Source of the DNA: Cupriavidus sp. AU9028
GTDB lineage: Bacteria > Pseudomonadota > Gammaproteobacteria > Burkholderiales > Burkholderiaceae
Direction of reading: 5' to 3'
Assembly (NCBI RefSeq): GCF_019795295.1
Contig: NZ_JAIMCG010000016.1
Span: 1-64,000, forward strand
Length of the DNA: 64,000 nucleotides
Positions within the stretch are counted from its first letter, which is position 1, and every line of letters begins with the position of its first letter. The translations under genes were made by a program, and so were the position numbers. Below the pieces are notes generated by a model. The model ran no database searches. It saw only the letters and a list, made by a program, of their open reading frames with translations, and had not been told where the DNA came from. Positions 1 through 64,000 of the stretch are shown one piece after another.

Positions 1-411
1 CGCGTCGCTCTCGCGCTCGGCTGACAACGTTGCAGCAAGTTCGACACCGCGGACATAGTGCACCGGTGCCGGCCGTTCCAACGGCAAGGCCGACACGTGC
101 TCCGGCGCTTCGTACAGCAAACAGCCCTGCGCCCAGTCACGTAGGACATGGTGCGCCGGCTCAGCGCGCACTGCGCTCAGCGCCCGGAGCGAGCTGCTTT
201 CAATAAGTGCAGTGACAGCGTCGGCCGGCGCGTGCTCGTGTCCATCGGCGCCGACGAGGCGAGCGCATGCTCCGCGAGCGAGAGGAGCACGCGACGCCGC
301 TGCATGCGACCTGTCGAGCTCGCCGAGTCGCCCGACTCCCACCACTGCCATGCCATCTGCGCCTCGCTGAAGGCGGCCGCCGCCTCACTCGCCGTGCCTC
401 GGGCCAGCCTG
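1..411 (-). other. Left edge: no complete gene; possible coding fragment
   Basis: No convincing complete gene is present. Reading the minus strand, one frame from about 265 down to base 1 stays open through the left edge and has protein-like composition (it includes DWAQGCLLYEAPEHVSALPL near 130-70). It has no clear start and I do not recognise a family. It may be a gene remnant continuing beyond the window. Other frames here look like shadows. Confidence 0.25.
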
Positions 412-651
412 TCAAGGCGGTACAAGTTCCGCACCACCTTGTGGGCGGATGATCAGGCCGCAGCAAGGCGGCGAGCGCGGGACTACCCGAACGCCGGTTC
501 GGGATTTGGCCTCCGCGGAAGTCTTCGGATCGGTCCGGTTGCGGTCTTCAAACGCGATTCCCTGCTGAGACAGCCACTCTTTCAGCGCCCGGCAGTCCGG
601 GCACGTCGGAGTGCTGTAGATCAGGATATGCGGCGTGCTGGCTTGAGCCAT
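412..651 (-). pseudogene. Truncated glutaredoxin-like protein
   Basis: The N-terminal half is a glutaredoxin fold: a beta strand (ILIYSTPTCPDC) with the CPDC redox pair, then ALKEWLSQQGIAFEDRNRTDP, the usual helix and second strand. Similarity stops near residue 57 (TGVRVVP). Full proteins of this type continue from there with a cis-proline strand and a C-terminal helix of about 25 residues; here unrelated Cys/Pro-rich sequence follows. The 79-residue product therefore lacks the glutathione-binding half and is probably inactive. It is the last gene of the minus-strand efflux cluster, 10 bases after the DUF305 gene. The break suggests a recombination junction or deletion near 480. Confidence 0.6.
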
Positions 652-661
652 GGTCGTGTCT

Positions 662-1321
662 TTACTTGCCCCGAGCGGCCAGCCAGCTTTTCATCATGGC
701 GATTTCACCTTCCTGCGCGGAGATGACCTCCTCGGCCAGCTTGCGGACTTCCGGGTCCCAGCCATATTGCAGCGCCACCTTGGCCATGTCGATCGCACCC
801 TGATGGTGGGGGATCATGCCCCGCATGAAATCCACATCGGCGTCACCGCTGAAGTCGATCATCATGTCTGCATGCATGCGTTCATTGCCGGCTCGGTAGG
901 CGGCCGCCGAGGCATCGTCCGGGACGCCGGCCGCCGCCTGCTGGCCGTGTTCGCCGAGCCACCTGTTCATCATCGCGATTTCTCCTTCCTGCGCCAGGAC
1001 GACCTCCTGTGCGACCTTGCGGACCTCCGCGTCCTTGCCGTACTGCAGCGCGACCCTGGCCATGTCGATCGCGCCCCGGTGGTGCGCGACCATGCCGCGC
1101 ATGAAATCGAGGTCGGCGTTGCCAGTGAGCTGAGCCCCCATGCCGGCGTGCATCTGCTCGTTCACGGCGCGATACGCAATCGTCGACAGACTGTCATTGG
1201 CCGAGGCGCTGGAGGACGTCCCGTGCCCGTGATGCTTGCCGCTGGCAGCACCCTGCGCGCCAGTGCCCAAATGCGCCCTATTCTTCTGGACGGTCATCAA
1301 GCTGAGTTTATCGTTCTTCAT
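662..1321 (-). CDS. Two-repeat DUF305 protein, probable copper-binding
   Basis: A 219-residue protein made of two tandem DUF305 units, at about residues 48-125 and 136-215. Each contains the typical NExMHA, DFMRGMxxHHxGAIDMA and QEGEIAMM segments. DUF305 proteins are His/Met-rich four-helix bundles, some of which (CopM type) bind copper or silver; the two HH pairs and many Met residues fit that role. There is no convincing signal peptide, so the location is uncertain. The start follows an AAGGAG Shine-Dalgarno about 9 bases upstream that lies inside the 3' end of the outer-membrane factor gene, so the two genes overlap by about 14 bases and are probably co-translated. Confidence 0.8.
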
Positions 1322-2915
1322 GAAAAGAAGCTCCTTGATTTAGGTTGAGGACTTGACGGTATTGCTTGCGATTCCTGCTTCTCGGAGGCGTGCTGTAAGC
1401 GCGCGAGAGTTCAACCTGCAACCTGGGCGGCTGCTGTGCGGTGGCGCCCGACTGCATGGTGCGTTCAGTCCAGCCGCCGCCCAGCGCCTTGTACAGGTGG
1501 ATGAGGTTGTTCAGCCGCGTCAGGCGTGTGCGCACCAGCGTTTGCTGCGTGCCGTACAGCGTGCGCTGCGCGTCGAGCAGCGTGAGATTGTCGTCCACGC
1601 CTTCCTGGAAGCGCTGCTCGGCCAGCTCGTAGGCTTTCTGGCTGGCTGCCACCAAAAGTTCCTCGGATCGGATCTGATCATCGAGCGTGCGCTTGCCTGC
1701 CAGCCCATCGGCCACCTCGGCGAACGCCGCCTGAATGGCCTTCTCGTAGTTGGCGATCTCAATGCGCTTTTGCACCTGCGACACGTCCAGGTTGGCAAGC
1801 AACGCACCGCCGCGGAAGATGGGCAACGTGATCTGCGGCAGGAAGCTCCAGGCCCGCGAGCCCGGATCGAACAGGCCGTCGAGCGAGGCACTGGCCGTGC
1901 CGGCGGAACCCGTGAGGGTGATCGTAGGGAAGAACGCAGCCCGCGCCGCGCCAATGTTGGCGTTGGCGCCGATCAGCATCTGCTCGGCCGCGCGGATGTC
2001 CGGCCGGCGCGTGAGCAGCTCCGACGGCAGGCCGCTCGGCAGGTCGGCCGGCACAAGGTCGGCGGGCAGGGACACCGCCTCGTCAAGCTGCCGCGACAGC
2101 TCCGGCGTCAGCGGCTTGCCCAGCAGCAGCACGAGTGCATTGCCGTCTTTTGCTGCCTGCCGCGTGTAGGCGGCGTGATTGGCCTCGGCGGTGCGCAGCG
2201 CGGTCTCCGCGCGGCGAAGGTCGAGCTGCGTGGAGTTGCCCGCTTCGACCAGCTGGTTGGTCAGGTCGTAGGAGCGCTTCTGCGTGGCGAGGGTGTCGTG
2301 CGTCAGGCGCAGCAGTTCCTGGTCGGCGCGCAGCGTGAGGTATGCATTGGCCACCTCGGACACGAGGCTCATCTGCGTTGCGATGCGGGTCTCATCGAGG
2401 GCCAGGTAGGACGCCAAGGCCCGGTCACTGAGGCTGCGGACACGGCCCCACAGGTCCAGTTCCCAAGCGGCAGTCACCCCGGCCACGTCGTAGCGCCGGA
2501 GCACGGCGCCGTTCCCCGTGGTGCTGAGGTCTGCCGGCAGGCGCTCGCTCACGCCGCTGGCGGAAACACCCAGGTTCGGCAGCATCTCGGCGCGCTGAAT
2601 GCGGTACAGCGCACGCGCCGCCTCGACGTTAAGCGCGGCTTTGCGCATGTCCCGGTTGTTCTCCAGCGAGATGCCGATCAACTGCTGCAGTAGCGGGTCG
2701 CGGAAGAACTCACGCCAGCCGATGTCGGCCGTGATCCCGGCGTCGGGCGTCCCGGGCGCCTGCTGAACATAGGCCCCGCCGGAGGGATAGGCCGTGTCGA
2801 TCGGAGCCGCGGGCCGGTCGTACTTCGGTGCCATGGAGCAGCCGGCCAGCGCCGCCGCGAGGGCGAGCGGCGCGAGCGTCCTGATGGATCGGGAGAGTGC
2901 GAAAGGCGTCTTCAT
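1308..2915 (-). CDS. RND efflux outer-membrane factor (NodT/OprM family lipoprotein)
   Basis: Outer-membrane channel of a tripartite efflux pump. The chosen start [10 protein letters not shown] gives a lipoprotein signal ending in a lipobox (LAAALAGC), then the family motif MAPKYDRP and two OEP repeats (about residues 60-260 and 270-460), including [12 protein letters not shown] and [10 protein letters not shown]. Family members usually end around YKALGGGW. This one runs some 45 residues further with a basic tail, reading over the Shine-Dalgarno of the DUF305 gene, which suggests loss of the original stop codon. It follows the RND permease gene directly, and the three pump genes form one minus-strand operon. 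Confidence 0.92.
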
Positions 2916-2935
2916 ATCGTGTGTCCTCCTGGCCA

Positions 2936-5900
2936 TCATGCGCGCTGATCGGTCATGCCGGCGCTGGCCTGCCGCGCTTCGCGGCGTAGTGCGAGTTTGC
3001 GCACCACGACGTAGAACACCGGCGTGAGCACTAGGCCGAATGCCGTTACGCCTAGCATGCCGGCAAACACCGCGCTGCCCATGGCGTGGCGCATCTCGGC
3101 GCCTGCGCCGCTGGCCAGCACCAGCGGCACCACGCCGGCGATGAAGGCCAACGAAGTCATCAGGATCGGGCGCAGCCGCAATCGCGCGGCTTCAAGCACG
3201 GCGGCCAGCGGAGCGAGACCTTCGCTCTCCTTGGCGCGGGCGAACTCCACGATCAGGATGGCGTTCTTTGCGGCAAGGCCGACCAGCACCACGAAGCCGA
3301 TCTGCGTGAAAATGTTGTTGTCGCCCCCCGAGAGCCAGACGCCGGCGATCGCCGAGAGCAGCGCCATGGGCGCGATCAGCAGCACCGCGAACGGCAGCGA
3401 CCAGCTGTTGTACTGGGCCGCCAAGAACAGGAAGGCCAACAGCACCGCCAACGCGAAGATGTAGATCGCGGTGTTGCCGACGCGCTTCTCCTGGAAGGTC
3501 AGGTCCGTCCATTCATAGGTCATGCCGTCCGGCAGCGACTCGCTCACGATCTTCTCGATCGCGGCAGTGGCCTGGCCGGAAGAGTATCCCGGTGCCGGCC
3601 CGCCGCTGATGTCGGCCGAGGCGAAGCCGTTGTAGTGCATCACTCGGTCGGGACCGGAGCTGCGCTCGATGGTCGCGATCGCGCTGAGGGGAATCATCTC
3701 GCCCGCCGCGTTGCGCACCTTGAGCATGCCAATGTCCTCGGCCTGCATGCGGAACTGCGCATCGGCCTGGGCCATGACCCGGTAGGTACGCCCGAAGCGG
3801 TTGAAGTCGTTGACGTAGAGCGAGCCGAGGTTGACCTGCAGGGTGTCGAACACCTCGGTCAGCGCCACGCCCTGCGACTTGGCCTTTACGCGGTCGATGT
3901 CCACACGCAACTGCGGCGCGTTCGTCTGGAAGCTCGCCAGCATGTTCGCCAACTCGGGCGCCTGCATGGCCTTGGCCATGATCTCGCTTTGGGCCTGCGC
4001 AAGCGCCTCGGGACCCAGGCCGGCGCGGTCCTCGATCTGCAGCTTGAAGCCGCCCATCGAACCTAGGCCGGGCACCGGTGGGGGCGGGAAGATGGCGACG
4101 AAACCGTCCGGGATCTGGCTGAACTTGCCCATGAGCTTGCCCTGGATAGCAAAGGCCGACAGCGAGGGGTCCTTTCGTTCATCGAAGGGCTTGAGCATGG
4201 CGAACATCAGGGCGGTGTTCGGCTGGTTCACCGGGCCATTGACGGATAGGCCGGGAAAGGCCACCACGCTTTCGACGCCAGGCTCGGCCAGCGCGATCCT
4301 GGTCATCTCCTTGACGACCGCCTCGGTGCGGTCCAGCGAGGCGCCGGTCGGAAGCTGCGCGATGCCGACGAGGTAGTACTTGTCCTGGGCAGGCACGAAG
4401 CCCGCCGGCACCTTGTGGAAGCCCAGCCAGGTCAGCCCGAGGAAGCCGACGTAGAGCAGCACCACGATGGCGCTGCCCCTCACCGCGCGGCGCACGCCCC
4501 CGACGTAGGCATTCGAGGCGCTGTCGAAGAAGCGGTTGAAGCGGCGAAAGAAACCGCCAAACACGCCGTCGATGATGCGCGTGACGCGATCAGGCCTGGC
4601 CGCGCCATGGTGCGGTTTGAGCAGGATGGCGGCCAGCGCGGGCGAGAGCGTGAGCGAGTTGATCGCCGACAGGATTGTCGAGAACGCGATGGTCAGCGCG
4701 AACTGGCGATAGAATTCGCCTTGCAGCCCTGACAGGAACGCCGAAGGGACGAAGACCGCTGCCAGTACCGAGGTGATGGCCAGGATGGGGCCGGTCACCT
4801 CGTCCATGGCCTTGCGTGCCGCATCACTGGGGGATTCACCCAGCGCCATGTGACGCTCGACGTTTTCCACCACCACGATCGCATCGTCCACCACGATGCC
4901 GATGGATAGCACGAGTCCGAACAGCGACAGTGTGTTCAGCGAGAAGCCGAACATGTGCATTACCACGAAAGTGCCAACCAGCGAGACCGGCACGGCGATG
5001 AGGGGGATGATTGACGCGCGCCAGGTCTGCAGGAACAGAACCACCACGATCACCACGAGGACGATGGCCTCGAGCAGCGTCACCGCGACGGATTCGAGTG
5101 AGGCTCGCACGAAGACCGTGGGGTCATAAGCGATCCGGTATTCGATGTCTTGAGGAAATTCTTTCTGCAGCGCCTTCATCGTCGCCTGGACGGCAGCCGA
5201 AACATCCAGCGCGTTGGCGCCTGGGCTCTGGATGATCTGCATTGCCACCGCCGGCTCGCCGTTGAGCAGGCTGCGCAGGGTGTATGAATCGGCGCCCATG
5301 GCGATGCGCGCAACATCGCGCAAGCGAGTGACCTGGCCGTCGGTGCCTGCCTTCACGACGATGTCGCCGAATTGCTCCACGCTCGACAGGCGTCCCAGGG
5401 CATTGACTGTGACCTGGAATGCAGCCGAGGTATCCGGCTGTTGGCCCACCGAGCCGGCGGCAACCTGTACGTTCTGCTCACGGATGGCCGCGACCACATC
5501 GCTCGCAGCCAAGCCGAGCGCGGCGACTCTGGCGGGATCAAGCCAGACCCGCATCGAATACTCCCCTGCCCCCCAGACCCGGACATCGCCGACGCCCGGT
5601 ATACGCGCGAGAATGTCCTTCACATGCAACGTGGCATAATTCGAGAGATACAGGGGGTCATATCGGCCTTCCGGTGAGGCCAAATGCACCACCATGAGAA
5701 TGTCCGGCGACGTTTTCTCGGTGACAACACCGACGCGCTGAACCTCTGGGGGCAGGCGCGGCAATGCACGTGAGACCCGGTTCTGTACCTGGATTTGCGC
5801 GATGTCAGCGTCGATGTGCTGCTCGAAAGAGATGGTCAGCACCATCGATCCGTCCGTGGACATCTGGGATTGCATGTACATCATGCCTTCCACGCCATTG

Positions 5901-6112
5901 ATCGCTTGCTCCAGCGGCGATGCCACGGTGTCGGCGATGACCTGTGGGTTGGCGCCGGGATAACTGGCGGTGACCTGCACCGTGGGCGGCGTAACCTGGG
6001 GGTATTCGCTCAGCGGAAGTTGGAAGTAGCTGATCGCACCCGCGATCAGCATCAGCATCGACAAGACGATGGCGAAGATCGGCCGGTTGATGAAGAAGCG
6101 GGGGAAGTTCAT
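2936..6112 (-). CDS. RND efflux permease, HAE1 family (MexF/OqxB-like)
   Basis: Proton-driven inner-membrane transporter of 1058 residues, the normal size for hydrophobe/amphiphile efflux-1 permeases. The N-terminus MNFPRFFINRPIFAIVLSML is typical, followed by the porter domain, a first membrane bundle with GIVVDDAIVVVENVERHM (the TM4 acidic proton-relay pair), a second periplasmic loop and a second bundle. The segments VRVWGAGEYSMRVWLDP and AAIREQNVQVAAG resemble MexF/OqxB, so antibiotics or solvents are more likely substrates than metals, despite the metal neighbours. Its ATG overlaps the membrane fusion protein stop by 4 bases. Confidence 0.93.
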   Translation of the reverse strand: MNFPRFFINRPIFAIVLSMLMLIAGAISYFQLPLSEYPQVTPPTVQVTASYPGANPQVIADTVASPLEQAINGVEGMMYMQSQMSTDGSMVLTISFEQHIDADIAQIQVQNRVSRALPRLPPEVQRVGVVTEKTSPDILMVVHLASPEGRYDPLYLSNYATLHVKDILARIPGVGDVRVWGAGEYSMRVWLDPARVAALGLAASDVVAAIREQNVQVAAGSVGQQPDTSAAFQVTVNALGRLSSVEQFGDIVVKAGTDGQVTRLRDVARIAMGADSYTLRSLLNGEPAVAMQIIQSPGANALDVSAAVQATMKALQKEFPQDIEYRIAYDPTVFVRASLESVAVTLLEAIVLVVIVVVLFLQTWRASIIPLIAVPVSLVGTFVVMHMFGFSLNTLSLFGLVLSIGIVVDDAIVVVENVERHMALGESPSDAARKAMDEVTGPILAITSVLAAVFVPSAFLSGLQGEFYRQFALTIAFSTILSAINSLTLSPALAAILLKPHHGAARPDRVTRIIDGVFGGFFRRFNRFFDSASNAYVGGVRRAVRGSAIVVLLYVGFLGLTWLGFHKVPAGFVPAQDKYYLVGIAQLPTGASLDRTEAVVKEMTRIALAEPGVESVVAFPGLSVNGPVNQPNTALMFAMLKPFDERKDPSLSAFAIQGKLMGKFSQIPDGFVAIFPPPPVPGLGSMGGFKLQIEDRAGLGPEALAQAQSEIMAKAMQAPELANMLASFQTNAPQLRVDIDRVKAKSQGVALTEVFDTLQVNLGSLYVNDFNRFGRTYRVMAQADAQFRMQAEDIGMLKVRNAAGEMIPLSAIATIERSSGPDRVMHYNGFASADISGGPAPGYSSGQATAAIEKIVSESLPDGMTYEWTDLTFQEKRVGNTAIYIFALAVLLAFLFLAAQYNSWSLPFAVLLIAPMALLSAIAGVWLSGGDNNIFTQIGFVVLVGLAAKNAILIVEFARAKESEGLAPLAAVLEAARLRLRPILMTSLAFIAGVVPLVLASGAGAEMRHAMGSAVFAGMLGVTAFGLVLTPVFYVVVRKLALRREARQASAGMTDQRA

Positions 6113-7416
6113 GTGCGGGCCTCCACCGAGCCGGCCGTGCCGTCAGCCTTGGCCCTCCTCGCGCCCTCTGCCTTGGCAGGTGCCACAGGCGCAGCGGAGG
6201 CACTCGCTGCAGCCTTCGGCGCGTTGGCGGCGCCGGCGTCCAGTGCTGCGGGCGCCTGCATGGGTACCATGCGTGGGCTGACCGCCATGCCGGGGCGTAC
6301 GAGCCCCTTGAGGACAACCTTCTCGCCGGCCTGCAAGCCGCGGTTGACGACGCGCAGCCCGTCCACCAAAGGGCCCAGCTCGATGGGACGGTACTGGGCG
6401 TGGCTGTTCTCGTCTACCACGAGCACATAGTTGCGCCCTTGGTCCGTTCCCACGGCCTGATCGTCGATGAGGACGGCCTGGCGCGGCGCGCCGGTGGACA
6501 GCCTGGCCCGGGCGAACAGGCCGGGTGCCATGCGACCATCCGGGTTCGGCACGACGGCTCGAGCGCGAATCGTGCCGGTGGTTCGGTCGATGGTGTTCCC
6601 CACGAAATCGAGCACGCCCTTGTGAGGAAAATCCTTGTCCGTGGTCAGTCCAACCTGCACGGGCAACGGGGCCTTGTTGTCGCCATCCGCGCCCGGTCGC
6701 GCGCGGCTCAAGATGTTCAGGTAGGTGGCTTCGTCAATGTCGAAGTACACGTGCAGGGGATCGATGGACACGATCCTGGTCAGCAGCGTGGCCCCACCGG
6801 CACCGCTGCCGCTGACCAGGTTCCCCTCCGTCACCAGCACGCGGTCAACACGCCCGCCGATCGGCGCCGTGACGCGGGTGAAGGAAAGGTCCAGCCGAGC
6901 CGCAGCCACAGCGGCCTTGGCCGCCTGCACCTGCGCCTGGCGCGCGCTGCGCGCGGATACGGCATCGTCGTAGGATTTGCGTGAGACGGCGCCGGTGGCG
7001 ATCAGGCGCTCGGCGCGATCAAAGTCGGCCTGCGCCTGGCTGGCGAGCACCTCTGCCTGCCGCAGTTGCGCCGTGGCCGTATCGAGCATCACCTGGAACG
7101 GCCTGGAATCGATCTGGAACAGCAATTGGCCCTTGCGCACCAGGCTGCCCTCGGGGACGCTCACGGCATCGACCGCACCGCCGACACGCGAGCGTAGCTC
7201 GACGGTTTTCGGCGCCGCCAGGAAGCCGGTGTACTCGGCCGATGGCGCGACCGTGCGCGTGACAACCTCAGCCACTGGCACCTGCGGCGGCGCCGGCGTG
7301 CTCGCTGGCGGCGCGGCAGCATCGTCCTCGTCCCTGGCGTCGCGGGCTGCGATCGCTATCCCGCCGATTGCTGCGATGGCGCCCGCCATCACAACAATTC
7401 TGATTTTCCTTCGCAT
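6109..7416 (-). CDS. RND efflux membrane fusion protein (periplasmic adaptor)
   Basis: A 435-residue HlyD/AcrA-type adaptor linking the RND permease to the outer-membrane channel. There is a signal or anchor segment at residues 1-23 (IRIVVMAGAIAAIGGIAIAA), a lipoyl-like half motif (VELRSRVGGAVDAVSVPEGSLVRKGQ is its core), a coiled-coil hairpin around 100-180 (TAQLRQAEVLASQAQADFDRAERL), the second lipoyl half, a beta barrel, and an Ala/Pro-rich C-terminal tail from about residue 395. It is the first gene of the minus-strand mfp-rnd-omf operon. No regulator gene is adjacent upstream. Confidence 0.92.
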   Translation of the reverse strand: MRRKIRIVVMAGAIAAIGGIAIAARDARDEDDAAAPPASTPAPPQVPVAEVVTRTVAPSAEYTGFLAAPKTVELRSRVGGAVDAVSVPEGSLVRKGQLLFQIDSRPFQVMLDTATAQLRQAEVLASQAQADFDRAERLIATGAVSRKSYDDAVSARSARQAQVQAAKAAVAAARLDLSFTRVTAPIGGRVDRVLVTEGNLVSGSGAGGATLLTRIVSIDPLHVYFDIDEATYLNILSRARPGADGDNKAPLPVQVGLTTDKDFPHKGVLDFVGNTIDRTTGTIRARAVVPNPDGRMAPGLFARARLSTGAPRQAVLIDDQAVGTDQGRNYVLVVDENSHAQYRPIELGPLVDGLRVVNRGLQAGEKVVLKGLVRPGMAVSPRMVPMQAPAALDAGAANAPKAAASASAAPVAPAKAEGARRAKADGTAGSVEART

Positions 7417-7786
7417 GGACCTGCCCTCTTTCTGAATGCAGGGCTTCGGCCCTTCCGAAGCGCTCTGCAGAAATTTGTGTGCAGGCTAGGTGTTACAACG
7501 ACGGCAAGGTCAAGCCCTTCTGGCTGCCTTATCGGCGGACTGCATGGAGAAGGAGATGGGGTACTCGGCGCCCTCGCCGTGGTCGGCCTCGGCCCCGGCG
7601 CTTGAGGCGCAGCGCTTCAAGCGCGAACGGGGATGGCGCCGGTGTCGGGCCGCACGGCGATCCATCGGCCCTTGATGCCCGGCACCGTGGGCCGCTGGTC
7701 GCACAGCACTGCTGCCGACGCTGGAGGGCTTTTCTGGAACGTCTGGATTTAACCCTCAAGTGGACGGCGAGCCGGCTTGCAAGGCC
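7417..7786. other. Intergenic stretch between pump operon and CDF gene
   Basis: It must hold the promoter of the minus-strand pump operon; I could not single out one promoter. In the minus frame from about 7740 to 7620, a short open stretch ends QRPTVPGIKGRWIAVRPDTG then AIPVRA and a stop. It looks like the C-terminus of a lost protein but has no start. An 8-bp inverted repeat (GCGCTTGA / TCAAGCGC) lies near 7599-7625. Confidence 0.35.
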
Positions 7787-8818
7787 TCAATGCTTATGGC
7801 CGGGGGCGGAATGATCGTGGCCATGGTCGGCACGGTGGTCATGCCCGCCCCCATGCTTGAGACCTCGGTGGTCGTGGCGTTCCACCGTGGGTTGCAGGCT
7901 GCAGGCGTTCTCGTCGGCATCCGCGTTCCAGTCGATGCCGACCGTGGCGTGTTCGATGCTGAACCGCTCTTGCAGCACGGCTTCGACGCGCTTGACCACG
8001 CCCCGCGCTTCCTCGTCCGAGTGGGGACGTACATGGAGAGTGGCCATCGTGCGGCCGGACGTGAGCTGCCACACGTGAACATGGCTGACGGCCGCCAGGC
8101 CCGGCACGGCTCCCATCAGACCCTGGGCTACCTTCTCGGGCGAAGCATCCGCGGGTGCGCCTTCGAGCAAAATGTGAATCGACTTGGCGAGCAGCTTCCA
8201 CGCGCTGCGCAGGATCAGTGCAGCCACCAGAACCGACAGGATGGGATCGATGGGCGTCCAGCCGGTCAGGTAGATGACAACCGCGGCGACGATGGCCCCC
8301 ACCGAGCCCAGCAGGTCGCCCATGACGTGCAGGATGGCGCCGTTCACATTGACATGATCGGTCTCGCCACGGGTCATGATCCACAGCACGAGCACGTTTA
8401 CCAGCAAGCCGAGCACCGCGACAATCATCATCGGGCCGGCCAGAATGCCGGACGGCGCCTGCAACCGCTCCCACGCTTCATAGCCGATCCAGGCGACGAT
8501 CGCAAACAGCGTCACGGCGTTGAGGAACCCCGCGATGACCTCGAAGCGCAGGTAGCCGAAGGTACGCTTGCTGTCTGCGGCGCGACGGCCGAACCGGAAG
8601 GCGGCATAAGCCAGCGCCAGCGCTGCCGCGTCGGTCAGCATGTGGCCAGCGTCGGCCAGCAGGGCCAGCGAGCCCGACATCACGCCGCCAACGGCCTCCA
8701 GGACCATGAAGCCGAAAATCAGGAAGAAGGCCAGCAGGAGCTTGCGCTCGTTGGCGCTCGTCACTGTGGGGGTGTGGTCGTGATCATGGTGATGATCGTG
8801 TGAATGGGATCGGAGCAT
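7787..8818 (-). CDS. Cation diffusion facilitator metal efflux transporter (CzcD/DmeF type)
   Basis: Proton antiporter exporting divalent metal (Zn, Co, Ni or Cd) from the cytoplasm. From the start MLRSHSHDHHHDHDH there is a His-rich N-terminus, then six membrane segments with ALLADAGHMLTD (TM2 site, HxxxD) and NGAILHVMGDLLGSVGA (TM5 HxxxD). A cytoplasmic domain follows (ASPEKVAQGLMGAVPGLAAV, HVHVWQLTSGRTMATLHV) and a His-rich tail (HGGGHDHRADHGHDH). The start at 8818 fits the family N-terminus; a longer reading frame upstream runs through the ArsR-type palindrome and is not credible. It is probably repressed by the ArsR protein encoded just upstream. Confidence 0.92.
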   Translation of the reverse strand: MLRSHSHDHHHDHDHTPTVTSANERKLLLAFFLIFGFMVLEAVGGVMSGSLALLADAGHMLTDAAALALAYAAFRFGRRAADSKRTFGYLRFEVIAGFLNAVTLFAIVAWIGYEAWERLQAPSGILAGPMMIVAVLGLLVNVLVLWIMTRGETDHVNVNGAILHVMGDLLGSVGAIVAAVVIYLTGWTPIDPILSVLVAALILRSAWKLLAKSIHILLEGAPADASPEKVAQGLMGAVPGLAAVSHVHVWQLTSGRTMATLHVRPHSDEEARGVVKRVEAVLQERFSIEHATVGIDWNADADENACSLQPTVERHDHRGLKHGGGHDHRADHGHDHSAPGHKH

Positions 8819-8865
8819 GGCGGCCTCGGACAGTTGGTAATGGACTGCAGGCGTCAATATAACAA

Positions 8866-8881
8866 ATGAATATGTATTCAT
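8866..8881. promoter_or_regulatory. ArsR/SmtB-type operator before the CDF gene
   Basis: A perfect palindrome ATGAATA-TG-TATTCAT, 48 bp upstream of the CDF start. Its sequence resembles the ATGAAxxxxxTTCAT operators of SmtB/CzrA repressors. It fits repression of the CDF gene by the ArsR protein encoded at 9063-9416, relieved by metal. Confidence 0.65.
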
Positions 8882-9062
8882 GTGAATGCAGCTACCTGCA
8901 CCGACCGAGGCTGATGCGTTGCACGCGAAAAGAGAGCGTGGTTCGGAAAGTGCGCCTGCCCGAGGGCTGGACACCTCCCTCCCCCGCCCGTACTGACGTA
9001 GTGATGGGCTCGATGCCGGCTGGGCTCGAGCAAGCGCCCCGCCCTGCAACTTCGTTGCTGGA

Positions 9063-9416
9063 CTACTCGTCGCTGTGGTCTTCTCCGATGTGAGTGGTCA
9101 TGTCCAGCAGCACTTGGCTCACGTGCTTGTCGGCCACCTCGTAGAAGATCTGCTTGGCCTGGCGCACGCCCTTGACGAGGCGCGCTCCACGCAGCAGCCG
9201 CAGATGGTGGCTCACCAGGGACTGCGACAGTTCGAGGGTCTCCGCGATGTCGCCTACCGAGGAGGAGCCCTTCATGCAGCACAGCATGATTCTCAGCCGA
9301 GACGGGTCCCCCAGAAGGCGGAAGGTCTCGGCGAGGATGGTCACATCGTTGTGCGACAGGGATGCCAGGTCGGCGGTTGGACCGTGCGGTGCGCTGGCCG
9401 GTTTGCGTGAAGTCAT
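9063..9416 (-). CDS. ArsR/SmtB family metal-responsive repressor
   Basis: From MTSRKPASAPHG the protein has 117 residues. Its winged helix includes LAETFRLLGDPSRLRIMLCC (helix 1 and start of HTH), DIAETLELSQSLVSHHLRLLRGARLV (recognition helix) and a wing (RQAKQIFYEVADKHVSQVL). The end THIGEDHSDE is rich in His/Asp/Glu, as in alpha5-site metal sensors (SmtB/CzrA). The start at 9416 is supported by homologous length. It sits directly upstream of the CDF gene on the same strand, and is the likely binder of the palindrome at 8866-8881. Confidence 0.88.
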   Translation of the reverse strand: MTSRKPASAPHGPTADLASLSHNDVTILAETFRLLGDPSRLRIMLCCMKGSSSVGDIAETLELSQSLVSHHLRLLRGARLVKGVRQAKQIFYEVADKHVSQVLLDMTTHIGEDHSDE

Positions 9417-9437
9417 TTCTTGAGAATTCCTATCCTC

Positions 9438-9449
9438 GAACGGCTGTTC
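9438..9449. promoter_or_regulatory. Possible ArsR autoregulatory operator
   Basis: An inverted repeat GAAC-GGCT-GTTC lies 22 bp upstream of the arsR-type start. It is a weaker version of the operator before the CDF gene and could mediate autoregulation. The assignment rests only on position and sequence. Confidence 0.35.
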
Positions 9450-9583
9450 ATACGCTTCAGGATCAACGAGGCTGCGGCAGCTTAATCGCACGCTCAGCGA
9501 ACGACCAGGGAAAAGCCGGGCAGCCAAGGCCGCCGGTCCGAAGGGAAGTGGGAGTTTCGGAATCCGGCAGCACCAAAAGACGC

Positions 9584-9614
9584 TTGACCTTCCCATGATC
9601 GTAAACCCTAGCCT
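9584..9614 (+). promoter_or_regulatory. CueR-type promoter of copA
   Basis: The -35 TTGACC (9584-9589) and -10 TAGCCT (9609-9614) are separated by 19 bp, the over-long spacer typical of MerR-family promoters. The spacer starts TTCCCATGATCG, giving the ACCTTCC half-site known from CueR operators. It lies 36 bp before the copA start, and CueR is encoded just downstream. Confidence 0.75.
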
Positions 9615-9650
9615 CCCGATATGTCGAACACGGCCCAAAAGGAGCTCACC

Positions 9651-12143
<2,493 letters not shown>

Positions 12144-12157
12144 GAAGGGAGAACGTC

Positions 12158-12640
12158 ATGAACATCGGTGAAGCATCCAAGGCTTCGAAGGTGTCGGCCA
12201 AGATGATCCGCTACTACGAGCAGATCGGTCTGATCCCCACGGCCAATCGAACCGATTCCGGCTACCGCGCCTACGCCAAGGAGGACGTACACCGGCTGCA
12301 CTTTATCCGGCGCGCACGCGACCTCGGATTTTCCGTCGCCGAGATAACGGACCTGCTTGGGCTGTGGAACGACAAATCGCGCCAAAGTGCCGACGTCAAG
12401 CGCCTGGCCCAGCAGCACATCGCCGAGTTGGACCGGCGCATCGCCAGCATGCTGGCGATGGCCGAGACGCTCAAGGCGCTGATCCGATGCTGCGTGGGCG
12501 ATGAACGGCCCGACTGCCCGATCCTGCTCACGCTGGAGCAGCCTGATACCAGCGATGATCCGCCCGAAGCACGCACCGGTGCCGTGCGCCGCCGCACGCG
12601 TGCCAACGGATCGTTGAAAAAAAAGCCGCATACGTACTGA
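12158..12640 (+). CDS. cueR: Copper-responsive MerR family activator
   Basis: A 160-residue MerR protein. It has an N-terminal winged helix (MNIGEASKASKVSAKMIRYY, then EQIGLI), a dimerisation helix (QQHIAELDRRIASMLAMAETLKAL), and the metal loop CCVGDERPDCPIL with the two cysteines characteristic of CueR. The start is at the conserved MNIGEAS, preceded by GAAGGGAGAACGTC. The C-terminal tail is longer than in E. coli CueR (about 30 extra residues, basic). It probably activates the 19-bp-spacer promoters before copA and copZ. Confidence 0.93.
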   Translation: MNIGEASKASKVSAKMIRYYEQIGLIPTANRTDSGYRAYAKEDVHRLHFIRRARDLGFSVAEITDLLGLWNDKSRQSADVKRLAQQHIAELDRRIASMLAMAETLKALIRCCVGDERPDCPILLTLEQPDTSDDPPEARTGAVRRRTRANGSLKKKPHTY

Positions 12641-12655
12641 GCCGTCAATAGAGAT

Positions 12656-12991
12656 ATGCCAAAAATCACCGTCTTGCCCCATCCTGAACTGGCGCCCGAG
12701 GGCGCCGAGCTGAACGTGCCGGCCGGCACCTCGATCTGCGAGGCGCTGCTGGACAACGGCATCGAAATCGAGCATGCCTGCGACATGAGCTGCGCATGCA
12801 CGACCTGCCACTGCATCGTACGGAAGGGGTTCGACTCCCTCAACGAGGTCGAGGAGTGCGAGGACGATTTGCTTGACCGGGCCTGGGGGCTGGAGCCGCG
12901 TTCGCGCCTGAGTTGCCAGGCTATCGTGGCGAACGAGGACCTGACCATCGAGATTCCGAAGTACACGGTCAACCACGCCAGGGAGAACTAA
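12656..12991 (+). CDS. [2Fe-2S] ferredoxin, adrenodoxin/Isc type
   Basis: A 111-residue ferredoxin with the ligand pattern CDMSCACTTCHCIV and a fourth Cys in SRLSCQAIV. The DLLDRAWGLEPRSRLSCQAI segment is typical of Isc Fdx. It closes the copA-cueR operon (15-base gap). Cu(I) damages Fe-S clusters, so an extra Fdx in a copper operon plausibly supports cluster repair; that role is inferred, not shown. A housekeeping Fdx copy would normally sit in an isc operon, which is absent here. Confidence 0.9.
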   Translation: MPKITVLPHPELAPEGAELNVPAGTSICEALLDNGIEIEHACDMSCACTTCHCIVRKGFDSLNEVEECEDDLLDRAWGLEPRSRLSCQAIVANEDLTIEIPKYTVNHAREN

Positions 12992-13348
12992 TAGGGCATG
13001 GCGGGCCGCCAGGCTCGCCGTTCTGCGACTGGGTCGTTCTGGCAGGGGGGAGGACTTCGTTGCGGCGACCCAAGTGTCGATTCCCCGGGCACTCTTCATC
13101 GGCACCGTCGCGACGCGTCGGTCCTCGAGGTGGTCTATGTCGATGACAGGGAGCCCAGGTGGGCCTGCGTGGGCGGGAACGGCAATATGCCGCCGGCCTT
13201 CGTGTTTGGACCGGCAACCATATGATGGGGCGATGGCCCTGTGGAGGTGAATCGGCTACTTGAAATGCACTGAGCGCCGCGCCAGGTACGGCGCAGCGCT
13301 GGTGCTCGCATCGCGGGCAACCTAGTGCAGGCCAACCGCGCTTCGGCG
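12992..13348. other. Intergenic stretch between ferredoxin and copZ
   Basis: The two flanking genes converge here. I see no convincing gene; open frames on both strands lack start signals and recognisable motifs. No clear terminator hairpin with a T-run was found. Confidence 0.4.
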
Positions 13349-13543
13349 TTACTGGGCTCTCGGCGGGAAGCCAGCCGCGCTCAGGGCCGCGGCGATCTGC
13401 TTTTCCGAGACCGCAGTCTGCACCTCAACGCGCCGGGTCGGCGGGTCTGTGACTATCGTGGCGGTCGGGTCGATCGACTGGATTGTCTTGGTAACGGTGC
13501 GAGCGCAGCCGCCGCAGGTCATGTTCTCGAGATGAAATTGCAT
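13349..13543 (-). CDS. copZ: CopZ-like heavy-metal-associated copper chaperone
   Basis: A single ferredoxin-like HMA domain of 64 residues starting MQFHLENMTCGGCARTVTKT. The MTCGGC metal site is intact, followed by an HMA-typical second half (VEVQTAVSEKQIAAALSAAGF). CopZ proteins pass Cu(I) to CopA and to copper regulators. The start is the conserved MQFHLENMTC; a longer frame upstream overlaps the CueR-type promoter. It is transcribed towards the copA operon. Confidence 0.92.
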   Translation of the reverse strand: MQFHLENMTCGGCARTVTKTIQSIDPTATIVTDPPTRRVEVQTAVSEKQIAAALSAAGFPPRAQ

Positions 13544-13571
13544 GGAAAACTCCGTCCGGGTGGATGCTTGA

Positions 13572-13602
13572 AGCTTGGTCCTTGCCAGGGTTGGAAGGTC
13601 AA
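13572..13602 (-). promoter_or_regulatory. CueR-type promoter of copZ
   Basis: On the minus strand the -35 TTGACC (13602-13597) is followed after 19 bp by CAAGCT (13577-13572). The spacer carries the dyad ACCTTCC..GGCAAGGAC typical of CueR/HmrR operators. It ends 29 bp before the copZ start. Confidence 0.75.
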
Positions 13603-13814
13603 GCGCTACCTGCGTCCCCACCACAGCCATTGGCCAAATGCTAGTCGCGGTCGGACGGTGGCGTTTTCACACGGTCCGGAAAACCCGAACTTGCTGGTAG
13701 CGCCGTTGACTGCCTGCGGCCAGTCGGAAACGTCTCATTAAGGGCAACACTTCGGGAACCGTATCCCGGCATGGATCGAACTGGTCGGCAATCCGGCGCG
13801 GGCAGGCGCGGACC

Positions 13815-14102
13815 TTACCCGTGCTCACTGAGTCGCCGGACCTCGTCGCCGACAAGTTCGGACAACTCCGGCAGGCGCCATGGCGGGGCGGCAAACACAC
13901 TATTGTTAGTGTCGGACGAAACGCAGAGCCGGATCTGCCTTACCGTCTCCTGACTGTATTCGACTCTCACAACCCGAGTGGTGCTGGCCGGACGCCAGTC
14001 ACCTGCTTGAAGAAAGTACGTTGTACCACTGCCATGCTCGAGCGGATCCACCATCAGTTCGAAACTTGAAGTCAGGAAGTTGTGCAGCTCGGACTTTGTC
14101 AT
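13815..14102 (-). CDS. Hypothetical protein, 95 residues
   Basis: A small soluble protein beginning MTKSELHNFLTSSFELMVDP, with balanced composition and no membrane segment or recognised motif. Aromatic and beta-prone segments in the middle (TTYFLQAGDWRPASTTRVVR) and a C-terminal helix (LSELVGDEVRRLSEH) look like a real fold. The Shine-Dalgarno is weak. It stands alone between copZ and a decayed region, and I cannot assign a function. Confidence 0.5.
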   Translation of the reverse strand: MTKSELHNFLTSSFELMVDPLEHGSGTTYFLQAGDWRPASTTRVVRVEYSQETVRQIRLCVSSDTNNSVFAAPPWRLPELSELVGDEVRRLSEHG

Positions 14103-14676
14103 GACTATCTAGCATCGAGAAAATGCGCTGCTCCTACCTCCGCATGGTGCAAGCCTCCAGTCTCGCCAGAGCTTCGCTGCCCTCCAAGAGGGCTGGCTCG
14201 TACTTCCGGCGGGAACGCCGCGCGCGCGGATGCTGAGGCGCCTCGCCATCGCAAAGCGCGCACCCCCACTTCTTTTCATCCTTGCGCTGGCCATTGACGC
14301 AAGGAGGTGAATGCATTTATACAGGAAGCGAAAAGTCGGGACCGGCGTCGGCAGCTGCCTGTAACGGTGGGCGGACCCCCGACTTCCTATTCTGCGGGCG
14401 CTCGATCGAGCGCCCTTTTCTCGCACGCGTCAGTTCGTCGCCCAGTCAACCATGGCGGTGGGCGAACACGGCTGGCTACCTGGCCTCCTGAGGCTGACCT
14501 TCGCACGGCGCAGCTGCGCACGGCCGTAGTGTCAGGGCGTCACGGCGCGAGGTGGCTTCGGCCGCGCCGCCCCGTTGTCCCTGCTTCGCAGACGAGTTCG
14601 GATCTCCGCCGGCGTCAAGACAGCGGCGCGGGCCGGAGGCAGACGCGCGTCCCAGATGACGTCTTTTCCGCCCCGA
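14103..14676. other. Decayed stretch without a clear gene
   Basis: No recognisable gene. A perfect Shine-Dalgarno AAGGAGG at 14301-14307 precedes only a 17-codon open frame from the ATG at 14311; an overlapping GTG-start frame from 14307 to 14741 has no recognised similarity. A 20-bp palindrome at 14396-14415 is listed separately. Confidence 0.35.
14396..14415 (+). terminator. Perfect 20-bp palindrome, terminator-like
   Basis: GGGCGCTCGA followed by its exact reverse complement, then TTTTCTC on the plus strand. It can fold into a GC-rich stem with a small loop and may end a plus-strand transcript starting near the strong Shine-Dalgarno at 14301. Confidence 0.45.
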
Positions 14677-15307
14677 TTATCCGGATGGCGGAGGCCCCAG
14701 CCCCGTCGACGGGCTGTCCAGTGGCTGTCGCGCGGACGTGACCCGGTCGCGGGCGCCGGCCATGGACGCTTGCGCCAGGGCCACGACGGAGGCGCCCGAT
14801 GCATAGGCCTCGTCCGCGGCGCCGCGATGGTCGACAGATCGCCGTCGTGGTCGCTCGCGCGGAAGCGGGCCCAGGCACCCGGCACCAGTCGGACCTAGAT
14901 CTGCGCCCAAGACCGATTCACCGCGTCGGCGAACAGCTGCGTGGTTGGGCGCACAATAGTCTCGACGGCACACAGGGCAATCACGCTGCTACCGCCTCGC
15001 GTGGCCTCGTCCGCCAGCGCCGCATGACCCGAAGCGTGGGGACCCCAGTGCGGGTCGACTTTGGGGCGAAGCAAGGGCCCAGTGTCAAGCGAGTCAGCAG
15101 CACGGCATCCGCGCCGCGCGCCAGCTCCTGCACGGCGTCACGCGTCTGGCACGCAATGGCAGGCGTCAGTCCGCCGGACCGCTCGGCGGCGAGCAGCAAA
15201 TCGGCCCGAATTTGGTGGTGCAACGCTGTCAGCGGCAGAGCCAGTTGCTGCGCGCGTGGAAAACCTCGATGTTGCTGTGGGCAGTATGCAAAGCAGGCGA
15301 AGCGCAT
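14677..15307 (-). pseudogene. Frameshifted Asp/Glu racemase family pseudogene
   Basis: Pieces of one protein are spread over three minus-strand frames in the right order. They are MRFAC (15307), LHTAHSNIEVFHAR (near 15280), the long piece LALPLTALHHQIRADLLLAA then ERSGGLTPAIACQTRDAVQE, then ADAVLLTRLTLGP, then PGAWARFRASDHDGDLSTIA (near 14870), and AADEAYASGASVVALAQASM then the DSPSTGL end (near 14770-14690). The last parts match the LAQASM and C-terminal DSP-G signatures of the Asp/Glu/hydantoin racemase superfamily. The expected catalytic Cys positions are altered (LLTRLTLGP where LLTCSTLGP is usual). At least three frameshifts make it a dead gene. Confidence 0.7.
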
Positions 15308-15843
15308 CCGGTCCCTCCCAGTGTGAGGCCGTAGTGTCCCATGACCGCCCGGCGCGGCCGCCCTGCCCGTTCGTTGCCGGCGCGCCAAGGCCATGGGGTC
15401 GTCGCGAGATCATCGTCGGTGCACCCGCACTGCCGCAGTGGCCAACACGCGGACTGCACTGACGATGCGAGCGGGATGAGCCCGCACCGTGGCCGGGCAG
15501 GGCCCGTCCCGCTCGCCAAGGGATTTGCGACCTCGATGATCGGGCCCCATGCCGATGGTCGCCACCTCGACCAGACCCCTCACCGAGGGACAGCCGGAGC
15601 GTTCCTGCACGACGACGCCGCGTCCCTGCGCTGACCGTTCGGCTGCCCAATATGCACGCGGGAGCACCACGATCCGCCGTAACCCGCGTTTTTCCGTACC
15701 TTGATAAGGTTTCTTATCAAGGTATGGAAAAATAGTGTACGGGTAGTAAGCAATCTTAAACCCACATCCTTTAGAATGTGCGTTGCACCCCATCTGACTA
15801 ATCGCCGAAGACCGGCGAACCGTGCACTACCCCGGACCCTCTT
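15308..15843. other. Intergenic boundary between decayed region and recombinase module
   Basis: No gene could be supported. The stretch marks the switch from the metal-resistance side to the recombinase and plasmid backbone. Its main feature is the long hairpin palindrome at 15689-15732. The promoter of the HNH gene should lie between about 15740 and 15840, which is visibly more AT-rich than its surroundings. Confidence 0.45.
15689..15732. repeat. 44-bp hairpin palindrome (20-bp arms, 4-base loop)
   Basis: Arms 15689-15708 and 15713-15732 are reverse complements with one mismatch (a G-T pair). The inner core is TACCTTGATAAG-GTTT-CTTATCAAGGTA. The outer ends are TTTTTCC and GGAAAAA. T-runs precede and A-runs follow the stem on both strands, the opposite of an intrinsic terminator, so a protein-binding or recombination site is more likely. 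It lies 112 bp before the HNH-recombinase gene pair. Confidence 0.85.
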
Positions 15844-17046
15844 ATGAACGACCGTGTCAGGAAGGCTTTGTCGCGCCTCACTCGCCAGCACTTCGAGGCC
15901 GCCGCTCTCGCGTGGGACCCCATTGAAGGATACCCGCCCTTCTACGTTGCCCCGCGCCAGTGGTACGTCATCATCAACCGCCGGCACTATCCGCCCCGCG
16001 CCATCACAGCTCTGGCGATCGAACTGGCAGGTTTTGGCCGGCTCACGCCTGCGGATTTCGCCCGGTCTAACCGGCTCCTCCATAAGACGCTGCAGGCGCT
16101 TAAGTTTCGGGTGGTTGAACTTGGGGTCGGGCAACACGCACGGAAACGGGTAAATCTTGAGATCGGGTTGGCAGTAGGCCAGCGAGCTCGGCCTGACGAT
16201 ATCGACGCCACGCACGTGCGCGCTGCGGCTAAGCAGTGGTCAAGGGATAGGAGCTTCCAGAATTTTGGCGATTCCCTTCGGTACGACGTCCTAGTTGATC
16301 CGCGAGCCGACGGCAATATCAAACCTTTCCCTCCGAAGGCCATCGTCGCTATTGCGGCAATGAAGGCTGGCTTTGCGCCGTTGCGAACGAACCAGTTCTC
16401 CGGGGCGAAGAACGGCGCGTGGCACGGCCGGCTTCAAGAACTCGGGTTCGAGATCGTGGACAAGCGTCCTGGCAGCACACGGACGGTGAAGGTAACGCAC
16501 CGGCCGGGTACTGCCTCGGCGGCCGCCGACAGGAAGGATCTTCAGAAGGCCTTGCGGGGCCGGCAACCCGTGATTGTGGAGAACGACCCCGAGGACGACA
16601 TGCTCGATGCGCTGATCCGGGATCCTTCGCTGCCCGATAGCGTCCGTCGGAAGGTGGCGACTCGGCTCGGTCAGGGCAAGTTCCGAGAACGACTGATGGT
16701 CGCCTATGGGGGGCGCTGTGTACTCTCCGGCATCGACGTTCCGGAAGTGCTCCGTGCTGCCCATATCAAGGCGTGGGCGAAGTGTGAGGCGGACCCAACC
16801 GCCCGCCATGATCTCCACAACGGTCTGCTGTTACATGTGACCTATGACAGCCTATTCGAGGCCGGGCTGATTGCCTTTGACGACACCGGCAGGATCCTGA
16901 TTGCCACCCTCTTGACGACCGAGCAACGCTCCAAGCTCGGTCTGAACAGTGCGATGCGATTACCGGGGACCGTTTCCCCCCGTCGACTAGGTTTCTTACG
17001 GGCGCATCGAAACGCCCACCACGATAAAGGCCGGCGCTATGAGTGA
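15844..17046 (+). CDS. HNH endonuclease with tandem N-terminal domains, McrA-like
   Basis: A 400-residue protein. Residues about 270-350 form an HNH_2-type nuclease domain: LMVAYGGRCVLSGIDVPEVL followed by AAHIKAW, then HDLHNGLLLHVTYDSLFEAG, which contains the His, Asn and acidic positions of this family. Two similar domains precede it, about residues 5-95 and 120-212. Each has a PPRAITALA or FPPKAIVAIA helix and ends LQALKFRVVE or LQELGFEIVD. This layout resembles ScoMcrA-like modification-dependent (type IV) restriction enzymes, where the N-terminal domains read modified DNA. Its stop overlaps the start of the recombinase gene, so the two are translated together. The Shine-Dalgarno is weak. 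Confidence 0.75.
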   Translation: MNDRVRKALSRLTRQHFEAAALAWDPIEGYPPFYVAPRQWYVIINRRHYPPRAITALAIELAGFGRLTPADFARSNRLLHKTLQALKFRVVELGVGQHARKRVNLEIGLAVGQRARPDDIDATHVRAAAKQWSRDRSFQNFGDSLRYDVLVDPRADGNIKPFPPKAIVAIAAMKAGFAPLRTNQFSGAKNGAWHGRLQELGFEIVDKRPGSTRTVKVTHRPGTASAAADRKDLQKALRGRQPVIVENDPEDDMLDALIRDPSLPDSVRRKVATRLGQGKFRERLMVAYGGRCVLSGIDVPEVLRAAHIKAWAKCEADPTARHDLHNGLLLHVTYDSLFEAGLIAFDDTGRILIATLLTTEQRSKLGLNSAMRLPGTVSPRRLGFLRAHRNAHHDKGRRYE

Positions 17047-19171
17047 AAGCTGGGCCGGCTCCGCAATGGATGCCGGGAAGAATCCGCCGACCAGAACAGC
17101 GCCCCAGCGCCGGCGCTCAATCACGCGTCGTCAGCTGCACCGCGGCCATTTCGGTTTCCTGCGCGCCATCATTCAGGGGCTGCATGCCCGCCCAATGTGG
17201 GAACGCTACCTTGCCGAGGAAGGCGAGATCGAGGCCGAAGGACCTGCCCTAAACACGGAAAGCGAGGATGAGGCCGCTTTCGCTGGCTATCCGAAAGTTC
17301 GCCGAGTGACCGCTTGGTTGCGAGGCGAGCTTGCGGCCGCTGCGCTGCGAGCGCATCGTCCCGGCATGGCGCGGCTGGTCCAGGTCGATTTTCGCCAGAT
17401 CGGACGCGCAGGCGTGGGGCTTCCTTCGTTGGAGGAATTCGCGGCTGCTGAAGGCCTCGACGGTTTTAGCGAGCGGGAGCAGCTGGAGGCGTATAGCGCG
17501 CGGTTTGGTGCGACCCTTCGTCGTGAGAGAAAGCGAATGGGATTGATGGCCAAGCAACTTGCGGCTATCGATTGGCTCGAAGCGCTTTACTCACGGCCGG
17601 TGCTGGTCGAGGACGCCTGCCGTGCGTGGCTGGCCGACACTATTGCTACCCGGCTTGAAGCCGCCGGCGTGGTCACGATCGGCGACCTCGTTGACCGCAT
17701 TAACAGCCTCGGCCGCGGATGGACGCGGGCTTTGCGTGGAATCGGCGCCGGTAAGGCGACTGCGATTGAGCGGTTTTTGGACGCGCATGCAGACACGCTG
17801 GCCCGCCGAGTAGGCCAGCACGTCGCCGTCCCGCGGCGGCAGCGATATGCCCACGAATTGGCCCGTGTGGTTCCTCAGGCTACGGCCCTTGTCCCGCTGG
17901 AGAAGTTGATCGTTCCCGCGGACCTCGATGGCAGGGCGGGCTGCTACCGGCGCCCTCAGCAACAATGCCTGCTGTCGGCGCGCAACGACTATGAAGCCGT
18001 TCTGGCCTGGCTGCGAGCGAAGCCCGGGCTGCCGCCTGAGGAGGTGGCGAGCTTGCGCGAGAAGCGTCGTGACGTCACCACGGTGCCCGGTCCTCTGGAC
18101 TGGCTCCACACTCTTTCTCACACTCAGCGCGCCTACCGAAAAGAGGCCGAGCGCTTCCTGCTTTGGGCAGTCCTCGTGCGGGGCAAGCCGCTGTCCTCGA
18201 TGAGCCACGAGGACTGCGTAAGCTATCGGGAATTCCTCGCTAGTCCGCCGCCGGAATGGTGCGCCCCCCGCTCCCGAGAGCGTTGGAGCCCGGCCTGGCG
18301 CCCCTTCGAAGGCCCTTTGTCCCCACGCGCGCAATCCTATGCGATCGGCGTGTTGAACAACCTGTACCGCTTCCTCGTTGACCAGAATTACCTGATGGGC
18401 AATCCGTGGCACGGCGTGCATGTACCTCGGCTCGCGGCGCCCAGGATGGATACCGGGCGCAGTTTCACCGCCCAACAATGGGAATTCCTGTGCGGGAGGC
18501 TTGCCGCGCTGCCGCCGACCTCTGCCAACGACCGGTTGCGCCTCGCTTTGCCGTTGCTCTATGCGACAGGGCTGCGCCTGTCGGAGGTGGTTGCGGCCAC
18601 CACCGACCACTTAGATTGGGAAAGCTTGCCTGACCCGGATGGGAAAGGTCGGGTGGAAGGCTGGTGGCTAGAGGTTTTAGGAAAGGGAAACAAGCTGCGC
18701 CGGGTGCCAGTGCCGCCCACGGTCATGAGGCAACTGGATGCTTACCTTGGAACTCGTGGATTTACCTCCGACAGCATCAACGGGCGGCTCCCTCGCGGGG
18801 TGGCGCTGCTGGGCCACGCGTTGGACGTGGATACCCGCGTCGCTTGGGTCCGTCGAGTTCCAGCAGATCCGGCCGCACCAATCTCTGTTCACACGCTCGC
18901 CGATCAACTGAAAGCCTTCTTTCGTGCCGCCGCGGCGGAAGTGCAAGACGAACGTGACGCTCAGCGGCTAGCGGCCGCGAGCACACACTGGCTACGTCAC
19001 ACCCACATCTCGCATGCGCTGGCTGCTGGCGCCCCGCTTGAAGTCGTGCAGCAGAATGCGGGGCATGCCTCTCTCGATACTACGACGCGCTACGTGACGA
19101 CGGAGAAGGCTCGGCGAATGGCGGCCATGCATGCCGTATGGTCACGGACCGAGCGGCCCGTGACAGAGTAG
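17039..19171 (+). CDS. Large tyrosine recombinase/integrase with DUF3701-like N-terminus
   Basis: A 710-residue site-specific recombinase. The N-terminal part (RRQLHRGHFGFLRAIIQGLH) and a helix-hairpin-helix-like segment near residues 210-250 (DLVDRINSLGRGWTRALRGI) resemble the DUF3701 group of plasmid and island integrases. A SAM-like core-binding domain follows (residues about 360-465). The catalytic domain has Arg in ATGLRLSEVV, Lys in GKGNKLRRVPVP, HWLRHTHISHALAAG (H-x-x-R-H), GHASLDTT and the nucleophile Tyr in TTRYVTT. All key residues are present, so it should be active. The start overlaps the HNH gene by 8 bases. The target site is unknown. Confidence 0.92.
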   Translation: MSESWAGSAMDAGKNPPTRTAPQRRRSITRRQLHRGHFGFLRAIIQGLHARPMWERYLAEEGEIEAEGPALNTESEDEAAFAGYPKVRRVTAWLRGELAAAALRAHRPGMARLVQVDFRQIGRAGVGLPSLEEFAAAEGLDGFSEREQLEAYSARFGATLRRERKRMGLMAKQLAAIDWLEALYSRPVLVEDACRAWLADTIATRLEAAGVVTIGDLVDRINSLGRGWTRALRGIGAGKATAIERFLDAHADTLARRVGQHVAVPRRQRYAHELARVVPQATALVPLEKLIVPADLDGRAGCYRRPQQQCLLSARNDYEAVLAWLRAKPGLPPEEVASLREKRRDVTTVPGPLDWLHTLSHTQRAYRKEAERFLLWAVLVRGKPLSSMSHEDCVSYREFLASPPPEWCAPRSRERWSPAWRPFEGPLSPRAQSYAIGVLNNLYRFLVDQNYLMGNPWHGVHVPRLAAPRMDTGRSFTAQQWEFLCGRLAALPPTSANDRLRLALPLLYATGLRLSEVVAATTDHLDWESLPDPDGKGRVEGWWLEVLGKGNKLRRVPVPPTVMRQLDAYLGTRGFTSDSINGRLPRGVALLGHALDVDTRVAWVRRVPADPAAPISVHTLADQLKAFFRAAAAEVQDERDAQRLAAASTHWLRHTHISHALAAGAPLEVVQQNAGHASLDTTTRYVTTEKARRMAAMHAVWSRTERPVTE

Positions 19172-19234
19172 CGCGGCCGCTCTGACGCAGGGGCGCCCTC
19201 CCCTGTTGGCACAAATGCCGGTCTCCAAGGCCTC

Positions 19235-20446
19235 TCATGCTGCAGCTAGCCGCGCGGCGCAGCCGAAGCGTTCGACTCTTGAGGCCTCTTTTTCAGTATA
19301 TAACACCGTGGACCGGCGTACGCCCATCATGGCTTTCAGATTGTTCAAGTGATGGGACCCGGACGCACTCCTTTTCGGCGCCTCCACCGCACCCGTAGCG
19401 GCGGGCACAGCCGTCGAGGAAGTCTGGGTGACTACCCCTGCTTGAAGCGCTTCAGCGAAACGGATGAGATCCTGCCCCACGATCCGGCGCTTCCCTTCCT
19501 CTCCACTGCGCCCGTGCACGAGGACAGACTGTCCGTCGCTCTCCACCTCATAGATCCGCCCCGAGGGGTCGCGGTATGTCTTCCGGGCGGCCTCTGCCAT
19601 GGTGAGCTTGATCACGGCTTTCTTACGCTTCGCCTCCAAGGCAGCCTCACGCTGGGTTACGCGGAGTCGAACCAGACCGGCGTAGTCGGTTGGCTTACCG
19701 ATCAACGACAGCAGATAGGCTTTGGGGCTTGCGGCCTTTACCAAGCTTTCCCACGTGCATTCGACAATCTCAGAGAGCAGATGGCCATGCTGACGGGCCC
19801 GGCGCATCAGCCAGAAGACCAGCTTCTTATCGAAATCCAGGGTGCGAAGGCGCTGCAGGTCCTGAGGGAGCTCGCCCTGATGTCCTTTTTGAATAGGGTA
19901 TGGGTTACGTTCTTCTGTAAACGGGACTCTCGTTTTGAGAGTCGGCAGGGTCACGGAAGGACGCACACCTTCTGCTTCCTCATGGCTCGGCGTTGCACTC
20001 CCCTCCGCTTTGCCCGCAGTCATGTCAGTCGGCTCCGTCAGGCCTAGCATGTCAGTGGCTTGCTTCGTCAGGTAGATGTACGCGCCGGCGAAACGGCCAT
20101 AGCGCTTCCGGACCTGCGCATCGACAGTTATGAGCCCCAGCGACAGCAATTCCTTCTGAACCCGGTACCAGGTTGCAGCCGACATCCCGGTTTCTGCGCA
20201 GAGCGTCTCCCGGTGTTTGAAGATTCGCCCATTAGGATCGTCGTTGCTTGCGGTGCGTGCCAAGGCTACGAGGGCTGCCCGTGCGCTGCGACCCAGCCCC
20301 TGAATTCGGGTTGCGAGTTCTACTGCCTCGATGGTTTTGCGTTTGAGGCGCTTCCGGGCAGGCGGAACAATCCCGGCGGCATCTGCCGAGTCAGCGTCTA
20401 GGCGAGTGTTCTCCTCGCCAGCAACGGAGCGTTGCGCGAAAGTCAT
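19235..20446 (-). CDS. Plasmid replication initiator, winged-helix type
   Basis: A 403-residue protein with an N-terminal winged helix: a helix LGRSARAALVALARTAS, then RIFKHRETLCAETGMSAATW with YRVQKELLSLGLITV as the recognition helix and wing. This arrangement is seen in plasmid and phage replication initiators. A middle segment of about 40 residues is Ser/Pro/Thr-rich, and the C-terminus is basic. The start has GGGGAAGG 6 bases upstream. It lies downstream of parA and parB on the same strand, an order common in repABC-like or parAB-rep cores. Replication function is inferred from the fold and context. The leader shows antisense and attenuator features (20461-20688). Confidence 0.72.
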   Translation of the reverse strand: MTFAQRSVAGEENTRLDADSADAAGIVPPARKRLKRKTIEAVELATRIQGLGRSARAALVALARTASNDDPNGRIFKHRETLCAETGMSAATWYRVQKELLSLGLITVDAQVRKRYGRFAGAYIYLTKQATDMLGLTEPTDMTAGKAEGSATPSHEEAEGVRPSVTLPTLKTRVPFTEERNPYPIQKGHQGELPQDLQRLRTLDFDKKLVFWLMRRARQHGHLLSEIVECTWESLVKAASPKAYLLSLIGKPTDYAGLVRLRVTQREAALEAKRKKAVIKLTMAEAARKTYRDPSGRIYEVESDGQSVLVHGRSGEEGKRRIVGQDLIRFAEALQAGVVTQTSSTAVPAATGAVEAPKRSASGSHHLNNLKAMMGVRRSTVLYTEKEASRVERFGCAARLAAA

Positions 20447-20460
20447 GTGACCTTCCCCAT

Positions 20461-20489
20461 CAAAAAATGGTCGAAGTCGCTTGACTCGA
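20461..20489 (-). terminator. Candidate attenuator in the rep leader
   Basis: Read on the minus strand, TCGAGTC-AAGC-GACTTCGA forms a 7-bp stem with one bulged T (20489-20471). It is followed by CCATTTTTTG (20470-20461), a U-run that ends 15 bp before the rep ATG. Position and form fit a premature terminator of the rep mRNA. Confidence 0.5.
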
Positions 20490-20508
20490 AATCGCGATCA
20501 GCTACACT
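20481..20508 (+). promoter_or_regulatory. Promoter for an antisense RNA opposite rep
   Basis: TTGACT (20481-20486) and TACACT (20503-20508) are separated by 16 bp. They are close to the sigma-70 consensus and face away from rep. Initiation would fall near 20515. Confidence 0.5.
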
Positions 20509-20514
20509 CCGTTA

Positions 20515-20621
20515 AACGAATCCATGTCGAGTGGCGTTCGGAGTGTGAGCTGGTCTAGAGATCAAGCAAGCTCACTGAAGTACTCAAAAGCCCGCGGTTG
20601 CAGCCGTGGGCTTTTGTTTTT
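20515..20621 (+). ncRNA. Candidate antisense RNA (ctRNA) to the rep leader, about 107 nt
   Basis: It starts about 7 bases after the -10 at 20503-20508 and ends in a strong terminator (20586-20621). No credible open frame is inside it. The RNA can fold a 5' hairpin (GTGAGCT 20544-20550 with AGCTCAC downstream) plus the terminator stem. It is fully complementary to a rep transcript starting near 20654. Size, strand, promoter and terminator match counter-transcribed RNAs that limit plasmid replication. The transcript itself is not proven. Confidence 0.5.
20586..20621 (+). terminator. Rho-independent terminator
   Basis: AAAAGCCCGCGG-TTGCAG-CCGTGGGCTTTT forms a 12-bp stem with one G-U pair, followed by GTTTTT. 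Best read on the plus strand, where it would end the antisense RNA; it is weaker on the minus strand. Confidence 0.8.
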
Positions 20622-20660
20622 CTACGTGATATCAGCTCATACGCATGCACCCTGAGCGCA

Positions 20661-20688
20661 TTTGTAATACAAAGTCCTTAAAAATCAA
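20661..20688 (-). promoter_or_regulatory. Candidate rep promoter with overlapping palindrome
   Basis: On the minus strand TTGATT (20688-20683) and TACAAA (20666-20661) are separated by 16 bp. The -10 is one arm of a perfect palindrome TTTGTA-A-TACAAA (20661-20673), a possible operator. Initiation near 20654 would give a leader of about 208 nt. It begins inside or just after the parB 3' end. Confidence 0.45.
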
Positions 20689-20692
20689 CGAC

Positions 20693-21697
20693 TTAGCGTT
20701 TCGCATCTTCTGAGGAAGCAGTCTTCGCCAGCCGCTCAAGATGTTCGCGGATGGCTTCTTGTACTGCTTGAGCCTCATCCTCGCTTCGGAACTCGATCCG
20801 CATCACCTTCTTGGCAATGCGAACGTCGCACCAGGTCGCTTTCCCTGCCTTGACCTTGAAGCCGGTCGCGACCGCGGCCGCTTTTGCTTTTTGCGGTTCA
20901 CTACGAGCCATGCGAACAGCCTGCTGCTGGTCAATCTTGCGATCAGCAAGCAACTTCACTGCGTCGATAACCCGCTCGCTCCGACCGTCTCTGGTCGCTG
21001 CGGCCAAGTCGTAGCCCGCGTTGGCGCCCAGCAGACCGGGTTGGTCGTCAAGCAACTGCAGAACCTCTGCTGGCAGATGACGAAACGACAGCAATTGCGA
21101 GAGGGTCGCCTCGGAAACGCCGGCCTGCTCTGCAATGCTCGCTTGGGTCTTGCCCGGTTGGCGCGCCAACAGCTCGTCGAACTTCCGGAATTTTTCGAAG
21201 TCCGTCAGATCCGACTGCATGAGGTTGGCGTAAAAAGCGCCTGCATCGGCTTCTTCCGAGCTCAGATCACCCAGTACACATCGGATCGTCGCCCGCCCCA
21301 AGTCACGGAATGCGTCGATTCGGTGATGCCCAGATACGATCTCAAAGCCACCTTCAGCACGAGGGCAGACGCTTACCGGGTGCACTAGCTTGTTGTGGCG
21401 GAGGTTCTCCCGCAGTTCTGCGTATTTCTCCGGAGGCATATACCGGCGACGTCCTGGAACCTCGTGCAACTGGTCGAGCGGAATGTCAACCGCTCCGCCG
21501 ATCCGATGCGCTGCTTCTAGCTGGGCGCGCAACTCCGCGATCTCAGCGGCCTGACGCTCGACCTTGCCTTGCATATGCATGAGCTGACCGGGCGCCGTGC
21601 GAGGGGGCAGGGGACCGCGGGCAGCGGCCTTCTCCAGATCTTCAGGGGTTACCTTAATGCTGCCGGCTTTCGCCGCCAGCTTCTCTCTGAGGCTCAT
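20693..21697 (-). CDS. parB: ParB partition protein
   Basis: A 334-residue ParB/Spo0J-type centromere-binding CTPase. An N-terminal helix and coiled segment precede the ParB nuclease-like fold: VDIPLDQLHEVPGRRRYMPP, the ENLRHNKLVHPVSV segment, then GGFEIVSGHHRIDAFRDLGR, which replaces the classical GERR motif with GHHR. A helix-turn-helix follows (ASIAEQAGVSEATLSQLLSF) and a C-terminal dimerisation part (VMRIEFRSEDEAQAVQEAIR). The ATG overlaps the parA stop by 4 bases. It works with ParA to segregate the plasmid; the parS site was not located. Confidence 0.93.
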   Translation of the reverse strand: MSLREKLAAKAGSIKVTPEDLEKAAARGPLPPRTAPGQLMHMQGKVERQAAEIAELRAQLEAAHRIGGAVDIPLDQLHEVPGRRRYMPPEKYAELRENLRHNKLVHPVSVCPRAEGGFEIVSGHHRIDAFRDLGRATIRCVLGDLSSEEADAGAFYANLMQSDLTDFEKFRKFDELLARQPGKTQASIAEQAGVSEATLSQLLSFRHLPAEVLQLLDDQPGLLGANAGYDLAAATRDGRSERVIDAVKLLADRKIDQQQAVRMARSEPQKAKAAAVATGFKVKAGKATWCDVRIAKKVMRIEFRSEDEAQAVQEAIREHLERLAKTASSEDAKR

Positions 21698-22884
21698 GAT
21701 TCACTTCCTTGCCAAAGGGCGCTCACCTTGTCGTCGACATAGTCGACGAACTCATCGCACGGCTGGCGAATGCGCCGCATAGTCTCGGTATTCGCTTCTC
21801 CCGATGTGAGGTCGTAGACAGTCCGGAATTGGATACTGCTATTCCGAGCAAGGTCGGTTTCCGGAATCTCAATCGGAAGGACTCTCGATCCGTACACCCC
21901 GCGAATCCAGTCGGCGACGAGCCGGGGAGCATTCTTCTTCTCCATTCGCGTCAGAAGCACGTCCAGGAAGTCAAACTCCTTCTTGGAGGCCCCAACCTGC
22001 TCTTCCATACCCGTCACCAGGTCCGAGAACAGCTGCCAGAACTGAACCATCGACGCGAAAGCCAACGTATCGGGGACAACGGGGACGATCACCCCGTCCG
22101 CCGCGAAAATCGCGTTGATGGTGAGGTAGCTGAGGGTAGGCGCCGTATCCAGGATGATGTAGTCGTAGTCTTCCTTCAGCGATTCGAGTCCATTGCTCAG
22201 GACGCGCTCGAAGGGAATATGGCCTTCCTCGGTGGTGGCCCGGGCTGGCAGCATGAACTCGGCGTTGAATAACTCGGTGGACGATGGAATCAGGTCGAGG
22301 TTGTGCCAGTAAGTGGGCTGCGGAAGGCCCCGCATGTCGAAGGACTCTCCGCCGAGATATGCCTCGACCAGGGGCATAATGGTCTGTTCGGCCGATACTT
22401 CCGCATGCGGATTAATGCCGTACAGTGTCGTTGCACTACCCTGAGGATCGAGATCGACGTGGCACACCCGTCGGCCCCTACGCAGGCTAAGGCCCTGAGC
22501 GAGGAGGGTGGACATAGTCGTCTTGGTAACGCCACCTTTGAAGTTTGCAACGGCGATTACCTTTCCTGGTCCGCGGCGCGGTACGGGTTTTAGTTCGCTC
22601 CGTATCCACTGCATGGCCTCCTCGAGCGAAAAGTACCGCACGGCACCGGGACGCGCTTGCTGACCCTGAGGCAAATCCCCCTTCTTGAGGGATCGGTTCA
22701 TTCGGGTCTTGTCGATTCCGCAGAGCTCTTGGAGACGGCCGGATGGAATCAAGGGCGCTTCCTTTCTTGGGAAGGGCTCCAACATCTCGTCGCGGATCTT
22801 CTGTAGCATCACGGCAGACAGACTCGCCAGCTGCTTCAGATCATCGGGCGTCGTTTTGCTCGGATTTGCGAGTTTGATATCCAT
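21694..22884 (-). CDS. parA: ParA partition ATPase with N-terminal HTH (type Ia)
   Basis: From MDIKLANPSKTTPDDLKQLA the protein has 396 residues. A MerR-like DNA-binding part of about 130 residues (RLQELCGIDKTRMNRSLKKG) precedes a deviant Walker A ATPase domain: AVANFKGGVTKTTMSTLLAQ, Walker A' HVDLDPQGSATTLYG and Walker B YDYIILDTAPTLSYL. Type Ia ParA proteins move plasmid copies over the nucleoid and also repress their own operon. The start is preceded by a moderate Shine-Dalgarno; the longer frame upstream would overlap the likely operator at 22933-22968. Confidence 0.94.
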   Translation of the reverse strand: MDIKLANPSKTTPDDLKQLASLSAVMLQKIRDEMLEPFPRKEAPLIPSGRLQELCGIDKTRMNRSLKKGDLPQGQQARPGAVRYFSLEEAMQWIRSELKPVPRRGPGKVIAVANFKGGVTKTTMSTLLAQGLSLRRGRRVCHVDLDPQGSATTLYGINPHAEVSAEQTIMPLVEAYLGGESFDMRGLPQPTYWHNLDLIPSSTELFNAEFMLPARATTEEGHIPFERVLSNGLESLKEDYDYIILDTAPTLSYLTINAIFAADGVIVPVVPDTLAFASMVQFWQLFSDLVTGMEEQVGASKKEFDFLDVLLTRMEKKNAPRLVADWIRGVYGSRVLPIEIPETDLARNSSIQFRTVYDLTSGEANTETMRRIRQPCDEFVDYVDDKVSALWQGSES

Positions 22885-22932
22885 TCGGTTCGAAGCTCTC
22901 AAAACTAGTCGCCGGAACCCCCGGCGATGCGT

Positions 22933-22968
22933 GCAACCGATTCGGAGAAAAATGACCCTTTCGGTTGC
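22933..22968. promoter_or_regulatory. Inverted repeat upstream of parA, possible operator
   Basis: GCAACCGA (22933-22940) and TCGGTTGC (22961-22968) are exact 8-bp arms, 28 bp centre to centre, 49 bp upstream of the parA start. The position fits an operator for ParA autorepression or a ParB site. A further short palindrome CTTCTT-C-AAGAAG lies at 23065-23077. Confidence 0.5.
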
Positions 22969-23110
22969 TGCCGTGAAGGGTAGCCGTACACCGAGGTATA
23001 CGCAAGTTAACTTTGTGTCGTTGGATCGCTGCAAACCACGCGTTTAGGCGAAAGTCTTAAAGTTCTTCTTCAAGAAGCGCGTCGAAGTGCCTCACTCGGC
23101 ACGCAGCCGA

Positions 23111-24838
23111 CTACGAAATGCCCATCTCCAAGACGAACCGGGACGTAGGGTTCTTCTTCGCAGTCGAAATCCAGAGGGCGTCCCTCGCGCGGGTCATGGC
23201 GACGTAAAAGAGCCGGCGCTCCTCGCTTTCCGTGCTGGCCTCATCCGGGACGATCGTCTCCTCGGCCCGGATTACGACAACCGCAGACCACTCTCGCCCC
23301 TTCGAGGCGTGCATGGTTGTCAGTACCAAAGCATCGTCCGCCGGCTCGTTGTTCCTCTGCCGGAGGAACTTCAACCTCTCGGAGAAGGGCCCGCTAAGCC
23401 GAGTCAGTACCTCGTACGCCGTAGAGACCGCGCGTTTTGCCTTGTCGTCGCTGGCATAGCGGAGCATCCATTCCCGAACCCCGTCGAGCACCAGCGAGAA
23501 GTAGTCTCGTTCGCAGAGCGTTTGCCACTCCGTGAACCTCTTCTGGAACTCTCGGTACTTGGAAACGGTAGACTCGGCAACGCCGGCGTCCGTCAAGTCC
23601 TTCTTCGGAACCGCGCCCCGGGCGCCTGGCATCCTTGAATGGCGATGAATCAGGTCGAGCTCGGCTGCGCCAATCCCGGCGAACCCAAGCAGTGCATCGA
23701 CACCTGTCGCCTTGCAGCCTTGGATCAGCTCTAGCAAGTCCCCCATCAGGCCGGCCTCTGGCCTGTCTAGTATCGACCTGCCGGCTGCACGGTGGTACTT
23801 GACTCCATGGGAGCGACACACTGCCTCGAGCGGATCCAGAATTCGGTTGGTCCTTGCCAGCACAGCCGCTGTTCCCCCGGCCCGGAGAACCGGCCCAAGA
23901 ACTTCGATCGCCGCCACAGCTTCCTTGAACTCGTCATCCTGCCGCACGAACTCGATCTTTCCTCCTGGTCCGCGGTGGGACACCAGTTCTTTGAGGATGC
24001 GGTCCGGGTTATTCCGAATGACTCGGTCCGCGGCAGCCAAGATCTCCGAGTGCGAACGGTAGTTCTTCCCCAGCACGATCGACGTTGCCTCGAACTCGGC
24101 CGTAAAAGCCTGCATGCCGCGATAGCCAAGAGCGCTGCGGAAGCCGTAGATCGACTGGTCGTCGTCTCCCACCACGGTGACGGTAGAACCGGCTTGCCCG
24201 TGTAGCGCGGTCCATCGAGATTGCAGCCCGTCGCAATCCTGGTACTCGTCTACTAGGAGGTGAGTGACGGGATACGGATCGATATCGCCCGACTCCATGC
24301 CTCGCACAGCGAGGCGAAGCATGTCTTGGAAGTCGATCTTCCCGTTCCGGGCCAACGCACCCTGGTACGCATGGAACAGCTGCGATTCGACGGTCCCTAG
24401 CGATGGATCGGTGAGCTGAAGCTTCATCCGCTCAATGGCAGAGATAGCATCTTCTACGTCCATCTCGAATCCGCCATCTTGGAGGATCTGGGCAACGATC
24501 GCGAACCGTACCCCATCGTGGACGATATCGCGCTGGTTGCCGGGGCCTTTTCCAAGCTGCTTGAATGCCAGCGAGTGGAAAGTCCCGGCGATGAGTCTCT
24601 TCCGGACTCCGGCTCCAGCCAGTGCGAGGATCCGGTCGCGAAGCTCAACGGCAGCATCCTTACTGAACGTCACCGCACCTACAGTGACGCTCGGATCCGA
24701 AAGCAGGAACGCCGCCTTCGCAGCAATGGTGGCCGTCTTGCCGGCTCCGGGAACCGCCACGGCTACACAGTGCTGCCGTGCGTTGACAACTTCACGTTGG
24801 GACGGGTTGAGACCATCCAATACCTTATCGAGGGACAT
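23111..24838 (-). CDS. UvrD/Rep-family superfamily 1 helicase
   Basis: A 575-residue ATP-dependent DNA helicase, shorter than UvrD (about 720). Motifs: Q-like LNPSQREVVNA, Walker A AVPGAGKTATIAAKA, Ia TFSKDAAVEL, II VDEYQDC, III VVGDDDQSIYGFRSA, IV NYRSHSEILAAA, V VLTTMHASKGREWSAV and VI FYVAMTRARDALWIS. Helicases of this type occur in many conjugative elements and could unwind replicating or transferred DNA. It lies upstream of parA on the same strand with about 225 bp between them. The exact role is inferred. Confidence 0.9.
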   Translation of the reverse strand: MSLDKVLDGLNPSQREVVNARQHCVAVAVPGAGKTATIAAKAAFLLSDPSVTVGAVTFSKDAAVELRDRILALAGAGVRKRLIAGTFHSLAFKQLGKGPGNQRDIVHDGVRFAIVAQILQDGGFEMDVEDAISAIERMKLQLTDPSLGTVESQLFHAYQGALARNGKIDFQDMLRLAVRGMESGDIDPYPVTHLLVDEYQDCDGLQSRWTALHGQAGSTVTVVGDDDQSIYGFRSALGYRGMQAFTAEFEATSIVLGKNYRSHSEILAAADRVIRNNPDRILKELVSHRGPGGKIEFVRQDDEFKEAVAAIEVLGPVLRAGGTAAVLARTNRILDPLEAVCRSHGVKYHRAAGRSILDRPEAGLMGDLLELIQGCKATGVDALLGFAGIGAAELDLIHRHSRMPGARGAVPKKDLTDAGVAESTVSKYREFQKRFTEWQTLCERDYFSLVLDGVREWMLRYASDDKAKRAVSTAYEVLTRLSGPFSERLKFLRQRNNEPADDALVLTTMHASKGREWSAVVVIRAEETIVPDEASTESEERRLFYVAMTRARDALWISTAKKNPTSRFVLEMGIS

Positions 24839-24888
24839 GAGCTGCGGTGTGAGGAGGAGGGCAAACTAGCGGCTAGGTCGGGATACCG

Positions 24889-25071
24889 CCAGCAACTGCC
24901 AGGTAGAGGCAGTTGCTGGAATGTTCAACGCATCTGGATGGTTTAGGAGTTGGGTCTGAGAGCCACCATATCGGACATTCCGGGCCAAAGTCCCGGAATG
25001 TGCGAGTACACGCGCGTACCGCCATGTACGACTTTGCCCGTCTCGCGAGGGGAAGCGGCATTCCGCTTCCC
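24889..25071. repeat. Cluster of three perfect hairpins
   Basis: Hairpin 1 (24889-24919): CCAGCAACTGCC, a 7-base loop, then its exact complement. Hairpin 2 (24975-25001): ACATTCCGGG, a 7-base loop, then its complement. Hairpin 3 (25050-25071): GGGAAGCGG, a 4-base loop, then its complement. ACATTCCG recurs at 25082. None has a T-run, so they are not plain terminators. Together they fill most of the gap between the helicase start and the upstream transfer gene; a single-strand origin, oriT-like or regulatory region is possible. Confidence 0.7.
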
Positions 25072-25078
25072 GACTCGG

Positions 25079-25918
25079 TCAGACATTCCGCACGGTGGTC
25101 ATCAGTTTCAGGTGCGTCGTATAACTGCGCAGTCCGAGCGGCTGGAACTTGCGGAGGAAGCGGGACACTTCTTCATTGACATCGGTCATGTCCCGGATGC
25201 CGTTCCACACCATGAAGTCGAACTGATTCATCGCTTGGTCGAACTTGATGAGGACCTGAAGTGCACGAACGGCGAAGCGAGAATAGGCCTGGACCTCAAT
25301 GTCAACAGCCGGCCGCGTGACCGAAGGTTCGAAAACGACGTCGTCCTTTGCCCGCATCTCCTGCTCGCGCTGCTGGCGGTAGGCGGAAGCGACGCGGAGC
25401 TGCTCATCCACGTAATCCTCAAGCTTCGCCAGCTCGCGCTCCATGAACGACTCGATCGTCGTCAGTTCGCTCCGAGAGAATGTGGCCTGACCGAAGCGCT
25501 GAAGATTCAGCGACATACGGTTCATGTACGGCCACCATTGCTCGAAAAGGGGGCGCAAGCGGGTGTGGTTGAGCTTCAGCGCGACGGACACGACTGCAGC
25601 GCCGGCGAGCTCCCGGTCGAGAATCTGGCGGCCAAGTTCCCGTCGACGCCGAACAATCGCTTGGCGATCCTCAGGGGACAGCTCGCGAAACAGCTTGCGC
25701 GTGCGTTCGACCTCAGCCTTCTTCTTCTCCAGATCCGCGGTCGAGATCAATCCCTCTTTCCGCAGGGCATCCGCAGAGGCATTCATCTCGGTCAGCTCTG
25801 CTTCCACATCGTCGGCAATCTCAGCCGTGCCGGTCCCAGGGTCCGGAAGGGCAAGGGGAAGGCCGGTCACAGGCTCATCCGCAACTGCTTCTGCGTGGGT
25901 CAGATCGATCGTGGTCAT
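25079..25918 (-). CDS. Conserved-looking transfer-region protein, possibly DUF1845/AcaB-like
   Basis: From MTTIDLTHAEAVADEPVTGL the protein has 279 residues and no membrane segment. It is mostly helical: a charged helix at 35-95 (KKKAEVERTRKLFRELSPED), then FEQWWPYMNRMSLNLQRFGQ and FAVRALQVLIKFDQAMNQFD. The last segment recalls PFL_4669/DUF1845 proteins, which include AcaB, a second regulator in IncA/C plasmids. The match is weak and by eye only. GGAGA precedes the ATG at 25918. It is the last gene of the minus-strand transfer operon, after the DUF4400 gene. Confidence 0.6.
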   Translation of the reverse strand: MTTIDLTHAEAVADEPVTGLPLALPDPGTGTAEIADDVEAELTEMNASADALRKEGLISTADLEKKKAEVERTRKLFRELSPEDRQAIVRRRRELGRQILDRELAGAAVVSVALKLNHTRLRPLFEQWWPYMNRMSLNLQRFGQATFSRSELTTIESFMERELAKLEDYVDEQLRVASAYRQQREQEMRAKDDVVFEPSVTRPAVDIEVQAYSRFAVRALQVLIKFDQAMNQFDFMVWNGIRDMTDVNEEVSRFLRKFQPLGLRSYTTHLKLMTTVRNV

Positions 25919-25973
25919 GATTTCTCCAAGAGTGACCGGCATGGCCGGCCTATTGCATTCAAACGGGGGACGG

Positions 25974-26588
25974 CTACTTGCCGACGTGGAACGACGCAGC
26001 GAGGCGCCAGCTGAGCATGCCAATGAGGCAGACGCCAAACGTCCACCACTCGGCAAGCAGGGGAACCGGAAGCAGGAGCGCGGACGCCCCAAGCCCGAAG
26101 GTGAGCAGCAGTGCGTGCGCTGCGACGTGGAATGTGACCGGGTTCGCGAACCCAGCGCCGGCGGCTCGAATCATCCGGGATACCGCCCCGTCGTTCACCA
26201 GCGCGGCAAACAGAACCATCCCCCCAAGGAGCCAGTAACCCGCGACCGACGCCCGGTACACGGCGCGATAGACGGACAGCCACATCCGCTTCAGCCAGTT
26301 CCGACCGAACTCTGACGCGCCGGCGTCAGACAAAAGAGTTGGCGCGTCGGATCCCTTGAAGGACGCTTCCAGCAGGCCAGATCGAACGAACCACCGGTCG
26401 AAGCGATCGTTTGCCGTTGCAGTGACCGCCTCCGCCCTAAGAGGACCCAAGGCGCGCGCTACTGACGCCTGCTCCGAATCGGTGACCTCAAAAGCTGCAT
26501 CGTCGGGAATGATGGGTGTGATCGCGCAGATCATCAGCGGAGCGGCGAGCAGCCAGACCTTCACGTGAGACAGAAATCTGCTGGCCAT
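25974..26588 (-). CDS. DUF4400 integrating-conjugative-element membrane protein
   Basis: A 204-residue membrane protein. An N-terminal signal or anchor (VKVWLLAAPLMICAITPIIP) is followed by a soluble loop of about 90 residues and three to four hydrophobic segments (YWLLGGMVLFAALV, HALLLTFGLGASALLL, WWTFGVCLIGMLSW). The RMWLSVYRAVYRA pattern before the membrane part matches the DUF4400 family found next to TraD in SXT-like and PFGI-like elements. The position, four genes after traD on the same strand, agrees. Confidence 0.75.
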   Translation of the reverse strand: MASRFLSHVKVWLLAAPLMICAITPIIPDDAAFEVTDSEQASVARALGPLRAEAVTATANDRFDRWFVRSGLLEASFKGSDAPTLLSDAGASEFGRNWLKRMWLSVYRAVYRASVAGYWLLGGMVLFAALVNDGAVSRMIRAAGAGFANPVTFHVAAHALLLTFGLGASALLLPVPLLAEWWTFGVCLIGMLSWRLAASFHVGK

Positions 26589-26591
26589 GGC

Positions 26592-26882
26592 TCAAAACCA
26601 GCTTCGTGCCAAGAGAACAGGCAGCAAGGCGAACGCAACGAGCGCCGACCAGAAAATTGACGGCTTTCCGTGAGCGATATTGAGCAAAGCAAAGCAGGGC
26701 GCCGCCCGGCCACTCTTGAACTTGTCGGGCACCGGATCGGCCGGAGTGGCATCAAGCCATGCTTGCATCTCCAGGGCAAGCGATACGTCGACACGCCATA
26801 GCCGCGCCGAGAGCAAGGCGGGCGCCGTGCGAGCGCTGGCGAGGGCTTTCATTGCCCTAGTGTGCAAAGTCTCTTGCGACAT
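26592..26882 (-). CDS. Small transfer-region membrane protein
   Basis: A 96-residue protein beginning MSQETLHTRAMKALASARTA with one hydrophobic C-terminal segment (IFWSALVAFALLPVLLARSWF). A second start, MKALASARTAP at 26852, would place the ATG 4 bases after the stop of the preceding gene and is equally plausible. A conserved-looking block RLWRVDVSLALEMQAWLDAT precedes the membrane part. It is probably an accessory coupling-protein or mating-pore gene of the traD cluster; no family assigned. Confidence 0.6.
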   Translation of the reverse strand: MSQETLHTRAMKALASARTAPALLSARLWRVDVSLALEMQAWLDATPADPVPDKFKSGRAAPCFALLNIAHGKPSIFWSALVAFALLPVLLARSWF

Positions 26883-27363
26883 CGTAGTTCTCGAAGTATC
26901 GGGTGAAGCAGGAGCCAGTGAGTACCCGCGCTGCCAGCTGGAATGCGGCGCACCGTTGAGTGACATTGCCCGGGGCAGGTTCATCCACGATTTGGCAGAT
27001 GTAGCCGGCGGGCTGCCGCTGTTCGAAAGCGGGAATTGACTCTTCGTATGGGCACCAAACGTTGTACTTCTCGCCCTTGAAGGCGGCGTAGCGCTTTGCG
27101 TAAAGGTCGTGGGCGCGACCGAAGAGCCCCTTCACGAATGCGACATTTGGGTCGCCTCGTTTGCGAGCGGCCCGCCATCCGGCGAGCGCGTCAGTCAGCA
27201 TCTCCTTGACGAGCGGTTCTTCACGAACTCTGAAATTGACGCCGATGTAGTCGACCAGGCGCGTGCACACGTCGTCCAGATCGGGCGAGACGATGAACAC
27301 CGGAGAGAGCTTGGCAGAGAGTTTGTATTCCTTGACGACTTGTCGGAACAGGCTGGTGCGCAT
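26857..27363 (-). CDS. Hypothetical transfer-region protein, 168 residues
   Basis: Begins MRTSLFRQVVKEYKLSAKLS, soluble, mixed alpha/beta, with several Cys (VCTRLVDYIG, YNVWCPYEES, GYICQIVDEP). The gene starts 6 bases after traD and overlaps or abuts the next small membrane protein, so it belongs to the same operon. I do not recognise the family. Confidence 0.65.
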   Translation of the reverse strand: MRTSLFRQVVKEYKLSAKLSPVFIVSPDLDDVCTRLVDYIGVNFRVREEPLVKEMLTDALAGWRAARKRGDPNVAFVKGLFGRAHDLYAKRYAAFKGEKYNVWCPYEESIPAFEQRQPAGYICQIVDEPAPGNVTQRCAAFQLAARVLTGSCFTRYFENYDVARDFAH

Positions 27364-27369
27364 CGACCT

Positions 27370-29226
27370 TTAACCTTGGATGATTGGAATTCTTCCCTGG
27401 TAGACGGAGCCACCGGAGATACGCAGGAAGTACTGCAAGTTGGGAAGCTGCATGATCAATTCATGCGGGATCAGCGGTGCCTTTTCGAGCTGCAGGGATC
27501 GTGACACGGAACCGCTGAACTCACCGACATGGGCTTCCGTGCCGGTGCTTGTACTGCTTGACACGACGATGTTGCGGATGGCCGTTGTCCCGGCTTTCTC
27601 GCAGAACCACTGGGCCGTGTCGATGTCCTCCAATCGTAAGACGAGCTGGTTGTTGAGATTGCCCAAAACCTGCTGCATCTTCGCCACGTTTCCGAGCTTC
27701 GCTGTGAAATCCGAGCGCGTCTGGTAGGCCACGAATGCCTTGAAGCCTGCACCCCGGCCTTTATTCAGGATCTGCAGCATTTGCTCATTGATCGCCTCCG
27801 CTGCCTCATCAACGATGAGCACAATCTCGGGGGGAGACTTGTAGAAGTTGTAGATGGCCCCTGCAACAGAAGCGATGTCCGCTAGAAGGAGCGACATGAC
27901 GGCCTGCGCCACCATCGAGTTCGAGAGCGAGTCGGCCCCGACGTAGAGGACCGCTTTCTGCTTGATTACCTTGTCGATGTCCCAGATCTCACGGTCGTCA
28001 TCGAAGTCATCAGCCTTGGGGGCTAGCATTAAGCCAGTCTCTCCGGTCGCGAGCATCTGAAGCAACGGTAGGGCGGATGCGATGATGCGGCCGTAGTGGT
28101 CCCGGTCGTGCTGGAACGTAGCAATAAGCCCATCGATCGCCTCATGCCCGTGTCCCTTATTCGCGAAGCGCTCGACATAGAGCCGTACCATAGCGTCTAA
28201 ACGCGTGCCGCCTGGCTTCTGACCGGCCTGCTGCAGATAGCCGACAACCTCCTCCTCCCAGTCCGGATTCCCGGCCTCGGGGAAGAATCGCTGCAGCCCA
28301 CGCTCTAGGAGGACATTGATGCCGTTCTGAGCGTACTGAAGGATAGAGCGCAAGTTCGGCTTGTCGCCTACGTAGAGTTCACCCTTGACGGCCCGATCGA
28401 TGAACAGGAAGGCGAACTGACGGAAGGGGCCTTCCTCCATCAACTGTGCTATTCGCGTCGGGATCTCGGAGGGCTGCGACCAGTTTTCGAGCGGATTGAG
28501 TCGGATCGATTCGGATGGTGCTGCTTGCTTCCAATAGAGAAACTTGCGGCCGGTGCGTCGGCATTCCCGCTTTACACGAGCCACCCAGTCGGCGTCGTTC
28601 TTCGGATCGATGATGATCAGGACGTCGTTCGGGTTGTGAATCACTTGAGTGGAGATGACCTCATACGTGCGTGTTTTGCCGGACCCCGTCGTGCCGCTCA
28701 CGGAGGTGTGCCCCGGCATTGCCTTGTAGTGGAAGGGGATCTGGATCTTCTTCGGTTCCATCCCATGGATCCAGGACTTCCCCTGTGGCGTACGGTCGCG
28801 GATGCTCCCGGCGGGCGCAAACACGCGCTCAACCTGCTCGGCGACCGAGCGCGGTAGCCAACGGGGCAGGCCAGGAATTTCGGCCGACGGCATCCGCAAT
28901 ATGTCGTGGGCGATCTGGCAGTGCTTCTGAGTCCACTCAAAGCCAGTACCGAGGTACATGGCATCCTCGGCCTTTCGCATCCGCGCGCTCACCGCAAGCA
29001 GCGTCTCGACTGGGATGACAGCGAGCCACTTGGTGGAGATGGCCAGCCGAAACTGCAGGGCGCGCCAGACCTGGCTGGACCGGATAATCAGCATCGTCAG
29101 GCAGAACGCGGCATAGTACCCAGCGTTCGGCATTCCGTTCAGCGGAAAGTATGCCGCCGCAAGCAGCCACCCAATCGCGGCACGGAACTCGAAGATTGGC
29201 CTGAAGTGATTGATGTAATGTCTCAA
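27370..29226 (-). CDS. traD: TraD/VirD4 type IV coupling protein
   Basis: A 618-residue inner-membrane ATPase that brings the relaxosome to the type IV secretion channel. Two N-terminal membrane segments lie at about residues 15-50 (AAIGWLLAAAYF, AGYYAAFCLTMLI). Walker A is GTTGSGKT at residues 178-185 and Walker B is EIVLIVDEAAEAI near 475. A TraG-type C-terminal part follows (FKAFVAYQTRSDFTAKLG, NNQLVLRLEDIDTAQWF). The length and motifs are close to the SXT/R27 TraD group. The ATG overlaps the relaxase stop by 4 bases (ATGA). Confidence 0.94.
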   Translation of the reverse strand: MRHYINHFRPIFEFRAAIGWLLAAAYFPLNGMPNAGYYAAFCLTMLIIRSSQVWRALQFRLAISTKWLAVIPVETLLAVSARMRKAEDAMYLGTGFEWTQKHCQIAHDILRMPSAEIPGLPRWLPRSVAEQVERVFAPAGSIRDRTPQGKSWIHGMEPKKIQIPFHYKAMPGHTSVSGTTGSGKTRTYEVISTQVIHNPNDVLIIIDPKNDADWVARVKRECRRTGRKFLYWKQAAPSESIRLNPLENWSQPSEIPTRIAQLMEEGPFRQFAFLFIDRAVKGELYVGDKPNLRSILQYAQNGINVLLERGLQRFFPEAGNPDWEEEVVGYLQQAGQKPGGTRLDAMVRLYVERFANKGHGHEAIDGLIATFQHDRDHYGRIIASALPLLQMLATGETGLMLAPKADDFDDDREIWDIDKVIKQKAVLYVGADSLSNSMVAQAVMSLLLADIASVAGAIYNFYKSPPEIVLIVDEAAEAINEQMLQILNKGRGAGFKAFVAYQTRSDFTAKLGNVAKMQQVLGNLNNQLVLRLEDIDTAQWFCEKAGTTAIRNIVVSSSTSTGTEAHVGEFSGSVSRSLQLEKAPLIPHELIMQLPNLQYFLRISGGSVYQGRIPIIQG

Positions 29227-30461
29227 AGCGCCTCCCCCGCCGTAGCGGCTCCGGCGCCCATCGAGATTAGGTTGCCAACGCGGTCGACGAGCAGGATGTC
29301 TTGACCCACAGTCTTATAGAGCAGCTGGAACTTGCGGAGATTCTCGATCAGTGTGTCGGAAGCAATTCCGTAGTTGCCGAGCATGCGCTTGCTGATGGCC
29401 ACCTTGTCCTCAATGCGGGAGACGCGTACCTTGCCGACCGCGACGTCCTGTGCCAATGCCCGGAAAAAATCACGCATGAGATTGGACGTGCTCCCGAGCA
29501 CCTCCTTAAAGGGATCCTCTTCTGCAGGCCGACGGAGCGACTTAGTCCCGTCGAGCTTCAAAGGGCCCGACTGAGCGGGTCTTGCCTCCGCCCCCCGAGG
29601 TCGGTCAGCGGGGTCAGCGGCATCATCAGCGAGGAGTGGCCCAACGGTGACGGTACTAACAGGGGGAGGGGAGGGCGCCTCAGTCGAGGGAGTCCCATCG
29701 TGCTGACGAGGTGCGGTAGGCTCTCCGGCAGCTGACATCAGCGACGCGCTCGGCGCCGGAGTCAGGTCGGGAGCGAACGCCGCGCGGCGGGCTTTCACTT
29801 CGAACTGGGTAGTAGTGTCAAGCGCCTGGCGTACGACCTTGTGCAGAAGCGATTCGAGGCCCGCGGGCTTGGGATCCGGATTTATGGAGCCGAATAGGTC
29901 GGTCAGAACCTGTGGCTCAAACAGGGAAAGGCGATCCACGCCCAAAATCTCGCGTGCGAGAAGGGCCGTGCGCATCCGCTCGACGGGGAGCGAGGCCTCG
30001 CGGCGGGCAACCGAGTATCCGCCCTCGGCAAGCCACGCGCCGAAAGCGCCGTGGATAGCCGGAATCCACTCTGCGCCGTCGGCATTCCGGAAAAACTGGA
30101 AGTGCCGGCACGGCTCATCGAGGCGGGAGCAAGCCGCGGCTAGGAACAGCGCGTACAGGTACTGTGGCTCTAGTTTGCGCCGACGCTCGGACGTTTGGTC
30201 TGCGGCGAACTTCTGTGCGCCTGAGAGCCGCATGGCGAAGTAGGTCGCCTCTATCGTTGCGCGAAATGCCCCGCCTGGCTCCGCGTGCTGGTCGGGCCGA
30301 AGTGGCATCGAGGAGAACCAGGCCGCGCAACGATTGAGGACCGCGACCCATTTCTTGTCGAAGTCAGTAGGATCGCCTTCGTTGGCGTACTGTCGGATCA
30401 ACTCGACGCGTTGCGCGTGCGTTGCCACAAGCTCCTCGGGGGAAAGGTACACGTGCATCAT
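29223..30461 (-). CDS. MobH-type relaxase (TraI_2 family)
   Basis: A 412-residue protein beginning MMHVYLSPEELVATHAQRVE. Residues 45-80 (FSSMPLRPDQHAEPGGAFRA then TIEATYFAMRLS) match the TraI_2 signature of MobH relaxases. Most members show a paired His (HHxxxGG); only one His is seen here (QHAEPGG). A Pro/Ala-rich linker (230-310) leads to a C-terminal winged helix like TraI_2_C (DVAVGKVRVSRIEDKVAISK). It would nick oriT and lead the strand out through TraD. The start ATGATG overlaps the VirB6 stop; a longer upstream frame is a shadow. Confidence 0.75.
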   Translation of the reverse strand: MMHVYLSPEELVATHAQRVELIRQYANEGDPTDFDKKWVAVLNRCAAWFSSMPLRPDQHAEPGGAFRATIEATYFAMRLSGAQKFAADQTSERRRKLEPQYLYALFLAAACSRLDEPCRHFQFFRNADGAEWIPAIHGAFGAWLAEGGYSVARREASLPVERMRTALLAREILGVDRLSLFEPQVLTDLFGSINPDPKPAGLESLLHKVVRQALDTTTQFEVKARRAAFAPDLTPAPSASLMSAAGEPTAPRQHDGTPSTEAPSPPPVSTVTVGPLLADDAADPADRPRGAEARPAQSGPLKLDGTKSLRRPAEEDPFKEVLGSTSNLMRDFFRALAQDVAVGKVRVSRIEDKVAISKRMLGNYGIASDTLIENLRKFQLLYKTVGQDILLVDRVGNLISMGAGAATAGEAL

Positions 30462-31516
30462 TTCAGACCCTTCGTAGCGAGCTTTGTCGCAAGGCGAATA
30501 ACGCCGCCACCGCTGGCTCCGCCGCCTGAGCCGAAGATCGCCCCGGCGATCTTTGGAATCTCCAGAGCGACGAAGATCATGAAGATCGCGACTCCACACG
30601 CGTACGCCGCGCTGGCCGGAGCCGCGGTGCCAACGGTACTCACCGTATCGAGCGACGAGGTTAATGCGCTCGCGACGAGCTTCCCCATGATCGCTGCGAC
30701 CACGACATACATGGATCCGGAGATCATGAAGTCGAGCCACGAACTGAAGAAGCGGCGGGTGTACTCGAAGAATCCGAGGGAAACCGCGATTGGGCCGATC
30801 ACGATTCCAATCGCTACCTGGATTTCCCCAAGAGCGATGAAGAAGCTGTACAGGAGAGCTGCGATCGCACAGAAGGCGAAGGCAAAAACCAAGAGGAAGC
30901 TAGCGAAGAGGACGCCCGCAATGTCATACCACTTGGCTGCCCCAATGGACTTAGTGAATGAATCGATGAAGCTTCCGGCGATAGACGCGAGCACGAATGC
31001 CGGATTGCTTGCGCGGGTCCCACTGATCTTATCCGCCAGGGATTGGAACCACTCATATAGTCCGGGGGCGAAGGCGGTATAACTGACGAACAGGGTAGAG
31101 AAGATTCCTAGGACGAGGAACGCCTCGAGCAGTCCTGTCCACGCGGTTGTGGGATCTGACGTCGCGGCAAACTGGATCGCGGCGAGGGTCAATGCGATGA
31201 CGCCCAGCCCGAACGCAATCTTGCCGGCCTCAATATTGAGGCTCGAGCTAAGGCTCACGGCACCAGCGACAAGACCGGAGCGGAACGACTTAAAACCGTT
31301 CAGCACCTTCAGCAAGGCCTCACCGATCGAGCCAGGGGCTGGCGCGATGGCTGTTGCCCCGTTGCCGCCGCCGTCGACAGGGGAGGGAGTGCCGGCTGGC
31401 AGGGCGGATTCCGGTGAGCCGGGCGCGCCGGACTGCGCGTAGCACGGGCTCACAAAGAGGGCGAGCGCCGTAGCCACAAGCAGGAGGTACCGCTGCAGGT
31501 GTCTCACGAGAGCCAT
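30458..31516 (-). CDS. virB6: VirB6/TrbL-like mating-pore membrane protein
   Basis: A 352-residue polytopic protein. A signal peptide (RYLLLVATALALFVSPCYAQ) and a Gly/Pro/Ala linker are followed by at least six membrane segments. The family core is YDIAGVLFASFLLVFAFAFC, IGIVIGPIAVSLGFFEYTRR and WLDFMISGSMYVVVAAIMG, typical of TrbL/VirB6. A Gly-rich C-terminus ends it. It forms part of the inner-membrane translocation channel. It lies directly after the VirB5 gene and overlaps the relaxase start. Confidence 0.9.
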   Translation of the reverse strand: MALVRHLQRYLLLVATALALFVSPCYAQSGAPGSPESALPAGTPSPVDGGGNGATAIAPAPGSIGEALLKVLNGFKSFRSGLVAGAVSLSSSLNIEAGKIAFGLGVIALTLAAIQFAATSDPTTAWTGLLEAFLVLGIFSTLFVSYTAFAPGLYEWFQSLADKISGTRASNPAFVLASIAGSFIDSFTKSIGAAKWYDIAGVLFASFLLVFAFAFCAIAALLYSFFIALGEIQVAIGIVIGPIAVSLGFFEYTRRFFSSWLDFMISGSMYVVVAAIMGKLVASALTSSLDTVSTVGTAAPASAAYACGVAIFMIFVALEIPKIAGAIFGSGGGASGGGVIRLATKLATKGLK

Positions 31517-31521
31517 CCTAG

Positions 31522-32280
31522 TTACTCCGCCCGCCATTCCCGCGTATAAACACGCGACCGCAGCTGCTGAAGCTGGGTCTCTTGGTCCCGGGCAATTGCC
31601 TGCATCGCCTCTGTCTTTTCAGTGTCGTAAGCGTTTCCCTGCTTGTCCCTTGCCGCGTCAGCTTGGGCCCTCGCACTCATCAACTGCAGGAGGTCAGAGT
31701 TCTGGGTTGCGAGGATGTCAAGCATCTCGTTGGTAGCTTCTGCCGCCGCTTGGGCGGTGCCGGTCAGCTTCATTGTCTTCTGCACCTTCTCCCGTCGCTT
31801 GGCCTGATTCTGGACATTCTTGGCGACGTTTGTGCCAAGGTCGAAGAGCATCCGGGCGGTCTTGTCTCCGCTCTGAAGCAGCTGACGCTGGTCCGAGAAC
31901 CAGTCATCGATGGTCTTGCCGGAAGCTTTGACCATGCTCTGCACCTTGCTGAAGTAGTCGACGGTGTCAGATACCGATCCATAGAGGTCTTTCAGGGTGC
32001 TCCCGTATGCCTCGTACTGACGGATGTCGTCGCTGATCGCCCCTAGCTGCTCGGCAAGGTGGCTCGGGTCCATGCCGGTCGCCTGCAGCAGCTGGTTTGC
32101 CATCATCTTGTATTGGTAGGCAATGTTGGTGTTCTCGTAGATTTCGGTCTTCAAGGACTGAAGGGCAGACATCGTCGTTTGCGCCAGGTTCGCGACGTCG
32201 ATGACGGGCATCTTCGCGTGTGCGAGAGGCGGCGCGCACAGCGATATCGCCAATGCGGCTGAGGTGAACCATTTCTTCAT
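31522..32280 (-). CDS. virB5: VirB5/TrbJ-like minor pilus protein
   Basis: A 252-residue secreted helical protein. The signal peptide is MKKWFTSAALAISLCAPPLA-HA. Long amphipathic helices follow (NLAQTTMSALQSLKTEIYEN, DTVDYFSKVQSMVKASGKTI, AAEATNEMLDILATQNSDLL), the usual TrbJ/VirB5 layout. VirB5 proteins sit at the conjugative pilus tip or help pilus assembly. It is placed between VirB4 and VirB6 as in Trb operons. Confidence 0.85.
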   Translation of the reverse strand: MKKWFTSAALAISLCAPPLAHAKMPVIDVANLAQTTMSALQSLKTEIYENTNIAYQYKMMANQLLQATGMDPSHLAEQLGAISDDIRQYEAYGSTLKDLYGSVSDTVDYFSKVQSMVKASGKTIDDWFSDQRQLLQSGDKTARMLFDLGTNVAKNVQNQAKRREKVQKTMKLTGTAQAAAEATNEMLDILATQNSDLLQLMSARAQADAARDKQGNAYDTEKTEAMQAIARDQETQLQQLRSRVYTREWRAE

Positions 32281-32291
32281 TGGAAATCTCC

Positions 32292-34748
32292 TTAGGCGGA
32301 CCGCGAGAGGATCTCGCGCACGTAGGCGTCTTGCCAGTTCGGTGCGCCAGACGTGTAGTGACGATCGAGGATTGACTGCGCGACGCCGTCAGAGCGCAGC
32401 ATCGCAACCATCTCGTCCGAGAAGGTGGCCTGCAGCATGCGAGTCTGACTCCGGGTGATCCAGAGGTAGTCGCGGTTGGGCACCGCGTCGTTGATCATCT
32501 GGATCTGGTCATCAGTCAGGCCGAACTTGTCTTTGTAGAGATCTTTGCTGGTATTGGCTTGGCTGTTCGGCAGGTAGATGATGTTGCCGATGTTGTCCTT
32601 CAGAATCTCGAAGTCCGGCACCCGCTCAAGCTGTCGCAGCGACTGAGTGGCCATCCACACGGCGCCGTTCAGCTTCCGAATAGTGGTTACCCACGTCTCC
32701 AACCGGCGATAGAACCGCGGTTGCTGGAAGAAGAAGCCCGCCTCTTCCACTTCGATGATGGTGTAGCGCAGCCCGTCCATCGACTGGCTGATTCGATAGA
32801 ACGCATAGTCGGTGAAGAGGGCAGCCGCACGTGGATACTTCTCGAAGAGGTCTCCCATCTCGATCGACAAGTTGTCGCTGACCTCAAACGCATCCTCGGT
32901 ATGGTCAAAAAAGTGACCGTACTGGCCGCCTTGCAACCAAATCTGTAGCCGCTCACGCAAACTATCGTGCAGCAGTGTCGCCAGATGACCTAGGGTCCAT
33001 TGCCCGCGTTGGTAGGTGGCGAGAATCTTCACTGCTTCATAGATGTCCTGCGACTGCTGCGGGCTCAGAGTGAAATCGTCGTCCTCAAGCGCCAGCGTCA
33101 CCCACTCGGTCACATAGGTGTAGTTCGCAGGGCTGGACAGTAGAGACAGGGGGTTGACGTGAGTTGCCGCCTGAAACTTGCCAGTGACGTCTACAAAAGT
33201 GCCACCGCTTAGGAGCGTCGGGATGCGCGTCGAGCGATCCTTGTCGAACCGGATCCGGCGCGCGTCGTGGCGGCCGGCCTGAGAGACCAGGAAGTTGAGG
33301 AACACCGACTTGCCTGCGCCGATTGGGCCAATGACTAACAAGTGCCCGTTGCCGCCCGGCTGGTGAAGGTCAACCCGCTGCGCAGTGCGATGGCGGGTCG
33401 GCAAGCAGGTTAGCGGTGGCACTTCCTTGCCAGCTTTGTCCGAGAGCCACGCGTTTCGAGTGGGACCCGACATGACCGACCGTACGGGAGCAAGGTCCGA
33501 CACCGCCGGCGTCTCGACAAACTGTAACCGGCGCTGTTTGTCCCAGCGGCCGGGAAGCGTGCTGTTCCACGCGGCCATCAGGTTCGCCTTTTCGCGGATC
33601 GCCCCGAAGCCGGCGTTCGTCAACGCGCCGACGACCTCACTTACGGAATCCTCGAGCGCAGCCTCGGAATCGCCATAAACAACAATGGAAATGTTGGCGA
33701 AACCGTGTTGCGTGCCTTCAGCCGTGAGGCGTTTGAGTGCCTTGCCGGCCTCTTTCGCTAGTTGCTGGCGGCCCTCGTCGTTCTCCGCCTCTTCCTTGGC
33801 GACGTACTGTTTCAGGATGGCCCGGACGTTCAGCGCGGCCATCTTGTAGAAACGCCTGACCTTTTCGATGTAGGCAGCAGCCCGGGCTGTATCGAGGAAC
33901 CTGTACATGATGCATACGTCGAGCTCCGCGTCGATATGCATGAGGCTGTCCAAAGCGGCTTCCTGAAAGCTCATCCATTCCTTGACGGCGACGATTGCGG
34001 CGTAGCGCTTGCCGTGCGCGGACTCGAAGAGAAGCCGTTCGGCGCCCGCCGTTACTTCGGACTCGGTTAGGTGGGTATCAAGAAGCGTAACTGGGTAGCG
34101 GATCCGGCGCGGCGGTACGCTCGGGTTCGCTGCCTGATGTAATGCGGCATAGGCATCTTGCATCTCCAGACGACGAGTTCGCAGGCGCGGTACGCCACCA
34201 GTAAAAGCATCCAGGATCGCCTCAAAGCGGCGCACATCGGTCGTAACCTTTTCGAGATCGAAGGCGAATGCGCTACGCGCGAACACGGTGTCCTTCGTCG
34301 CCTCGAAGATGGCTGCGAAGACCGACTTGCCGCCTACCGTCATGTGATAGCCGGCCTTCTCAAAGAACTTCGCAATTCCACTCTCAGGTGTATAGGCGAG
34401 TGCCAACGAGTGGGTGTTGTGGAAATACTTGCCGGTCGTCATGTGAGACCGATTCAAGCGGTCCAACTTTGCATCCGCCGCAGCAGGGAACTCGCCGTCC
34501 ACGTAGGAACGAGCGCGGCGGTGGCTGATCTTCCACCAGGCGGTAATCCGGTTGTCAAAGCTGCGGCAGGCCTGGTCCAGTTGGTTCCGTGCGGCAGTGA
34601 TATCGTTGCTGTCCGGGCTGTCGGCATCCACCCCCTTGAACTCATATGTCGCGAGCAGCGACCCGTCCTTGTTGAGGATCAGTTCTGGCGTGATGGACGT
34701 GAGCCAGGGAACAATCTCATAGAGGGGGCGGCGCCGAAGCTTCAGCAT
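32292..34748 (-). CDS. virB4: VirB4/TrbE type IV secretion ATPase
   Basis: An 818-residue secretion ATPase powering pilus assembly and transfer. The N-terminal CagE/TrbE domain (about 1-420) is followed by Walker A GPIGAGKS near residue 475. The Walker B region reads TIIEVEEAGFFF, with Glu-Glu where most family members have Asp-Glu, followed by AVWMATQSLRQLERV (motif C-like) and RDYLWITRSQTRM near the end. The start overlaps the VirB3 stop by 7 bases, typical for tightly packed Trb operons. Confidence 0.93.
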   Translation of the reverse strand: MLKLRRRPLYEIVPWLTSITPELILNKDGSLLATYEFKGVDADSPDSNDITAARNQLDQACRSFDNRITAWWKISHRRARSYVDGEFPAAADAKLDRLNRSHMTTGKYFHNTHSLALAYTPESGIAKFFEKAGYHMTVGGKSVFAAIFEATKDTVFARSAFAFDLEKVTTDVRRFEAILDAFTGGVPRLRTRRLEMQDAYAALHQAANPSVPPRRIRYPVTLLDTHLTESEVTAGAERLLFESAHGKRYAAIVAVKEWMSFQEAALDSLMHIDAELDVCIMYRFLDTARAAAYIEKVRRFYKMAALNVRAILKQYVAKEEAENDEGRQQLAKEAGKALKRLTAEGTQHGFANISIVVYGDSEAALEDSVSEVVGALTNAGFGAIREKANLMAAWNSTLPGRWDKQRRLQFVETPAVSDLAPVRSVMSGPTRNAWLSDKAGKEVPPLTCLPTRHRTAQRVDLHQPGGNGHLLVIGPIGAGKSVFLNFLVSQAGRHDARRIRFDKDRSTRIPTLLSGGTFVDVTGKFQAATHVNPLSLLSSPANYTYVTEWVTLALEDDDFTLSPQQSQDIYEAVKILATYQRGQWTLGHLATLLHDSLRERLQIWLQGGQYGHFFDHTEDAFEVSDNLSIEMGDLFEKYPRAAALFTDYAFYRISQSMDGLRYTIIEVEEAGFFFQQPRFYRRLETWVTTIRKLNGAVWMATQSLRQLERVPDFEILKDNIGNIIYLPNSQANTSKDLYKDKFGLTDDQIQMINDAVPNRDYLWITRSQTRMLQATFSDEMVAMLRSDGVAQSILDRHYTSGAPNWQDAYVREILSRSA

Positions 34749-35071
34749 GGTAGGTCGCTGTCAAAGCCGTAGGGACGGCGGAAAAGGGCGTGCAGCTTGC
34801 CGTGCCAAGGAACAGACTCGTAGACGTCCCCGTAGTGGTTGTAGACATTGAGGATCTGGTTCCACCACGGATCACGGCTTGTGAGCCAGTGCAGTAGAGC
34901 ATGCACGGCCATACCCATCAGCACGAAGGCGCAGGGAATCTTCCAGCCGCTCCGAAATGTCACGTAGACAAGCAGGGCGACGATCGTGCCGTTGGCGATG
35001 GCGAGCCCGCGTACCGCGCCGCCGATCTGGCGCGGCCGAGAGAGACCGATGCTGACGTGATGCTCCCGCAT
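34742..35071 (-). CDS. virB3: VirB3/TrbD-like inner-membrane protein
   Basis: A 109-residue protein with the family N-terminus (VSIGLSRPRQIGGAVRGLAI), two membrane segments (AIANGTIVALLVYVTF and IPCAFVLMGMAVHALLHWL) and the DPWWNQIL segment typical of TrbD. It sits between the pilin and VirB4 genes and overlaps VirB4. Confidence 0.88.
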   Translation of the reverse strand: MREHHVSIGLSRPRQIGGAVRGLAIANGTIVALLVYVTFRSGWKIPCAFVLMGMAVHALLHWLTSRDPWWNQILNVYNHYGDVYESVPWHGKLHALFRRPYGFDSDLPC

Positions 35072-35072
35072 G

Positions 35073-35420
35073 TTAGAAGCCTGTGCACTGAGAAGCGATG
35101 CCGAGGACCTTCATGATGGAAGGGGCAGCCGCAGCCAGGCCAATCCCGATACAGACCACAGAGATGAACTTCATGATCGTCGATTCCGAGCTCGCGATGC
35201 CGATGGCGCCGATGACGATCAGAATCAAGCCGGCCACGAACAGGTACTTCGTGTTGATAAAGGTTGCGATGCCGCAAATGAACTCCCCCAAGTTGTTGAG
35301 AAAAGCAGCTTCTGCTGCCATGGCAGAGGTCGCAAACGTCATCATTCCGATGAGGACGAGTATCGACGGGAGAGACTTGCGCGCCGTGGCGCGTAGAGGG
35401 AAACAGTCAAGAGCGTTCAC
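35073..35420 (-). CDS. virB2: VirB2/TrbC-like conjugative pilin precursor
   Basis: I chose the GTG at 35420 because AAGGAG lies 9 bases before it; the ATG at 35453 overlaps the VirB11 3' end and lacks this. The protein has about 115 residues: a long signal peptide ending ATSAMAAEA, then a mature pilin with two hydrophobic stretches (YLFVAGLILIVIGAIGIA and FISVVCIGIGLAAAAPSI). This is the size and layout of TrbC/VirB2. Two Cys in the mature part (FICGI and SQCTGF) may form a disulfide. Confidence 0.88.
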   Translation of the reverse strand: MNALDCFPLRATARKSLPSILVLIGMMTFATSAMAAEAAFLNNLGEFICGIATFINTKYLFVAGLILIVIGAIGIASSESTIMKFISVVCIGIGLAAAAPSIMKVLGIASQCTGF

Positions 35421-35436
35421 TGCAGGGACTCCTTGG

Positions 35437-36489
35437 TTAGAAAACACGTTCAATGTCGTAGTCGCCGTTCCGGAAGCCCTTGATCTCGATGATCTCCGAG
35501 ACGTGGCGCATTTCGCCCGTACGACGCATATGGATCACATAGTTGAAGCACTCTGCGATCAGCTTGCGCATATCCTCCAGCTCCCATCGCGAGCCGACCG
35601 GAATGCCGAGCATGGCCAGGCTCTCAAGGCGAGAGAGAGCTGCCTTGGCATTGTTGGCATGAAGCGAAGCCATGCCGCCGTCGTGGCCGGTGTTTAGCGC
35701 CTGTAGCAGGTCAAACGCTTCCCCGCCACGGACCTCACCGACGAGAATCCGGTCTGGCCGGAAGCGGAGCGCGAGAGCAACAAGCTGCTGAGTCGTGACG
35801 TTTTTGTCGGTGTTGGACAGCAGTCGGACCGCGTTGGGAACGCGCGTCTTCAGTTCCATCGTGTCCTCGATGGTCAGCACGCGCTCGCTCGCCGGAATGT
35901 TCTCGACCAGAGCGTTAAGTAGCGTGGTCTTTCCCGAGGAGGTGCCACCGGCAACTAGCACGTTCTTCCGCTGCTGCACCATCGCAATCAGCGCTTCCTT
36001 GAGCAGCTCATCCTCGACGGACCCGGCGAAGATGGGCATGTCGTTTGCCGTGCTTCGCGAGTGCTTGGCGGAGAACGCCCCGGCCCTTACATAGTCATTG
36101 AGGGAGAGGTTGGTTTCGCGATGCCGTCGAATGCTAAGCGCGTGGCCGTCGATGGCCGTCGGCTGCATGACCGCCGCTATCCGCAGCCCTTTGTGCCCGG
36201 CGTTGATGATGCCTTGGGCCGTACCCCGGACTGCCGACTTCTGGACAGACGAAGCGAGGGAGCGCACAGCCCCTTCGAGCTTGGCAGGCTCCAGTTGTAC
36301 CTCTACGCGGGTCATCTCACCACGACGCTCTACCCAGATGCTGTCGTGTCTATTGACCATGACTTCCGCCACATCCGGCGCATCGATGTACTCACGAATC
36401 GGTGCCAGCGACTCAAAGAACATCGCAACAGCGCTTTCCTCGAGCTGACTCAGTTGCAGGACCGGATGGGTTGATGCGGACGTTTCCAT
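35437..36489 (-). CDS. virB11: VirB11/TrbB secretion ATPase
   Basis: A 350-residue hexameric ATPase from [12 protein letters not shown]. It has an N-terminal domain with [20 protein letters not shown], Walker A GGTSSGKT, the Asp box ([10 protein letters not shown]), Walker [20 protein letters not shown] and the His box [14 protein letters not shown]. It is the first gene of the leftward transfer operon, and would energise pilus assembly and substrate transfer with VirB4. The promoter lies in the 36490-36862 gap. Confidence 0.94.
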
Positions 36490-36862
36490 GGCCGCTATTG
36501 TTGGCGGCCTTGGAACCATGAAGCAGACTGAAAGCTGGGCGATTTTCGTGAGCTTTCATAGGCCGTGGCCTGGGAGGGGCGATGCGGAGCTTGTCGACCG
36601 CCGGCAATTCTCCGCTGCCCCACAGACCGGCGAGGCGCGCGATATCCTGATATTGAGTTGGCCAGGAAATCAGGGGTAGGAAACGTGACGTTTCGCCCGA
36701 AAGTTGGTCGTTCAGAACTCGAGGGCTTCTGGGGTGGGAGCAGCGGTGGCCGAAGCGGTTCCTCAGTTGTGCAGTCGGAAAGCTGTTGAAAATCGCATAG
36801 CTTTTGCCGGTCTCTCCGCTGGTGATCGCTGATTCAATTGCGGCATCTCAAAGGACTGCCGC
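36490..36862. promoter_or_regulatory. Divergent promoter region of the two transfer operons
   Basis: No gene is supported. The gap separates virB11 (left) and virB8 (right), so it should carry both transfer promoters. No strong sigma-70 consensus was seen for either, which fits dependence on an activator. The perfect 15-bp palindrome at 36680-36694 sits in the middle. Confidence 0.6.
36680..36694. promoter_or_regulatory. Perfect palindrome in the transfer promoter region
   Basis: GAAACGT-G-ACGTTTC, exact 7-bp arms. Its central place between the divergent virB operons makes it a candidate operator for a transfer regulator. Confidence 0.5.
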
Positions 36863-37570
36863 ATGGGCCTCTTCCGCAAGAATTCCAGTAAAGCTAAGCC
36901 TCTGGCGGTCGCGCCCGGGATGTATGCCAATGAGAGCACCGAACAGGTGATCTTCGACAGGACTACCCGCCTGGCCATCGAGCGCAACCACTGGAAGATT
37001 GCAACCCTCGGCATCGGCTGCATCGCGTTGGCTGCGATCGTCACCCGAGAGCCGGCACCTTCGGTCGTCACCACGGTCGGCGTTTCGGCCGACGCAAGTG
37101 GGAAGCCCATTGTTCGGGAGTTGCAGGCGTTCCAGCCAGAGGGCATCCAGCTTCAATGGGCGTTCAAGGACCTGGTCACTCGCTGGTTCACCATCGAGCC
37201 GCTGTTGACGGCCCAGGTGGAGGACTCGCGTATGGCGAGCAACCTGCGGTCCGTGAGGGCGCAAATGGTGGGGTCCGCGCGGAAGCAGTTCGAGGATTGG
37301 GTGGCCGAGGACGAGCCCTTCCGTCAGGTGGGCGTATCTCCAACGCTGATTCGGGAGGTACGTGTCACCAACATTGCACTGCTTCCGGACAGCACGGTCG
37401 CTGTCGAGTTCGTAGCGACGTCCACCGAGGACGGCTACAAGCCGCGCAAGATGCGGTACGCCATGACGTTCCGCTATCAAGTGAAGCCACCGACCAGCGA
37501 TGCGGTGCTGGGGACTAATCCCTTCGGCATCCACCCCGTGTTCTTCAGCATTCAGAAATCGCCGGCTTGA
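36863..37570 (+). CDS. virB8: VirB8/TrbF-like inner-membrane scaffold protein
   Basis: A 235-residue bitopic protein: a cytoplasmic N-terminus, a membrane segment at about 44-60 (WKIATLGIGCIALAAIV) and a periplasmic NTF2-like domain with LVTRWFTIEPLLTAQVEDSR, RVTNIALLPDSTVAVEFVAT and the TrbF-like end NPFGIHPVFFSIQKS. It bridges inner- and outer-membrane parts of the secretion channel. First gene of the rightward transfer operon. Confidence 0.88.
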   Translation: MGLFRKNSSKAKPLAVAPGMYANESTEQVIFDRTTRLAIERNHWKIATLGIGCIALAAIVTREPAPSVVTTVGVSADASGKPIVRELQAFQPEGIQLQWAFKDLVTRWFTIEPLLTAQVEDSRMASNLRSVRAQMVGSARKQFEDWVAEDEPFRQVGVSPTLIREVRVTNIALLPDSTVAVEFVATSTEDGYKPRKMRYAMTFRYQVKPPTSDAVLGTNPFGIHPVFFSIQKSPA

Positions 37571-37587
37571 GAGGCCGAAAGACCCCA

Positions 37588-38463
37588 ATGACACAGCGCA
37601 AGTCCTTCCCGCTCAGTTCCCTTGCTGTCGCAGCCCTGATGGCGCTTGCCGTTCTTCTGCCTGATGCACAGGCGAGCGACAAGGCCGCGCGCCGGTTTGG
37701 AGTTGGGGATATCAGCGACGCCATGAATCCGGCGAACCCGTTCAACGGCGGCGTCGATCCGATCGCCTTGCCCGGAGACTCGCGCCTGGTTGTATTCAAC
37801 TACAACCGAGACCAGATCTTCCGAGTGCTCACCGCACCCCTGAAGATGACCACGATTGAGTTTCCAGACGACGAGCGGATCGTGGGCGAGCCTGCATGGG
37901 GGGAGAGCGTGCGGTGGGATTACGAGACGGACGGAGTAAACCACCTGTACGTCAAGCCCCAGGCTCCTGGGCTGGTGAACACGCTCTCGGTCAATACGAC
38001 CAAGCGTAGTTACGAGTTCACGCTGGTTTCATCGCCGCTGGGCGGCATCTTCTACCAGAAGGTTCGGTTCCGCATTTCGACCTCGTTCGCAGAGAAGGCA
38101 AAGGCGCGCGCGGCGGGTCAAGAGCCGGCTGCTGAGCAGGAGGGGGGTTATCCCGCACGAAGCGGCGGCGCGGTATCCGTCTCTCCCGAGAACCTGAATT
38201 TTGGCTACTCAACATACGGCAATGCGAGCTTCAAGCCCGAGGCCGTCTTTGATGATGGGAAAGCTATCTGGATCCGGATGCCGAAGAGCGCGGAATGGCC
38301 TGTCGCGCTGGTCAAAGACGGTAGCGACTATGTCGTGGTGAATTTCATACGCCGAGGCGACTACTTGGTCGTGCAGCGACTCGCAGACACTGTCGCGCTT
38401 CGCTCGGGCGACGAGGAGGTGAAGATTGAGCGAGGCCGTCGCCGGTTCCTGGGGCTGTTCTGA
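37588..38463 (+). CDS. virB9: VirB9/TrbG-like core complex protein
   Basis: A 291-residue secreted protein from MTQRKSFPLSS; a TTG start at 37567 overlapping the virB8 stop is possible. A signal peptide (LAVAALMALAVLLPDAQA) precedes two domains of the CagX/TrbG type: an N-terminal one (FNYNRDQIFRVLTAPLKMTT then IEFPDDERIVGEPAWGES) and a C-terminal one (FGYSTYGNASFKPEAVFDDG then KAIWIRMPKSAEWPVALV). It forms the outer-membrane ring with VirB10. Confidence 0.9.
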   Translation: MTQRKSFPLSSLAVAALMALAVLLPDAQASDKAARRFGVGDISDAMNPANPFNGGVDPIALPGDSRLVVFNYNRDQIFRVLTAPLKMTTIEFPDDERIVGEPAWGESVRWDYETDGVNHLYVKPQAPGLVNTLSVNTTKRSYEFTLVSSPLGGIFYQKVRFRISTSFAEKAKARAAGQEPAAEQEGGYPARSGGAVSVSPENLNFGYSTYGNASFKPEAVFDDGKAIWIRMPKSAEWPVALVKDGSDYVVVNFIRRGDYLVVQRLADTVALRSGDEEVKIERGRRRFLGLF

Positions 38464-39689
38464 TGCGGCATAGCACGAAAGCTACGGACGTCTCTGACGT
38501 TACCGATGCCCAGGAGCGAACCGTCAAGGGGAAGCTCCCACGGAACATTGTCATGGCTATGGGAGTGATTGGCGCCGTCCTCGTGGGCGGGCTGGGGTAC
38601 TACTTCCAATCGATCAGTGAGGATCAGATCGACGCTAAGGCAGAGCAGGAGCGCGCAGAAAGCCTGCGCCAGCGCACCAGCGGCGGCGACAACGGCCAGG
38701 CGCTGGATCAAGCAATCCGCGAGCAGGCGGACCGAGCTCGGGCAGAGGCAGAAAGACAGCGTCGGGCGGCGATCAAGCCAGACACGGGGAACACGCCCGT
38801 TCTGAAGGCGGCGGACATGATGGACCAGCCAAACACCCGGGCCGATTCAAAGAAGAATGAGCATGACGATATCTTCACCTCCTCGATCTACAAGAAGGGA
38901 GTGCGCAAGCAACAGATCGATGGGATGAAACAGGTGGCCGGTATGGCCGAGCTTACGGACCCAGCTCAAATGCGCGCGCTTCGGCAGGCCGCGGTGCTCA
39001 GGGCGGCCGGGTCAAATCCAGACACTGACGTGCCACAAGCGGCGGAGTCTGCAGACGCCCAGTTCCTCCGCGAGACTGCGGGGACGACAACCCTGCGCAC
39101 CGGCTTTGGCGGCACGCTGCCGAAGTGCACTCTCAGCAGGGGTTTCGTTATTCCTGCGATCTTCGCGGGAGGCCTGAACTCGGACAAGCCCGGCGAATTC
39201 CGGGCAACCGTCTCTCAGGACGTCTACGACACCGTGAAGGGGGATTGCAAGGTTATCCCGGCCGGCACGACGCTCGTTGGAGCATCAAGCGCGAACGTCA
39301 CCATCGGCCAGGAGCGGATTCTCGGCGCGTTTATTCGTATGCAGCTTCCAAACGGGAAATGGGTATCCCTGATGGGCATGCAGGCGTCCGATCCGAACGG
39401 CTACTCCGGCATTAGCGGCGATGTCAACAACCACTTCTGGAAGATCTTCGGCGGTGCGCTCCTGATCGGCGCATTGGAAATTGCCTTCAACGACAGCAAT
39501 ACGGCTACCACGGTCGGACCCTCTGGCTTGACCACCTACGGCAATGCGGCCGGTCAGATCGCGGGGCAAACTGCTTCGACAATCCTGAGCCGAAATCAGG
39601 GATTGCGTCCGACGATTACGACGAAGCCGGGACAGAAGATGATGGTGCAGGTCAAGCACGACATGGTGCTGGAGCCCTATCGTGATTAG
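38463..39689 (+). CDS. virB10: VirB10/TrbI-like core complex protein
   Basis: A 408-residue protein with a cytoplasmic tail, a membrane anchor at about 28-48 (NIVMAMGVIGAVLVGGLGYY), a charged, partly coiled periplasmic linker and a C-terminal TrbI barrel. The barrel includes KCTLSRGFVIPAIFAGGLNS, TVKGDCKVIPAGTTLVGASS and MVQVKHDMVLEPYRD. It spans both membranes and forms the outer pore. Its ATG overlaps the virB9 stop (TGATG). Confidence 0.92.
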   Translation: MRHSTKATDVSDVTDAQERTVKGKLPRNIVMAMGVIGAVLVGGLGYYFQSISEDQIDAKAEQERAESLRQRTSGGDNGQALDQAIREQADRARAEAERQRRAAIKPDTGNTPVLKAADMMDQPNTRADSKKNEHDDIFTSSIYKKGVRKQQIDGMKQVAGMAELTDPAQMRALRQAAVLRAAGSNPDTDVPQAAESADAQFLRETAGTTTLRTGFGGTLPKCTLSRGFVIPAIFAGGLNSDKPGEFRATVSQDVYDTVKGDCKVIPAGTTLVGASSANVTIGQERILGAFIRMQLPNGKWVSLMGMQASDPNGYSGISGDVNNHFWKIFGGALLIGALEIAFNDSNTATTVGPSGLTTYGNAAGQIAGQTASTILSRNQGLRPTITTKPGQKMMVQVKHDMVLEPYRD

Positions 39690-40476
39690 AGCCGCCGTCG
39701 GTATCGTCATGCTGCTGATCGGCTCTACGTCGCATGCCGCCACTATTCGTGCATTCGTGAGTCCGACAGCCGTCATCGTCCACGCGGAAGGAAAGGACCG
39801 GCTGCACACGGTTGATGGTACGCCCGTCCTCTACTGCGGCCTGGAGGCGTTCCTTGGCTGGTCGGCCAGACTAATTGGAGCACTGATTGAACCGGGCGCG
39901 GAAGAGGGACCCGTCGTCCACGCCGACGGAAAGAAGGTGGCGCTTAGCGGTCTGCTAGCAGGTGAGGGCTGGCTGCGGCCGCGCTCACTGAACGATCAAG
40001 CGCAGGAAGCGTTAGCTGAGCGTCGCGGTGGGTGGGCCTGTTCGCCGAAGACGGAGCCCTTCGCTCAGATGGGCCAGCGTATCGACCCGAAAGTTACCGC
40101 GGGCATCGCGATGAACGAGTCGGGGTACCGAGGTCGGCCGTGGCCGTGGACCCTCAATGTGGCCGGGCGGGGCATGTACTTCTCGACCCGGGGCGAAGCG
40201 CACGCGACTATCCAGAGCCTGCTGGCGCAGGGCCGCAGCGACTTTGACGTAGGGCTGATGCAGGTGAACTGGCGATATCACGGCCACCGGTTCCGGTCGC
40301 CATGGGAGGCGCTATCTCCGGCCACCAATATTCGGGTCGCAGAAGACATCCTCGCGGAAAACTTCCGTCGTAGCGGGTCCGCCTCCAAAGCCGTTGCCTG
40401 GTATCACAACGCGAACCCCGAGCGAGGGATGCCGTATTTCCATCGCTTTATGAAACATGTAGCCCAATTCCAATGA
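39682..40476 (+). CDS. Lytic transglycosylase with SNase-like N-terminal domain
   Basis: A 264-residue exported protein with a GTG start overlapping virB10. The signal peptide ends about residue 19 (GSTSHA-A). Residues 20-120 look like a degenerate staphylococcal-nuclease (SNase) fold: a start-strand IRAFVSPTAVIVHAE and the typical SNase end GEGWLRPRSLNDQAQEALAE then RRGGWAC. Residues 130-260 are an SLT domain with Glu145 in GIAMNESGYRGRP, DVGLMQVNWRYH and VAWYHN. It would open peptidoglycan for the secretion channel, as VirB1 does. SNase catalytic Arg/Asp/Glu residues are not evident, so that domain may bind rather than cut. Confidence 0.75.
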   Translation: MIRAAVGIVMLLIGSTSHAATIRAFVSPTAVIVHAEGKDRLHTVDGTPVLYCGLEAFLGWSARLIGALIEPGAEEGPVVHADGKKVALSGLLAGEGWLRPRSLNDQAQEALAERRGGWACSPKTEPFAQMGQRIDPKVTAGIAMNESGYRGRPWPWTLNVAGRGMYFSTRGEAHATIQSLLAQGRSDFDVGLMQVNWRYHGHRFRSPWEALSPATNIRVAEDILAENFRRSGSASKAVAWYHNANPERGMPYFHRFMKHVAQFQ

Positions 40477-41729
40477 TCAGGTCGCTCATCCTAGGTACGC
40501 TGGCACTGGCAGCGAGCGGCCATGCCTCGGCCACAAACACCGATCCACTAGACTTTGATTACCAGGTTGTCGCGCGCGCGTCGGAGCGGCCTGCACTTGT
40601 CTTCAATGACGGCTTGTCCACTTACATCCAACCGCGCAGTGGTCAAGCCGTTCATGTGGGGAACGCGGTGCAGGCCGGCCCGTATTGGATCATCGAGGGG
40701 GTGCCAGACGTCGTCCAATACACGGTCAACGGCCAACCTGTCGTCGCCCGCTGGAAACGCTCAAACTCGGTGACAGTGGAGCCGGTCAGTCCGACCACTG
40801 CACTGCCGACGCCAAGGGCCGCGGCTTTCGGACGGATGGCGCTGATCGGAAGCTACGCAACGCTTCCTTTAGTGCGGGCTGGCCGTTCGTCTCTTCCGCT
40901 AGCGCAGATGGTGAAGTCGATTGCGCCGCCTGGATGGACGGGGACCGCCCAGAAAGAGATACCGCTCACCGATGACGTGTTTGTCGAGTTGCGCGAGGGG
41001 GAAAACTGGTTGCAGGCGCTGGCGCGTGTGCTCGAGCGACGCGACCTTTACGCCGAGGTCGATTTCAGCAAGCGCAACATCTCTTTGCGCGCTGTTCCGC
41101 CGACGAGCTTCTCGCTTGTTGCGAACGCCATCTATGAAGCTGACACAGGCAGCCCGTCAGAGAACAGCCCCGCCCTTGCTACCGGCCACAGCGGCGCTGT
41201 ACCGGCGAGCGCACCAGATGCGGTGGAGGGGCCCACTCTAGCTTCAGCCTTCGGTGCGGTGGCGATCCGTGACAACAAAGACGGCAGTATCGAGATTCGG
41301 TTCGATCAGGAGCCGAAGGACCTGGTCGTGCTTGACCCCTCATCCAGAAAGCTTTGGACGAAGTGGGACGAAGACGCGCGGGTGCTGTCCTTTGCCACCG
41401 TGGATCGCTTCACCGCGACCTCCGGCGGCAACGCCGTCGAGGTGCTGCGGGTCCCGGAGATCGAATACCTGTTCCCGGCGAAGAACAGCGCGGGACTACG
41501 AATGGTATTTGAGAAGGATGGGGCAACGTACCTCAGCTTCGACAGGTCGTTGGTCAACATATCGGTGGTTGGCGACCAGCTGAAGCGGGATGGTGAACAG
41601 AGGGATCGCTACTACAAGTTCGAGGGTATTGCGTCCCGTTTGACCGTCGTTGCTGACGGCCAGGTGGTGCAGGTAGAGCGGAATCCCAGGGTTCGATTCA
41701 CCGAGCAGCCGTTAAAGGTGTCGCTGTGA
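40473..41729 (+). CDS. Secretion/pilus protein with VirB9-like and TcpQ-like parts
   Basis: A 418-residue exported protein (signal MIRSLILGTLALAASGHASA). Residues about 28-95 look like a CagX/VirB9 C-terminal beta module (FNDGLSTYIQPRSGQAVHVG, GPYWIIEGVPDVVQYTVNGQ). Residues about 145-205 resemble a TcpQ/PilL domain (GWTGTAQKEIPLTDDVFVEL then REGENWLQALARVLERRDLY). Residues 320-415 repeat the VirB9-like pattern (YLFPAKNSAGLRMVFEKDGA, SRLTVVADGQVVQVERNPRV). The gene overlaps the preceding one by 4 bases. It may link the VirB core to the type IVb pilus system; this is inferred. Confidence 0.55.
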   Translation: MIRSLILGTLALAASGHASATNTDPLDFDYQVVARASERPALVFNDGLSTYIQPRSGQAVHVGNAVQAGPYWIIEGVPDVVQYTVNGQPVVARWKRSNSVTVEPVSPTTALPTPRAAAFGRMALIGSYATLPLVRAGRSSLPLAQMVKSIAPPGWTGTAQKEIPLTDDVFVELREGENWLQALARVLERRDLYAEVDFSKRNISLRAVPPTSFSLVANAIYEADTGSPSENSPALATGHSGAVPASAPDAVEGPTLASAFGAVAIRDNKDGSIEIRFDQEPKDLVVLDPSSRKLWTKWDEDARVLSFATVDRFTATSGGNAVEVLRVPEIEYLFPAKNSAGLRMVFEKDGATYLSFDRSLVNISVVGDQLKRDGEQRDRYYKFEGIASRLTVVADGQVVQVERNPRVRFTEQPLKVSL

Positions 41730-42187
41730 CAGAGCGGGTGATGGATGCGTCCCGGGTGGCAAAGGCATTCGCCTGGCTCCTGGCATATGCGGTCGCGGGA
41801 ACTGCCCAAGCGGATTGTTTAGACGACGCGGCGCGCTTCCACGGTGTCGATCCGTTGCTCCTGCGCAGTATCGCGCTGCAGGAGTCTGGCATGAACCCCA
41901 AAGCGACCAACAGGAACGCGAACGGCTCCGAGGATATCGGCCTGATGCAGATCAACTCGATTCACCTCCCACGACTAGCCGCTTATGGCATCACGCGCAA
42001 GCACCTGTTCGATGGCTGCGTTAGCGCATATGTGGGAGCGTGGATTCTGCGCGAAAACATCCAGCGATATGGGCCAACCTGGAACGCGGTGGGCGCGTAC
42101 AACGCGGCATCGCCCGAGAAACGGCTGCGCTACGCGAACAAGATTCACACCCGATGGCAGAAGCTGCAGAGCGCGGCAATTCGATAG
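41726..42187 (+). CDS. pilT: Lytic transglycosylase, PilT/IagB type
   Basis: A 153-residue exported SLT enzyme: signal at about residues 8-29 (ending AGTAQA), DDAARFHGVDPLLLRSIALQ, catalytic Glu53 in LQESGMNP, DIGLMQINSIHLPRL and YGPTWNAVGAYNAASPEKR. Size and motifs match PilT of the R64 thin pilus and IagB-like enzymes of type III systems. The annotated GTG start overlaps the previous stop; ATG at 41741 is an alternative. It is the second transglycosylase within 2 kb. Confidence 0.85.
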   Translation: MTERVMDASRVAKAFAWLLAYAVAGTAQADCLDDAARFHGVDPLLLRSIALQESGMNPKATNRNANGSEDIGLMQINSIHLPRLAAYGITRKHLFDGCVSAYVGAWILRENIQRYGPTWNAVGAYNAASPEKRLRYANKIHTRWQKLQSAAIR

Positions 42188-42213
42188 TTCTTCAGATCAC
42201 CATATAGCTAGCT

Positions 42214-42723
42214 ATGCGCCAACATATCCGAACTACCCATATCGCCGCCGCCGCGTTGCTGATGGGCGGCCTGTCGCTCACGCCGGCGGCGCTTGCGGCC
42301 CCGCGCTCATCTGACGGTTGGCAATCGCTGCAGCCCACCGCTTCTGACAGTAAGAGGGCGGTGCAAGCCTTGTTGGCGAACGTGCCCGTGCCCGCTGCCG
42401 GCAACGCCATCTCACCTTCTCGGGGCGTCGCCTCCCCGGAAACTGCGCCAGAAGGAGCTGGCCCCGCCGGACCATACCGTCTCGTCAAAGGAGAGCCGCT
42501 GCAGCTGCAGCTCGAGAGATGGGCCGCCAGGGCCGGATGGACAGTGGTGTGGAACGTTCCGGATGGTTGGATTGTGCCGGGTGACAAGGAGTACGGAACC
42601 GACTTCGAGGCTGCCGTCCAGCGCGCTATCGAAGAACTCGCTAGCAACGGCGCCGACGTGGTCGGGGACAGTTGGCGAGGAAATCGGACGGTCATCATCA
42701 GCCAAAACGGGGTCGTGCAATGA
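42214..42723 (+). CDS. pilL: PilL/TcpQ-like thin pilus protein
   Basis: A 169-residue exported protein (signal AAAALLMGGLSLTPAALA-A). The C-terminal TcpQ domain is clear: YRLVKGEPLQLQLERWAARA then GWTVVWNVPDGWIVPGDKEY, and VGDSWRGNRTVIISQNG. R64 PilL is much longer, so this is a short form. TcpQ proteins assist secretin assembly. It is followed with a 4-base overlap by the secretin gene. Confidence 0.82.
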   Translation: MRQHIRTTHIAAAALLMGGLSLTPAALAAPRSSDGWQSLQPTASDSKRAVQALLANVPVPAAGNAISPSRGVASPETAPEGAGPAGPYRLVKGEPLQLQLERWAARAGWTVVWNVPDGWIVPGDKEYGTDFEAAVQRAIEELASNGADVVGDSWRGNRTVIISQNGVVQ

Positions 42724-44381
42724 AGATGCAAGCCAAGCGCTACACAGCAGCCGCTGTTGCGGCCAGCACTCTGCTCTCCGGCTGCGGGGCGATGGAGACC
42801 CGCAATATCCAGAACGGGATCGCCTCGGAGGCCAGAGGTCATCTGGCCGACACCCCTCGAAGCCGGCCGGTTTTCCGGGTGCATGATGGCGCCTGGCTCA
42901 TGGGGGAGAGGATTCGGGCAAGCAAGGCCCAGCCGGAGATTTATAGCAAGCAGGTGGTCTTCAGAGGGACTCTGGCTTCGTTGAACGAAGTGGCCAATTG
43001 GATCGCCCAAAGCGTTGGCGTTCGAGCGACCGTGGAGGCCTCCGCGCTGGCGGCGACTCCGGCAGGCGGAGTCGCCCAAGTCCCCGCTACGACCGTTCGC
43101 GGTGGAGGCCCTATCCCGGCTGGCGGCACGGCGCGGGTGATGGACTTGGCCGCGCCTCTGTCTGGCGGCACCGTTGTTGGCGGCGTAGTAGCGGCGCCGT
43201 TGGTCTTACGCTACGAAGGCAACTTCAAGGGCTTCCTGGAGGCGGTCGAAGCCCACTTTGGCGTCTGGTCCCGATATACGGATGGCACGGTCTCGTTCTT
43301 CCGGACAGAGACGCGTACCTTCATGCTGCCGAGCCTCGCCGATTCGACAAGCATGAGCGGTTCCATCACAACGATGGACAGTAGCGGCGGGGGCGGCGGC
43401 ACGGTTGGAGCGGGCGCAAACGGAACCAGCGCGGGGGGCGGCAGTGCCGGTCGCAGCGGGCAATCAATGAGTTCCTCGATGGAGCTGAAGCCGTGGGAGA
43501 CCATGGAGAAGACTGCTAAGGCGGTCGCGGGTGCTTCAGCTGAGGTGGTCTATGACCGGAACCTTGGGACATTGACTGTTACCGGGGACCCGGTCCAGTG
43601 CGACCGCGTCGAGCAGTTCGTCAAGAGCCTGTCGGCGATGTACGGCAAGCAGGTCGCGATCGACGTACAAGTCTACGAAGTCCGCGTAACCCGAGAGGAT
43701 AACTATGGCCTGAATCTGGCTCTTGCGTACCAGAGCTCCGGCGCGGGCACGGGCGTTTCCTTCTCCTCGCCGGGCACGCCAACGATCTCGGGTAGCTCGT
43801 CAGCATCGAGCTTGGGCGTCACGATCATGGGAGGGCCGTTTGCAGGCACTCGAGCCGTAGTGCAAGCCCTCTCTACGCTTGGCAACGTATCGCAGGTGGT
43901 ATCCCGGTCTGGCGTTACGCAGAACGGTAAGGTACTCGCCCTGCAGACGGCCACCTTGCAAGACTATGTGGCACAGGCGCAAACCACGTTAGCCGCAAAC
44001 GTGGGATCCGCAAGCTCTATCCAGACCAGCACGGTCACCTACGGCTTCACCAGCAGCTTCCTGCCAAAAGTCGTTGACGGCCGGATCATCATGAACTTTG
44101 ACATGACGCTGTCGGATCTGCTTCCTCTTGTCCCGTTCAATTCGGGCGGGGACGCCAATCGTACTTCCGTGCAGTTGCGCACCATGCCAACGAACCGGTT
44201 TAACCAGTCGGTGAACCTGAAGCCCGGCGAGTCACTGGTCCTCACCGGTCTCCGCAACCAGAAAGCAACGACAAGCAACAACGGCATCGGTGAGCCATGG
44301 ATGGCAGCACTTGGCGGAGGCATCGGTGCCTCCCGAGGCGACACGGTCATTGCGATCGTCATCTCTGCGCGACTTCTCTGA
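42720..44381 (+). CDS. pilN: PilN-type secretin lipoprotein of type IVb pilus
   Basis: A 553-residue outer-membrane secretin from MKMQAKRYTAA. Its lipobox is LLSGC. It has an N-terminal domain (QVVFRGTLASLNEVANWIAQ), a second N domain (LRYEGNFKGFLEAVEAHFGV), a Ser/Gly-rich linker (residues 220-260), an N3-like part (NLGTLTVTGDPVQCDRVEQF) and a secretin core from about residue 320. The core includes VSQVVSRSGVTQNGKVLALQ and SVQLRTMPTNRFNQSVNLKP, then GESLVLTGLR. It is the pilus exit pore. Confidence 0.92.
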   Translation: MKMQAKRYTAAAVAASTLLSGCGAMETRNIQNGIASEARGHLADTPRSRPVFRVHDGAWLMGERIRASKAQPEIYSKQVVFRGTLASLNEVANWIAQSVGVRATVEASALAATPAGGVAQVPATTVRGGGPIPAGGTARVMDLAAPLSGGTVVGGVVAAPLVLRYEGNFKGFLEAVEAHFGVWSRYTDGTVSFFRTETRTFMLPSLADSTSMSGSITTMDSSGGGGGTVGAGANGTSAGGGSAGRSGQSMSSSMELKPWETMEKTAKAVAGASAEVVYDRNLGTLTVTGDPVQCDRVEQFVKSLSAMYGKQVAIDVQVYEVRVTREDNYGLNLALAYQSSGAGTGVSFSSPGTPTISGSSSASSLGVTIMGGPFAGTRAVVQALSTLGNVSQVVSRSGVTQNGKVLALQTATLQDYVAQAQTTLAANVGSASSIQTSTVTYGFTSSFLPKVVDGRIIMNFDMTLSDLLPLVPFNSGGDANRTSVQLRTMPTNRFNQSVNLKPGESLVLTGLRNQKATTSNNGIGEPWMAALGGGIGASRGDTVIAIVISARLL

Positions 44382-44392
44382 GGGGAGCAACA

Positions 44393-45076
44393 ATGGAAAT
44401 CGTTGGACGAAACAGGCAGAGCGCCGGAACGGGACTGATCCGCGTGGCAATCATCCTTACTATGGGCGTGGCAGCCGGCGGGCAAGCGTTTGCACAAGAC
44501 CCGCGCAACCCTGCCGCTGCAGCCATTGCGGCGGGGCAAAAAATCGACGCTCCTACCCAACGTGCCGTCGGCAAAGCTGTGGAAACCGCGATCCCGGCCG
44601 CCGAGGGCAGCGGCTCGAAGGCAGAGATTGCCGCTAACGCTGCTGCGCCGAGCCCGGGGGAGCAAGCCGCGCCGGCCGGGCGGCTGACCGATGCATCGGA
44701 GCTTGCCGCGTTGCAGTCGCAACATGCTCTGTGGAAAGTGCGAGCTGAGATCGCGAAGCTCAAGGCCGAAGTGCGCCGCAGTGAAGAGGGCGGCGGGGCG
44801 CCTCTTCCATCGCCCTCCGTGGGCTTTCCTGTGTCCTTGCAGGCATCGGGTCCGATGCAGCCGGCCATTGAACGCGCCACGCCCGGCCGAGACGCCCCCA
44901 GGTTGCTGGCACTGAGGGCCTTCGACGGCGATTACAACGCGGTGTTGGAAATCGGCGGTCGCGCCGTACCTGTACAGGCGGGCGATGTGCTTGAGGGGGG
45001 CTGGAAAGTCGTAACGATCGGCGATGACGGCGTAAAGCTCGCGAACGGCAAGCGCGTCCGGACGCTGAGGCCTTGA
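44393..45076 (+). CDS. pilP: PilP type IV pilus biogenesis protein
   Basis: A 227-residue protein from MEIVGRNRQSAGTGL with AGGGGAG before the start. Signal or anchor (LIRVAIILTMGVAAGGQAFA), an Ala-rich linker, a coiled segment (ELAALQSQHALWKVRAEIAK), and the PilP end domain (LRAFDGDYNAVLEIGGRAVP, GWKVVTIGDDGVKLANGKRV). It connects the secretin with the inner-membrane assembly proteins. Confidence 0.82.
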   Translation: MEIVGRNRQSAGTGLIRVAIILTMGVAAGGQAFAQDPRNPAAAAIAAGQKIDAPTQRAVGKAVETAIPAAEGSGSKAEIAANAAAPSPGEQAAPAGRLTDASELAALQSQHALWKVRAEIAKLKAEVRRSEEGGGAPLPSPSVGFPVSLQASGPMQPAIERATPGRDAPRLLALRAFDGDYNAVLEIGGRAVPVQAGDVLEGGWKVVTIGDDGVKLANGKRVRTLRP

Positions 45077-45079
45077 GAC

Positions 45080-46342
45080 ATGGCGGAGATCCTCTATTTC
45101 CCTGGGATGAAGGGCGGGTTCGCGCTAGGACTGATCTGGCAGCACGAGGAAACTCCACCCAGCCTGCGTTCGCTTCGTGTGAGCGCGGCCGAACTCGGCC
45201 GCAGCTTCCGGTGGAGCGTTGTGCACCAGAGCCCTGCAGGTGCGATACAGAGCGGGTTCTGTGAGCCGCTTCATGGGATAAGACCCGCTTCTCTCAGGGC
45301 GCTTGCCGCAGAGGTTGCGAGTCATCATCGTGCGCCGTGGAACGGGATTTTTCATCTGGAAGGTGATCGCTACTGGTACATCGCGGTCAGGCAAGGGCAC
45401 GCGATCATCCCCGGCGGGGATCGGATCGGGACAATCAAGGATCTGACATCTCTGAGGGAGCGCCATCGGGCCTTGGGCGAGTGGTTGGAGGTCGACGGTA
45501 CCTTGCAAGATCTAGCGTCGATCGTCCGCACCACAAAGTCAACCACCGCGCTGCGGGACGTCCAGAGCGGCCCTTGGAAGGCCGCTGCGTACGCGGGCGT
45601 GGCGGTTGCCAGCTTGGCGGTCGTTGCGGGCGGCGCATGGTACTGGTATGACCAGCAACAGACGGCCGAGCGCGAAGCGCTAGCAGCCCGCCAACGGGCT
45701 TTTGCTGCTGCTCAACTTGCAAGCGAAGCTGCGAGGCGCGAGTCGAGACCTTGGGCCGCCGAAGCCGTCCCATCTGAATTTCTTAACGCCTGCCGGCGGG
45801 AATGGAACGGACAGGCACTAGCGCATTCCGGTTGGCCCCTCGCGAGCTGGCGGTGTAGGGCAGTCTCCCAGACCGCGATCGCGATTGACGTGACCTGGCA
45901 TCGAAGCGGTGGGGTAGCGCTCGACGCTCCCGGTGCCCTGTCCGAGGATGGAAATCGAGCCGCTTCTACACGGGATACCGCCACGTCCTTTGCGCCGTCG
46001 GGACCAGACATCCTGGCAGTTTCGGACGCCCGGCGTGCGCTCTGGACATACGCCCAGAGGGTCGGGGTTGCTCTTCAGGTCGCTATGCCACCGCCGCTGC
46101 TTCCCAGCGACAACGGTGCTCCTGTCGATCCATGGCTGCTGATGACAGCGGAGATCCCGTTCGGTGCGCCCCCGTGGCTGGGCCCTGGACATGGTCTGGA
46201 CACCGTGCCGGCATTGCGCCTTACTGAGATCGGCTATGACGCAGCGACAGCGGTCTGGAACGGAAAGGCGAAGATCTACGCTTTGCGGCATGGCTTGCCA
46301 CAAGCCACGCAAAGAGATGTCAACGTTGGGGGAGGAAAATGA
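45080..46342 (+). CDS. pilO: PilO-type pilin accessory protein
   Basis: A 420-residue bitopic protein. The cytoplasmic N-terminal part (residues 1-165) includes RAPWNGIFHLEGDRYWYIAV and QGHAIIPGGDRIG. A membrane segment lies at about 174-193 (AAYAGVAVASLAVVAGGAWY), then a coil (QQTAEREALAARQRAFAAAQ) and a periplasmic domain. This is the layout of thin-pilus PilO. It follows pilP after 3 bases; R64 has O before P, so the order is swapped. Confidence 0.78.
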   Translation: MAEILYFPGMKGGFALGLIWQHEETPPSLRSLRVSAAELGRSFRWSVVHQSPAGAIQSGFCEPLHGIRPASLRALAAEVASHHRAPWNGIFHLEGDRYWYIAVRQGHAIIPGGDRIGTIKDLTSLRERHRALGEWLEVDGTLQDLASIVRTTKSTTALRDVQSGPWKAAAYAGVAVASLAVVAGGAWYWYDQQQTAEREALAARQRAFAAAQLASEAARRESRPWAAEAVPSEFLNACRREWNGQALAHSGWPLASWRCRAVSQTAIAIDVTWHRSGGVALDAPGALSEDGNRAASTRDTATSFAPSGPDILAVSDARRALWTYAQRVGVALQVAMPPPLLPSDNGAPVDPWLLMTAEIPFGAPPWLGPGHGLDTVPALRLTEIGYDAATAVWNGKAKIYALRHGLPQATQRDVNVGGGK

Positions 46343-48138
46343 TCCGGACATTGTCACGTCCGTGGCGCGGGCCTGGGCCACGCGCGATGAGCGAGTCTTC
46401 GGGCGCGACCGGGATTGAGGGATCGGTCGCGATGAGCGCGCTTACCCTGCCGGCGCCGCCCCCCGTTCTTGCACCGCACCTCTTCTATCCGAGCGCGTTG
46501 CCGGCGACCTTCGCCGACGTGGCGCGGAAGCTGCAGCATCTGACGCGGGAACAAGCAGCGTCGCTACGTGAGCGAACGGCCGAGACTGGCGGCAACGTGG
46601 AGGAGATCGCCCTCGATTTCGGGCTGTCGGATGAAGATATACAAAGCGTCCTGATCGCCCACGGGTGCGATGTCTACGTGGACGCGAGGCATTTTGGTAC
46701 CCCACGGCTCCTGACCTGGGAGGCGAAGCTGCGTCGGTGCGGGGCCGCCCCTCAAATGCACAAGGTTTCCGCGCAGGACCTCGCAGTATTGCGCCAGCAG
46801 CGAGCCGCTGGCCAACTGCAGGATGCCGACCTTGAGACGTTGGGCCTCGCACGACGCCTTATCGCCGACAGCGCCGCACTGGTTGCCTCCGATATCCACA
46901 TCCTCGTCCGGGAAGACCATACAGAAATTCAGGTCCGGGTAAAGGGCGATCTTCGGACTGTCGCAGCCCAATCCATGCGACGGGAGGAGGGCGAGCGGTT
47001 GATCCGAGCGATGTACACCGGACTAGCGACTGTCAAGGACACGTACAACCCTCTGGACGTGCAGGACGCGCAGATCGCTGGCGAGGCGCTTCCTGGCACG
47101 GGGCTTTCGAGCGTGCGGATCGTCCGTGGGCCTGCATATCCCGTTGAGAGCGGTGGGAGTTTCCTCGTCGCCCGCCTGCAGTACAGGGAGCACCATCAAG
47201 AGGAGGCGCCCAGCATCGCCATCGAGGCTTCGAAGCGATTGGACCTCAGACGGCCTAAGTCGCCCCCGGGCGAGTTCAAGTTGCCGGCGATGGGCTACAC
47301 CCCACACCAAGTGGAACTGGTGTCCCAGCTCCTACGGCGGCCGATGGGCGTGATCATCGTCACCGGCCCAACTGGCAGCGGGAAGACTACGACGCTATTC
47401 GAATGCACGCGACATCAGGCACGTCTGTTTCCGGAGAAGCGGCTCATCACGATTGAGAATCCGACGGAGTATCCAATGGACTGGGCCGTTCAGCTCTCAA
47501 CTGAGAGCGAGCGGTTCCCCGAGATGCTCCGTATGACTCTCCGGATGGACCCTGATGCTGTTTTGCTCGGTGAGATCCGGGGCGTAGAGGAAGCTATCGC
47601 CACCTTGCAAGCTGCGGCGACTGGACATCTCGTTCTGACGACACTTCACGTGACCGACCCGTTCGAGACGTTCTCGCGGCTCGTCATGCTGGATCACGTG
47701 CGACTCGCCATGGGCGTGATCTGCAACCACAACCAGATTATTGGACTGATCGCACAGCGAATCGTCCCACTGCTCTGCCAAGAGTGCCGTTTGCCGTTGG
47801 CCAGGGCACCCGGTAGGGTGCCGGACTACATGCACCGGGCCCTGCAATCCTGGGGCGACCTCACAGCTGTGCATGTCCGCGGAAGTGGGTGTCATCACTG
47901 TCATGGAGAGGGAATCGTAGGCCAACAGGCTGTGGCTGAAGTGGTCGTGGCGACTGAAGCGCTAATGCAGGACTGCATTAAGGACGGGGTACTCGCTGCG
48001 CGTCGCAACCACCGCGCTCGGTCCGGCGCCGACAAGCCAATGATCGCTCATGCATTGGACCTGGTCCTTGCCGGGAAGCTGGACCCGGTGGATGCAGAGC
48101 GAAGCGTGGACGCTATTCCGATGAAGGAGGAGATTTGA
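46339..48138 (+). CDS. pilQ: PilQ-type pilus assembly ATPase (GspE/PilB family)
   Basis: A 599-residue GspE-family ATPase. The N-terminal MshEN-like part (residues 50-130) is followed by the N2 domain (DIHILVREDHTEIQVRVKGD), Walker A GPTGSGKT near 345, Asp box (ITIENPTEYP), Walker B VLLGEIRG, His box TGHLVLTTLHVTDP and a Zn-binding set CQEC...CHHC near 475-520. It powers pilus extension. GGAGGAAA directly precedes the ATG, which overlaps the pilO stop. Confidence 0.92.
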   Translation: MIRTLSRPWRGPGPRAMSESSGATGIEGSVAMSALTLPAPPPVLAPHLFYPSALPATFADVARKLQHLTREQAASLRERTAETGGNVEEIALDFGLSDEDIQSVLIAHGCDVYVDARHFGTPRLLTWEAKLRRCGAAPQMHKVSAQDLAVLRQQRAAGQLQDADLETLGLARRLIADSAALVASDIHILVREDHTEIQVRVKGDLRTVAAQSMRREEGERLIRAMYTGLATVKDTYNPLDVQDAQIAGEALPGTGLSSVRIVRGPAYPVESGGSFLVARLQYREHHQEEAPSIAIEASKRLDLRRPKSPPGEFKLPAMGYTPHQVELVSQLLRRPMGVIIVTGPTGSGKTTTLFECTRHQARLFPEKRLITIENPTEYPMDWAVQLSTESERFPEMLRMTLRMDPDAVLLGEIRGVEEAIATLQAAATGHLVLTTLHVTDPFETFSRLVMLDHVRLAMGVICNHNQIIGLIAQRIVPLLCQECRLPLARAPGRVPDYMHRALQSWGDLTAVHVRGSGCHHCHGEGIVGQQAVAEVVVATEALMQDCIKDGVLAARRNHRARSGADKPMIAHALDLVLAGKLDPVDAERSVDAIPMKEEI

Positions 48139-49175
48139 ACAGTCTGTCATGGACGATGCGGCGCCGCCTGTATCAACAGGCCTCGTCCCAATTGGAGAAT
48201 GGACTCACCCTCGCTCAGGTTCTGGAGGACTTTCGGGAACGGCTTACGCGCCGTGGTAAGGAGCGCGCAGCCGAGGCTGCAAACGAGATTGGACGTCAGG
48301 TCCGGGACGGCAAAACCCTGGTGGCCGCCATGGGGAGCGCGCTCACTGACCTTGAACGCAGCGTGCTGGACGCCGGCGAGAAGGCAGGGCAGCTTCCGGA
48401 GGCGATGCAGCTGGTGCTCGATGTGCGTGAACTGACAACCCGCCTTCGCCAGAAGCTGCAAGCAAGCTTCTTCGCACCCGTCGTCTACTTGCTCACCCTT
48501 TACGCGGTCTTGCTCATGATCGGCGGGTATATCGTCCCGCAATTTCTTGATGTCTTGCCTCTCGAGAAGTGGACGGGGTGGGCATATGGCCTCTATCTGA
48601 TGGGTGAGTTGGCGGTGGGCTGGCCGGCTCCACTGATTTTCGGGGGCATGGGGGCTTATGCGGTATGGAGTTGGTGGGCGTTGCCGCGTTGGACCGGATC
48701 TGGTCGGGGGTTCTGTGATCAGCACGTCTTCCCCTTCACGGTTTATCGGGAGATCACGGGCTTCACTTGGCTGATGTCGTTTGTCGCGCTCCTCCGCGCC
48801 AACGTCCCCGACGTTGCCGCTTTGGAGGGTCAAATCGAGTCGGCCTCTCCGTGGATGGCATCGCGTCTGCGGCCGGTGCGCCTCGGATTGACTGATGGCC
48901 TTGACCTGGCGGAGTCAATGCGGCAGACGGGCTATGGCTTCCCGTCATTGGATCTGATCGATGAGATCAGTGCGTATGCTGGCTTCGACGATTTCACGGA
49001 CAAGATCAGCGTGGCTGTGAAGCAGAACGCGTCAGTCATTGAGCGGCAGTTGCTCACCAAGGGAATGGTGATGTCAGCCACCTTTACCGGGGCGATGTTC
49101 GCGGCATTCATCGTACTTCAGCTCGGCGCGAATTCTCTCTCATCGATCATCACGTCGTCGATGGGGATGATCTAG
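48135..49175 (+). CDS. pilR: PilR-type inner-membrane pilus assembly protein (GspF family)
   Basis: A 346-residue platform protein with a TTG start at 48135 overlapping the pilQ stop and AAGGAGG 5 bases upstream. A GspF domain (DGKTLVAAMGSALTDLERSV then LDAGEKAGQLPEAMQLVL) is followed by two membrane segments (APVVYLLTLYAVLLMIGGYI and LIFGGMGAYAVWSWW), a second, weaker GspF-like half (FTWLMSFVALLRANVPDVAA) and a C-terminal membrane segment. It recruits the ATPase and the pilin. Confidence 0.9.
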   Translation: MNSLSWTMRRRLYQQASSQLENGLTLAQVLEDFRERLTRRGKERAAEAANEIGRQVRDGKTLVAAMGSALTDLERSVLDAGEKAGQLPEAMQLVLDVRELTTRLRQKLQASFFAPVVYLLTLYAVLLMIGGYIVPQFLDVLPLEKWTGWAYGLYLMGELAVGWPAPLIFGGMGAYAVWSWWALPRWTGSGRGFCDQHVFPFTVYREITGFTWLMSFVALLRANVPDVAALEGQIESASPWMASRLRPVRLGLTDGLDLAESMRQTGYGFPSLDLIDEISAYAGFDDFTDKISVAVKQNASVIERQLLTKGMVMSATFTGAMFAAFIVLQLGANSLSSIITSSMGMI

Positions 49176-49212
49176 ATCAGGGCGTGGTTTCAAACTAAAG
49201 AGGAAAAACGGA

Positions 49213-49713
49213 ATGGACGGAATTCTTGGGCGTGTAGTAGCTATCGTGCTTGGCCTCATCGCGTTGTCTGGCATCGGTTACGCGGCATACAACGGCTTTC
49301 AAACCGACAAGGCAAGCACGGTCAGCACGAATATCACGCAGCTCATCACCAACGCCCGCGGGGGCTTCTCACAGGGGAACAACGGCTACACCAACTTCAC
49401 GACTGCCAATATCCCGGCGATGATCACTGGAGGAATGTTCCCGACGAGCATGGTCCGTGGCAACACTCTCGTTGACAACTGGGGCAACACAGTCACGCTC
49501 TCCTCTGCAAGCAATGGCTCCCAGGGTGTGATTACCTTCGGTGGTGGGAACGCGCAGACGGCGAAGCAATGCGTCGCGGTGGCAACTGGTCTCAGGGACT
49601 TCGTTTCGCTTACGGTAGGCACGACTTCGTTTACCCAGACGAGTCTCCCTGATCAGGCCACCGCTGGCTCGGCGTGCAGCGCAACGGCCACCTTCACGCT
49701 GACTTTCCAGTAA
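49213..49713 (+). CDS. pilS: PilS-type major prepilin
   Basis: A 166-residue type IVb pilin. The N-terminus MDGILGRVVAIVLGLIALSG has a leader of at most three residues before the hydrophobic helix, much shorter than the leader of R64 PilS, and no Glu5 is visible. The globular part has NWGNTVTLSSAS, as in other thin pilins, and a Cys pair (KQCVAVATG and GSACSATA) for the D-region disulfide. GAGG precedes the start. Confidence 0.85.
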   Translation: MDGILGRVVAIVLGLIALSGIGYAAYNGFQTDKASTVSTNITQLITNARGGFSQGNNGYTNFTTANIPAMITGGMFPTSMVRGNTLVDNWGNTVTLSSASNGSQGVITFGGGNAQTAKQCVAVATGLRDFVSLTVGTTSFTQTSLPDQATAGSACSATATFTLTFQ

Positions 49714-49768
49714 TGACAGGACGCGCCGGCGAGCCATAACGGCACGCGGGGCGTTGGACGAGGGTCGC

Positions 49769-50248
49769 ATGGGCTACCTATTCCTTCCAATAGCGACAGT
49801 ATTGTTCTGTCTCGGCATTCTCGCTCAACTTATGCAGCAGTCGGAGGCGATGCCCGGGGCCGGCGTGGCAGGTCGTATTGACAGCATGGCCAGCATTACT
49901 GCGCAGCAAGCGCTGGCATACGGCGCTGCCTGTCTCGCTACTGTCGAAGCGACCCCCGGGCTGGTGGGAGCAAGTATCGCGCCGGTGCTACCGGCGGGTA
50001 TGGTCTCGCCAGTCGGGGTCGGGTGCATGGCTGTATTGAACCCGGCCGGCGGACGCAACGTGTACGGATACATGCGCGTAGCGCCGGGGGCGAGCGCGGC
50101 AGTGCTCAAGAACTCCGGCGGAAGCCTTGCCTGGCTGCGGGTCGAGAGCGTCGGGTCCGCGGTCAACCTGATGACCGGTGCGGCGCAGACGGTGCCCGCC
50201 GCTCTTCCCATAGGCTCGCTTGTCCATTGGATTCAGCTGCACACCTAA
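49769..50248 (+). CDS. pilM: PilM-type thin pilus protein
   Basis: A 159-residue protein beginning MGYLFLPIATVLFCLGILAQ, an N-terminal anchor, followed by ITAQQALAYGAACLATVEAT, the typical PilM segment, and a Gly/Ala-rich C-terminal domain. In R64 PilM lies near the start of the operon; here it is between pilS and pilV. Its function in thin pilus biogenesis is poorly known. Confidence 0.75.
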   Translation: MGYLFLPIATVLFCLGILAQLMQQSEAMPGAGVAGRIDSMASITAQQALAYGAACLATVEATPGLVGASIAPVLPAGMVSPVGVGCMAVLNPAGGRNVYGYMRVAPGASAAVLKNSGGSLAWLRVESVGSAVNLMTGAAQTVPAALPIGSLVHWIQLHT

Positions 50249-50255
50249 AGTAGAT

Positions 50256-51503
50256 ATGGACGCCATACTCGGATCAACTATCGCGCTGGTCCTCTCCATG
50301 ATGAGCCTGGCCGGCTTCGTCACATGGGCTAAGGCGGGCGTGATGAACGTTCAGACCGCGGCTGCCGCTAGCCAGATGCTCGTCTTCGACAAGGCCGCAT
50401 TAAAGTTCGTCGAAGATCGCGCTGCGACGCTAGTGCAGCAGGCGACTGCCACCGTTCCGGTCTCTGTCACTCCAGCGATGCTGATCAACGCTGGCTACTT
50501 GCCGGCGGGCTTCTCGTCGATGAATGCATTCGGCCAAACCTGGCTTCTCCAGGTGCTACAGCCGACGCCGAATAGCCTCCAGGCCCTCGTCACTTCCCAT
50601 GGGGGGCGACCAATCACGGACACACGTCAGCTCGTCCAGATCGCCGCGCAAGCGGGTGCGCAGGGTGGGTTCGTGCCCTACCCGGGTCAGAACGGCGATC
50701 CGACGATGGTGCCGTCCAACGCGTACGGCGCGTATGGTGCATGGCGAGTGCCTCTCGCGGGCTATACGAATCCGGGCAGTGGCCGCCTCGCGTCGCTGTT
50801 GGCTTTCACTGGATCTCAAGCCAACAACGGCTACTTGTATCGGGTGCAGGTGCCCGGCCATCCAGAGCTGAATCGGATGCAGACCGCGATCGACATGGCG
50901 GAGAACGATATCAACAACGGCGGAAGAGTGACGGCCAACGATGTCGTGGCGGAAGCCGACCTGCTGCTGCTGGCCGCTGGTACTCCTGCAGCCAGCTGTT
51001 CAGAGGAATTCTCTGTCCGTCGCAACGCCGCGCTGCCGACGTCCTTGGTCATCTGCTCGGGCGGGCGGTATCAGCCGATTGGCACTGCCGTCGTCAACAT
51101 TGCGGAAGGGGAACCCTGCGGCACCGAGGGCCAGCTTGGGACGAATGTTCTCAATCAGGGCTTCCTCTGCCGGAGTGGCAGATGGCGCAGCTTTACTAAC
51201 TCCATCGGGAAGCTGACGACGAACCGCAAAATCGATAACGTGACCGACGGTATGACCTTTACCAAGGACGCCTGCCCTGGCGGCACGGCTTGGGCGCTCT
51301 ACACATCCAAGCAGGAGATGGTGAACATCACCGGGAACGTCATGCCTCCGATTCAGGGTGTCTACTTCTGGATGGTCGACAACGGCTCTTCGTGGCGCGC
51401 TCAAGCGAGCGCCGTCTCGCCTACCACTTGGTATAGCGGAAACGACACCGGCGCCATCGGGGGGCAACTCGTGGGTACTGTTACCACAGGCTGCGCGTTC
51501 TGA
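50256..51503 (+). CDS. pilV: PilV-type tip adhesin/minor pilin, no shufflon
   Basis: A 415-residue protein starting MDAILGSTIALVLSMMSLAG, the same short leader as PilS. After the helix comes the conserved PilV body (VTPAMLINAGYLPAGFSSMN then AFGQTWLLQVLQP, and LYRVQVPGHPELNRMQTAID then MAENDINNGG). A variable C-terminal part follows, with CSEEFSVRRN, LVICSGGRYQP and GFLCRSGRWR. PilV binds recipient-cell LPS in R64. No inverted C-terminal cassettes or Rci-type recombinase follow, so this copy is fixed. Confidence 0.85.
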   Translation: MDAILGSTIALVLSMMSLAGFVTWAKAGVMNVQTAAAASQMLVFDKAALKFVEDRAATLVQQATATVPVSVTPAMLINAGYLPAGFSSMNAFGQTWLLQVLQPTPNSLQALVTSHGGRPITDTRQLVQIAAQAGAQGGFVPYPGQNGDPTMVPSNAYGAYGAWRVPLAGYTNPGSGRLASLLAFTGSQANNGYLYRVQVPGHPELNRMQTAIDMAENDINNGGRVTANDVVAEADLLLLAAGTPAASCSEEFSVRRNAALPTSLVICSGGRYQPIGTAVVNIAEGEPCGTEGQLGTNVLNQGFLCRSGRWRSFTNSIGKLTTNRKIDNVTDGMTFTKDACPGGTAWALYTSKQEMVNITGNVMPPIQGVYFWMVDNGSSWRAQASAVSPTTWYSGNDTGAIGGQLVGTVTTGCAF

Positions 51504-51523
51504 TTCCAGAGAGAGTTGAGATC

Positions 51524-52042
51524 ATGAAAAAAAGAACGCGGCACTTGATGAACATTTTTGCGGGAGCGGTAACGATGTTGTCCCTCGACCTATGCGCTGC
51601 ACAGGTTATCGTCTACCCGGCGCCAGCGATGACCGTGGCAGACTGTCAAGGTGGAAAGGTCTGGACACGCAGGGAGTCGAATGGCTTACCGTTCTGCGAC
51701 AGTCCCGACACCTCGCCGGTCGACCCAACACCCTCCCCCCCGGCGGCACCGGTCTGTCGCTTTGAGTATCCAACATACATGGTAAGCCTCGGCCCTGCTA
51801 TGTGCTCGTCGCAGGACACCTGCTTCGGCGCGGGGGTGGCAGTCAATGCGGGGTCGCGCGACCAATCGTTCGCTGCAGAATTTGATGACTATGAGCTCGA
51901 CTTGGTTGACGGGCTACGGCCAGTCGAGAAGCGGGCAGACGAGATCCTGGCAGCTACACCGTACCGACGAGGAGCCGCAAGGCGATATGGCGGAGGCCAA
52001 GGTAATACTCTGCCCAAGCGCTACTACGAGCTCTGCGAATAG
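51524..52042 (+). CDS. Secreted Cys-containing hypothetical protein
   Basis: A 172-residue protein with a signal peptide (MKKRTRHLMNIFAGAVTMLS then LDLCAAQ), a Pro-rich linker (DTSPVDPTPSPPAAP) and several Cys (DCQGG, FCDSP, VCRFEY, MCSSQDTC). GAGTTGAG precedes the start. It ends the rightward transfer/pilus operon, 20 bases after pilV and before a bidirectional terminator. It may be a pilus-associated or surface protein; no family recognised. Confidence 0.6.
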   Translation: MKKRTRHLMNIFAGAVTMLSLDLCAAQVIVYPAPAMTVADCQGGKVWTRRESNGLPFCDSPDTSPVDPTPSPPAAPVCRFEYPTYMVSLGPAMCSSQDTCFGAGVAVNAGSRDQSFAAEFDDYELDLVDGLRPVEKRADEILAATPYRRGAARRYGGGQGNTLPKRYYELCE

Positions 52043-52058
52043 CGCTGTGGAGAAAAAT

Positions 52059-52076
52059 GACCCCCAATCGGGGGTC
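52059..52076. terminator. Bidirectional terminator between converging genes
   Basis: GACCCCC-AATC-GGGGGTC stem. Plus strand is followed by TTCTTCT; minus strand by ATTTTTC. It separates the pilus operon from the CAP lipoprotein gene. Confidence 0.75.
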
Positions 52077-52098
52077 TTCTTCTGCTTGGTGCTGGTGC

Positions 52099-53121
52099 TC
52101 AAAACGCAGTGAAGCTCCAGGTCTTGCTAACGGGGATTCCGTTCCGAGCTCCGCTAAACGTCGCCGTGTACACGCCAGCAGGGAGCGGTTGGATCGGAAG
52201 CATGAAAGCCACGCCTCGAACCACGTTCGCATCTTCAATGACCGAGGCCGCCGACGCAGTCTTCGCATTCGGTGCTACGAGGACCCGAACTGGAATCGCG
52301 GCTCCGTTGGGACCTGCGAGGGTAAAGCTGTTCACCGTCAGGGCATCAGCATCCGACGTTGCCGGCACTCGGAACATCACCGGACGACCTGCCATCGTGA
52401 GATCGGGCGCGGGATTCGGCCGTTCTGCCGCCGGGTTGAAGCTGCCAATAACGGTGTCGTTGTCAAACGGGAAGTAGGTCATGTTACCCGCCGACATTTG
52501 CTGGCCGCCCCAGGTGGGAAGCCCATATCCGCTTCCATTTGCGCCTGTGATCACCCCAAAGTTGATGACGCAGAGATTGTCACGAACCGCGATGCCGACC
52601 GTTTCCTGGACCCCCGTGATTCCCTGCAGGTGATAAACCGAATTCGCGAAGCCGAGGGCGCACTCCAAGCCGTCCGGCGCACCACCGGCTACTTGCGCGA
52701 TCCATTGGGCTCGATCAGCGCCAGCCGCAACTCCTTGCTCGTAGGGGTTCACGCCGGTAAAGCCCGGCTTGCCAGCTTCTTCCTCGTGCGCAACGACATT
52801 GTTCGCAGCCATATATCCCAGGTGACTGTCGGCGGAACGGTCGAGGGCTTCGTCCTGCTTCAGAACCCCAACCCCCAGCTTGAGGCGCAGGCTGTTCAGC
52901 GTCTCGTAAGCGACCAGCCGCTGGTCCCCAGCTGGGTAGGTCGGCGTCGGTGCGGTCGTGCTCGGCGGGACGGAGGTTGGAGGAGCGGGTTGCGGCTCCA
53001 CCGGTGGGTTAGTGGGTGCGGGGTCGCTACCGCCCTCGTCGCCGCCGCCGCCACCGCAAGCCGCCAGAGCAAAGACCATCGCCGATGCGAGAGCAGTGAA
53101 AGACAACTTCTTGTTCTGCAT
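52099..53121 (-). CDS. CAP-domain lipoprotein
   Basis: A 340-residue exported lipoprotein from MQNKKLSFTALASA; the lipobox is ALAAC followed by a Gly run. A Pro/Thr-rich linker leads to a bacterial CAP (SCP/PR1) domain at about residues 65-200: LVAYETLNSLRLKLGVGVLK, DRSADSHLGYMAANNVVAHE, TGVNPYEQGVAAG and a second Cys pair. A C-terminal Ig-like beta domain ends it. Bacterial CAP proteins are linked to surface adhesion or plasmid mating in some IncHI elements. The promoter carries the motif shared with the FlhDC-like operon. Confidence 0.85.
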   Translation of the reverse strand: MQNKKLSFTALASAMVFALAACGGGGGDEGGSDPAPTNPPVEPQPAPPTSVPPSTTAPTPTYPAGDQRLVAYETLNSLRLKLGVGVLKQDEALDRSADSHLGYMAANNVVAHEEEAGKPGFTGVNPYEQGVAAGADRAQWIAQVAGGAPDGLECALGFANSVYHLQGITGVQETVGIAVRDNLCVINFGVITGANGSGYGLPTWGGQQMSAGNMTYFPFDNDTVIGSFNPAAERPNPAPDLTMAGRPVMFRVPATSDADALTVNSFTLAGPNGAAIPVRVLVAPNAKTASAASVIEDANVVRGVAFMLPIQPLPAGVYTATFSGARNGIPVSKTWSFTAF

Positions 53122-53178
53122 TATCAATTTCCTTTTACTATTTTTCGTGGCCCGGGGATTCGGTCCGTTACATTCAGC

Positions 53179-53203
53179 TTAACGAACTGAGCGCAAAGTC
53201 AAG
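53179..53203 (-). promoter_or_regulatory. Promoter of the CAP gene with shared motif
   Basis: Minus strand CTTGACTTTGCG (53203-53192), then 10 bp, then TAA (53181-53179). The same 12-mer and spacing occur before the coiled-coil/FlhDC-like operon at 56132-56156. TTGACT serves as a -35. Confidence 0.55.
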
Positions 53204-53305
53204 CCTCGCTGGTGCACCTGCCTTCGGGCCGCAGAGCATACACGATAGGTGAACAGGTATTAGTACGGCAGGACGAGGCAAAGCTTTAGCCCCCCGGCGG
53301 TGGGG

Positions 53306-53644
53306 TCATTTCGACCTGTAGAGGGTCTTGCCGCAGTGATTGCAACTGTGGAACTGCTGCCTTGATAGCAGAGTCCGATGGCGCCAGAGCCTGATGCTGC
53401 CGGACCCACAGTGGGCGCAGCGCATACCTCTTGGCGTTGTGCTCTGGGGGAAACGGAGCTGGTACTCCTGGAGCGTGGGCACACTACTCGATGGCAGGAG
53501 GGCAAGTAGCACCAGGCCTATATACGATGAGCCCGTGCAGAGCACCGCCCACAGCCAGCCATTACGTCCTCTCTTGGTTGCCAGAAGATAGGCCAGGTAG
53601 GCCGGAACAAAGGAGTAGATGCAGATGGTGAAGAGGCTGCTCAT
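53306..53644 (-). CDS. Membrane protein with C-terminal zinc ribbon
   Basis: A 112-residue protein: two hydrophobic segments at residues 5-23 (FTICIYSFVPAYLAYLLA) and 30-50 (WLWAVLCTGSSYIGLVLLAL), then a Zn-ribbon CAHCGSGSIRLWR...CNHCGKTLYR (two CxxC pairs about 20 apart). The gene overlaps the end of the FlhDC-like gene by 4 bases, so it is third in that operon. Its function is unknown; the coupling suggests a link to the regulator. Confidence 0.7.
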   Translation of the reverse strand: MSSLFTICIYSFVPAYLAYLLATKRGRNGWLWAVLCTGSSYIGLVLLALLPSSSVPTLQEYQLRFPQSTTPRGMRCAHCGSGSIRLWRHRTLLSRQQFHSCNHCGKTLYRSK

Positions 53645-54915
53645 GGGTGGGGGTCAGCCATAGAGAGGCGATCGCTTGAGAGTCTGACGTCGTCAATCAG
53701 TAGTGGTGCTCGCCTGCTGGACGCAAGCTCCTTTCGGGGCCGGCCCCGTTGCTTGCGGTGCAGGGGCGAGTTGGGCGACGACAATGCACCAGAACAACAA
53801 GGACACTGGAACGAGTTGGCGAGCTCAATCTTCGGCGCAGTATTTGAGGCGAGATATGGAGTCCCACAGGACCGGCACGACCGAATTGCGAGGTCTTCAT
53901 CCGTCGACATCGACCGCGTCAGGTGGAACGCCCGTTCGGCCGGCATGAACGCGTCCCCGAAGAGCCGGCGACAAACATCCATTGCGCAAATGAATGCCTC
54001 AGGGATCGTTGCCGCTTCGGCAAGCGCGCTGCGGAATAGCCACAACAGCGCAGTTGACTGGACACGCCTCGAGGCCGACTCCAGATACCACACCGCTGAG
54101 GCGGGTTGCTGACCCGAAGGCGACGACTCTCCGTGGATCTGCAGATACAGCTCCCGCATCTTCTCGGGAGTGGTGTCGAAGAGTGCAGCCACGCTTTTCG
54201 CACGACAGCGCATTCTAATGAAGCCCTCGCAGTACGCCATTCTAACGAACCGCGACAGATGGAAGTTTCCCCAGGGGCCGGAGTGCGGCAATCGATCTGA
54301 CCGGATCGGCGAACTGTCCATGATGTAATGGGCTACGGTATCGGCAGTCAGTCTGCCGGCCACCGCCTCGAACCAGAAGATTCGGTTCGGAAGGCGCCAC
54401 TTGAACAGTGGTATACGGCGCTCGGCTATGGCCAGGTCAATCTTGTGCTGAGGCACCGAGCGAAGATACTCCGCCAGCTCGACGGACATGCCGAGGATGG
54501 GTGCCGCCAGCAGCGACATATTCAGGACGTCGTACAGCGCAGTTAGATAGGCTCGATTTGCCTGCTCAAGCTGCATGTGCTGGACCGGCGTGAGCGTCGG
54601 CATGCTCTTGGCCAGCGTGCCGACGCTAGTGGTCGGTGTGCGTCCATCGATGTAGCTTTTCCAATCCTCCGGGGACGAGAGCGTGGGAAGGAATGCTAGG
54701 AACGGCACCCCGAAGATGAGCGACGAGGTCTCGTGATCATCCCGGAGGCGGGCGATATCTTCGTGCTCGGCATCGAACAGCGGCGCGAGCGTCCTCGTGA
54801 CAGCCAGCGCGTTGACGATATAGGTCGTCAAACGGAAGTTCGCTGACATGATGCGGTCCAAGACCCATTGGGGAAGCAGAAACTGGTCGGAGAGGCCCTT
54901 TGTGTGCTGCTTCAT
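53641..54915 (-). CDS. FlhD-FlhC fusion-like transcriptional regulator
   Basis: A 424-residue protein. Residues about 115-180 read like FlhD (RAYLTALYDVLNMSLLAAPI then LGMSVELAEYLRSVPQHKID and LAIAERRIPLFKWRL), matching the FlhD pattern of LGI, a Leu-rich helix, LA and FRF. Residues about 222-380 read like FlhC: AKSVAALFDTTPEKMRELYL, a Trp/Leu-rich helical core (LLWLFRSALAEAATIPEAFI), then CRSC (347/350) and CPCC (371/374), which parallel the FlhC zinc ligands. A tail has the AT-hook-like RGRPRK (390-395). FlhC and FlhD are separate proteins in flagellar and in SetCD/AcaCD systems. It is the likely transfer activator, translated together with the gene before it. Confidence 0.65.
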   Translation of the reverse strand: MKQHTKGLSDQFLLPQWVLDRIMSANFRLTTYIVNALAVTRTLAPLFDAEHEDIARLRDDHETSSLIFGVPFLAFLPTLSSPEDWKSYIDGRTPTTSVGTLAKSMPTLTPVQHMQLEQANRAYLTALYDVLNMSLLAAPILGMSVELAEYLRSVPQHKIDLAIAERRIPLFKWRLPNRIFWFEAVAGRLTADTVAHYIMDSSPIRSDRLPHSGPWGNFHLSRFVRMAYCEGFIRMRCRAKSVAALFDTTPEKMRELYLQIHGESSPSGQQPASAVWYLESASRRVQSTALLWLFRSALAEAATIPEAFICAMDVCRRLFGDAFMPAERAFHLTRSMSTDEDLAIRSCRSCGTPYLASNTAPKIELANSFQCPCCSGALSSPNSPLHRKQRGRPRKELASSRRAPLLIDDVRLSSDRLSMADPHP

Positions 54916-56075
54916 GGCTTCGCTCCCGCTACCTTGTCGACCAACTCGTACAGGTTCTTGGCGGCATCGCGAAGGGTCACGAGGAGAGGACGGAGCGGCT
55001 TGGTCCCGGCCGTCGAGAAGGATGTCTGGAACTTCTCCGTGGCCGCCTCAATATCCGCCTTGATTCCGGTGAGCCGGATAGAGAGCTGTCTCTCATCCAG
55101 CTTCAGTGTTTTGCTGTCGAGCAGCTCGTTCTGCGCCGCGCTCAGGTCGGCCCTCGTTTTTGACAGGGCGGCGTTGGTATCAGCGAGTTCCTGGTTCGCT
55201 TGGTCGATCGCGTCTTTGATCGACTGGTATCCCCTCGGGACGACCTCTACCTCCTTGACTACCTCCCGGACACGCATCTCCGAGACGCGCTTCTCAAGCT
55301 CCGTCTTTTCGCGCCCGAACCGTTCCACAGCCAGCTGCAGCGAATGGACGGTGTTGCTCTGGGAGTCGAGCGCGATCTGCGCTGCGGCAAGCGCGTCCCG
55401 AAGCTCCGATTCCTTTTTACCTGACGTAGCGCTCAGCTCTCTCAGATATTTGATCTCTAGCTCAAGCTGGATCTTCTCAGAGGTGCCGGCAGCCAGCTGC
55501 TCTTTTGCGGTCTCCAGCTGAGCCATCAGGGTGTTGATTTCGTCGTTCGCAGCGCGGTACCGCTCGATGAACGGAACGATCTCGTCTCGGGAAAACTGTT
55601 CCTGCCGTTTGCGCGCGTCAACAAGCAGCTGCACTTCAGCGTCGCTGATGTCGGAGCGCTTCAGAATTGTGAGTTCCCCTAGGTTGAGAAACTCCACGGC
55701 CTCGCTGCTATTCACGAAGCGCTGATAGACCTGAAGGTACTGGATGACCGTGTGCTTACTGATCTGAAGCGTGTTTGATGCGTAGTCGTTCAGCAGTTTC
55801 CCGGCCTGGGTTTTCGCGCGCGCGGGGTTCTCTAGACGCTTGTTCAGCGCGATGTACATCGTTTGATGGATGTCCGCAAGATACGAACCGATCAGCATGT
55901 ACTCGGTCCGGATTCGTTCCCGCGCCTGTGCAATCTGCTCGGCCGCATGGACGATGCGGCCGATGGCCGCCGTATCGACCTCGGAGGCCAGGAGCAGCCT
56001 CGTCATCTGCAGAATGGATAGAGATTGCCCCTTGTCCTGAGGCGCGGGCAGATTACTTTGTCCTTCGTTTTCCAT
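54912..56075 (-). CDS. Coiled-coil protein coupled to the FlhDC-like regulator (KfrA-like?)
   Basis: A 387-residue helical protein from MENEGQSNLPAPQD; GGAAGGAAG precedes the ATG. Residues 40-150 (IGRIVHAAEQIAQARERIRT, ISKHTVIQYLQVYQRF) look like a DNA-binding helical region resembling DUF3102/KorB-like segments. Residues 165-330 are a continuous coiled coil (AANDEINTLMAQLETAKEQL, GREKTELEKRVSEMRVREVV). This architecture recalls plasmid KfrA or nucleoid-like proteins. Its stop overlaps the FlhDC-like ATG. The role is inferred. Confidence 0.65.
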   Translation of the reverse strand: MENEGQSNLPAPQDKGQSLSILQMTRLLLASEVDTAAIGRIVHAAEQIAQARERIRTEYMLIGSYLADIHQTMYIALNKRLENPARAKTQAGKLLNDYASNTLQISKHTVIQYLQVYQRFVNSSEAVEFLNLGELTILKRSDISDAEVQLLVDARKRQEQFSRDEIVPFIERYRAANDEINTLMAQLETAKEQLAAGTSEKIQLELEIKYLRELSATSGKKESELRDALAAAQIALDSQSNTVHSLQLAVERFGREKTELEKRVSEMRVREVVKEVEVVPRGYQSIKDAIDQANQELADTNAALSKTRADLSAAQNELLDSKTLKLDERQLSIRLTGIKADIEAATEKFQTSFSTAGTKPLRPLLVTLRDAAKNLYELVDKVAGAKP

Positions 56076-56131
56076 CTTCCTTCCTGAGTGCTTTGCTACC
56101 GGCGGACGCTCACGGCGCTGTCCCTTCCAAA

Positions 56132-56156
56132 TTACTAGCCGGTTCGCAAAGTCAAG
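56132..56156 (-). promoter_or_regulatory. Promoter of the coiled-coil/FlhDC-like operon
   Basis: Minus strand CTTGACTTTGCG (56156-56145), 10 bp, TAA (56134-56132), identical in design to the CAP gene promoter at 53179-53203. It lies 57 bp before the start. Confidence 0.55.
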
Positions 56157-56764
56157 TTGCTGGCGCTCGAGCATGCAGCTCCGGCCGAATACGACGTCAA
56201 CGGGAGGTTAGACGGGGTGAGGAACCCCTTGGAGGGCGAAAGCTCACGAAATCATCGTGTCTTTCGATGTCAAGTCCCAGAAAAAGCCTATCTTTGCCCC
56301 TCATTTAACGGCAGCAATTCTGTGCAATTTAGGGTAACCACCTATCCGTTGGGGGCGGCTGTATATACAGCGTAGCAAGTGGTCAATATCGTGATATCGA
56401 GTTGCCCGCTAAATCGTCAGCTCCGCCACGTGCAAATCATGGAAAAGAGCCTGGCCCACTCGCACGGTGCTAGGGGCTTGGAGGTGCCACTGTTGTTGCG
56501 TGGTCGTCGGGAATTCGTGTAGATTTGCGATGCGTCCTCACGCATCGAATCTCGCGCCGCCTCACGGGCACACACGCCCTCGTTTCCCTTCTTTCCAGCG
56601 GCGCCTCTCAATTGCTTCCCATCCTGAGCGTCTTTGCGTCATGCAATCTCGAGCATGTCGCAAGCGCGTTCGCGCTCGTCTTTGGATTCCTTGCTCATTC
56701 GAGCATCGAATAGTCGCCCGGCATCCGCCAGGCCATCCCTTTGTCTCGTTTCTTGAGAGAAACC
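56157..56764. other. Intergenic region with two palindromes
   Basis: No gene is supported in about 600 bp. Perfect palindromes lie at 56358-56371 (GCTGTATATACAGC) and 56386-56397 (ATATC-GT-GATAT), 14 bp apart; these are candidate operators between the leftward regulator operon and the rightward ssb block. The rest is a long GC-rich leader to the small membrane protein gene. Confidence 0.55.
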
Positions 56765-57070
56765 ATGGAATCCTTCTTCTCCAACCTCATTCGGCGTCCG
56801 TTCAAGCTGTTCATGCTTTGCTCGGTGCTCTATGTCGCTTCTCAGTCGTTCATCGTCGGCTTCTTCGTGGCCGTAGTGGCACTTCACCATCTGTACCGCC
56901 TGGCCTTCGCCCCGGGGAAGGCTAGCGTTACTGGATCCCAAGCTTCGGTTGCCGCCGCCTCTACTGGCGCGACGCCGGCAGCAACGGCAAGAGCGGATGC
57001 CGAGCCCTCCTATGAGCGCTCGGCAGTCGTCACCCCGATTCGCCGCGCCGGGACGTCCGTTCCCTGCTGA
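56765..57070 (+). CDS. Small membrane protein
   Basis: A 101-residue protein from MESFFSNLIRRPFKLFMLCS. It has a hydrophobic hairpin at residues 14-46 (FMLCSVLYVASQSFIVGFFV then AVVALHHLYRLAF) and a polar Ala/Thr-rich tail. GAGAGAAACC precedes the ATG. It is the first gene of the rightward SSB/primase block. No family recognised. Confidence 0.6.
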   Translation: MESFFSNLIRRPFKLFMLCSVLYVASQSFIVGFFVAVVALHHLYRLAFAPGKASVTGSQASVAAASTGATPAATARADAEPSYERSAVVTPIRRAGTSVPC

Positions 57071-57078
57071 TCCTTAGC

Positions 57079-57127
57079 CGCCCCCGAGGGGCGGTGCATA
57101 CACCTGTCGCGGGTATCCGTTACCCGC
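57079..57127. repeat. Two adjacent hairpins after the small membrane protein gene
   Basis: CCGCCCC-CGA-GGGGCGG (57079-57095) and CGGGTA-TCCGT-TACCCG (57111-57127). Neither has a T-run. They belong to a set of hairpins found after each gene of this block. Confidence 0.6.
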
Positions 57128-57165
57128 CAGCTGGTGGGTCAATGGCCTTCCCGTCGGAGACCATC

Positions 57166-57594
57166 ATGAACACGTTGGCAACAGGATGCCAATTCGACCT
57201 CTTTGGTGAAGCGGCCCTCGTCGCAATACCTCCTTATAAGCCCGACCCGTTGCCCGACCCGTCCCATTGGAGCGAGGCCGTGCGCGAGAAGATGGTCGAC
57301 GCCCTCATCAGCCTTGCCTGTGATAGCCGGCGTGGCGACAACATGCCGGAATCGCTGATCGACTGCGCTGATTTGCTGCGCGCGCGTATCCGCAATAGAC
57401 ACCTCGATCATGAGGAGTTGAGGATGACCCTGGGCTGGATCTTCGGCTATTGGGATGGCGCGCTGCCCTATCGGTACGTCTGCGCTGTGTCGGGCGTGAA
57501 CCCCGAGACGCTGCAGGACGTCATCTTGAACAATGCCCGCCTTCGCAGTGACCTCGACGAGGTCAGGCGTATGTGTTGCGGCTCCCTACTTTGA
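57166..57594 (+). CDS. Hypothetical protein, 142 residues
   Basis: From MNTLATGCQFDLFGEAALVA, soluble and helical: SEAVREKMVDALISLACDSR, SLIDCADLLRARIRNRHLDH, TLGWIFGYWDGALPYRYVCA. GGAG stands 8 bases before the ATG; an upstream ATG at 57139 (MAFPSETI) is a second option. It is 9 bases ahead of the next gene, so the two are co-transcribed. I do not recognise it. Confidence 0.6.
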   Translation: MNTLATGCQFDLFGEAALVAIPPYKPDPLPDPSHWSEAVREKMVDALISLACDSRRGDNMPESLIDCADLLRARIRNRHLDHEELRMTLGWIFGYWDGALPYRYVCAVSGVNPETLQDVILNNARLRSDLDEVRRMCCGSLL

Positions 57595-57602
57595 GGCAAG
57601 CC

Positions 57603-58397
57603 ATGACTTGGTTGAATTTGGTGAAGCGCGTCGCAACGCTCTTCCTCGAACGGCCCAAAGCCGCCGATGTGCCCGGCGCAGTTCCGGTCGGAACTGGTGC
57701 CAGCAACGAGCGGCAGTTCATCGTCAACGGCATTCCACACCTCCTGCGCGATGAGGGCCACCGTATCGTCCACTTCGCTCCTAGCTTCGATCATCGGATC
57801 GAGCCGACTGCTTACGGTGAGAAGTTGCTGCCCGACGTGGTGCCTCGTTGGGTACCGGTGGGGATTCACGCGGGCGCAAAAATGGAGATCGTCGCCGCCG
57901 GCGTTGTTAAGAACGCCGGCCTCGGAGACGCCTCGCCGGCCTGGTTGCCGGAAAGCAAGGGAACCAGCGCGCCCGTACGACGCGTGAGCCAATTGAGCGA
58001 GGAAACGCCGCCGAGTCGCAATGCTGCGGGCCCACAGGATAGTGGCACGGGCGCGACCTTGGTCCGGAAGCAGTTCTCACCTACGACGGTCGGTTCTCTC
58101 CTCGAGTGGGGTGAGATGGAGTTTCCGAATAGGAAGAGCCGCGGGCCGAGCACCTACCGGTCGTTCGCAGTGAAGCTGAGCACGGCGGAGGGTGAGCAGA
58201 CTCTGCAGGGTGAAGGCTTGAAGGATGCGATTGCTGAGGCTCGTTGCCAACTCGGTGACCGTGTCGTTGTGAAGCGGCTACATAAGGTCAAGGTCCCTGC
58301 GTTCGATCAAAAGACCGGCCGACCGATCATGGACCGTGAGACCGGAGAACAGAAGCTCTGGGACAAGTGGACCTGGAGCATCAACCACATTCATTGA
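57603..58397 (+). CDS. Protein with conjugative-primase/relaxase-type accessory domain
   Basis: A 264-residue protein from MTWLNLVKRVATLFLERPKA. The C-terminal 85 residues (LLEWGEMEFPNRKSRGPSTY, AVKLSTAEGEQTLQGEGLKD, GDRVVVKRLHKVKVPAFD, KWTWSINHI) follow the pattern of the OB-like domain found in TraI/TraC and other large plasmid proteins: G-A-Y, SYFV-L, G-LWG-L--A, GD-V-L, W-I. This domain is believed to bind DNA or partners during transfer. It is 12 bases upstream of ssb, hinting at a role on single-stranded DNA. Confidence 0.6.
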   Translation: MTWLNLVKRVATLFLERPKAADVPGAVPVGTGASNERQFIVNGIPHLLRDEGHRIVHFAPSFDHRIEPTAYGEKLLPDVVPRWVPVGIHAGAKMEIVAAGVVKNAGLGDASPAWLPESKGTSAPVRRVSQLSEETPPSRNAAGPQDSGTGATLVRKQFSPTTVGSLLEWGEMEFPNRKSRGPSTYRSFAVKLSTAEGEQTLQGEGLKDAIAEARCQLGDRVVVKRLHKVKVPAFDQKTGRPIMDRETGEQKLWDKWTWSINHIH

Positions 58398-58409
58398 AAG
58401 GAAAGCAAG

Positions 58410-58916
58410 ATGGCATCCGTGAACAAAGTCATCCTCGTGGGCAACCTCGGGGCCGACCCGGAAACTCGTTACATGCCTAGTGGCGACGCGGTAACAAACG
58501 TTCGTATCGCTACTACTGATCGTTACAAGGACAAGCAGAGCATGGAGATGAAGGAGTTGACCGAGTGGCATCGGGTCGCCTTCTTCGGAAAGCTCGCTGA
58601 GATCGCGGGGCAGTACCTTCGTAAAGGCTCGCAGGTCTACATCGAAGGACGAATCCGCACGCGCAAATGGCAGGATCAGTCCGGCCAGGACAAGTACAGC
58701 ACGGAGATCGTGGCGGACCAGATGCAGATGCTCGGCGGTCGTCAGCCGTCGGGCGGTTCTGACGATGGCAGCGACAGCGAGCAGCATGCCTCTCGGCAGC
58801 GGTCTCGGCCTGACGATCGGCGTGACGGCGGCTACAGAGCTCCTGATCGCCACCAAGGCCAGCGCACCGCTCCTTCAAACGGCTTTGAAGATATGGACGA
58901 CGATATTCCGTTCTAG
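58410..58916 (+). CDS. ssb: Single-stranded DNA-binding protein
   Basis: A 168-residue SSB: OB fold [60 protein letters not shown], a Gln/Ser/Arg-rich linker and the acidic tip DMDDDIPF that binds partner proteins. GGAAAG precedes the ATG. Plasmid SSBs coat the incoming strand during conjugation and support replication. It shares a block with a primase. Confidence 0.96.
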
Positions 58917-58941
58917 GTCCGAGAGCTCTCTCGGATTGCCA

Positions 58942-58998
58942 CGCAGGCGGCGCTGCCGCCTGCGCTTATCTCTCTTGCTGCCCCCTTCCCGGGGGCAG
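58942..58998. repeat. Two perfect hairpins after ssb
   Basis: CGCAGGCGGC-GCT-GCCGCCTGCG (58942-58964) and CTGCCCCC-TTCCC-GGGGGCAG (58978-58998). They have no T-run. They stand between ssb and the primase gene, 149 bp before its start. Confidence 0.7.
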
Positions 58999-59146
58999 TT
59001 CCCATATAGCTGTGCTGTCCCCGCAGCTTCCCCTTTCTCTCCGCGCCATGCTGAAAAGAACGTCTGGATCATTCCCGGGCGGTCTTTTGAGCAAGCGTTC
59101 CTTCGCCTGTCTCAGGCATCGACCAACCCTCCTCACGGAGCATCCC

Positions 59147-60217
59147 ATGAAAAATCTGAGTGCGATTGTAAGTAGCTGGACGCCCGATCAATGGGACGCT
59201 CTAGTGCGGCGGTATCTACCGGCTGACGTCCTTACTGACTCCTTCTGGAGGGGGCGGCCCGGCCCCTGTCCAATCTGTGGAGGAACGGATCGTTTCACCT
59301 ACGACAATAAGCGCGGCCGCGGTGATTGGGTCTGTCGCAAGTGCAACGCTGGAAGCCCGAAAGCGGGCGACGGCCTCGAACTCGTCCGGTGCACGACGGG
59401 CATGTCATACCTTGAGTTGAAACTGGCACTCAACGGTCAGCGGATCGATCCGGTAGCCCCGAGGCAGCTCGCGCAGGCGCGCCCTCGCAAGCCGGACGAT
59501 CGGGCAGCGAAGGTGTTCCGCATCTCCAAACTGTGGCGAAGTGGAGCGGACCTGACGCCGGGAGACCACGCCATGCGCTATCTGGCTGCGCGGGTGCCAG
59601 GCCTCCGGGCGCCTCGGCCACAGAGTCTTCGCCTTGCAGTGCAGGACTACTGGCACGATCGGACGAAGATTGGCCGATACCCGACGATACTCGCCGGCTT
59701 TACGCTGCCAGACGGACGCCTGGCCACCGTGCATAGGACTTCACTAGATCCCCGCTCTCCTGCCAAAGCGGTCATCGTGACCGAGGAGGGCGAGATCCTT
59801 CCAGCGAAGCGCAATGACGTCTCTGCGCTACCGCTTGCGGGCGGTGCCGTTCGGCTGATGCAACCGCGTGCGGGCGAAATCGGTGTGGCCGAAGGCCTCG
59901 AGAACGCCTACGCGTCCTACATGCTGTTTGGCATCCCAACGTGGAACTGCTTGAACCGAGTCCTGCTACGACAGTTTGTCGTGCCAGATGGCCTCGGCAT
60001 CCATACCGTCCACATCTTCGCGGACTTTGACAAGATCGACAGCAGGACCGGCAAATCGCCCGGCATGGCTGACGCGCTTGCGCTGGAAAAGCGGCTGCGC
60101 GCTGAGGGCTACAAGACCATGCTGCATCGGCCGAAAGTCCGTGGCACAGATTTCTGTGACCAATGGCGAACGGTCTATCAGCTACGTCAGATGTCACAGC
60201 AAGCGGTGATCGCTTAA
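59147..60217 (+). CDS. Zinc-finger/Toprim DNA primase (P4-type)
   Basis: A 356-residue primase from MKNLSAIVSSWTPDQWDALV. The Zn-finger has Cys41, Cys44, Cys63 and Cys66 (CPICGGTDRFTY ... CRKCNAG). A middle domain is followed by a Toprim_3-type region with VAEGLENAYASYMLFGIPTW near 250 and VHIFADFDKID near 290. Such proteins prime the transferred strand or plasmid replication. No helicase domain is attached, unlike P4 alpha. The start is preceded by a modest CGGAGC. Confidence 0.88.
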   Translation: MKNLSAIVSSWTPDQWDALVRRYLPADVLTDSFWRGRPGPCPICGGTDRFTYDNKRGRGDWVCRKCNAGSPKAGDGLELVRCTTGMSYLELKLALNGQRIDPVAPRQLAQARPRKPDDRAAKVFRISKLWRSGADLTPGDHAMRYLAARVPGLRAPRPQSLRLAVQDYWHDRTKIGRYPTILAGFTLPDGRLATVHRTSLDPRSPAKAVIVTEEGEILPAKRNDVSALPLAGGAVRLMQPRAGEIGVAEGLENAYASYMLFGIPTWNCLNRVLLRQFVVPDGLGIHTVHIFADFDKIDSRTGKSPGMADALALEKRLRAEGYKTMLHRPKVRGTDFCDQWRTVYQLRQMSQQAVIA

Positions 60218-60251
60218 TACTCTCCACCGAAAGGTGGCTTCCTAAAACTCT

Positions 60252-60275
60252 GCCCGGTGGGTCCTCCCACTGGGC
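60252..60275. repeat. Hairpin after the primase gene
   Basis: GCCCGGTGGG-TCCT-CCCACTGGGC, a 10-bp stem with one G-T pair, no T-run. It is followed by the leader of the small gene at 60318. Confidence 0.6.
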
Positions 60276-60317
60276 GAGGCTCCCGTGGCAGCTCTCTCCT
60301 CTCTCTGGAGGTCTGCA

Positions 60318-60527
60318 ATGCCGCAAAAAGGCTTTACCGCAATCGTCAACAAGCTCCACATCCGTGCCAAGCGCGTCTCGAACACCGAAGACGTCTCTGC
60401 GGGCCAGTCGGAAGCCCAGTTCTTCGATGTGTACCAGCGAGGCCCCTCGGGGAATCTGATGTTCCTGGATCGAAAGGATTCCTTCGACTCCGCACTCGAC
60501 TTTTGTCTTGCTCCAACGCTCCACTGA
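60318..60527 (+). CDS. Small hypothetical protein, 69 residues
   Basis: Begins MPQKGFTAIVNKLHIRAKRV with GGAGG before the ATG. It is soluble, with a beta-rich middle (AQFFDVYQRGPSGNLMFLDR). It is the last gene of the SSB/primase block, directly before a strong terminator. Function unknown. Confidence 0.6.
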   Translation: MPQKGFTAIVNKLHIRAKRVSNTEDVSAGQSEAQFFDVYQRGPSGNLMFLDRKDSFDSALDFCLAPTLH

Positions 60528-60550
60528 AGCGGCATCCCTAGAATGACAAA

Positions 60551-60577
60551 GCCCGGCTACCGCCGGGCTTTTTTTTT
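60551..60577 (+). terminator. Strong rho-independent terminator
   Basis: GCCCGGC-TACC-GCCGGGC stem followed by nine T. It closes the rightward SSB/primase block. Confidence 0.92.
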
Positions 60578-60588
60578 GCGCCTTCGCC

Positions 60589-60723
60589 TCAGCGTAGCAA
60601 CTTCTCCTTGACAGCGGCTACGATGGACAGCGCGCCCTCTAGGGCGCAGAAGCCGGCGAGGACAGCCAAGGCGAAGAGTAGAACGTCCTCGGTCGTGGAG
60701 AGGTAAGCAAACATTTCGAGCAT
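60589..60723 (-). CDS. Small single-pass membrane protein, 44 residues
   Basis: The minus-strand frame from ATG at 60723 (MLEMFAYLSTTEDVLLFALA, then VLAGFCALEGALSIVAAVKE and KLLR) ends at 60589. A second ATG at 60714 has better spacing to GAAGG. It has one or two hydrophobic stretches and a basic end. It follows the ParM/R genes on the same strand after a short gap. It could be a real small protein; evidence is composition, Shine-Dalgarno and position only. Confidence 0.45.
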   Translation of the reverse strand: MLEMFAYLSTTEDVLLFALAVLAGFCALEGALSIVAAVKEKLLR

Positions 60724-60790
60724 CCTTCTGGTTCGGTACGATATGGCCTAGGCTGACACGGGTTCATGTGGTGTCAACTCATCGAGCTGC

Positions 60791-61225
60791 CTAGCCGAAG
60801 CGCTCCATGGCGTTGTTGAGTGCCTGCAGATCGAGTCCACTGAGCGCATCGTCGTCGGTAACGCCAGGTGGCGGTTGGGTGGAGGCGTACGCAAGCCGGT
60901 AGACAGTAGCCCCATCTGGGGCCACGGCAGGAGCATTTGGCGCGTTCGCCTTTGGGGCAGCGAGCGGCGGTGGAGGCGGCGCCGCGGGGGGCGGGTGAAG
61001 TGCGCCGTGTGCTGGGACGGTCGGGACCGCCGTTCGGCTCGGGGCGACGAGCAGTCCGTCCACGCCCGCGCTGGCGAGCAGCTGCAGGCCTCGCTGTGCG
61101 AGGAGCCTGAGCATCAGCGCACGCTCCCGCGCTCCGCGGAACTGCCGGAGATACGCAAGCAGCTCGGGGTTCGAGTCCTCGGATATCGTAACGGACATCT
61201 GAAGCTTGTCGATGGATGCTTGCAT
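60791..61225 (-). CDS. Partner of the ParM-like protein (ParR/StbB-like)
   Basis: A 144-residue protein beginning MQASIDKLQMSVTISEDSNP. The N-terminal 55 residues resemble small ribbon-helix-helix or helical adaptors (PELLAYLRQFRGARERALML), followed by a long Pro/Ala-rich linker (residues 75-105) and a short C-terminal tail (LSGLDLQALNNAMERFG). The ATG overlaps the parM-like stop. In type II partition the second gene encodes the centromere-binding adaptor whose C-terminal tip caps the actin filament; the layout fits. Confidence 0.65.
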   Translation of the reverse strand: MQASIDKLQMSVTISEDSNPELLAYLRQFRGARERALMLRLLAQRGLQLLASAGVDGLLVAPSRTAVPTVPAHGALHPPPAAPPPPPLAAPKANAPNAPAVAPDGATVYRLAYASTQPPPGVTDDDALSGLDLQALNNAMERFG

Positions 61226-62226
61226 CAGGTATTCCTCGTGGCTTGCCGGGCAGAGCCAATGCTGTAGAACCCACGAACGTTCGCGAAGCAGGGTGCGTCC
61301 ATAATATGGATCGTGTTCAGCGGAAAGGCCGCGCGAATTGTAGGTGCGTAGAGCTGTGCACCACCGCCGGTCAGGATGATCGCCCGGATATCCTCAGAGC
61401 GGCCAACACGTGTCTGTATCTCCTTCACAGGCTGATGAGTGACTGCCATGGCCTGCTCGAGATAAGGGGAGATGTCGAGGTCCTGCCCGTAGAACAACAT
61501 GGGCTTGGCATCGCGGATGGCCTTGTCGATACGCTCGATACTGTCTGTTGCCTGTCCCAGGTGCGAGGAGATCAGGCTGGCGATCTGCTGATAGACCCGC
61601 GCCGCGCCGCCGGGGACGCCGCCACTGCGGGTGTCATCCATCGTGTACCCCCGGGCGACAACCCAGTCGGTCGTGTAGTAACCCACGTCAACAACGAGGT
61701 AGGCATTGTCAGGGTCATAGCTCTTGCCAGTCCGTTGAATGTAGGTAATCAGACTGCCGAGCGGCTGAGGAAGGGGCAGGACGCTCCCAATCTTGATCTC
61801 GCCCCAGCCGAAGTTGTGCACGCCTGAAAACCGGTCTTTAAGATAGGCCGCGTACTTGTTCGTGTTATGGACCGGCAGACCGAGCACGAGGCGGTCCACT
61901 TCTCTCGCCTTAGCATAGTGAAGGGAGCCGGCGAGCAGCGCCGCGTAATTCGGCGTCGTGACGAAGTCCTCGGAAAGCGAGCGGCCCGTATGGACGTGCG
62001 CAGCGCTCAGAGAAACATCCGGTCCCACTTCGTACCTGGCGCCGTCGATCTCCACATGCACTACGTCACGGGCACGGAAGAGGCCGCCACCGTGCGGAGT
62101 GAGTGAGGAAGTGGCGGCTACTGGAGCAAGGGAAGGAAACATTCGGGTTGCAACATCAGACCCGAGGGGAAAGGCGGATTTGGTGTTGCCGTAGCCAACG
62201 TCGACAGCGACGGTCGAGATCTTCAT
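61225..62226 (-). CDS. parM: ParM/StbA-like actin-family partition ATPase
   Basis: A 333-residue actin-like protein: phosphate 1 VAVDVGYGNTKSAF (residues 7-20), YLVVDVGYYTTDWVVARGYT (phosphate 2) and AIILTGGGAQLYAPTIRAAF (adenosine motif). It polymerises to push plasmid copies apart. GGAG lies 6 bases before the ATG. It is a second partition system beside ParAB at 21-23 kb. Confidence 0.88.
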   Translation of the reverse strand: MKISTVAVDVGYGNTKSAFPLGSDVATRMFPSLAPVAATSSLTPHGGGLFRARDVVHVEIDGARYEVGPDVSLSAAHVHTGRSLSEDFVTTPNYAALLAGSLHYAKAREVDRLVLGLPVHNTNKYAAYLKDRFSGVHNFGWGEIKIGSVLPLPQPLGSLITYIQRTGKSYDPDNAYLVVDVGYYTTDWVVARGYTMDDTRSGGVPGGAARVYQQIASLISSHLGQATDSIERIDKAIRDAKPMLFYGQDLDISPYLEQAMAVTHQPVKEIQTRVGRSEDIRAIILTGGGAQLYAPTIRAAFPLNTIHIMDAPCFANVRGFYSIGSARQATRNT

Positions 62227-62582
62227 GTGGTGCTCCAGTTCGGTTGCTGTTTGTTGAGAGGCGATGCGAAGATGCCGGCACGGTCCCTGACAATCCCATT
62301 AAGTGGGAGATAGTCCGATCTGCTCTCGCTTTGAACCAGTGAGACGACGACCGAAGTCGGACATCGTCGAATATGGGCGGCAGTGACCGGACTGTGTTCG
62401 GGTATGTGGCACATCGACATAGCCGACTCTACCTGCGGAAAACCGAAGTCAAGTCGCCAAAAGCTCTCGATTTCAAGGGGCCAAACGTTGCCACCCAAGC
62501 GAGGGCTGGTATATCCTTCGACGATCAACCGCGTCCCCGACGCATCGACCTCGCCGCCGTTCGCGCGGCAACTCACATCCAC
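62223..62582 (-). CDS. Doubtful frame upstream of parM, 119 residues
   Basis: A GTG-start frame (VDVSCRANGGEVDASGTRLI) ending with an ATGA overlap on parM, which favours a real coupled gene. Against it: there is no clear Shine-Dalgarno, no recognised motif, and a good promoter for parM (62426-62452) lies inside. I list it as possible only. Confidence 0.3.
   Translation of the reverse strand: MDVSCRANGGEVDASGTRLIVEGYTSPRLGGNVWPLEIESFWRLDFGFPQVESAMSMCHIPEHSPVTAAHIRRCPTSVVVSLVQSESRSDYLPLNGIVRDRAGIFASPLNKQQPNWSTT
62426..62452 (-). promoter_or_regulatory. Candidate parM promoter
   Basis: Minus strand TTGACT (62452-62447), 15 bp, TAGAGT (62431-62426), about 200 bp upstream of the parM start. Confidence 0.4.
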
Positions 62583-62619
62583 CGGGCGCTGAATTCGCTA
62601 CCCGGCGGATGCCTGTCCA

Positions 62620-62646
62620 AGCCGCAAAATGACGCGGCATTTTTTT
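62620..62646 (+). terminator. Terminator-like hairpin with T-run
   Basis: GCCGC-AAAATGAC-GCGGC followed by A and eight T (62639-62646). Short 5-bp stem; it would stop plus-strand transcription, for which no gene is known here. Confidence 0.45.
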
Positions 62647-62679
62647 GTTTCGGCTCAAGTAGATACTGGCCCACACTGA

Positions 62680-62772
62680 GGACACCGGACACCGCGATAC
62701 CAATTGGCTTTGCGGTCGGTTTTCCAGGATTGGTCGCACTGAGGACATGTGTAAAGCGGACACACCGGACAC
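62680..62772. repeat. GGACA direct-repeat cluster
   Basis: GGACA occurs five times. Longer units are duplicated: CACTGAGGACA at 62674-62684 and 62737-62747; ACACCGGACAC at 62682-62692 and 62762-62772. Spacing of the two pairs is 63 and 80 bp. It could be a centromere (parC) for ParM/R or an iteron-type origin. Confidence 0.55.
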
Positions 62773-62970
62773 ATGACCCCCCATCCCCACACACGCCCGA
62801 CAGCAAGCTGCGGGGTAGGCGAGCGCTGGTACCCGATACACCGCGGTACAGATGCCGCTACCTGAGGGGCGGGACGTAGGTTGCTTCACGCAATCGGACG
62901 ATCTGAAACCATGACGAACGGTGAGCGCGACCGTACAAAAACAGCGCAACGAGAGTTACGCGGGTGGCGT

Positions 62971-62992
62971 CGGCAGGTGCATGCACCTGCCG
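62971..62992. repeat. 22-bp perfect palindrome
   Basis: CGGCAGGTGCA followed without a loop by its exact reverse complement. It lies 262 bp upstream of the right-edge recombinase gene. Without a spacer it is better suited to protein binding or a recombination site than to a terminator. Confidence 0.8.
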
Positions 62993-63253
62993 TCGTTCAT
63001 GTCGGGGGAGCGATTCTCCTCGACGACCGGGTAGCCCGGCTGGACACGCGAAGGTGCGTTGTGCCATGTCGGGACAGTCATGCACGGATCTTCCACGTGA
63101 GGGCTGACCAGCCAATGGATCGCTAAAGGTCGGGAAGGCAGGACCATTGCCGATGGATAAACGGCAAAGAGGGGCAGGAGCGATTGAGTGCGCAACGGGG
63201 GGCACGCCGATCGACGTCGCTGCCGAATCATGGAACACACGGCGGAGGAGGGA

Positions 63254-64000
63254 ATGCGACAGGCAGCGGTTTTTGATGTCCGGGGGATGCTAGAGAGGTA
63301 TGACTTGCCCGTCAGGATGAAGGCTGAGCTGGCCACGGTCCTGGCTGACAATCTGAAGAGGATCCTCAGCCAAACACGAGTGAGCCTCAAGAGCGCGTCT
63401 ATCAAAACACAGGAGCGACGGATGTACACCGTCTGCCGCTCGCTCGCGGAACTGCGCGAGATCGGACTCATGATCGAAAGCCCATACTCACTGCGCCACA
63501 AGCACCTGCGGGCGCTGGTGGAGAAATGGGTCGCCGCTGGCCAGGGCGGCGGGACGATCGAGAACAAGCTCAGCCACCTCAAGGCGTTCTGTCGGTGGCT
63601 CGGCAAGCATGATCTTGTGCGCCCGCTAGGCGAGTACATCGATCGGCGTGCCAACGGCTTGGTACGGTCGTATGTGACATCGGTCGACAAGTCCTGGGAA
63701 GGGAATGGAGTGGATGCTGTAGAGGTGATCGAACGGATCGGCCGGGAGCATCCTCGCGTAGCGGTACAGCTGAAGCTGCAGGCTGCGTTCGGCCTGAGGA
63801 TCGAAGAGAGCTTCTCCCTCAAGGTCCTGAGCGCTCTCCGGAACCTCGACACGCTACACGTGGTCGACGGGACCAAGGGAGGGCGCAAGCGTGACGTTCC
63901 AGTGCGATTGCAGCTTGCGGTTCTGGAGGAAGCCGCGCGGCTGGTGGATCCGGTGAGCGGATCAACAACACCGTCGACCTACTCAATAGCAAGGTGGCGC
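63254..64000 (+). CDS. Tyrosine recombinase, N-terminal part (cut by window edge)
   Basis: An open frame of 249 codons from ATG 63254, preceded by GGAGGAGGGA. It starts MRQAAVFDVRGMLERYDLPV and shows an N-terminal SAM-like core-binding domain (LRALVEKWVAAGQGGGTIEN then KLSHLKAFCRWLGKHDLV). The catalytic domain begins with Arg in LQAAFGLRIEESFSL and Lys in VDGTKGGRKRDVPV. The HxxR and Tyr parts lie beyond base 64000. The layout resembles the Integrase_1 group of element-borne recombinases. It is a second recombinase, distinct from the 17 kb one. Confidence 0.82.
   Translation, partial: MRQAAVFDVRGMLERYDLPVRMKAELATVLADNLKRILSQTRVSLKSASIKTQERRMYTVCRSLAELREIGLMIESPYSLRHKHLRALVEKWVAAGQGGGTIENKLSHLKAFCRWLGKHDLVRPLGEYIDRRANGLVRSYVTSVDKSWEGNGVDAVEVIERIGREHPRVAVQLKLQAAFGLRIEESFSLKVLSALRNLDTLHVVDGTKGGRKRDVPVRLQLAVLEEAARLVDPVSGSTTPSTYSIARWR

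Follow-up and report, generated by a model that had tools for sequence, protein, structure and literature searches.

A plasmid-borne protein best read as two FlhD-like units and an FlhC domain in one chain, a candidate activator of conjugative transfer in Burkholderiaceae

Activators related to the flagellar regulator FlhD4C2 are known from conjugative elements. Two of them, AcaCD from IncA/C plasmids and SetCD from the SXT/R391 ICEs, each pair an FlhC-like with an FlhD-like protein, the two being separate polypeptides. AcaCD acts at long sites in class II promoters of transfer genes (PMC4207636, PMC5058578), which have no clear -35 element, a -10 element 22-24 bp from the site and the core GCCCAAAATGGGC (PMC5058578). 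BisDC of ICEclc, also a transfer regulator with an FlhC-like component, exerts positive feedback on its own promoter, as shown experimentally (PMC7423338). Its subunits come from separate genes: BisD has a ParB domain, with no FlhD domain detected, and BisC matches DUF2857. The flagellar FlhD4C2 is itself the product of separate genes, has flagellar targets and binds 17-18-bp inverted repeats with a 10-11-bp spacer; its ring has FlhD subunits in two peripheral and two internal positions (PMC3510510).

The 64,000-nucleotide stretch of DNA analysed here (the window) belongs to contig C7 of a Cupriavidus genome of 4.68 Mb and encodes a protein that we call D-D-C, as it is best read as two FlhD-like units followed by an FlhC domain, that is, as the 2:1 ratio of FlhD4C2 within one chain. 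Whereas AcaCD and SetCD are two separate proteins, D-D-C would combine the parts in a single chain and add another FlhD-like unit. The window carries a plasmid backbone with genes for a type IV secretion system (T4SS), comprising VirB8, VirB9 and VirB10, a VirB11-type ATPase, VirB4, a coupling protein and a T2SS/T4P ATPase, in agreement with an earlier note on this DNA that had placed the protein on a conjugative element. The gene and its surroundings are as follows.

54912-56174, minus strand: operon gene 1, with a 420-aa product that has coiled-coil-like matches; overlaps the start of the D-D-C gene by 4 bases (ATGA)
53641-54915, minus strand: D-D-C fusion gene, 424 aa, one open frame
54631-54876, minus strand: FlhD-like unit 1, divergent, aa ~14-95
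54316-54594, minus strand: FlhD-like unit 2, aa ~108-200
53776-54252, minus strand: FlhC domain, aa ~222-380, with Cys 347, 350, 371 and 374
53644-53775, minus strand: tail of D-D-C, aa 381-424, with RGRPRK; poorly conserved (dN/dS 0.39 against the relative at locus L008)
53306-53644, minus strand: operon gene 3, with a 112-aa product that has four Cys; overlaps the stop of the D-D-C gene by 4 bases (ATGA)
36863-37570, plus strand: virB8 (PF04335, 1.7e-28), start of a rightward transfer/pilus gene run
35437-36489, minus strand: gene for a virB11-type ATPase (PF00437, 5.4e-40), start of a leftward transfer gene run

The start of virB11 was set at the conserved ATG at 36489 and not at the ORF start at 36519, and the operon continuity of both transfer gene runs was read from gene spacing. 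The small four-Cys protein encoded at 53306-53644 on the minus strand has hydrophobic stretches. Beyond it, the minus strand encodes a CAP-domain protein with a lipoprotein-like start (52099-53127), and many annotated relatives also have CAP-domain genes after D-D-C. On the other side of the operon, the gene at 61225-62226 on the minus strand encodes PRTRC system protein D, a ParM-like actin (TIGR03739, 3e-110).

The D and C parts of the protein are not separate polypeptides; they lie in one 424-aa frame, which has profile matches to both and is kept across the family, as expected from the earlier note's reading of a fusion of FlhD-like and FlhC-like parts. The FlhC pattern that it had placed at residues 222-380 is borne out by a Pfam match of the single sequence to PF05280 at aa 234-375 (E = 2.9e-6, 27.6 bits for a cut-off of 27), by an NCBIfam FlhC match (1.5e-6, 28 bits, under the model's own cut-off of 216) and by a family profile that finds the PDB chains 8j56_C (5.9e-10) and 2avu_E (6.6e-7). 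PF05280 is the sole Pfam match at E ≤ 5; neither ParB nor DUF2857 was found in D-D-C, in contrast to BisDC. FlhC cysteines bind zinc. The Cys pairs 347/350 and 371/374, which had been proposed to occupy the FlhC zinc site, align to residues 137/140/157/160 of 2avu_E and are conserved without exception in all 19 alignment rows (the L010 sequence, with a broken frame, was omitted from alignments). By residue position D-D-C has the four-Cys zinc site of FlhC, and zinc binding is predicted; zinc sites of FlhD4C2 are mentioned in PMC3510510. Public annotation already names the FlhC part (FlhC family transcriptional regulator) and leaves both FlhD units unnamed. The AT-hook-like tail that the earlier note had singled out as an additional oddity is ruled out as a family feature, its GRP core being found in just 3 of 19 rows (the window, L008 and L009).

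The FlhD pattern reported at residues 115-180 falls within unit 2 (aa ~108-200). No FlhD was found in either unit of the window protein by single-sequence searches of Pfam (even at E ≤ 5), NCBIfam or the PDB. The family profile of unit 2, by comparison with 177,635 PDB sequences, has FlhD (8j56_A) as its best match at 3.8e-4, and the check suggested with the original observation, profile searches against FlhD and FlhC structures, returns both domains. A scan of 18 family members at E ≤ 10 gave PF05247 matches to unit 2 in six (best 2.1e-4), with the window's own unit 2 absent from them. In HHalign comparisons unit 2 matches chromosomal FlhD at 4.6e-7 (a set of 31 rows in which the genome's own FlhD is counted twice) and the mobile and chromosomal FlhDs together at 5e-11. 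A split FlhD, encoded apart from its FlhC at L158, was compared by BLASTP with 29 family rows (3 of them repeats) in a small database; its match to unit 2 reaches E ≤ 0.01 in 15 rows (best 6e-10), and the window protein is matched in unit 2 only (0.087). A plain HMMER FlhD model reaches a mere 0.29 on the D-D-C protein of L092. In many genomes the family profile crosses one stop codon from an upstream gene into flhC, as in genome G119, where it matches 400614-401339 and FlhC lies at 400842-401357; we take the gene upstream of flhC that is reached in this way to be flhD. By family profile, unit 2 reads as an FlhD-type subunit.

A role in the control of transfer, which had been thought probable, gains likelihood from candidate operators at virB8, virB11 and the D-D-C operon itself, the first two of which lie within 36490-36862. 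Each is a 28-bp near-palindrome, GAAAG-N16-AGCTTTC, whose centre is often A-rich (AAAATCG or AAAATGG), and each is followed by a -10-like hexamer.

36778-36805, plus strand: 28-bp box facing virB8
36833-36838, plus strand: -10-like hexamer TTCAAT, 27 bp after the virB8 box
36530-36557, minus strand: 28-bp box facing virB11
36497-36502, minus strand: -10-like hexamer AACAAT, 27 bp after the virB11 box
56238-56265, minus strand: 28-bp box, 64 bp upstream of gene 1 of the D-D-C operon
56205-56210, minus strand: -10-like hexamer TAACCT, 27 bp after the own-operon box

These boxes are rare in the genome and recur in related loci. The exact pattern occurs genome-wide only at 36530-36557 and 56238-56265 (a backward-pattern control gave 0), and the longer form GAAAGCT-N5-AAATCG-N3-AGCTTTC has, at ≤3 mismatches, two sites in the 4.68 Mb, which both lie in the virB8-virB11 intergenic region. 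With up to one mismatch allowed, the window gives five strand matches, which represent only the three sites (0.28 expected). The intergenic region between virB8 and virB11 was recovered from 16 of 25 loci (one locus had neither gene and eight had virB8 only); in 15 of these 16 it contains the box twice, one toward each gene, with L124 lacking a clear box. Upstream of the own operon, a box with ≤1 mismatch lies within 700 bp in 17 of 24 Cupriavidus loci versus 3 of 2400 shuffled regions, at distances that range from 64 to 358 bp, most of them near 100 or 150; the other seven loci have no such box within 700 bp. In pMOL28 (L012), an IS1086 copy (17712-18731) separates a box-like site (17519-17546) from the D-D-C operon, which starts at 18806. 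Across four plasmid stretches, 17 of 18 box sites are intergenic versus 12% expected. Six intergenic boxes occur in the plasmid pBMC401 (L013; 3113, 4604, 4674, 10540, 17192 and 18058), among them sites upstream of PRTRC parB, of a methylase gene, of PRTRC-D and of the D-D-C operon; they may reflect a wider regulon there.

Counted at ≤1 mismatch, D-D-C loci contain 55 box sites in Cupriavidus (469 kb) and 8 in the Burkholderia group (184 kb), counts that are not independent because many loci are near-copies. By eye, 8 Burkholderia-group loci have a full box upstream of virB8 in L128 only and elsewhere a partial one at most. At this threshold neither the 105 kb around chromosomal flhDC nor the 236 kb from other mobile FlhC loci contains a box, and this absence is weak evidence because just ~0.5-1 would be expected there by chance. 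The split loci of Polaromonas, Azonexus and Cupriavidus USMAA2-4 have three sites in 99 kb, all of them within annotated genes.

The distance from box to hexamer is close to constant. At virB8 a TTCAAT-like and at virB11 an AACAAT-like hexamer lies 26-27 bp past the box (12 loci each, from the 16 recovered after dropping the near-copies L113, L116 and L120 and also L124, with no clear box). Since the virB11 hexamer lies 7 bases from the conserved ATG, a nearly leaderless mRNA would be needed there. The D-D-C operon has a TAnnCT-like hexamer at exactly 27 bp, its T, A, C and T being kept in 14, 14, 15 and 15 of 16 loci; the 26 bases between box and hexamer have no column of at least 0.9 bits in these loci. 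The 16 come from 24, less the near-copies L141, L148 and L149 and the loci with no site (L136, L012, L009, L010 and L021). They include L143 and L146, which misfit the spacing, as well as L138, L145 and L147, whose sites have two mismatches. For loci with more than one site (L019, L092, L144 and L147), the one nearest to the gene was used and not the best match, and the hexamer had already been noticed in five loci before the spacing was counted.

The candidate boxes occupy a class II-like position at putative transfer promoters, 26-27 bp from a -10-like hexamer. AcaCD likewise acts from a long site at class II promoters of transfer genes (PMC4207636, PMC5058578), and the centre GCAAAATGGC of several boxes from D-D-C loci resembles the AcaCD core. 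Site sequence and spacing are unlike those of AcaCD (26-27 bp here versus 22-24 bp). In the mechanism we propose, D-D-C would bind the 28-bp near-palindrome 26-27 bp from the hexamer and, as a class II activator, turn on the leftward virB11 gene run and, through the facing box, the rightward virB8/pilus gene run. The third box, at its own operon, may provide positive feedback, in which D-D-C would resemble BisDC (PMC7423338).

The box could alternatively be the operator of another plasmid protein, either the product of operon gene 1 or a ParB/Kor-like global regulator, with D-D-C acting elsewhere or as a co-factor. In 15 of 16 annotated loci (the exception is L029), D-D-C does follow a gene of 1.1-1.3 kb that lies on its own strand, and the pBMC401 boxes upstream of PRTRC parB, the methylase gene and PRTRC-D fit a regulator of this kind. 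The constant 26-27-bp spacing to a -10-like hexamer, however, suggests a class II activator and not a repressor or parS, and both the arrangement and the core of the sites resemble those of AcaCD. We consider another binding protein unlikely.

The part of D-D-C that precedes unit 2 was absent from the earlier note as an FlhD-like unit. Unit 1 (aa ~14-95) matches a profile of 20 mobile-element FlhDs at 2.2e-4 in HHalign, collinear across 73 columns, with none of 200 column shuffles (nearest score 20.6 versus 26.4) and none of 96 segments of other plasmid proteins (nearest 8.5e-4) being as good. With the combined mobile and chromosomal FlhD set, the best shuffle comes close (24.5 versus 25.4). 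The split FlhD of L158 matches unit 1 in tandem with unit 2 in a few relatives (L027 at 0.006 and, weakly, L020 at 0.082 and L022 at 0.083), and, in an alignment read by eye, both units show an invariant Asn and, further on, P and W landmarks at similar positions. These observations argue against a simpler D-C fusion of the kind that the earlier note had proposed, in which aa 1-100 would be an unrelated added domain and FlhD parts would pair between chains to give a D2C2 or other ring. Such a fusion would account for the lack of a direct FlhD match to aa 1-105, given that unit 1 has no Pfam FlhD match in any of 18 family members, no FlhD in a profile search of the PDB and no HHalign match to the chromosomal FlhD profile. 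It would also fit the weak match (0.0057) between units 1 and 2 in HHalign, for which 2 of 200 shuffles were as good (3 of 200 in the reverse direction). An SBP_bac_11 match of one unit 1 member (0.0092) was taken as chance. On balance we find the D-C fusion improbable and think that unit 1 is, with good confidence, a second, divergent FlhD-like unit, supported more weakly than the FlhC domain, unit 2 and the boxes with their spacing, all of which can be read from the sequence.

Purifying selection is indicated in all three parts by dN/dS against L008 (0.044 in unit 1, 0.026 in unit 2 and 0.015 in FlhC, with dS near saturation). Against L009, unit 1 appears less constrained (0.33, versus 0.10 in unit 2; FlhC was not computable).

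The second unit bears on the predicted oligomer. PDB 8j56 contains four FlhD and two FlhC chains. In the 2AVU paper, each FlhC reportedly binds an FlhD2 dimer. D-D-C resembles the flagellar complex in its FlhC zinc-site cysteines, its FlhD domain and, provided that unit 1 is FlhD, its two D to one C (PDB 2avu, 8j56). With two FlhD-like units per chain, the composition of the chain would equal that of one FlhD2C half, and once unit 1 is accepted as FlhD, the claim in the earlier note that fusion forces a 1:1 stoichiometry and a different oligomer falls, as the 2:1 ratio of FlhD4C2 is kept. Each D-D-C chain would hold the content of an FlhD2C half-complex, and two chains may pair via their FlhC parts into a D4C2-like ring, so that a homodimer could rebuild D4C2.

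Among 72,556 plasmid records we found 51 matches to D-D-C, 48 of them over at least 80% of the protein, and these 48 come from Cupriavidus, Burkholderia, Paraburkholderia, Caballeronia and Robbsia; matching records have the same layout as the window, pil genes included. A family profile search finds D-D-C in ~41 of 299 Burkholderiaceae genomes. In 40 of these a single match covers at least 380 of the 394 positions, interrupted in three by an in-frame stop, and the remaining one is G677, where (C8, 17661-18817) the gene is in two overlapping frames that part inside unit 2, through a frameshift or an assembly error. Among 398 phylum-wide genomes, D-D-C was detected only in its own genome and in one other of its genus, and six Cupriavidus rows used as queries against viral_contigs yielded no relative. 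A tree built from 61 FlhC domains unites the 20 D-D-C rows in a single clade (SH-aLRT 99), which groups at 89 with rows from Polaromonas, L064, L078 and Azonexus; L158 is outside this tree.

Unlike flagellar flhDC, a pair of separate genes that the same genome carries as flhD and flhC on contig C5, D-D-C is by its sequence a fused gene on C7 beside T4SS genes. That it is a moonlighting or decaying copy of a flagellar regulator with no role in transfer, as its clear FlhC kinship might suggest, is highly improbable in view of those separate genes, its own clade in the FlhC tree, purifying selection against L008, its presence on 48 plasmid records and the location of the candidate operators at transfer genes.

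Other mobile elements carry split or differently fused versions of the same subunits. In Polaromonas pPNAP01 and the second locus of Cupriavidus USMAA2-4 (L158), D and then C follow an upstream gene of similar size and adjoin TraI/TraD, and the FlhC tree places the Polaromonas C domain with the closest neighbours of D-D-C (89). These pairs differ from D-D-C in having one separate D and one separate C. Their upstream genes show no clear relationship to operon gene 1 of the window (no match for L014 and L064; best 0.01). A plasmid of Polaromonas sp. P1-6 encodes a tandem D-D protein, with halves 65% identical, beside a separate FlhC (L015, 11202-11942 and 11923-12477). A profile search of 31 other non-canonical FlhC loci (L061-L091) found a D domain beside C in one frame in none of them and a separate D frame in 30, with a D model that includes many of these. 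Six of the 31 (L080 and L087-L091, five of them from one genus) have two FlhC stretches per frame, some weak, with a separate FlhD frame present. Azonexus L016 also has a C-C frame (11359-12552), with no D found by profile search.

Among the literature matches listed, in which subscription journals are thinly covered, none describes such a fusion, and none of the papers reports control of transfer of pHG1, pMOL28, pBB2 or pBMC401 by a protein of this type. The best reading of D-D-C is that of a self-activating master activator of transfer of the AcaCD/SetCD type with a new single-chain architecture. We judge it probable as a whole that a single-chain D-D-C activator forms a D4C2-like homodimer, binds the 28-bp box in a class II position and acts as a self-activating transfer switch.

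We also lean, by a small measure, towards a broader view in which the subunits of FlhD4C2 have been joined into single chains repeatedly on mobile elements, as D-D-C on Burkholderiaceae plasmids, as D-D with a separate C in Polaromonas P1-6 and as C-C in L080 and L087-L091 (with a separate D) and Azonexus. D-D-C would then amount to a complete half-complex whose two FlhD units are specialised and non-equivalent, and its homodimer would be the whole activator, whose own level and positive feedback would set the transfer switch. D-D-C would show one gene acting as an entire heterohexameric activator, and a single chain would need no balance between two subunits. A covalent FlhD2C would also separate the peripheral and internal FlhD positions, which are filled by the same protein in FlhD4C2, so that each could change alone. 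For the Burkholderiaceae megaplasmids pHG1, pMOL28, pBB2 and pBMC401, the box offers a concrete and testable regulon.
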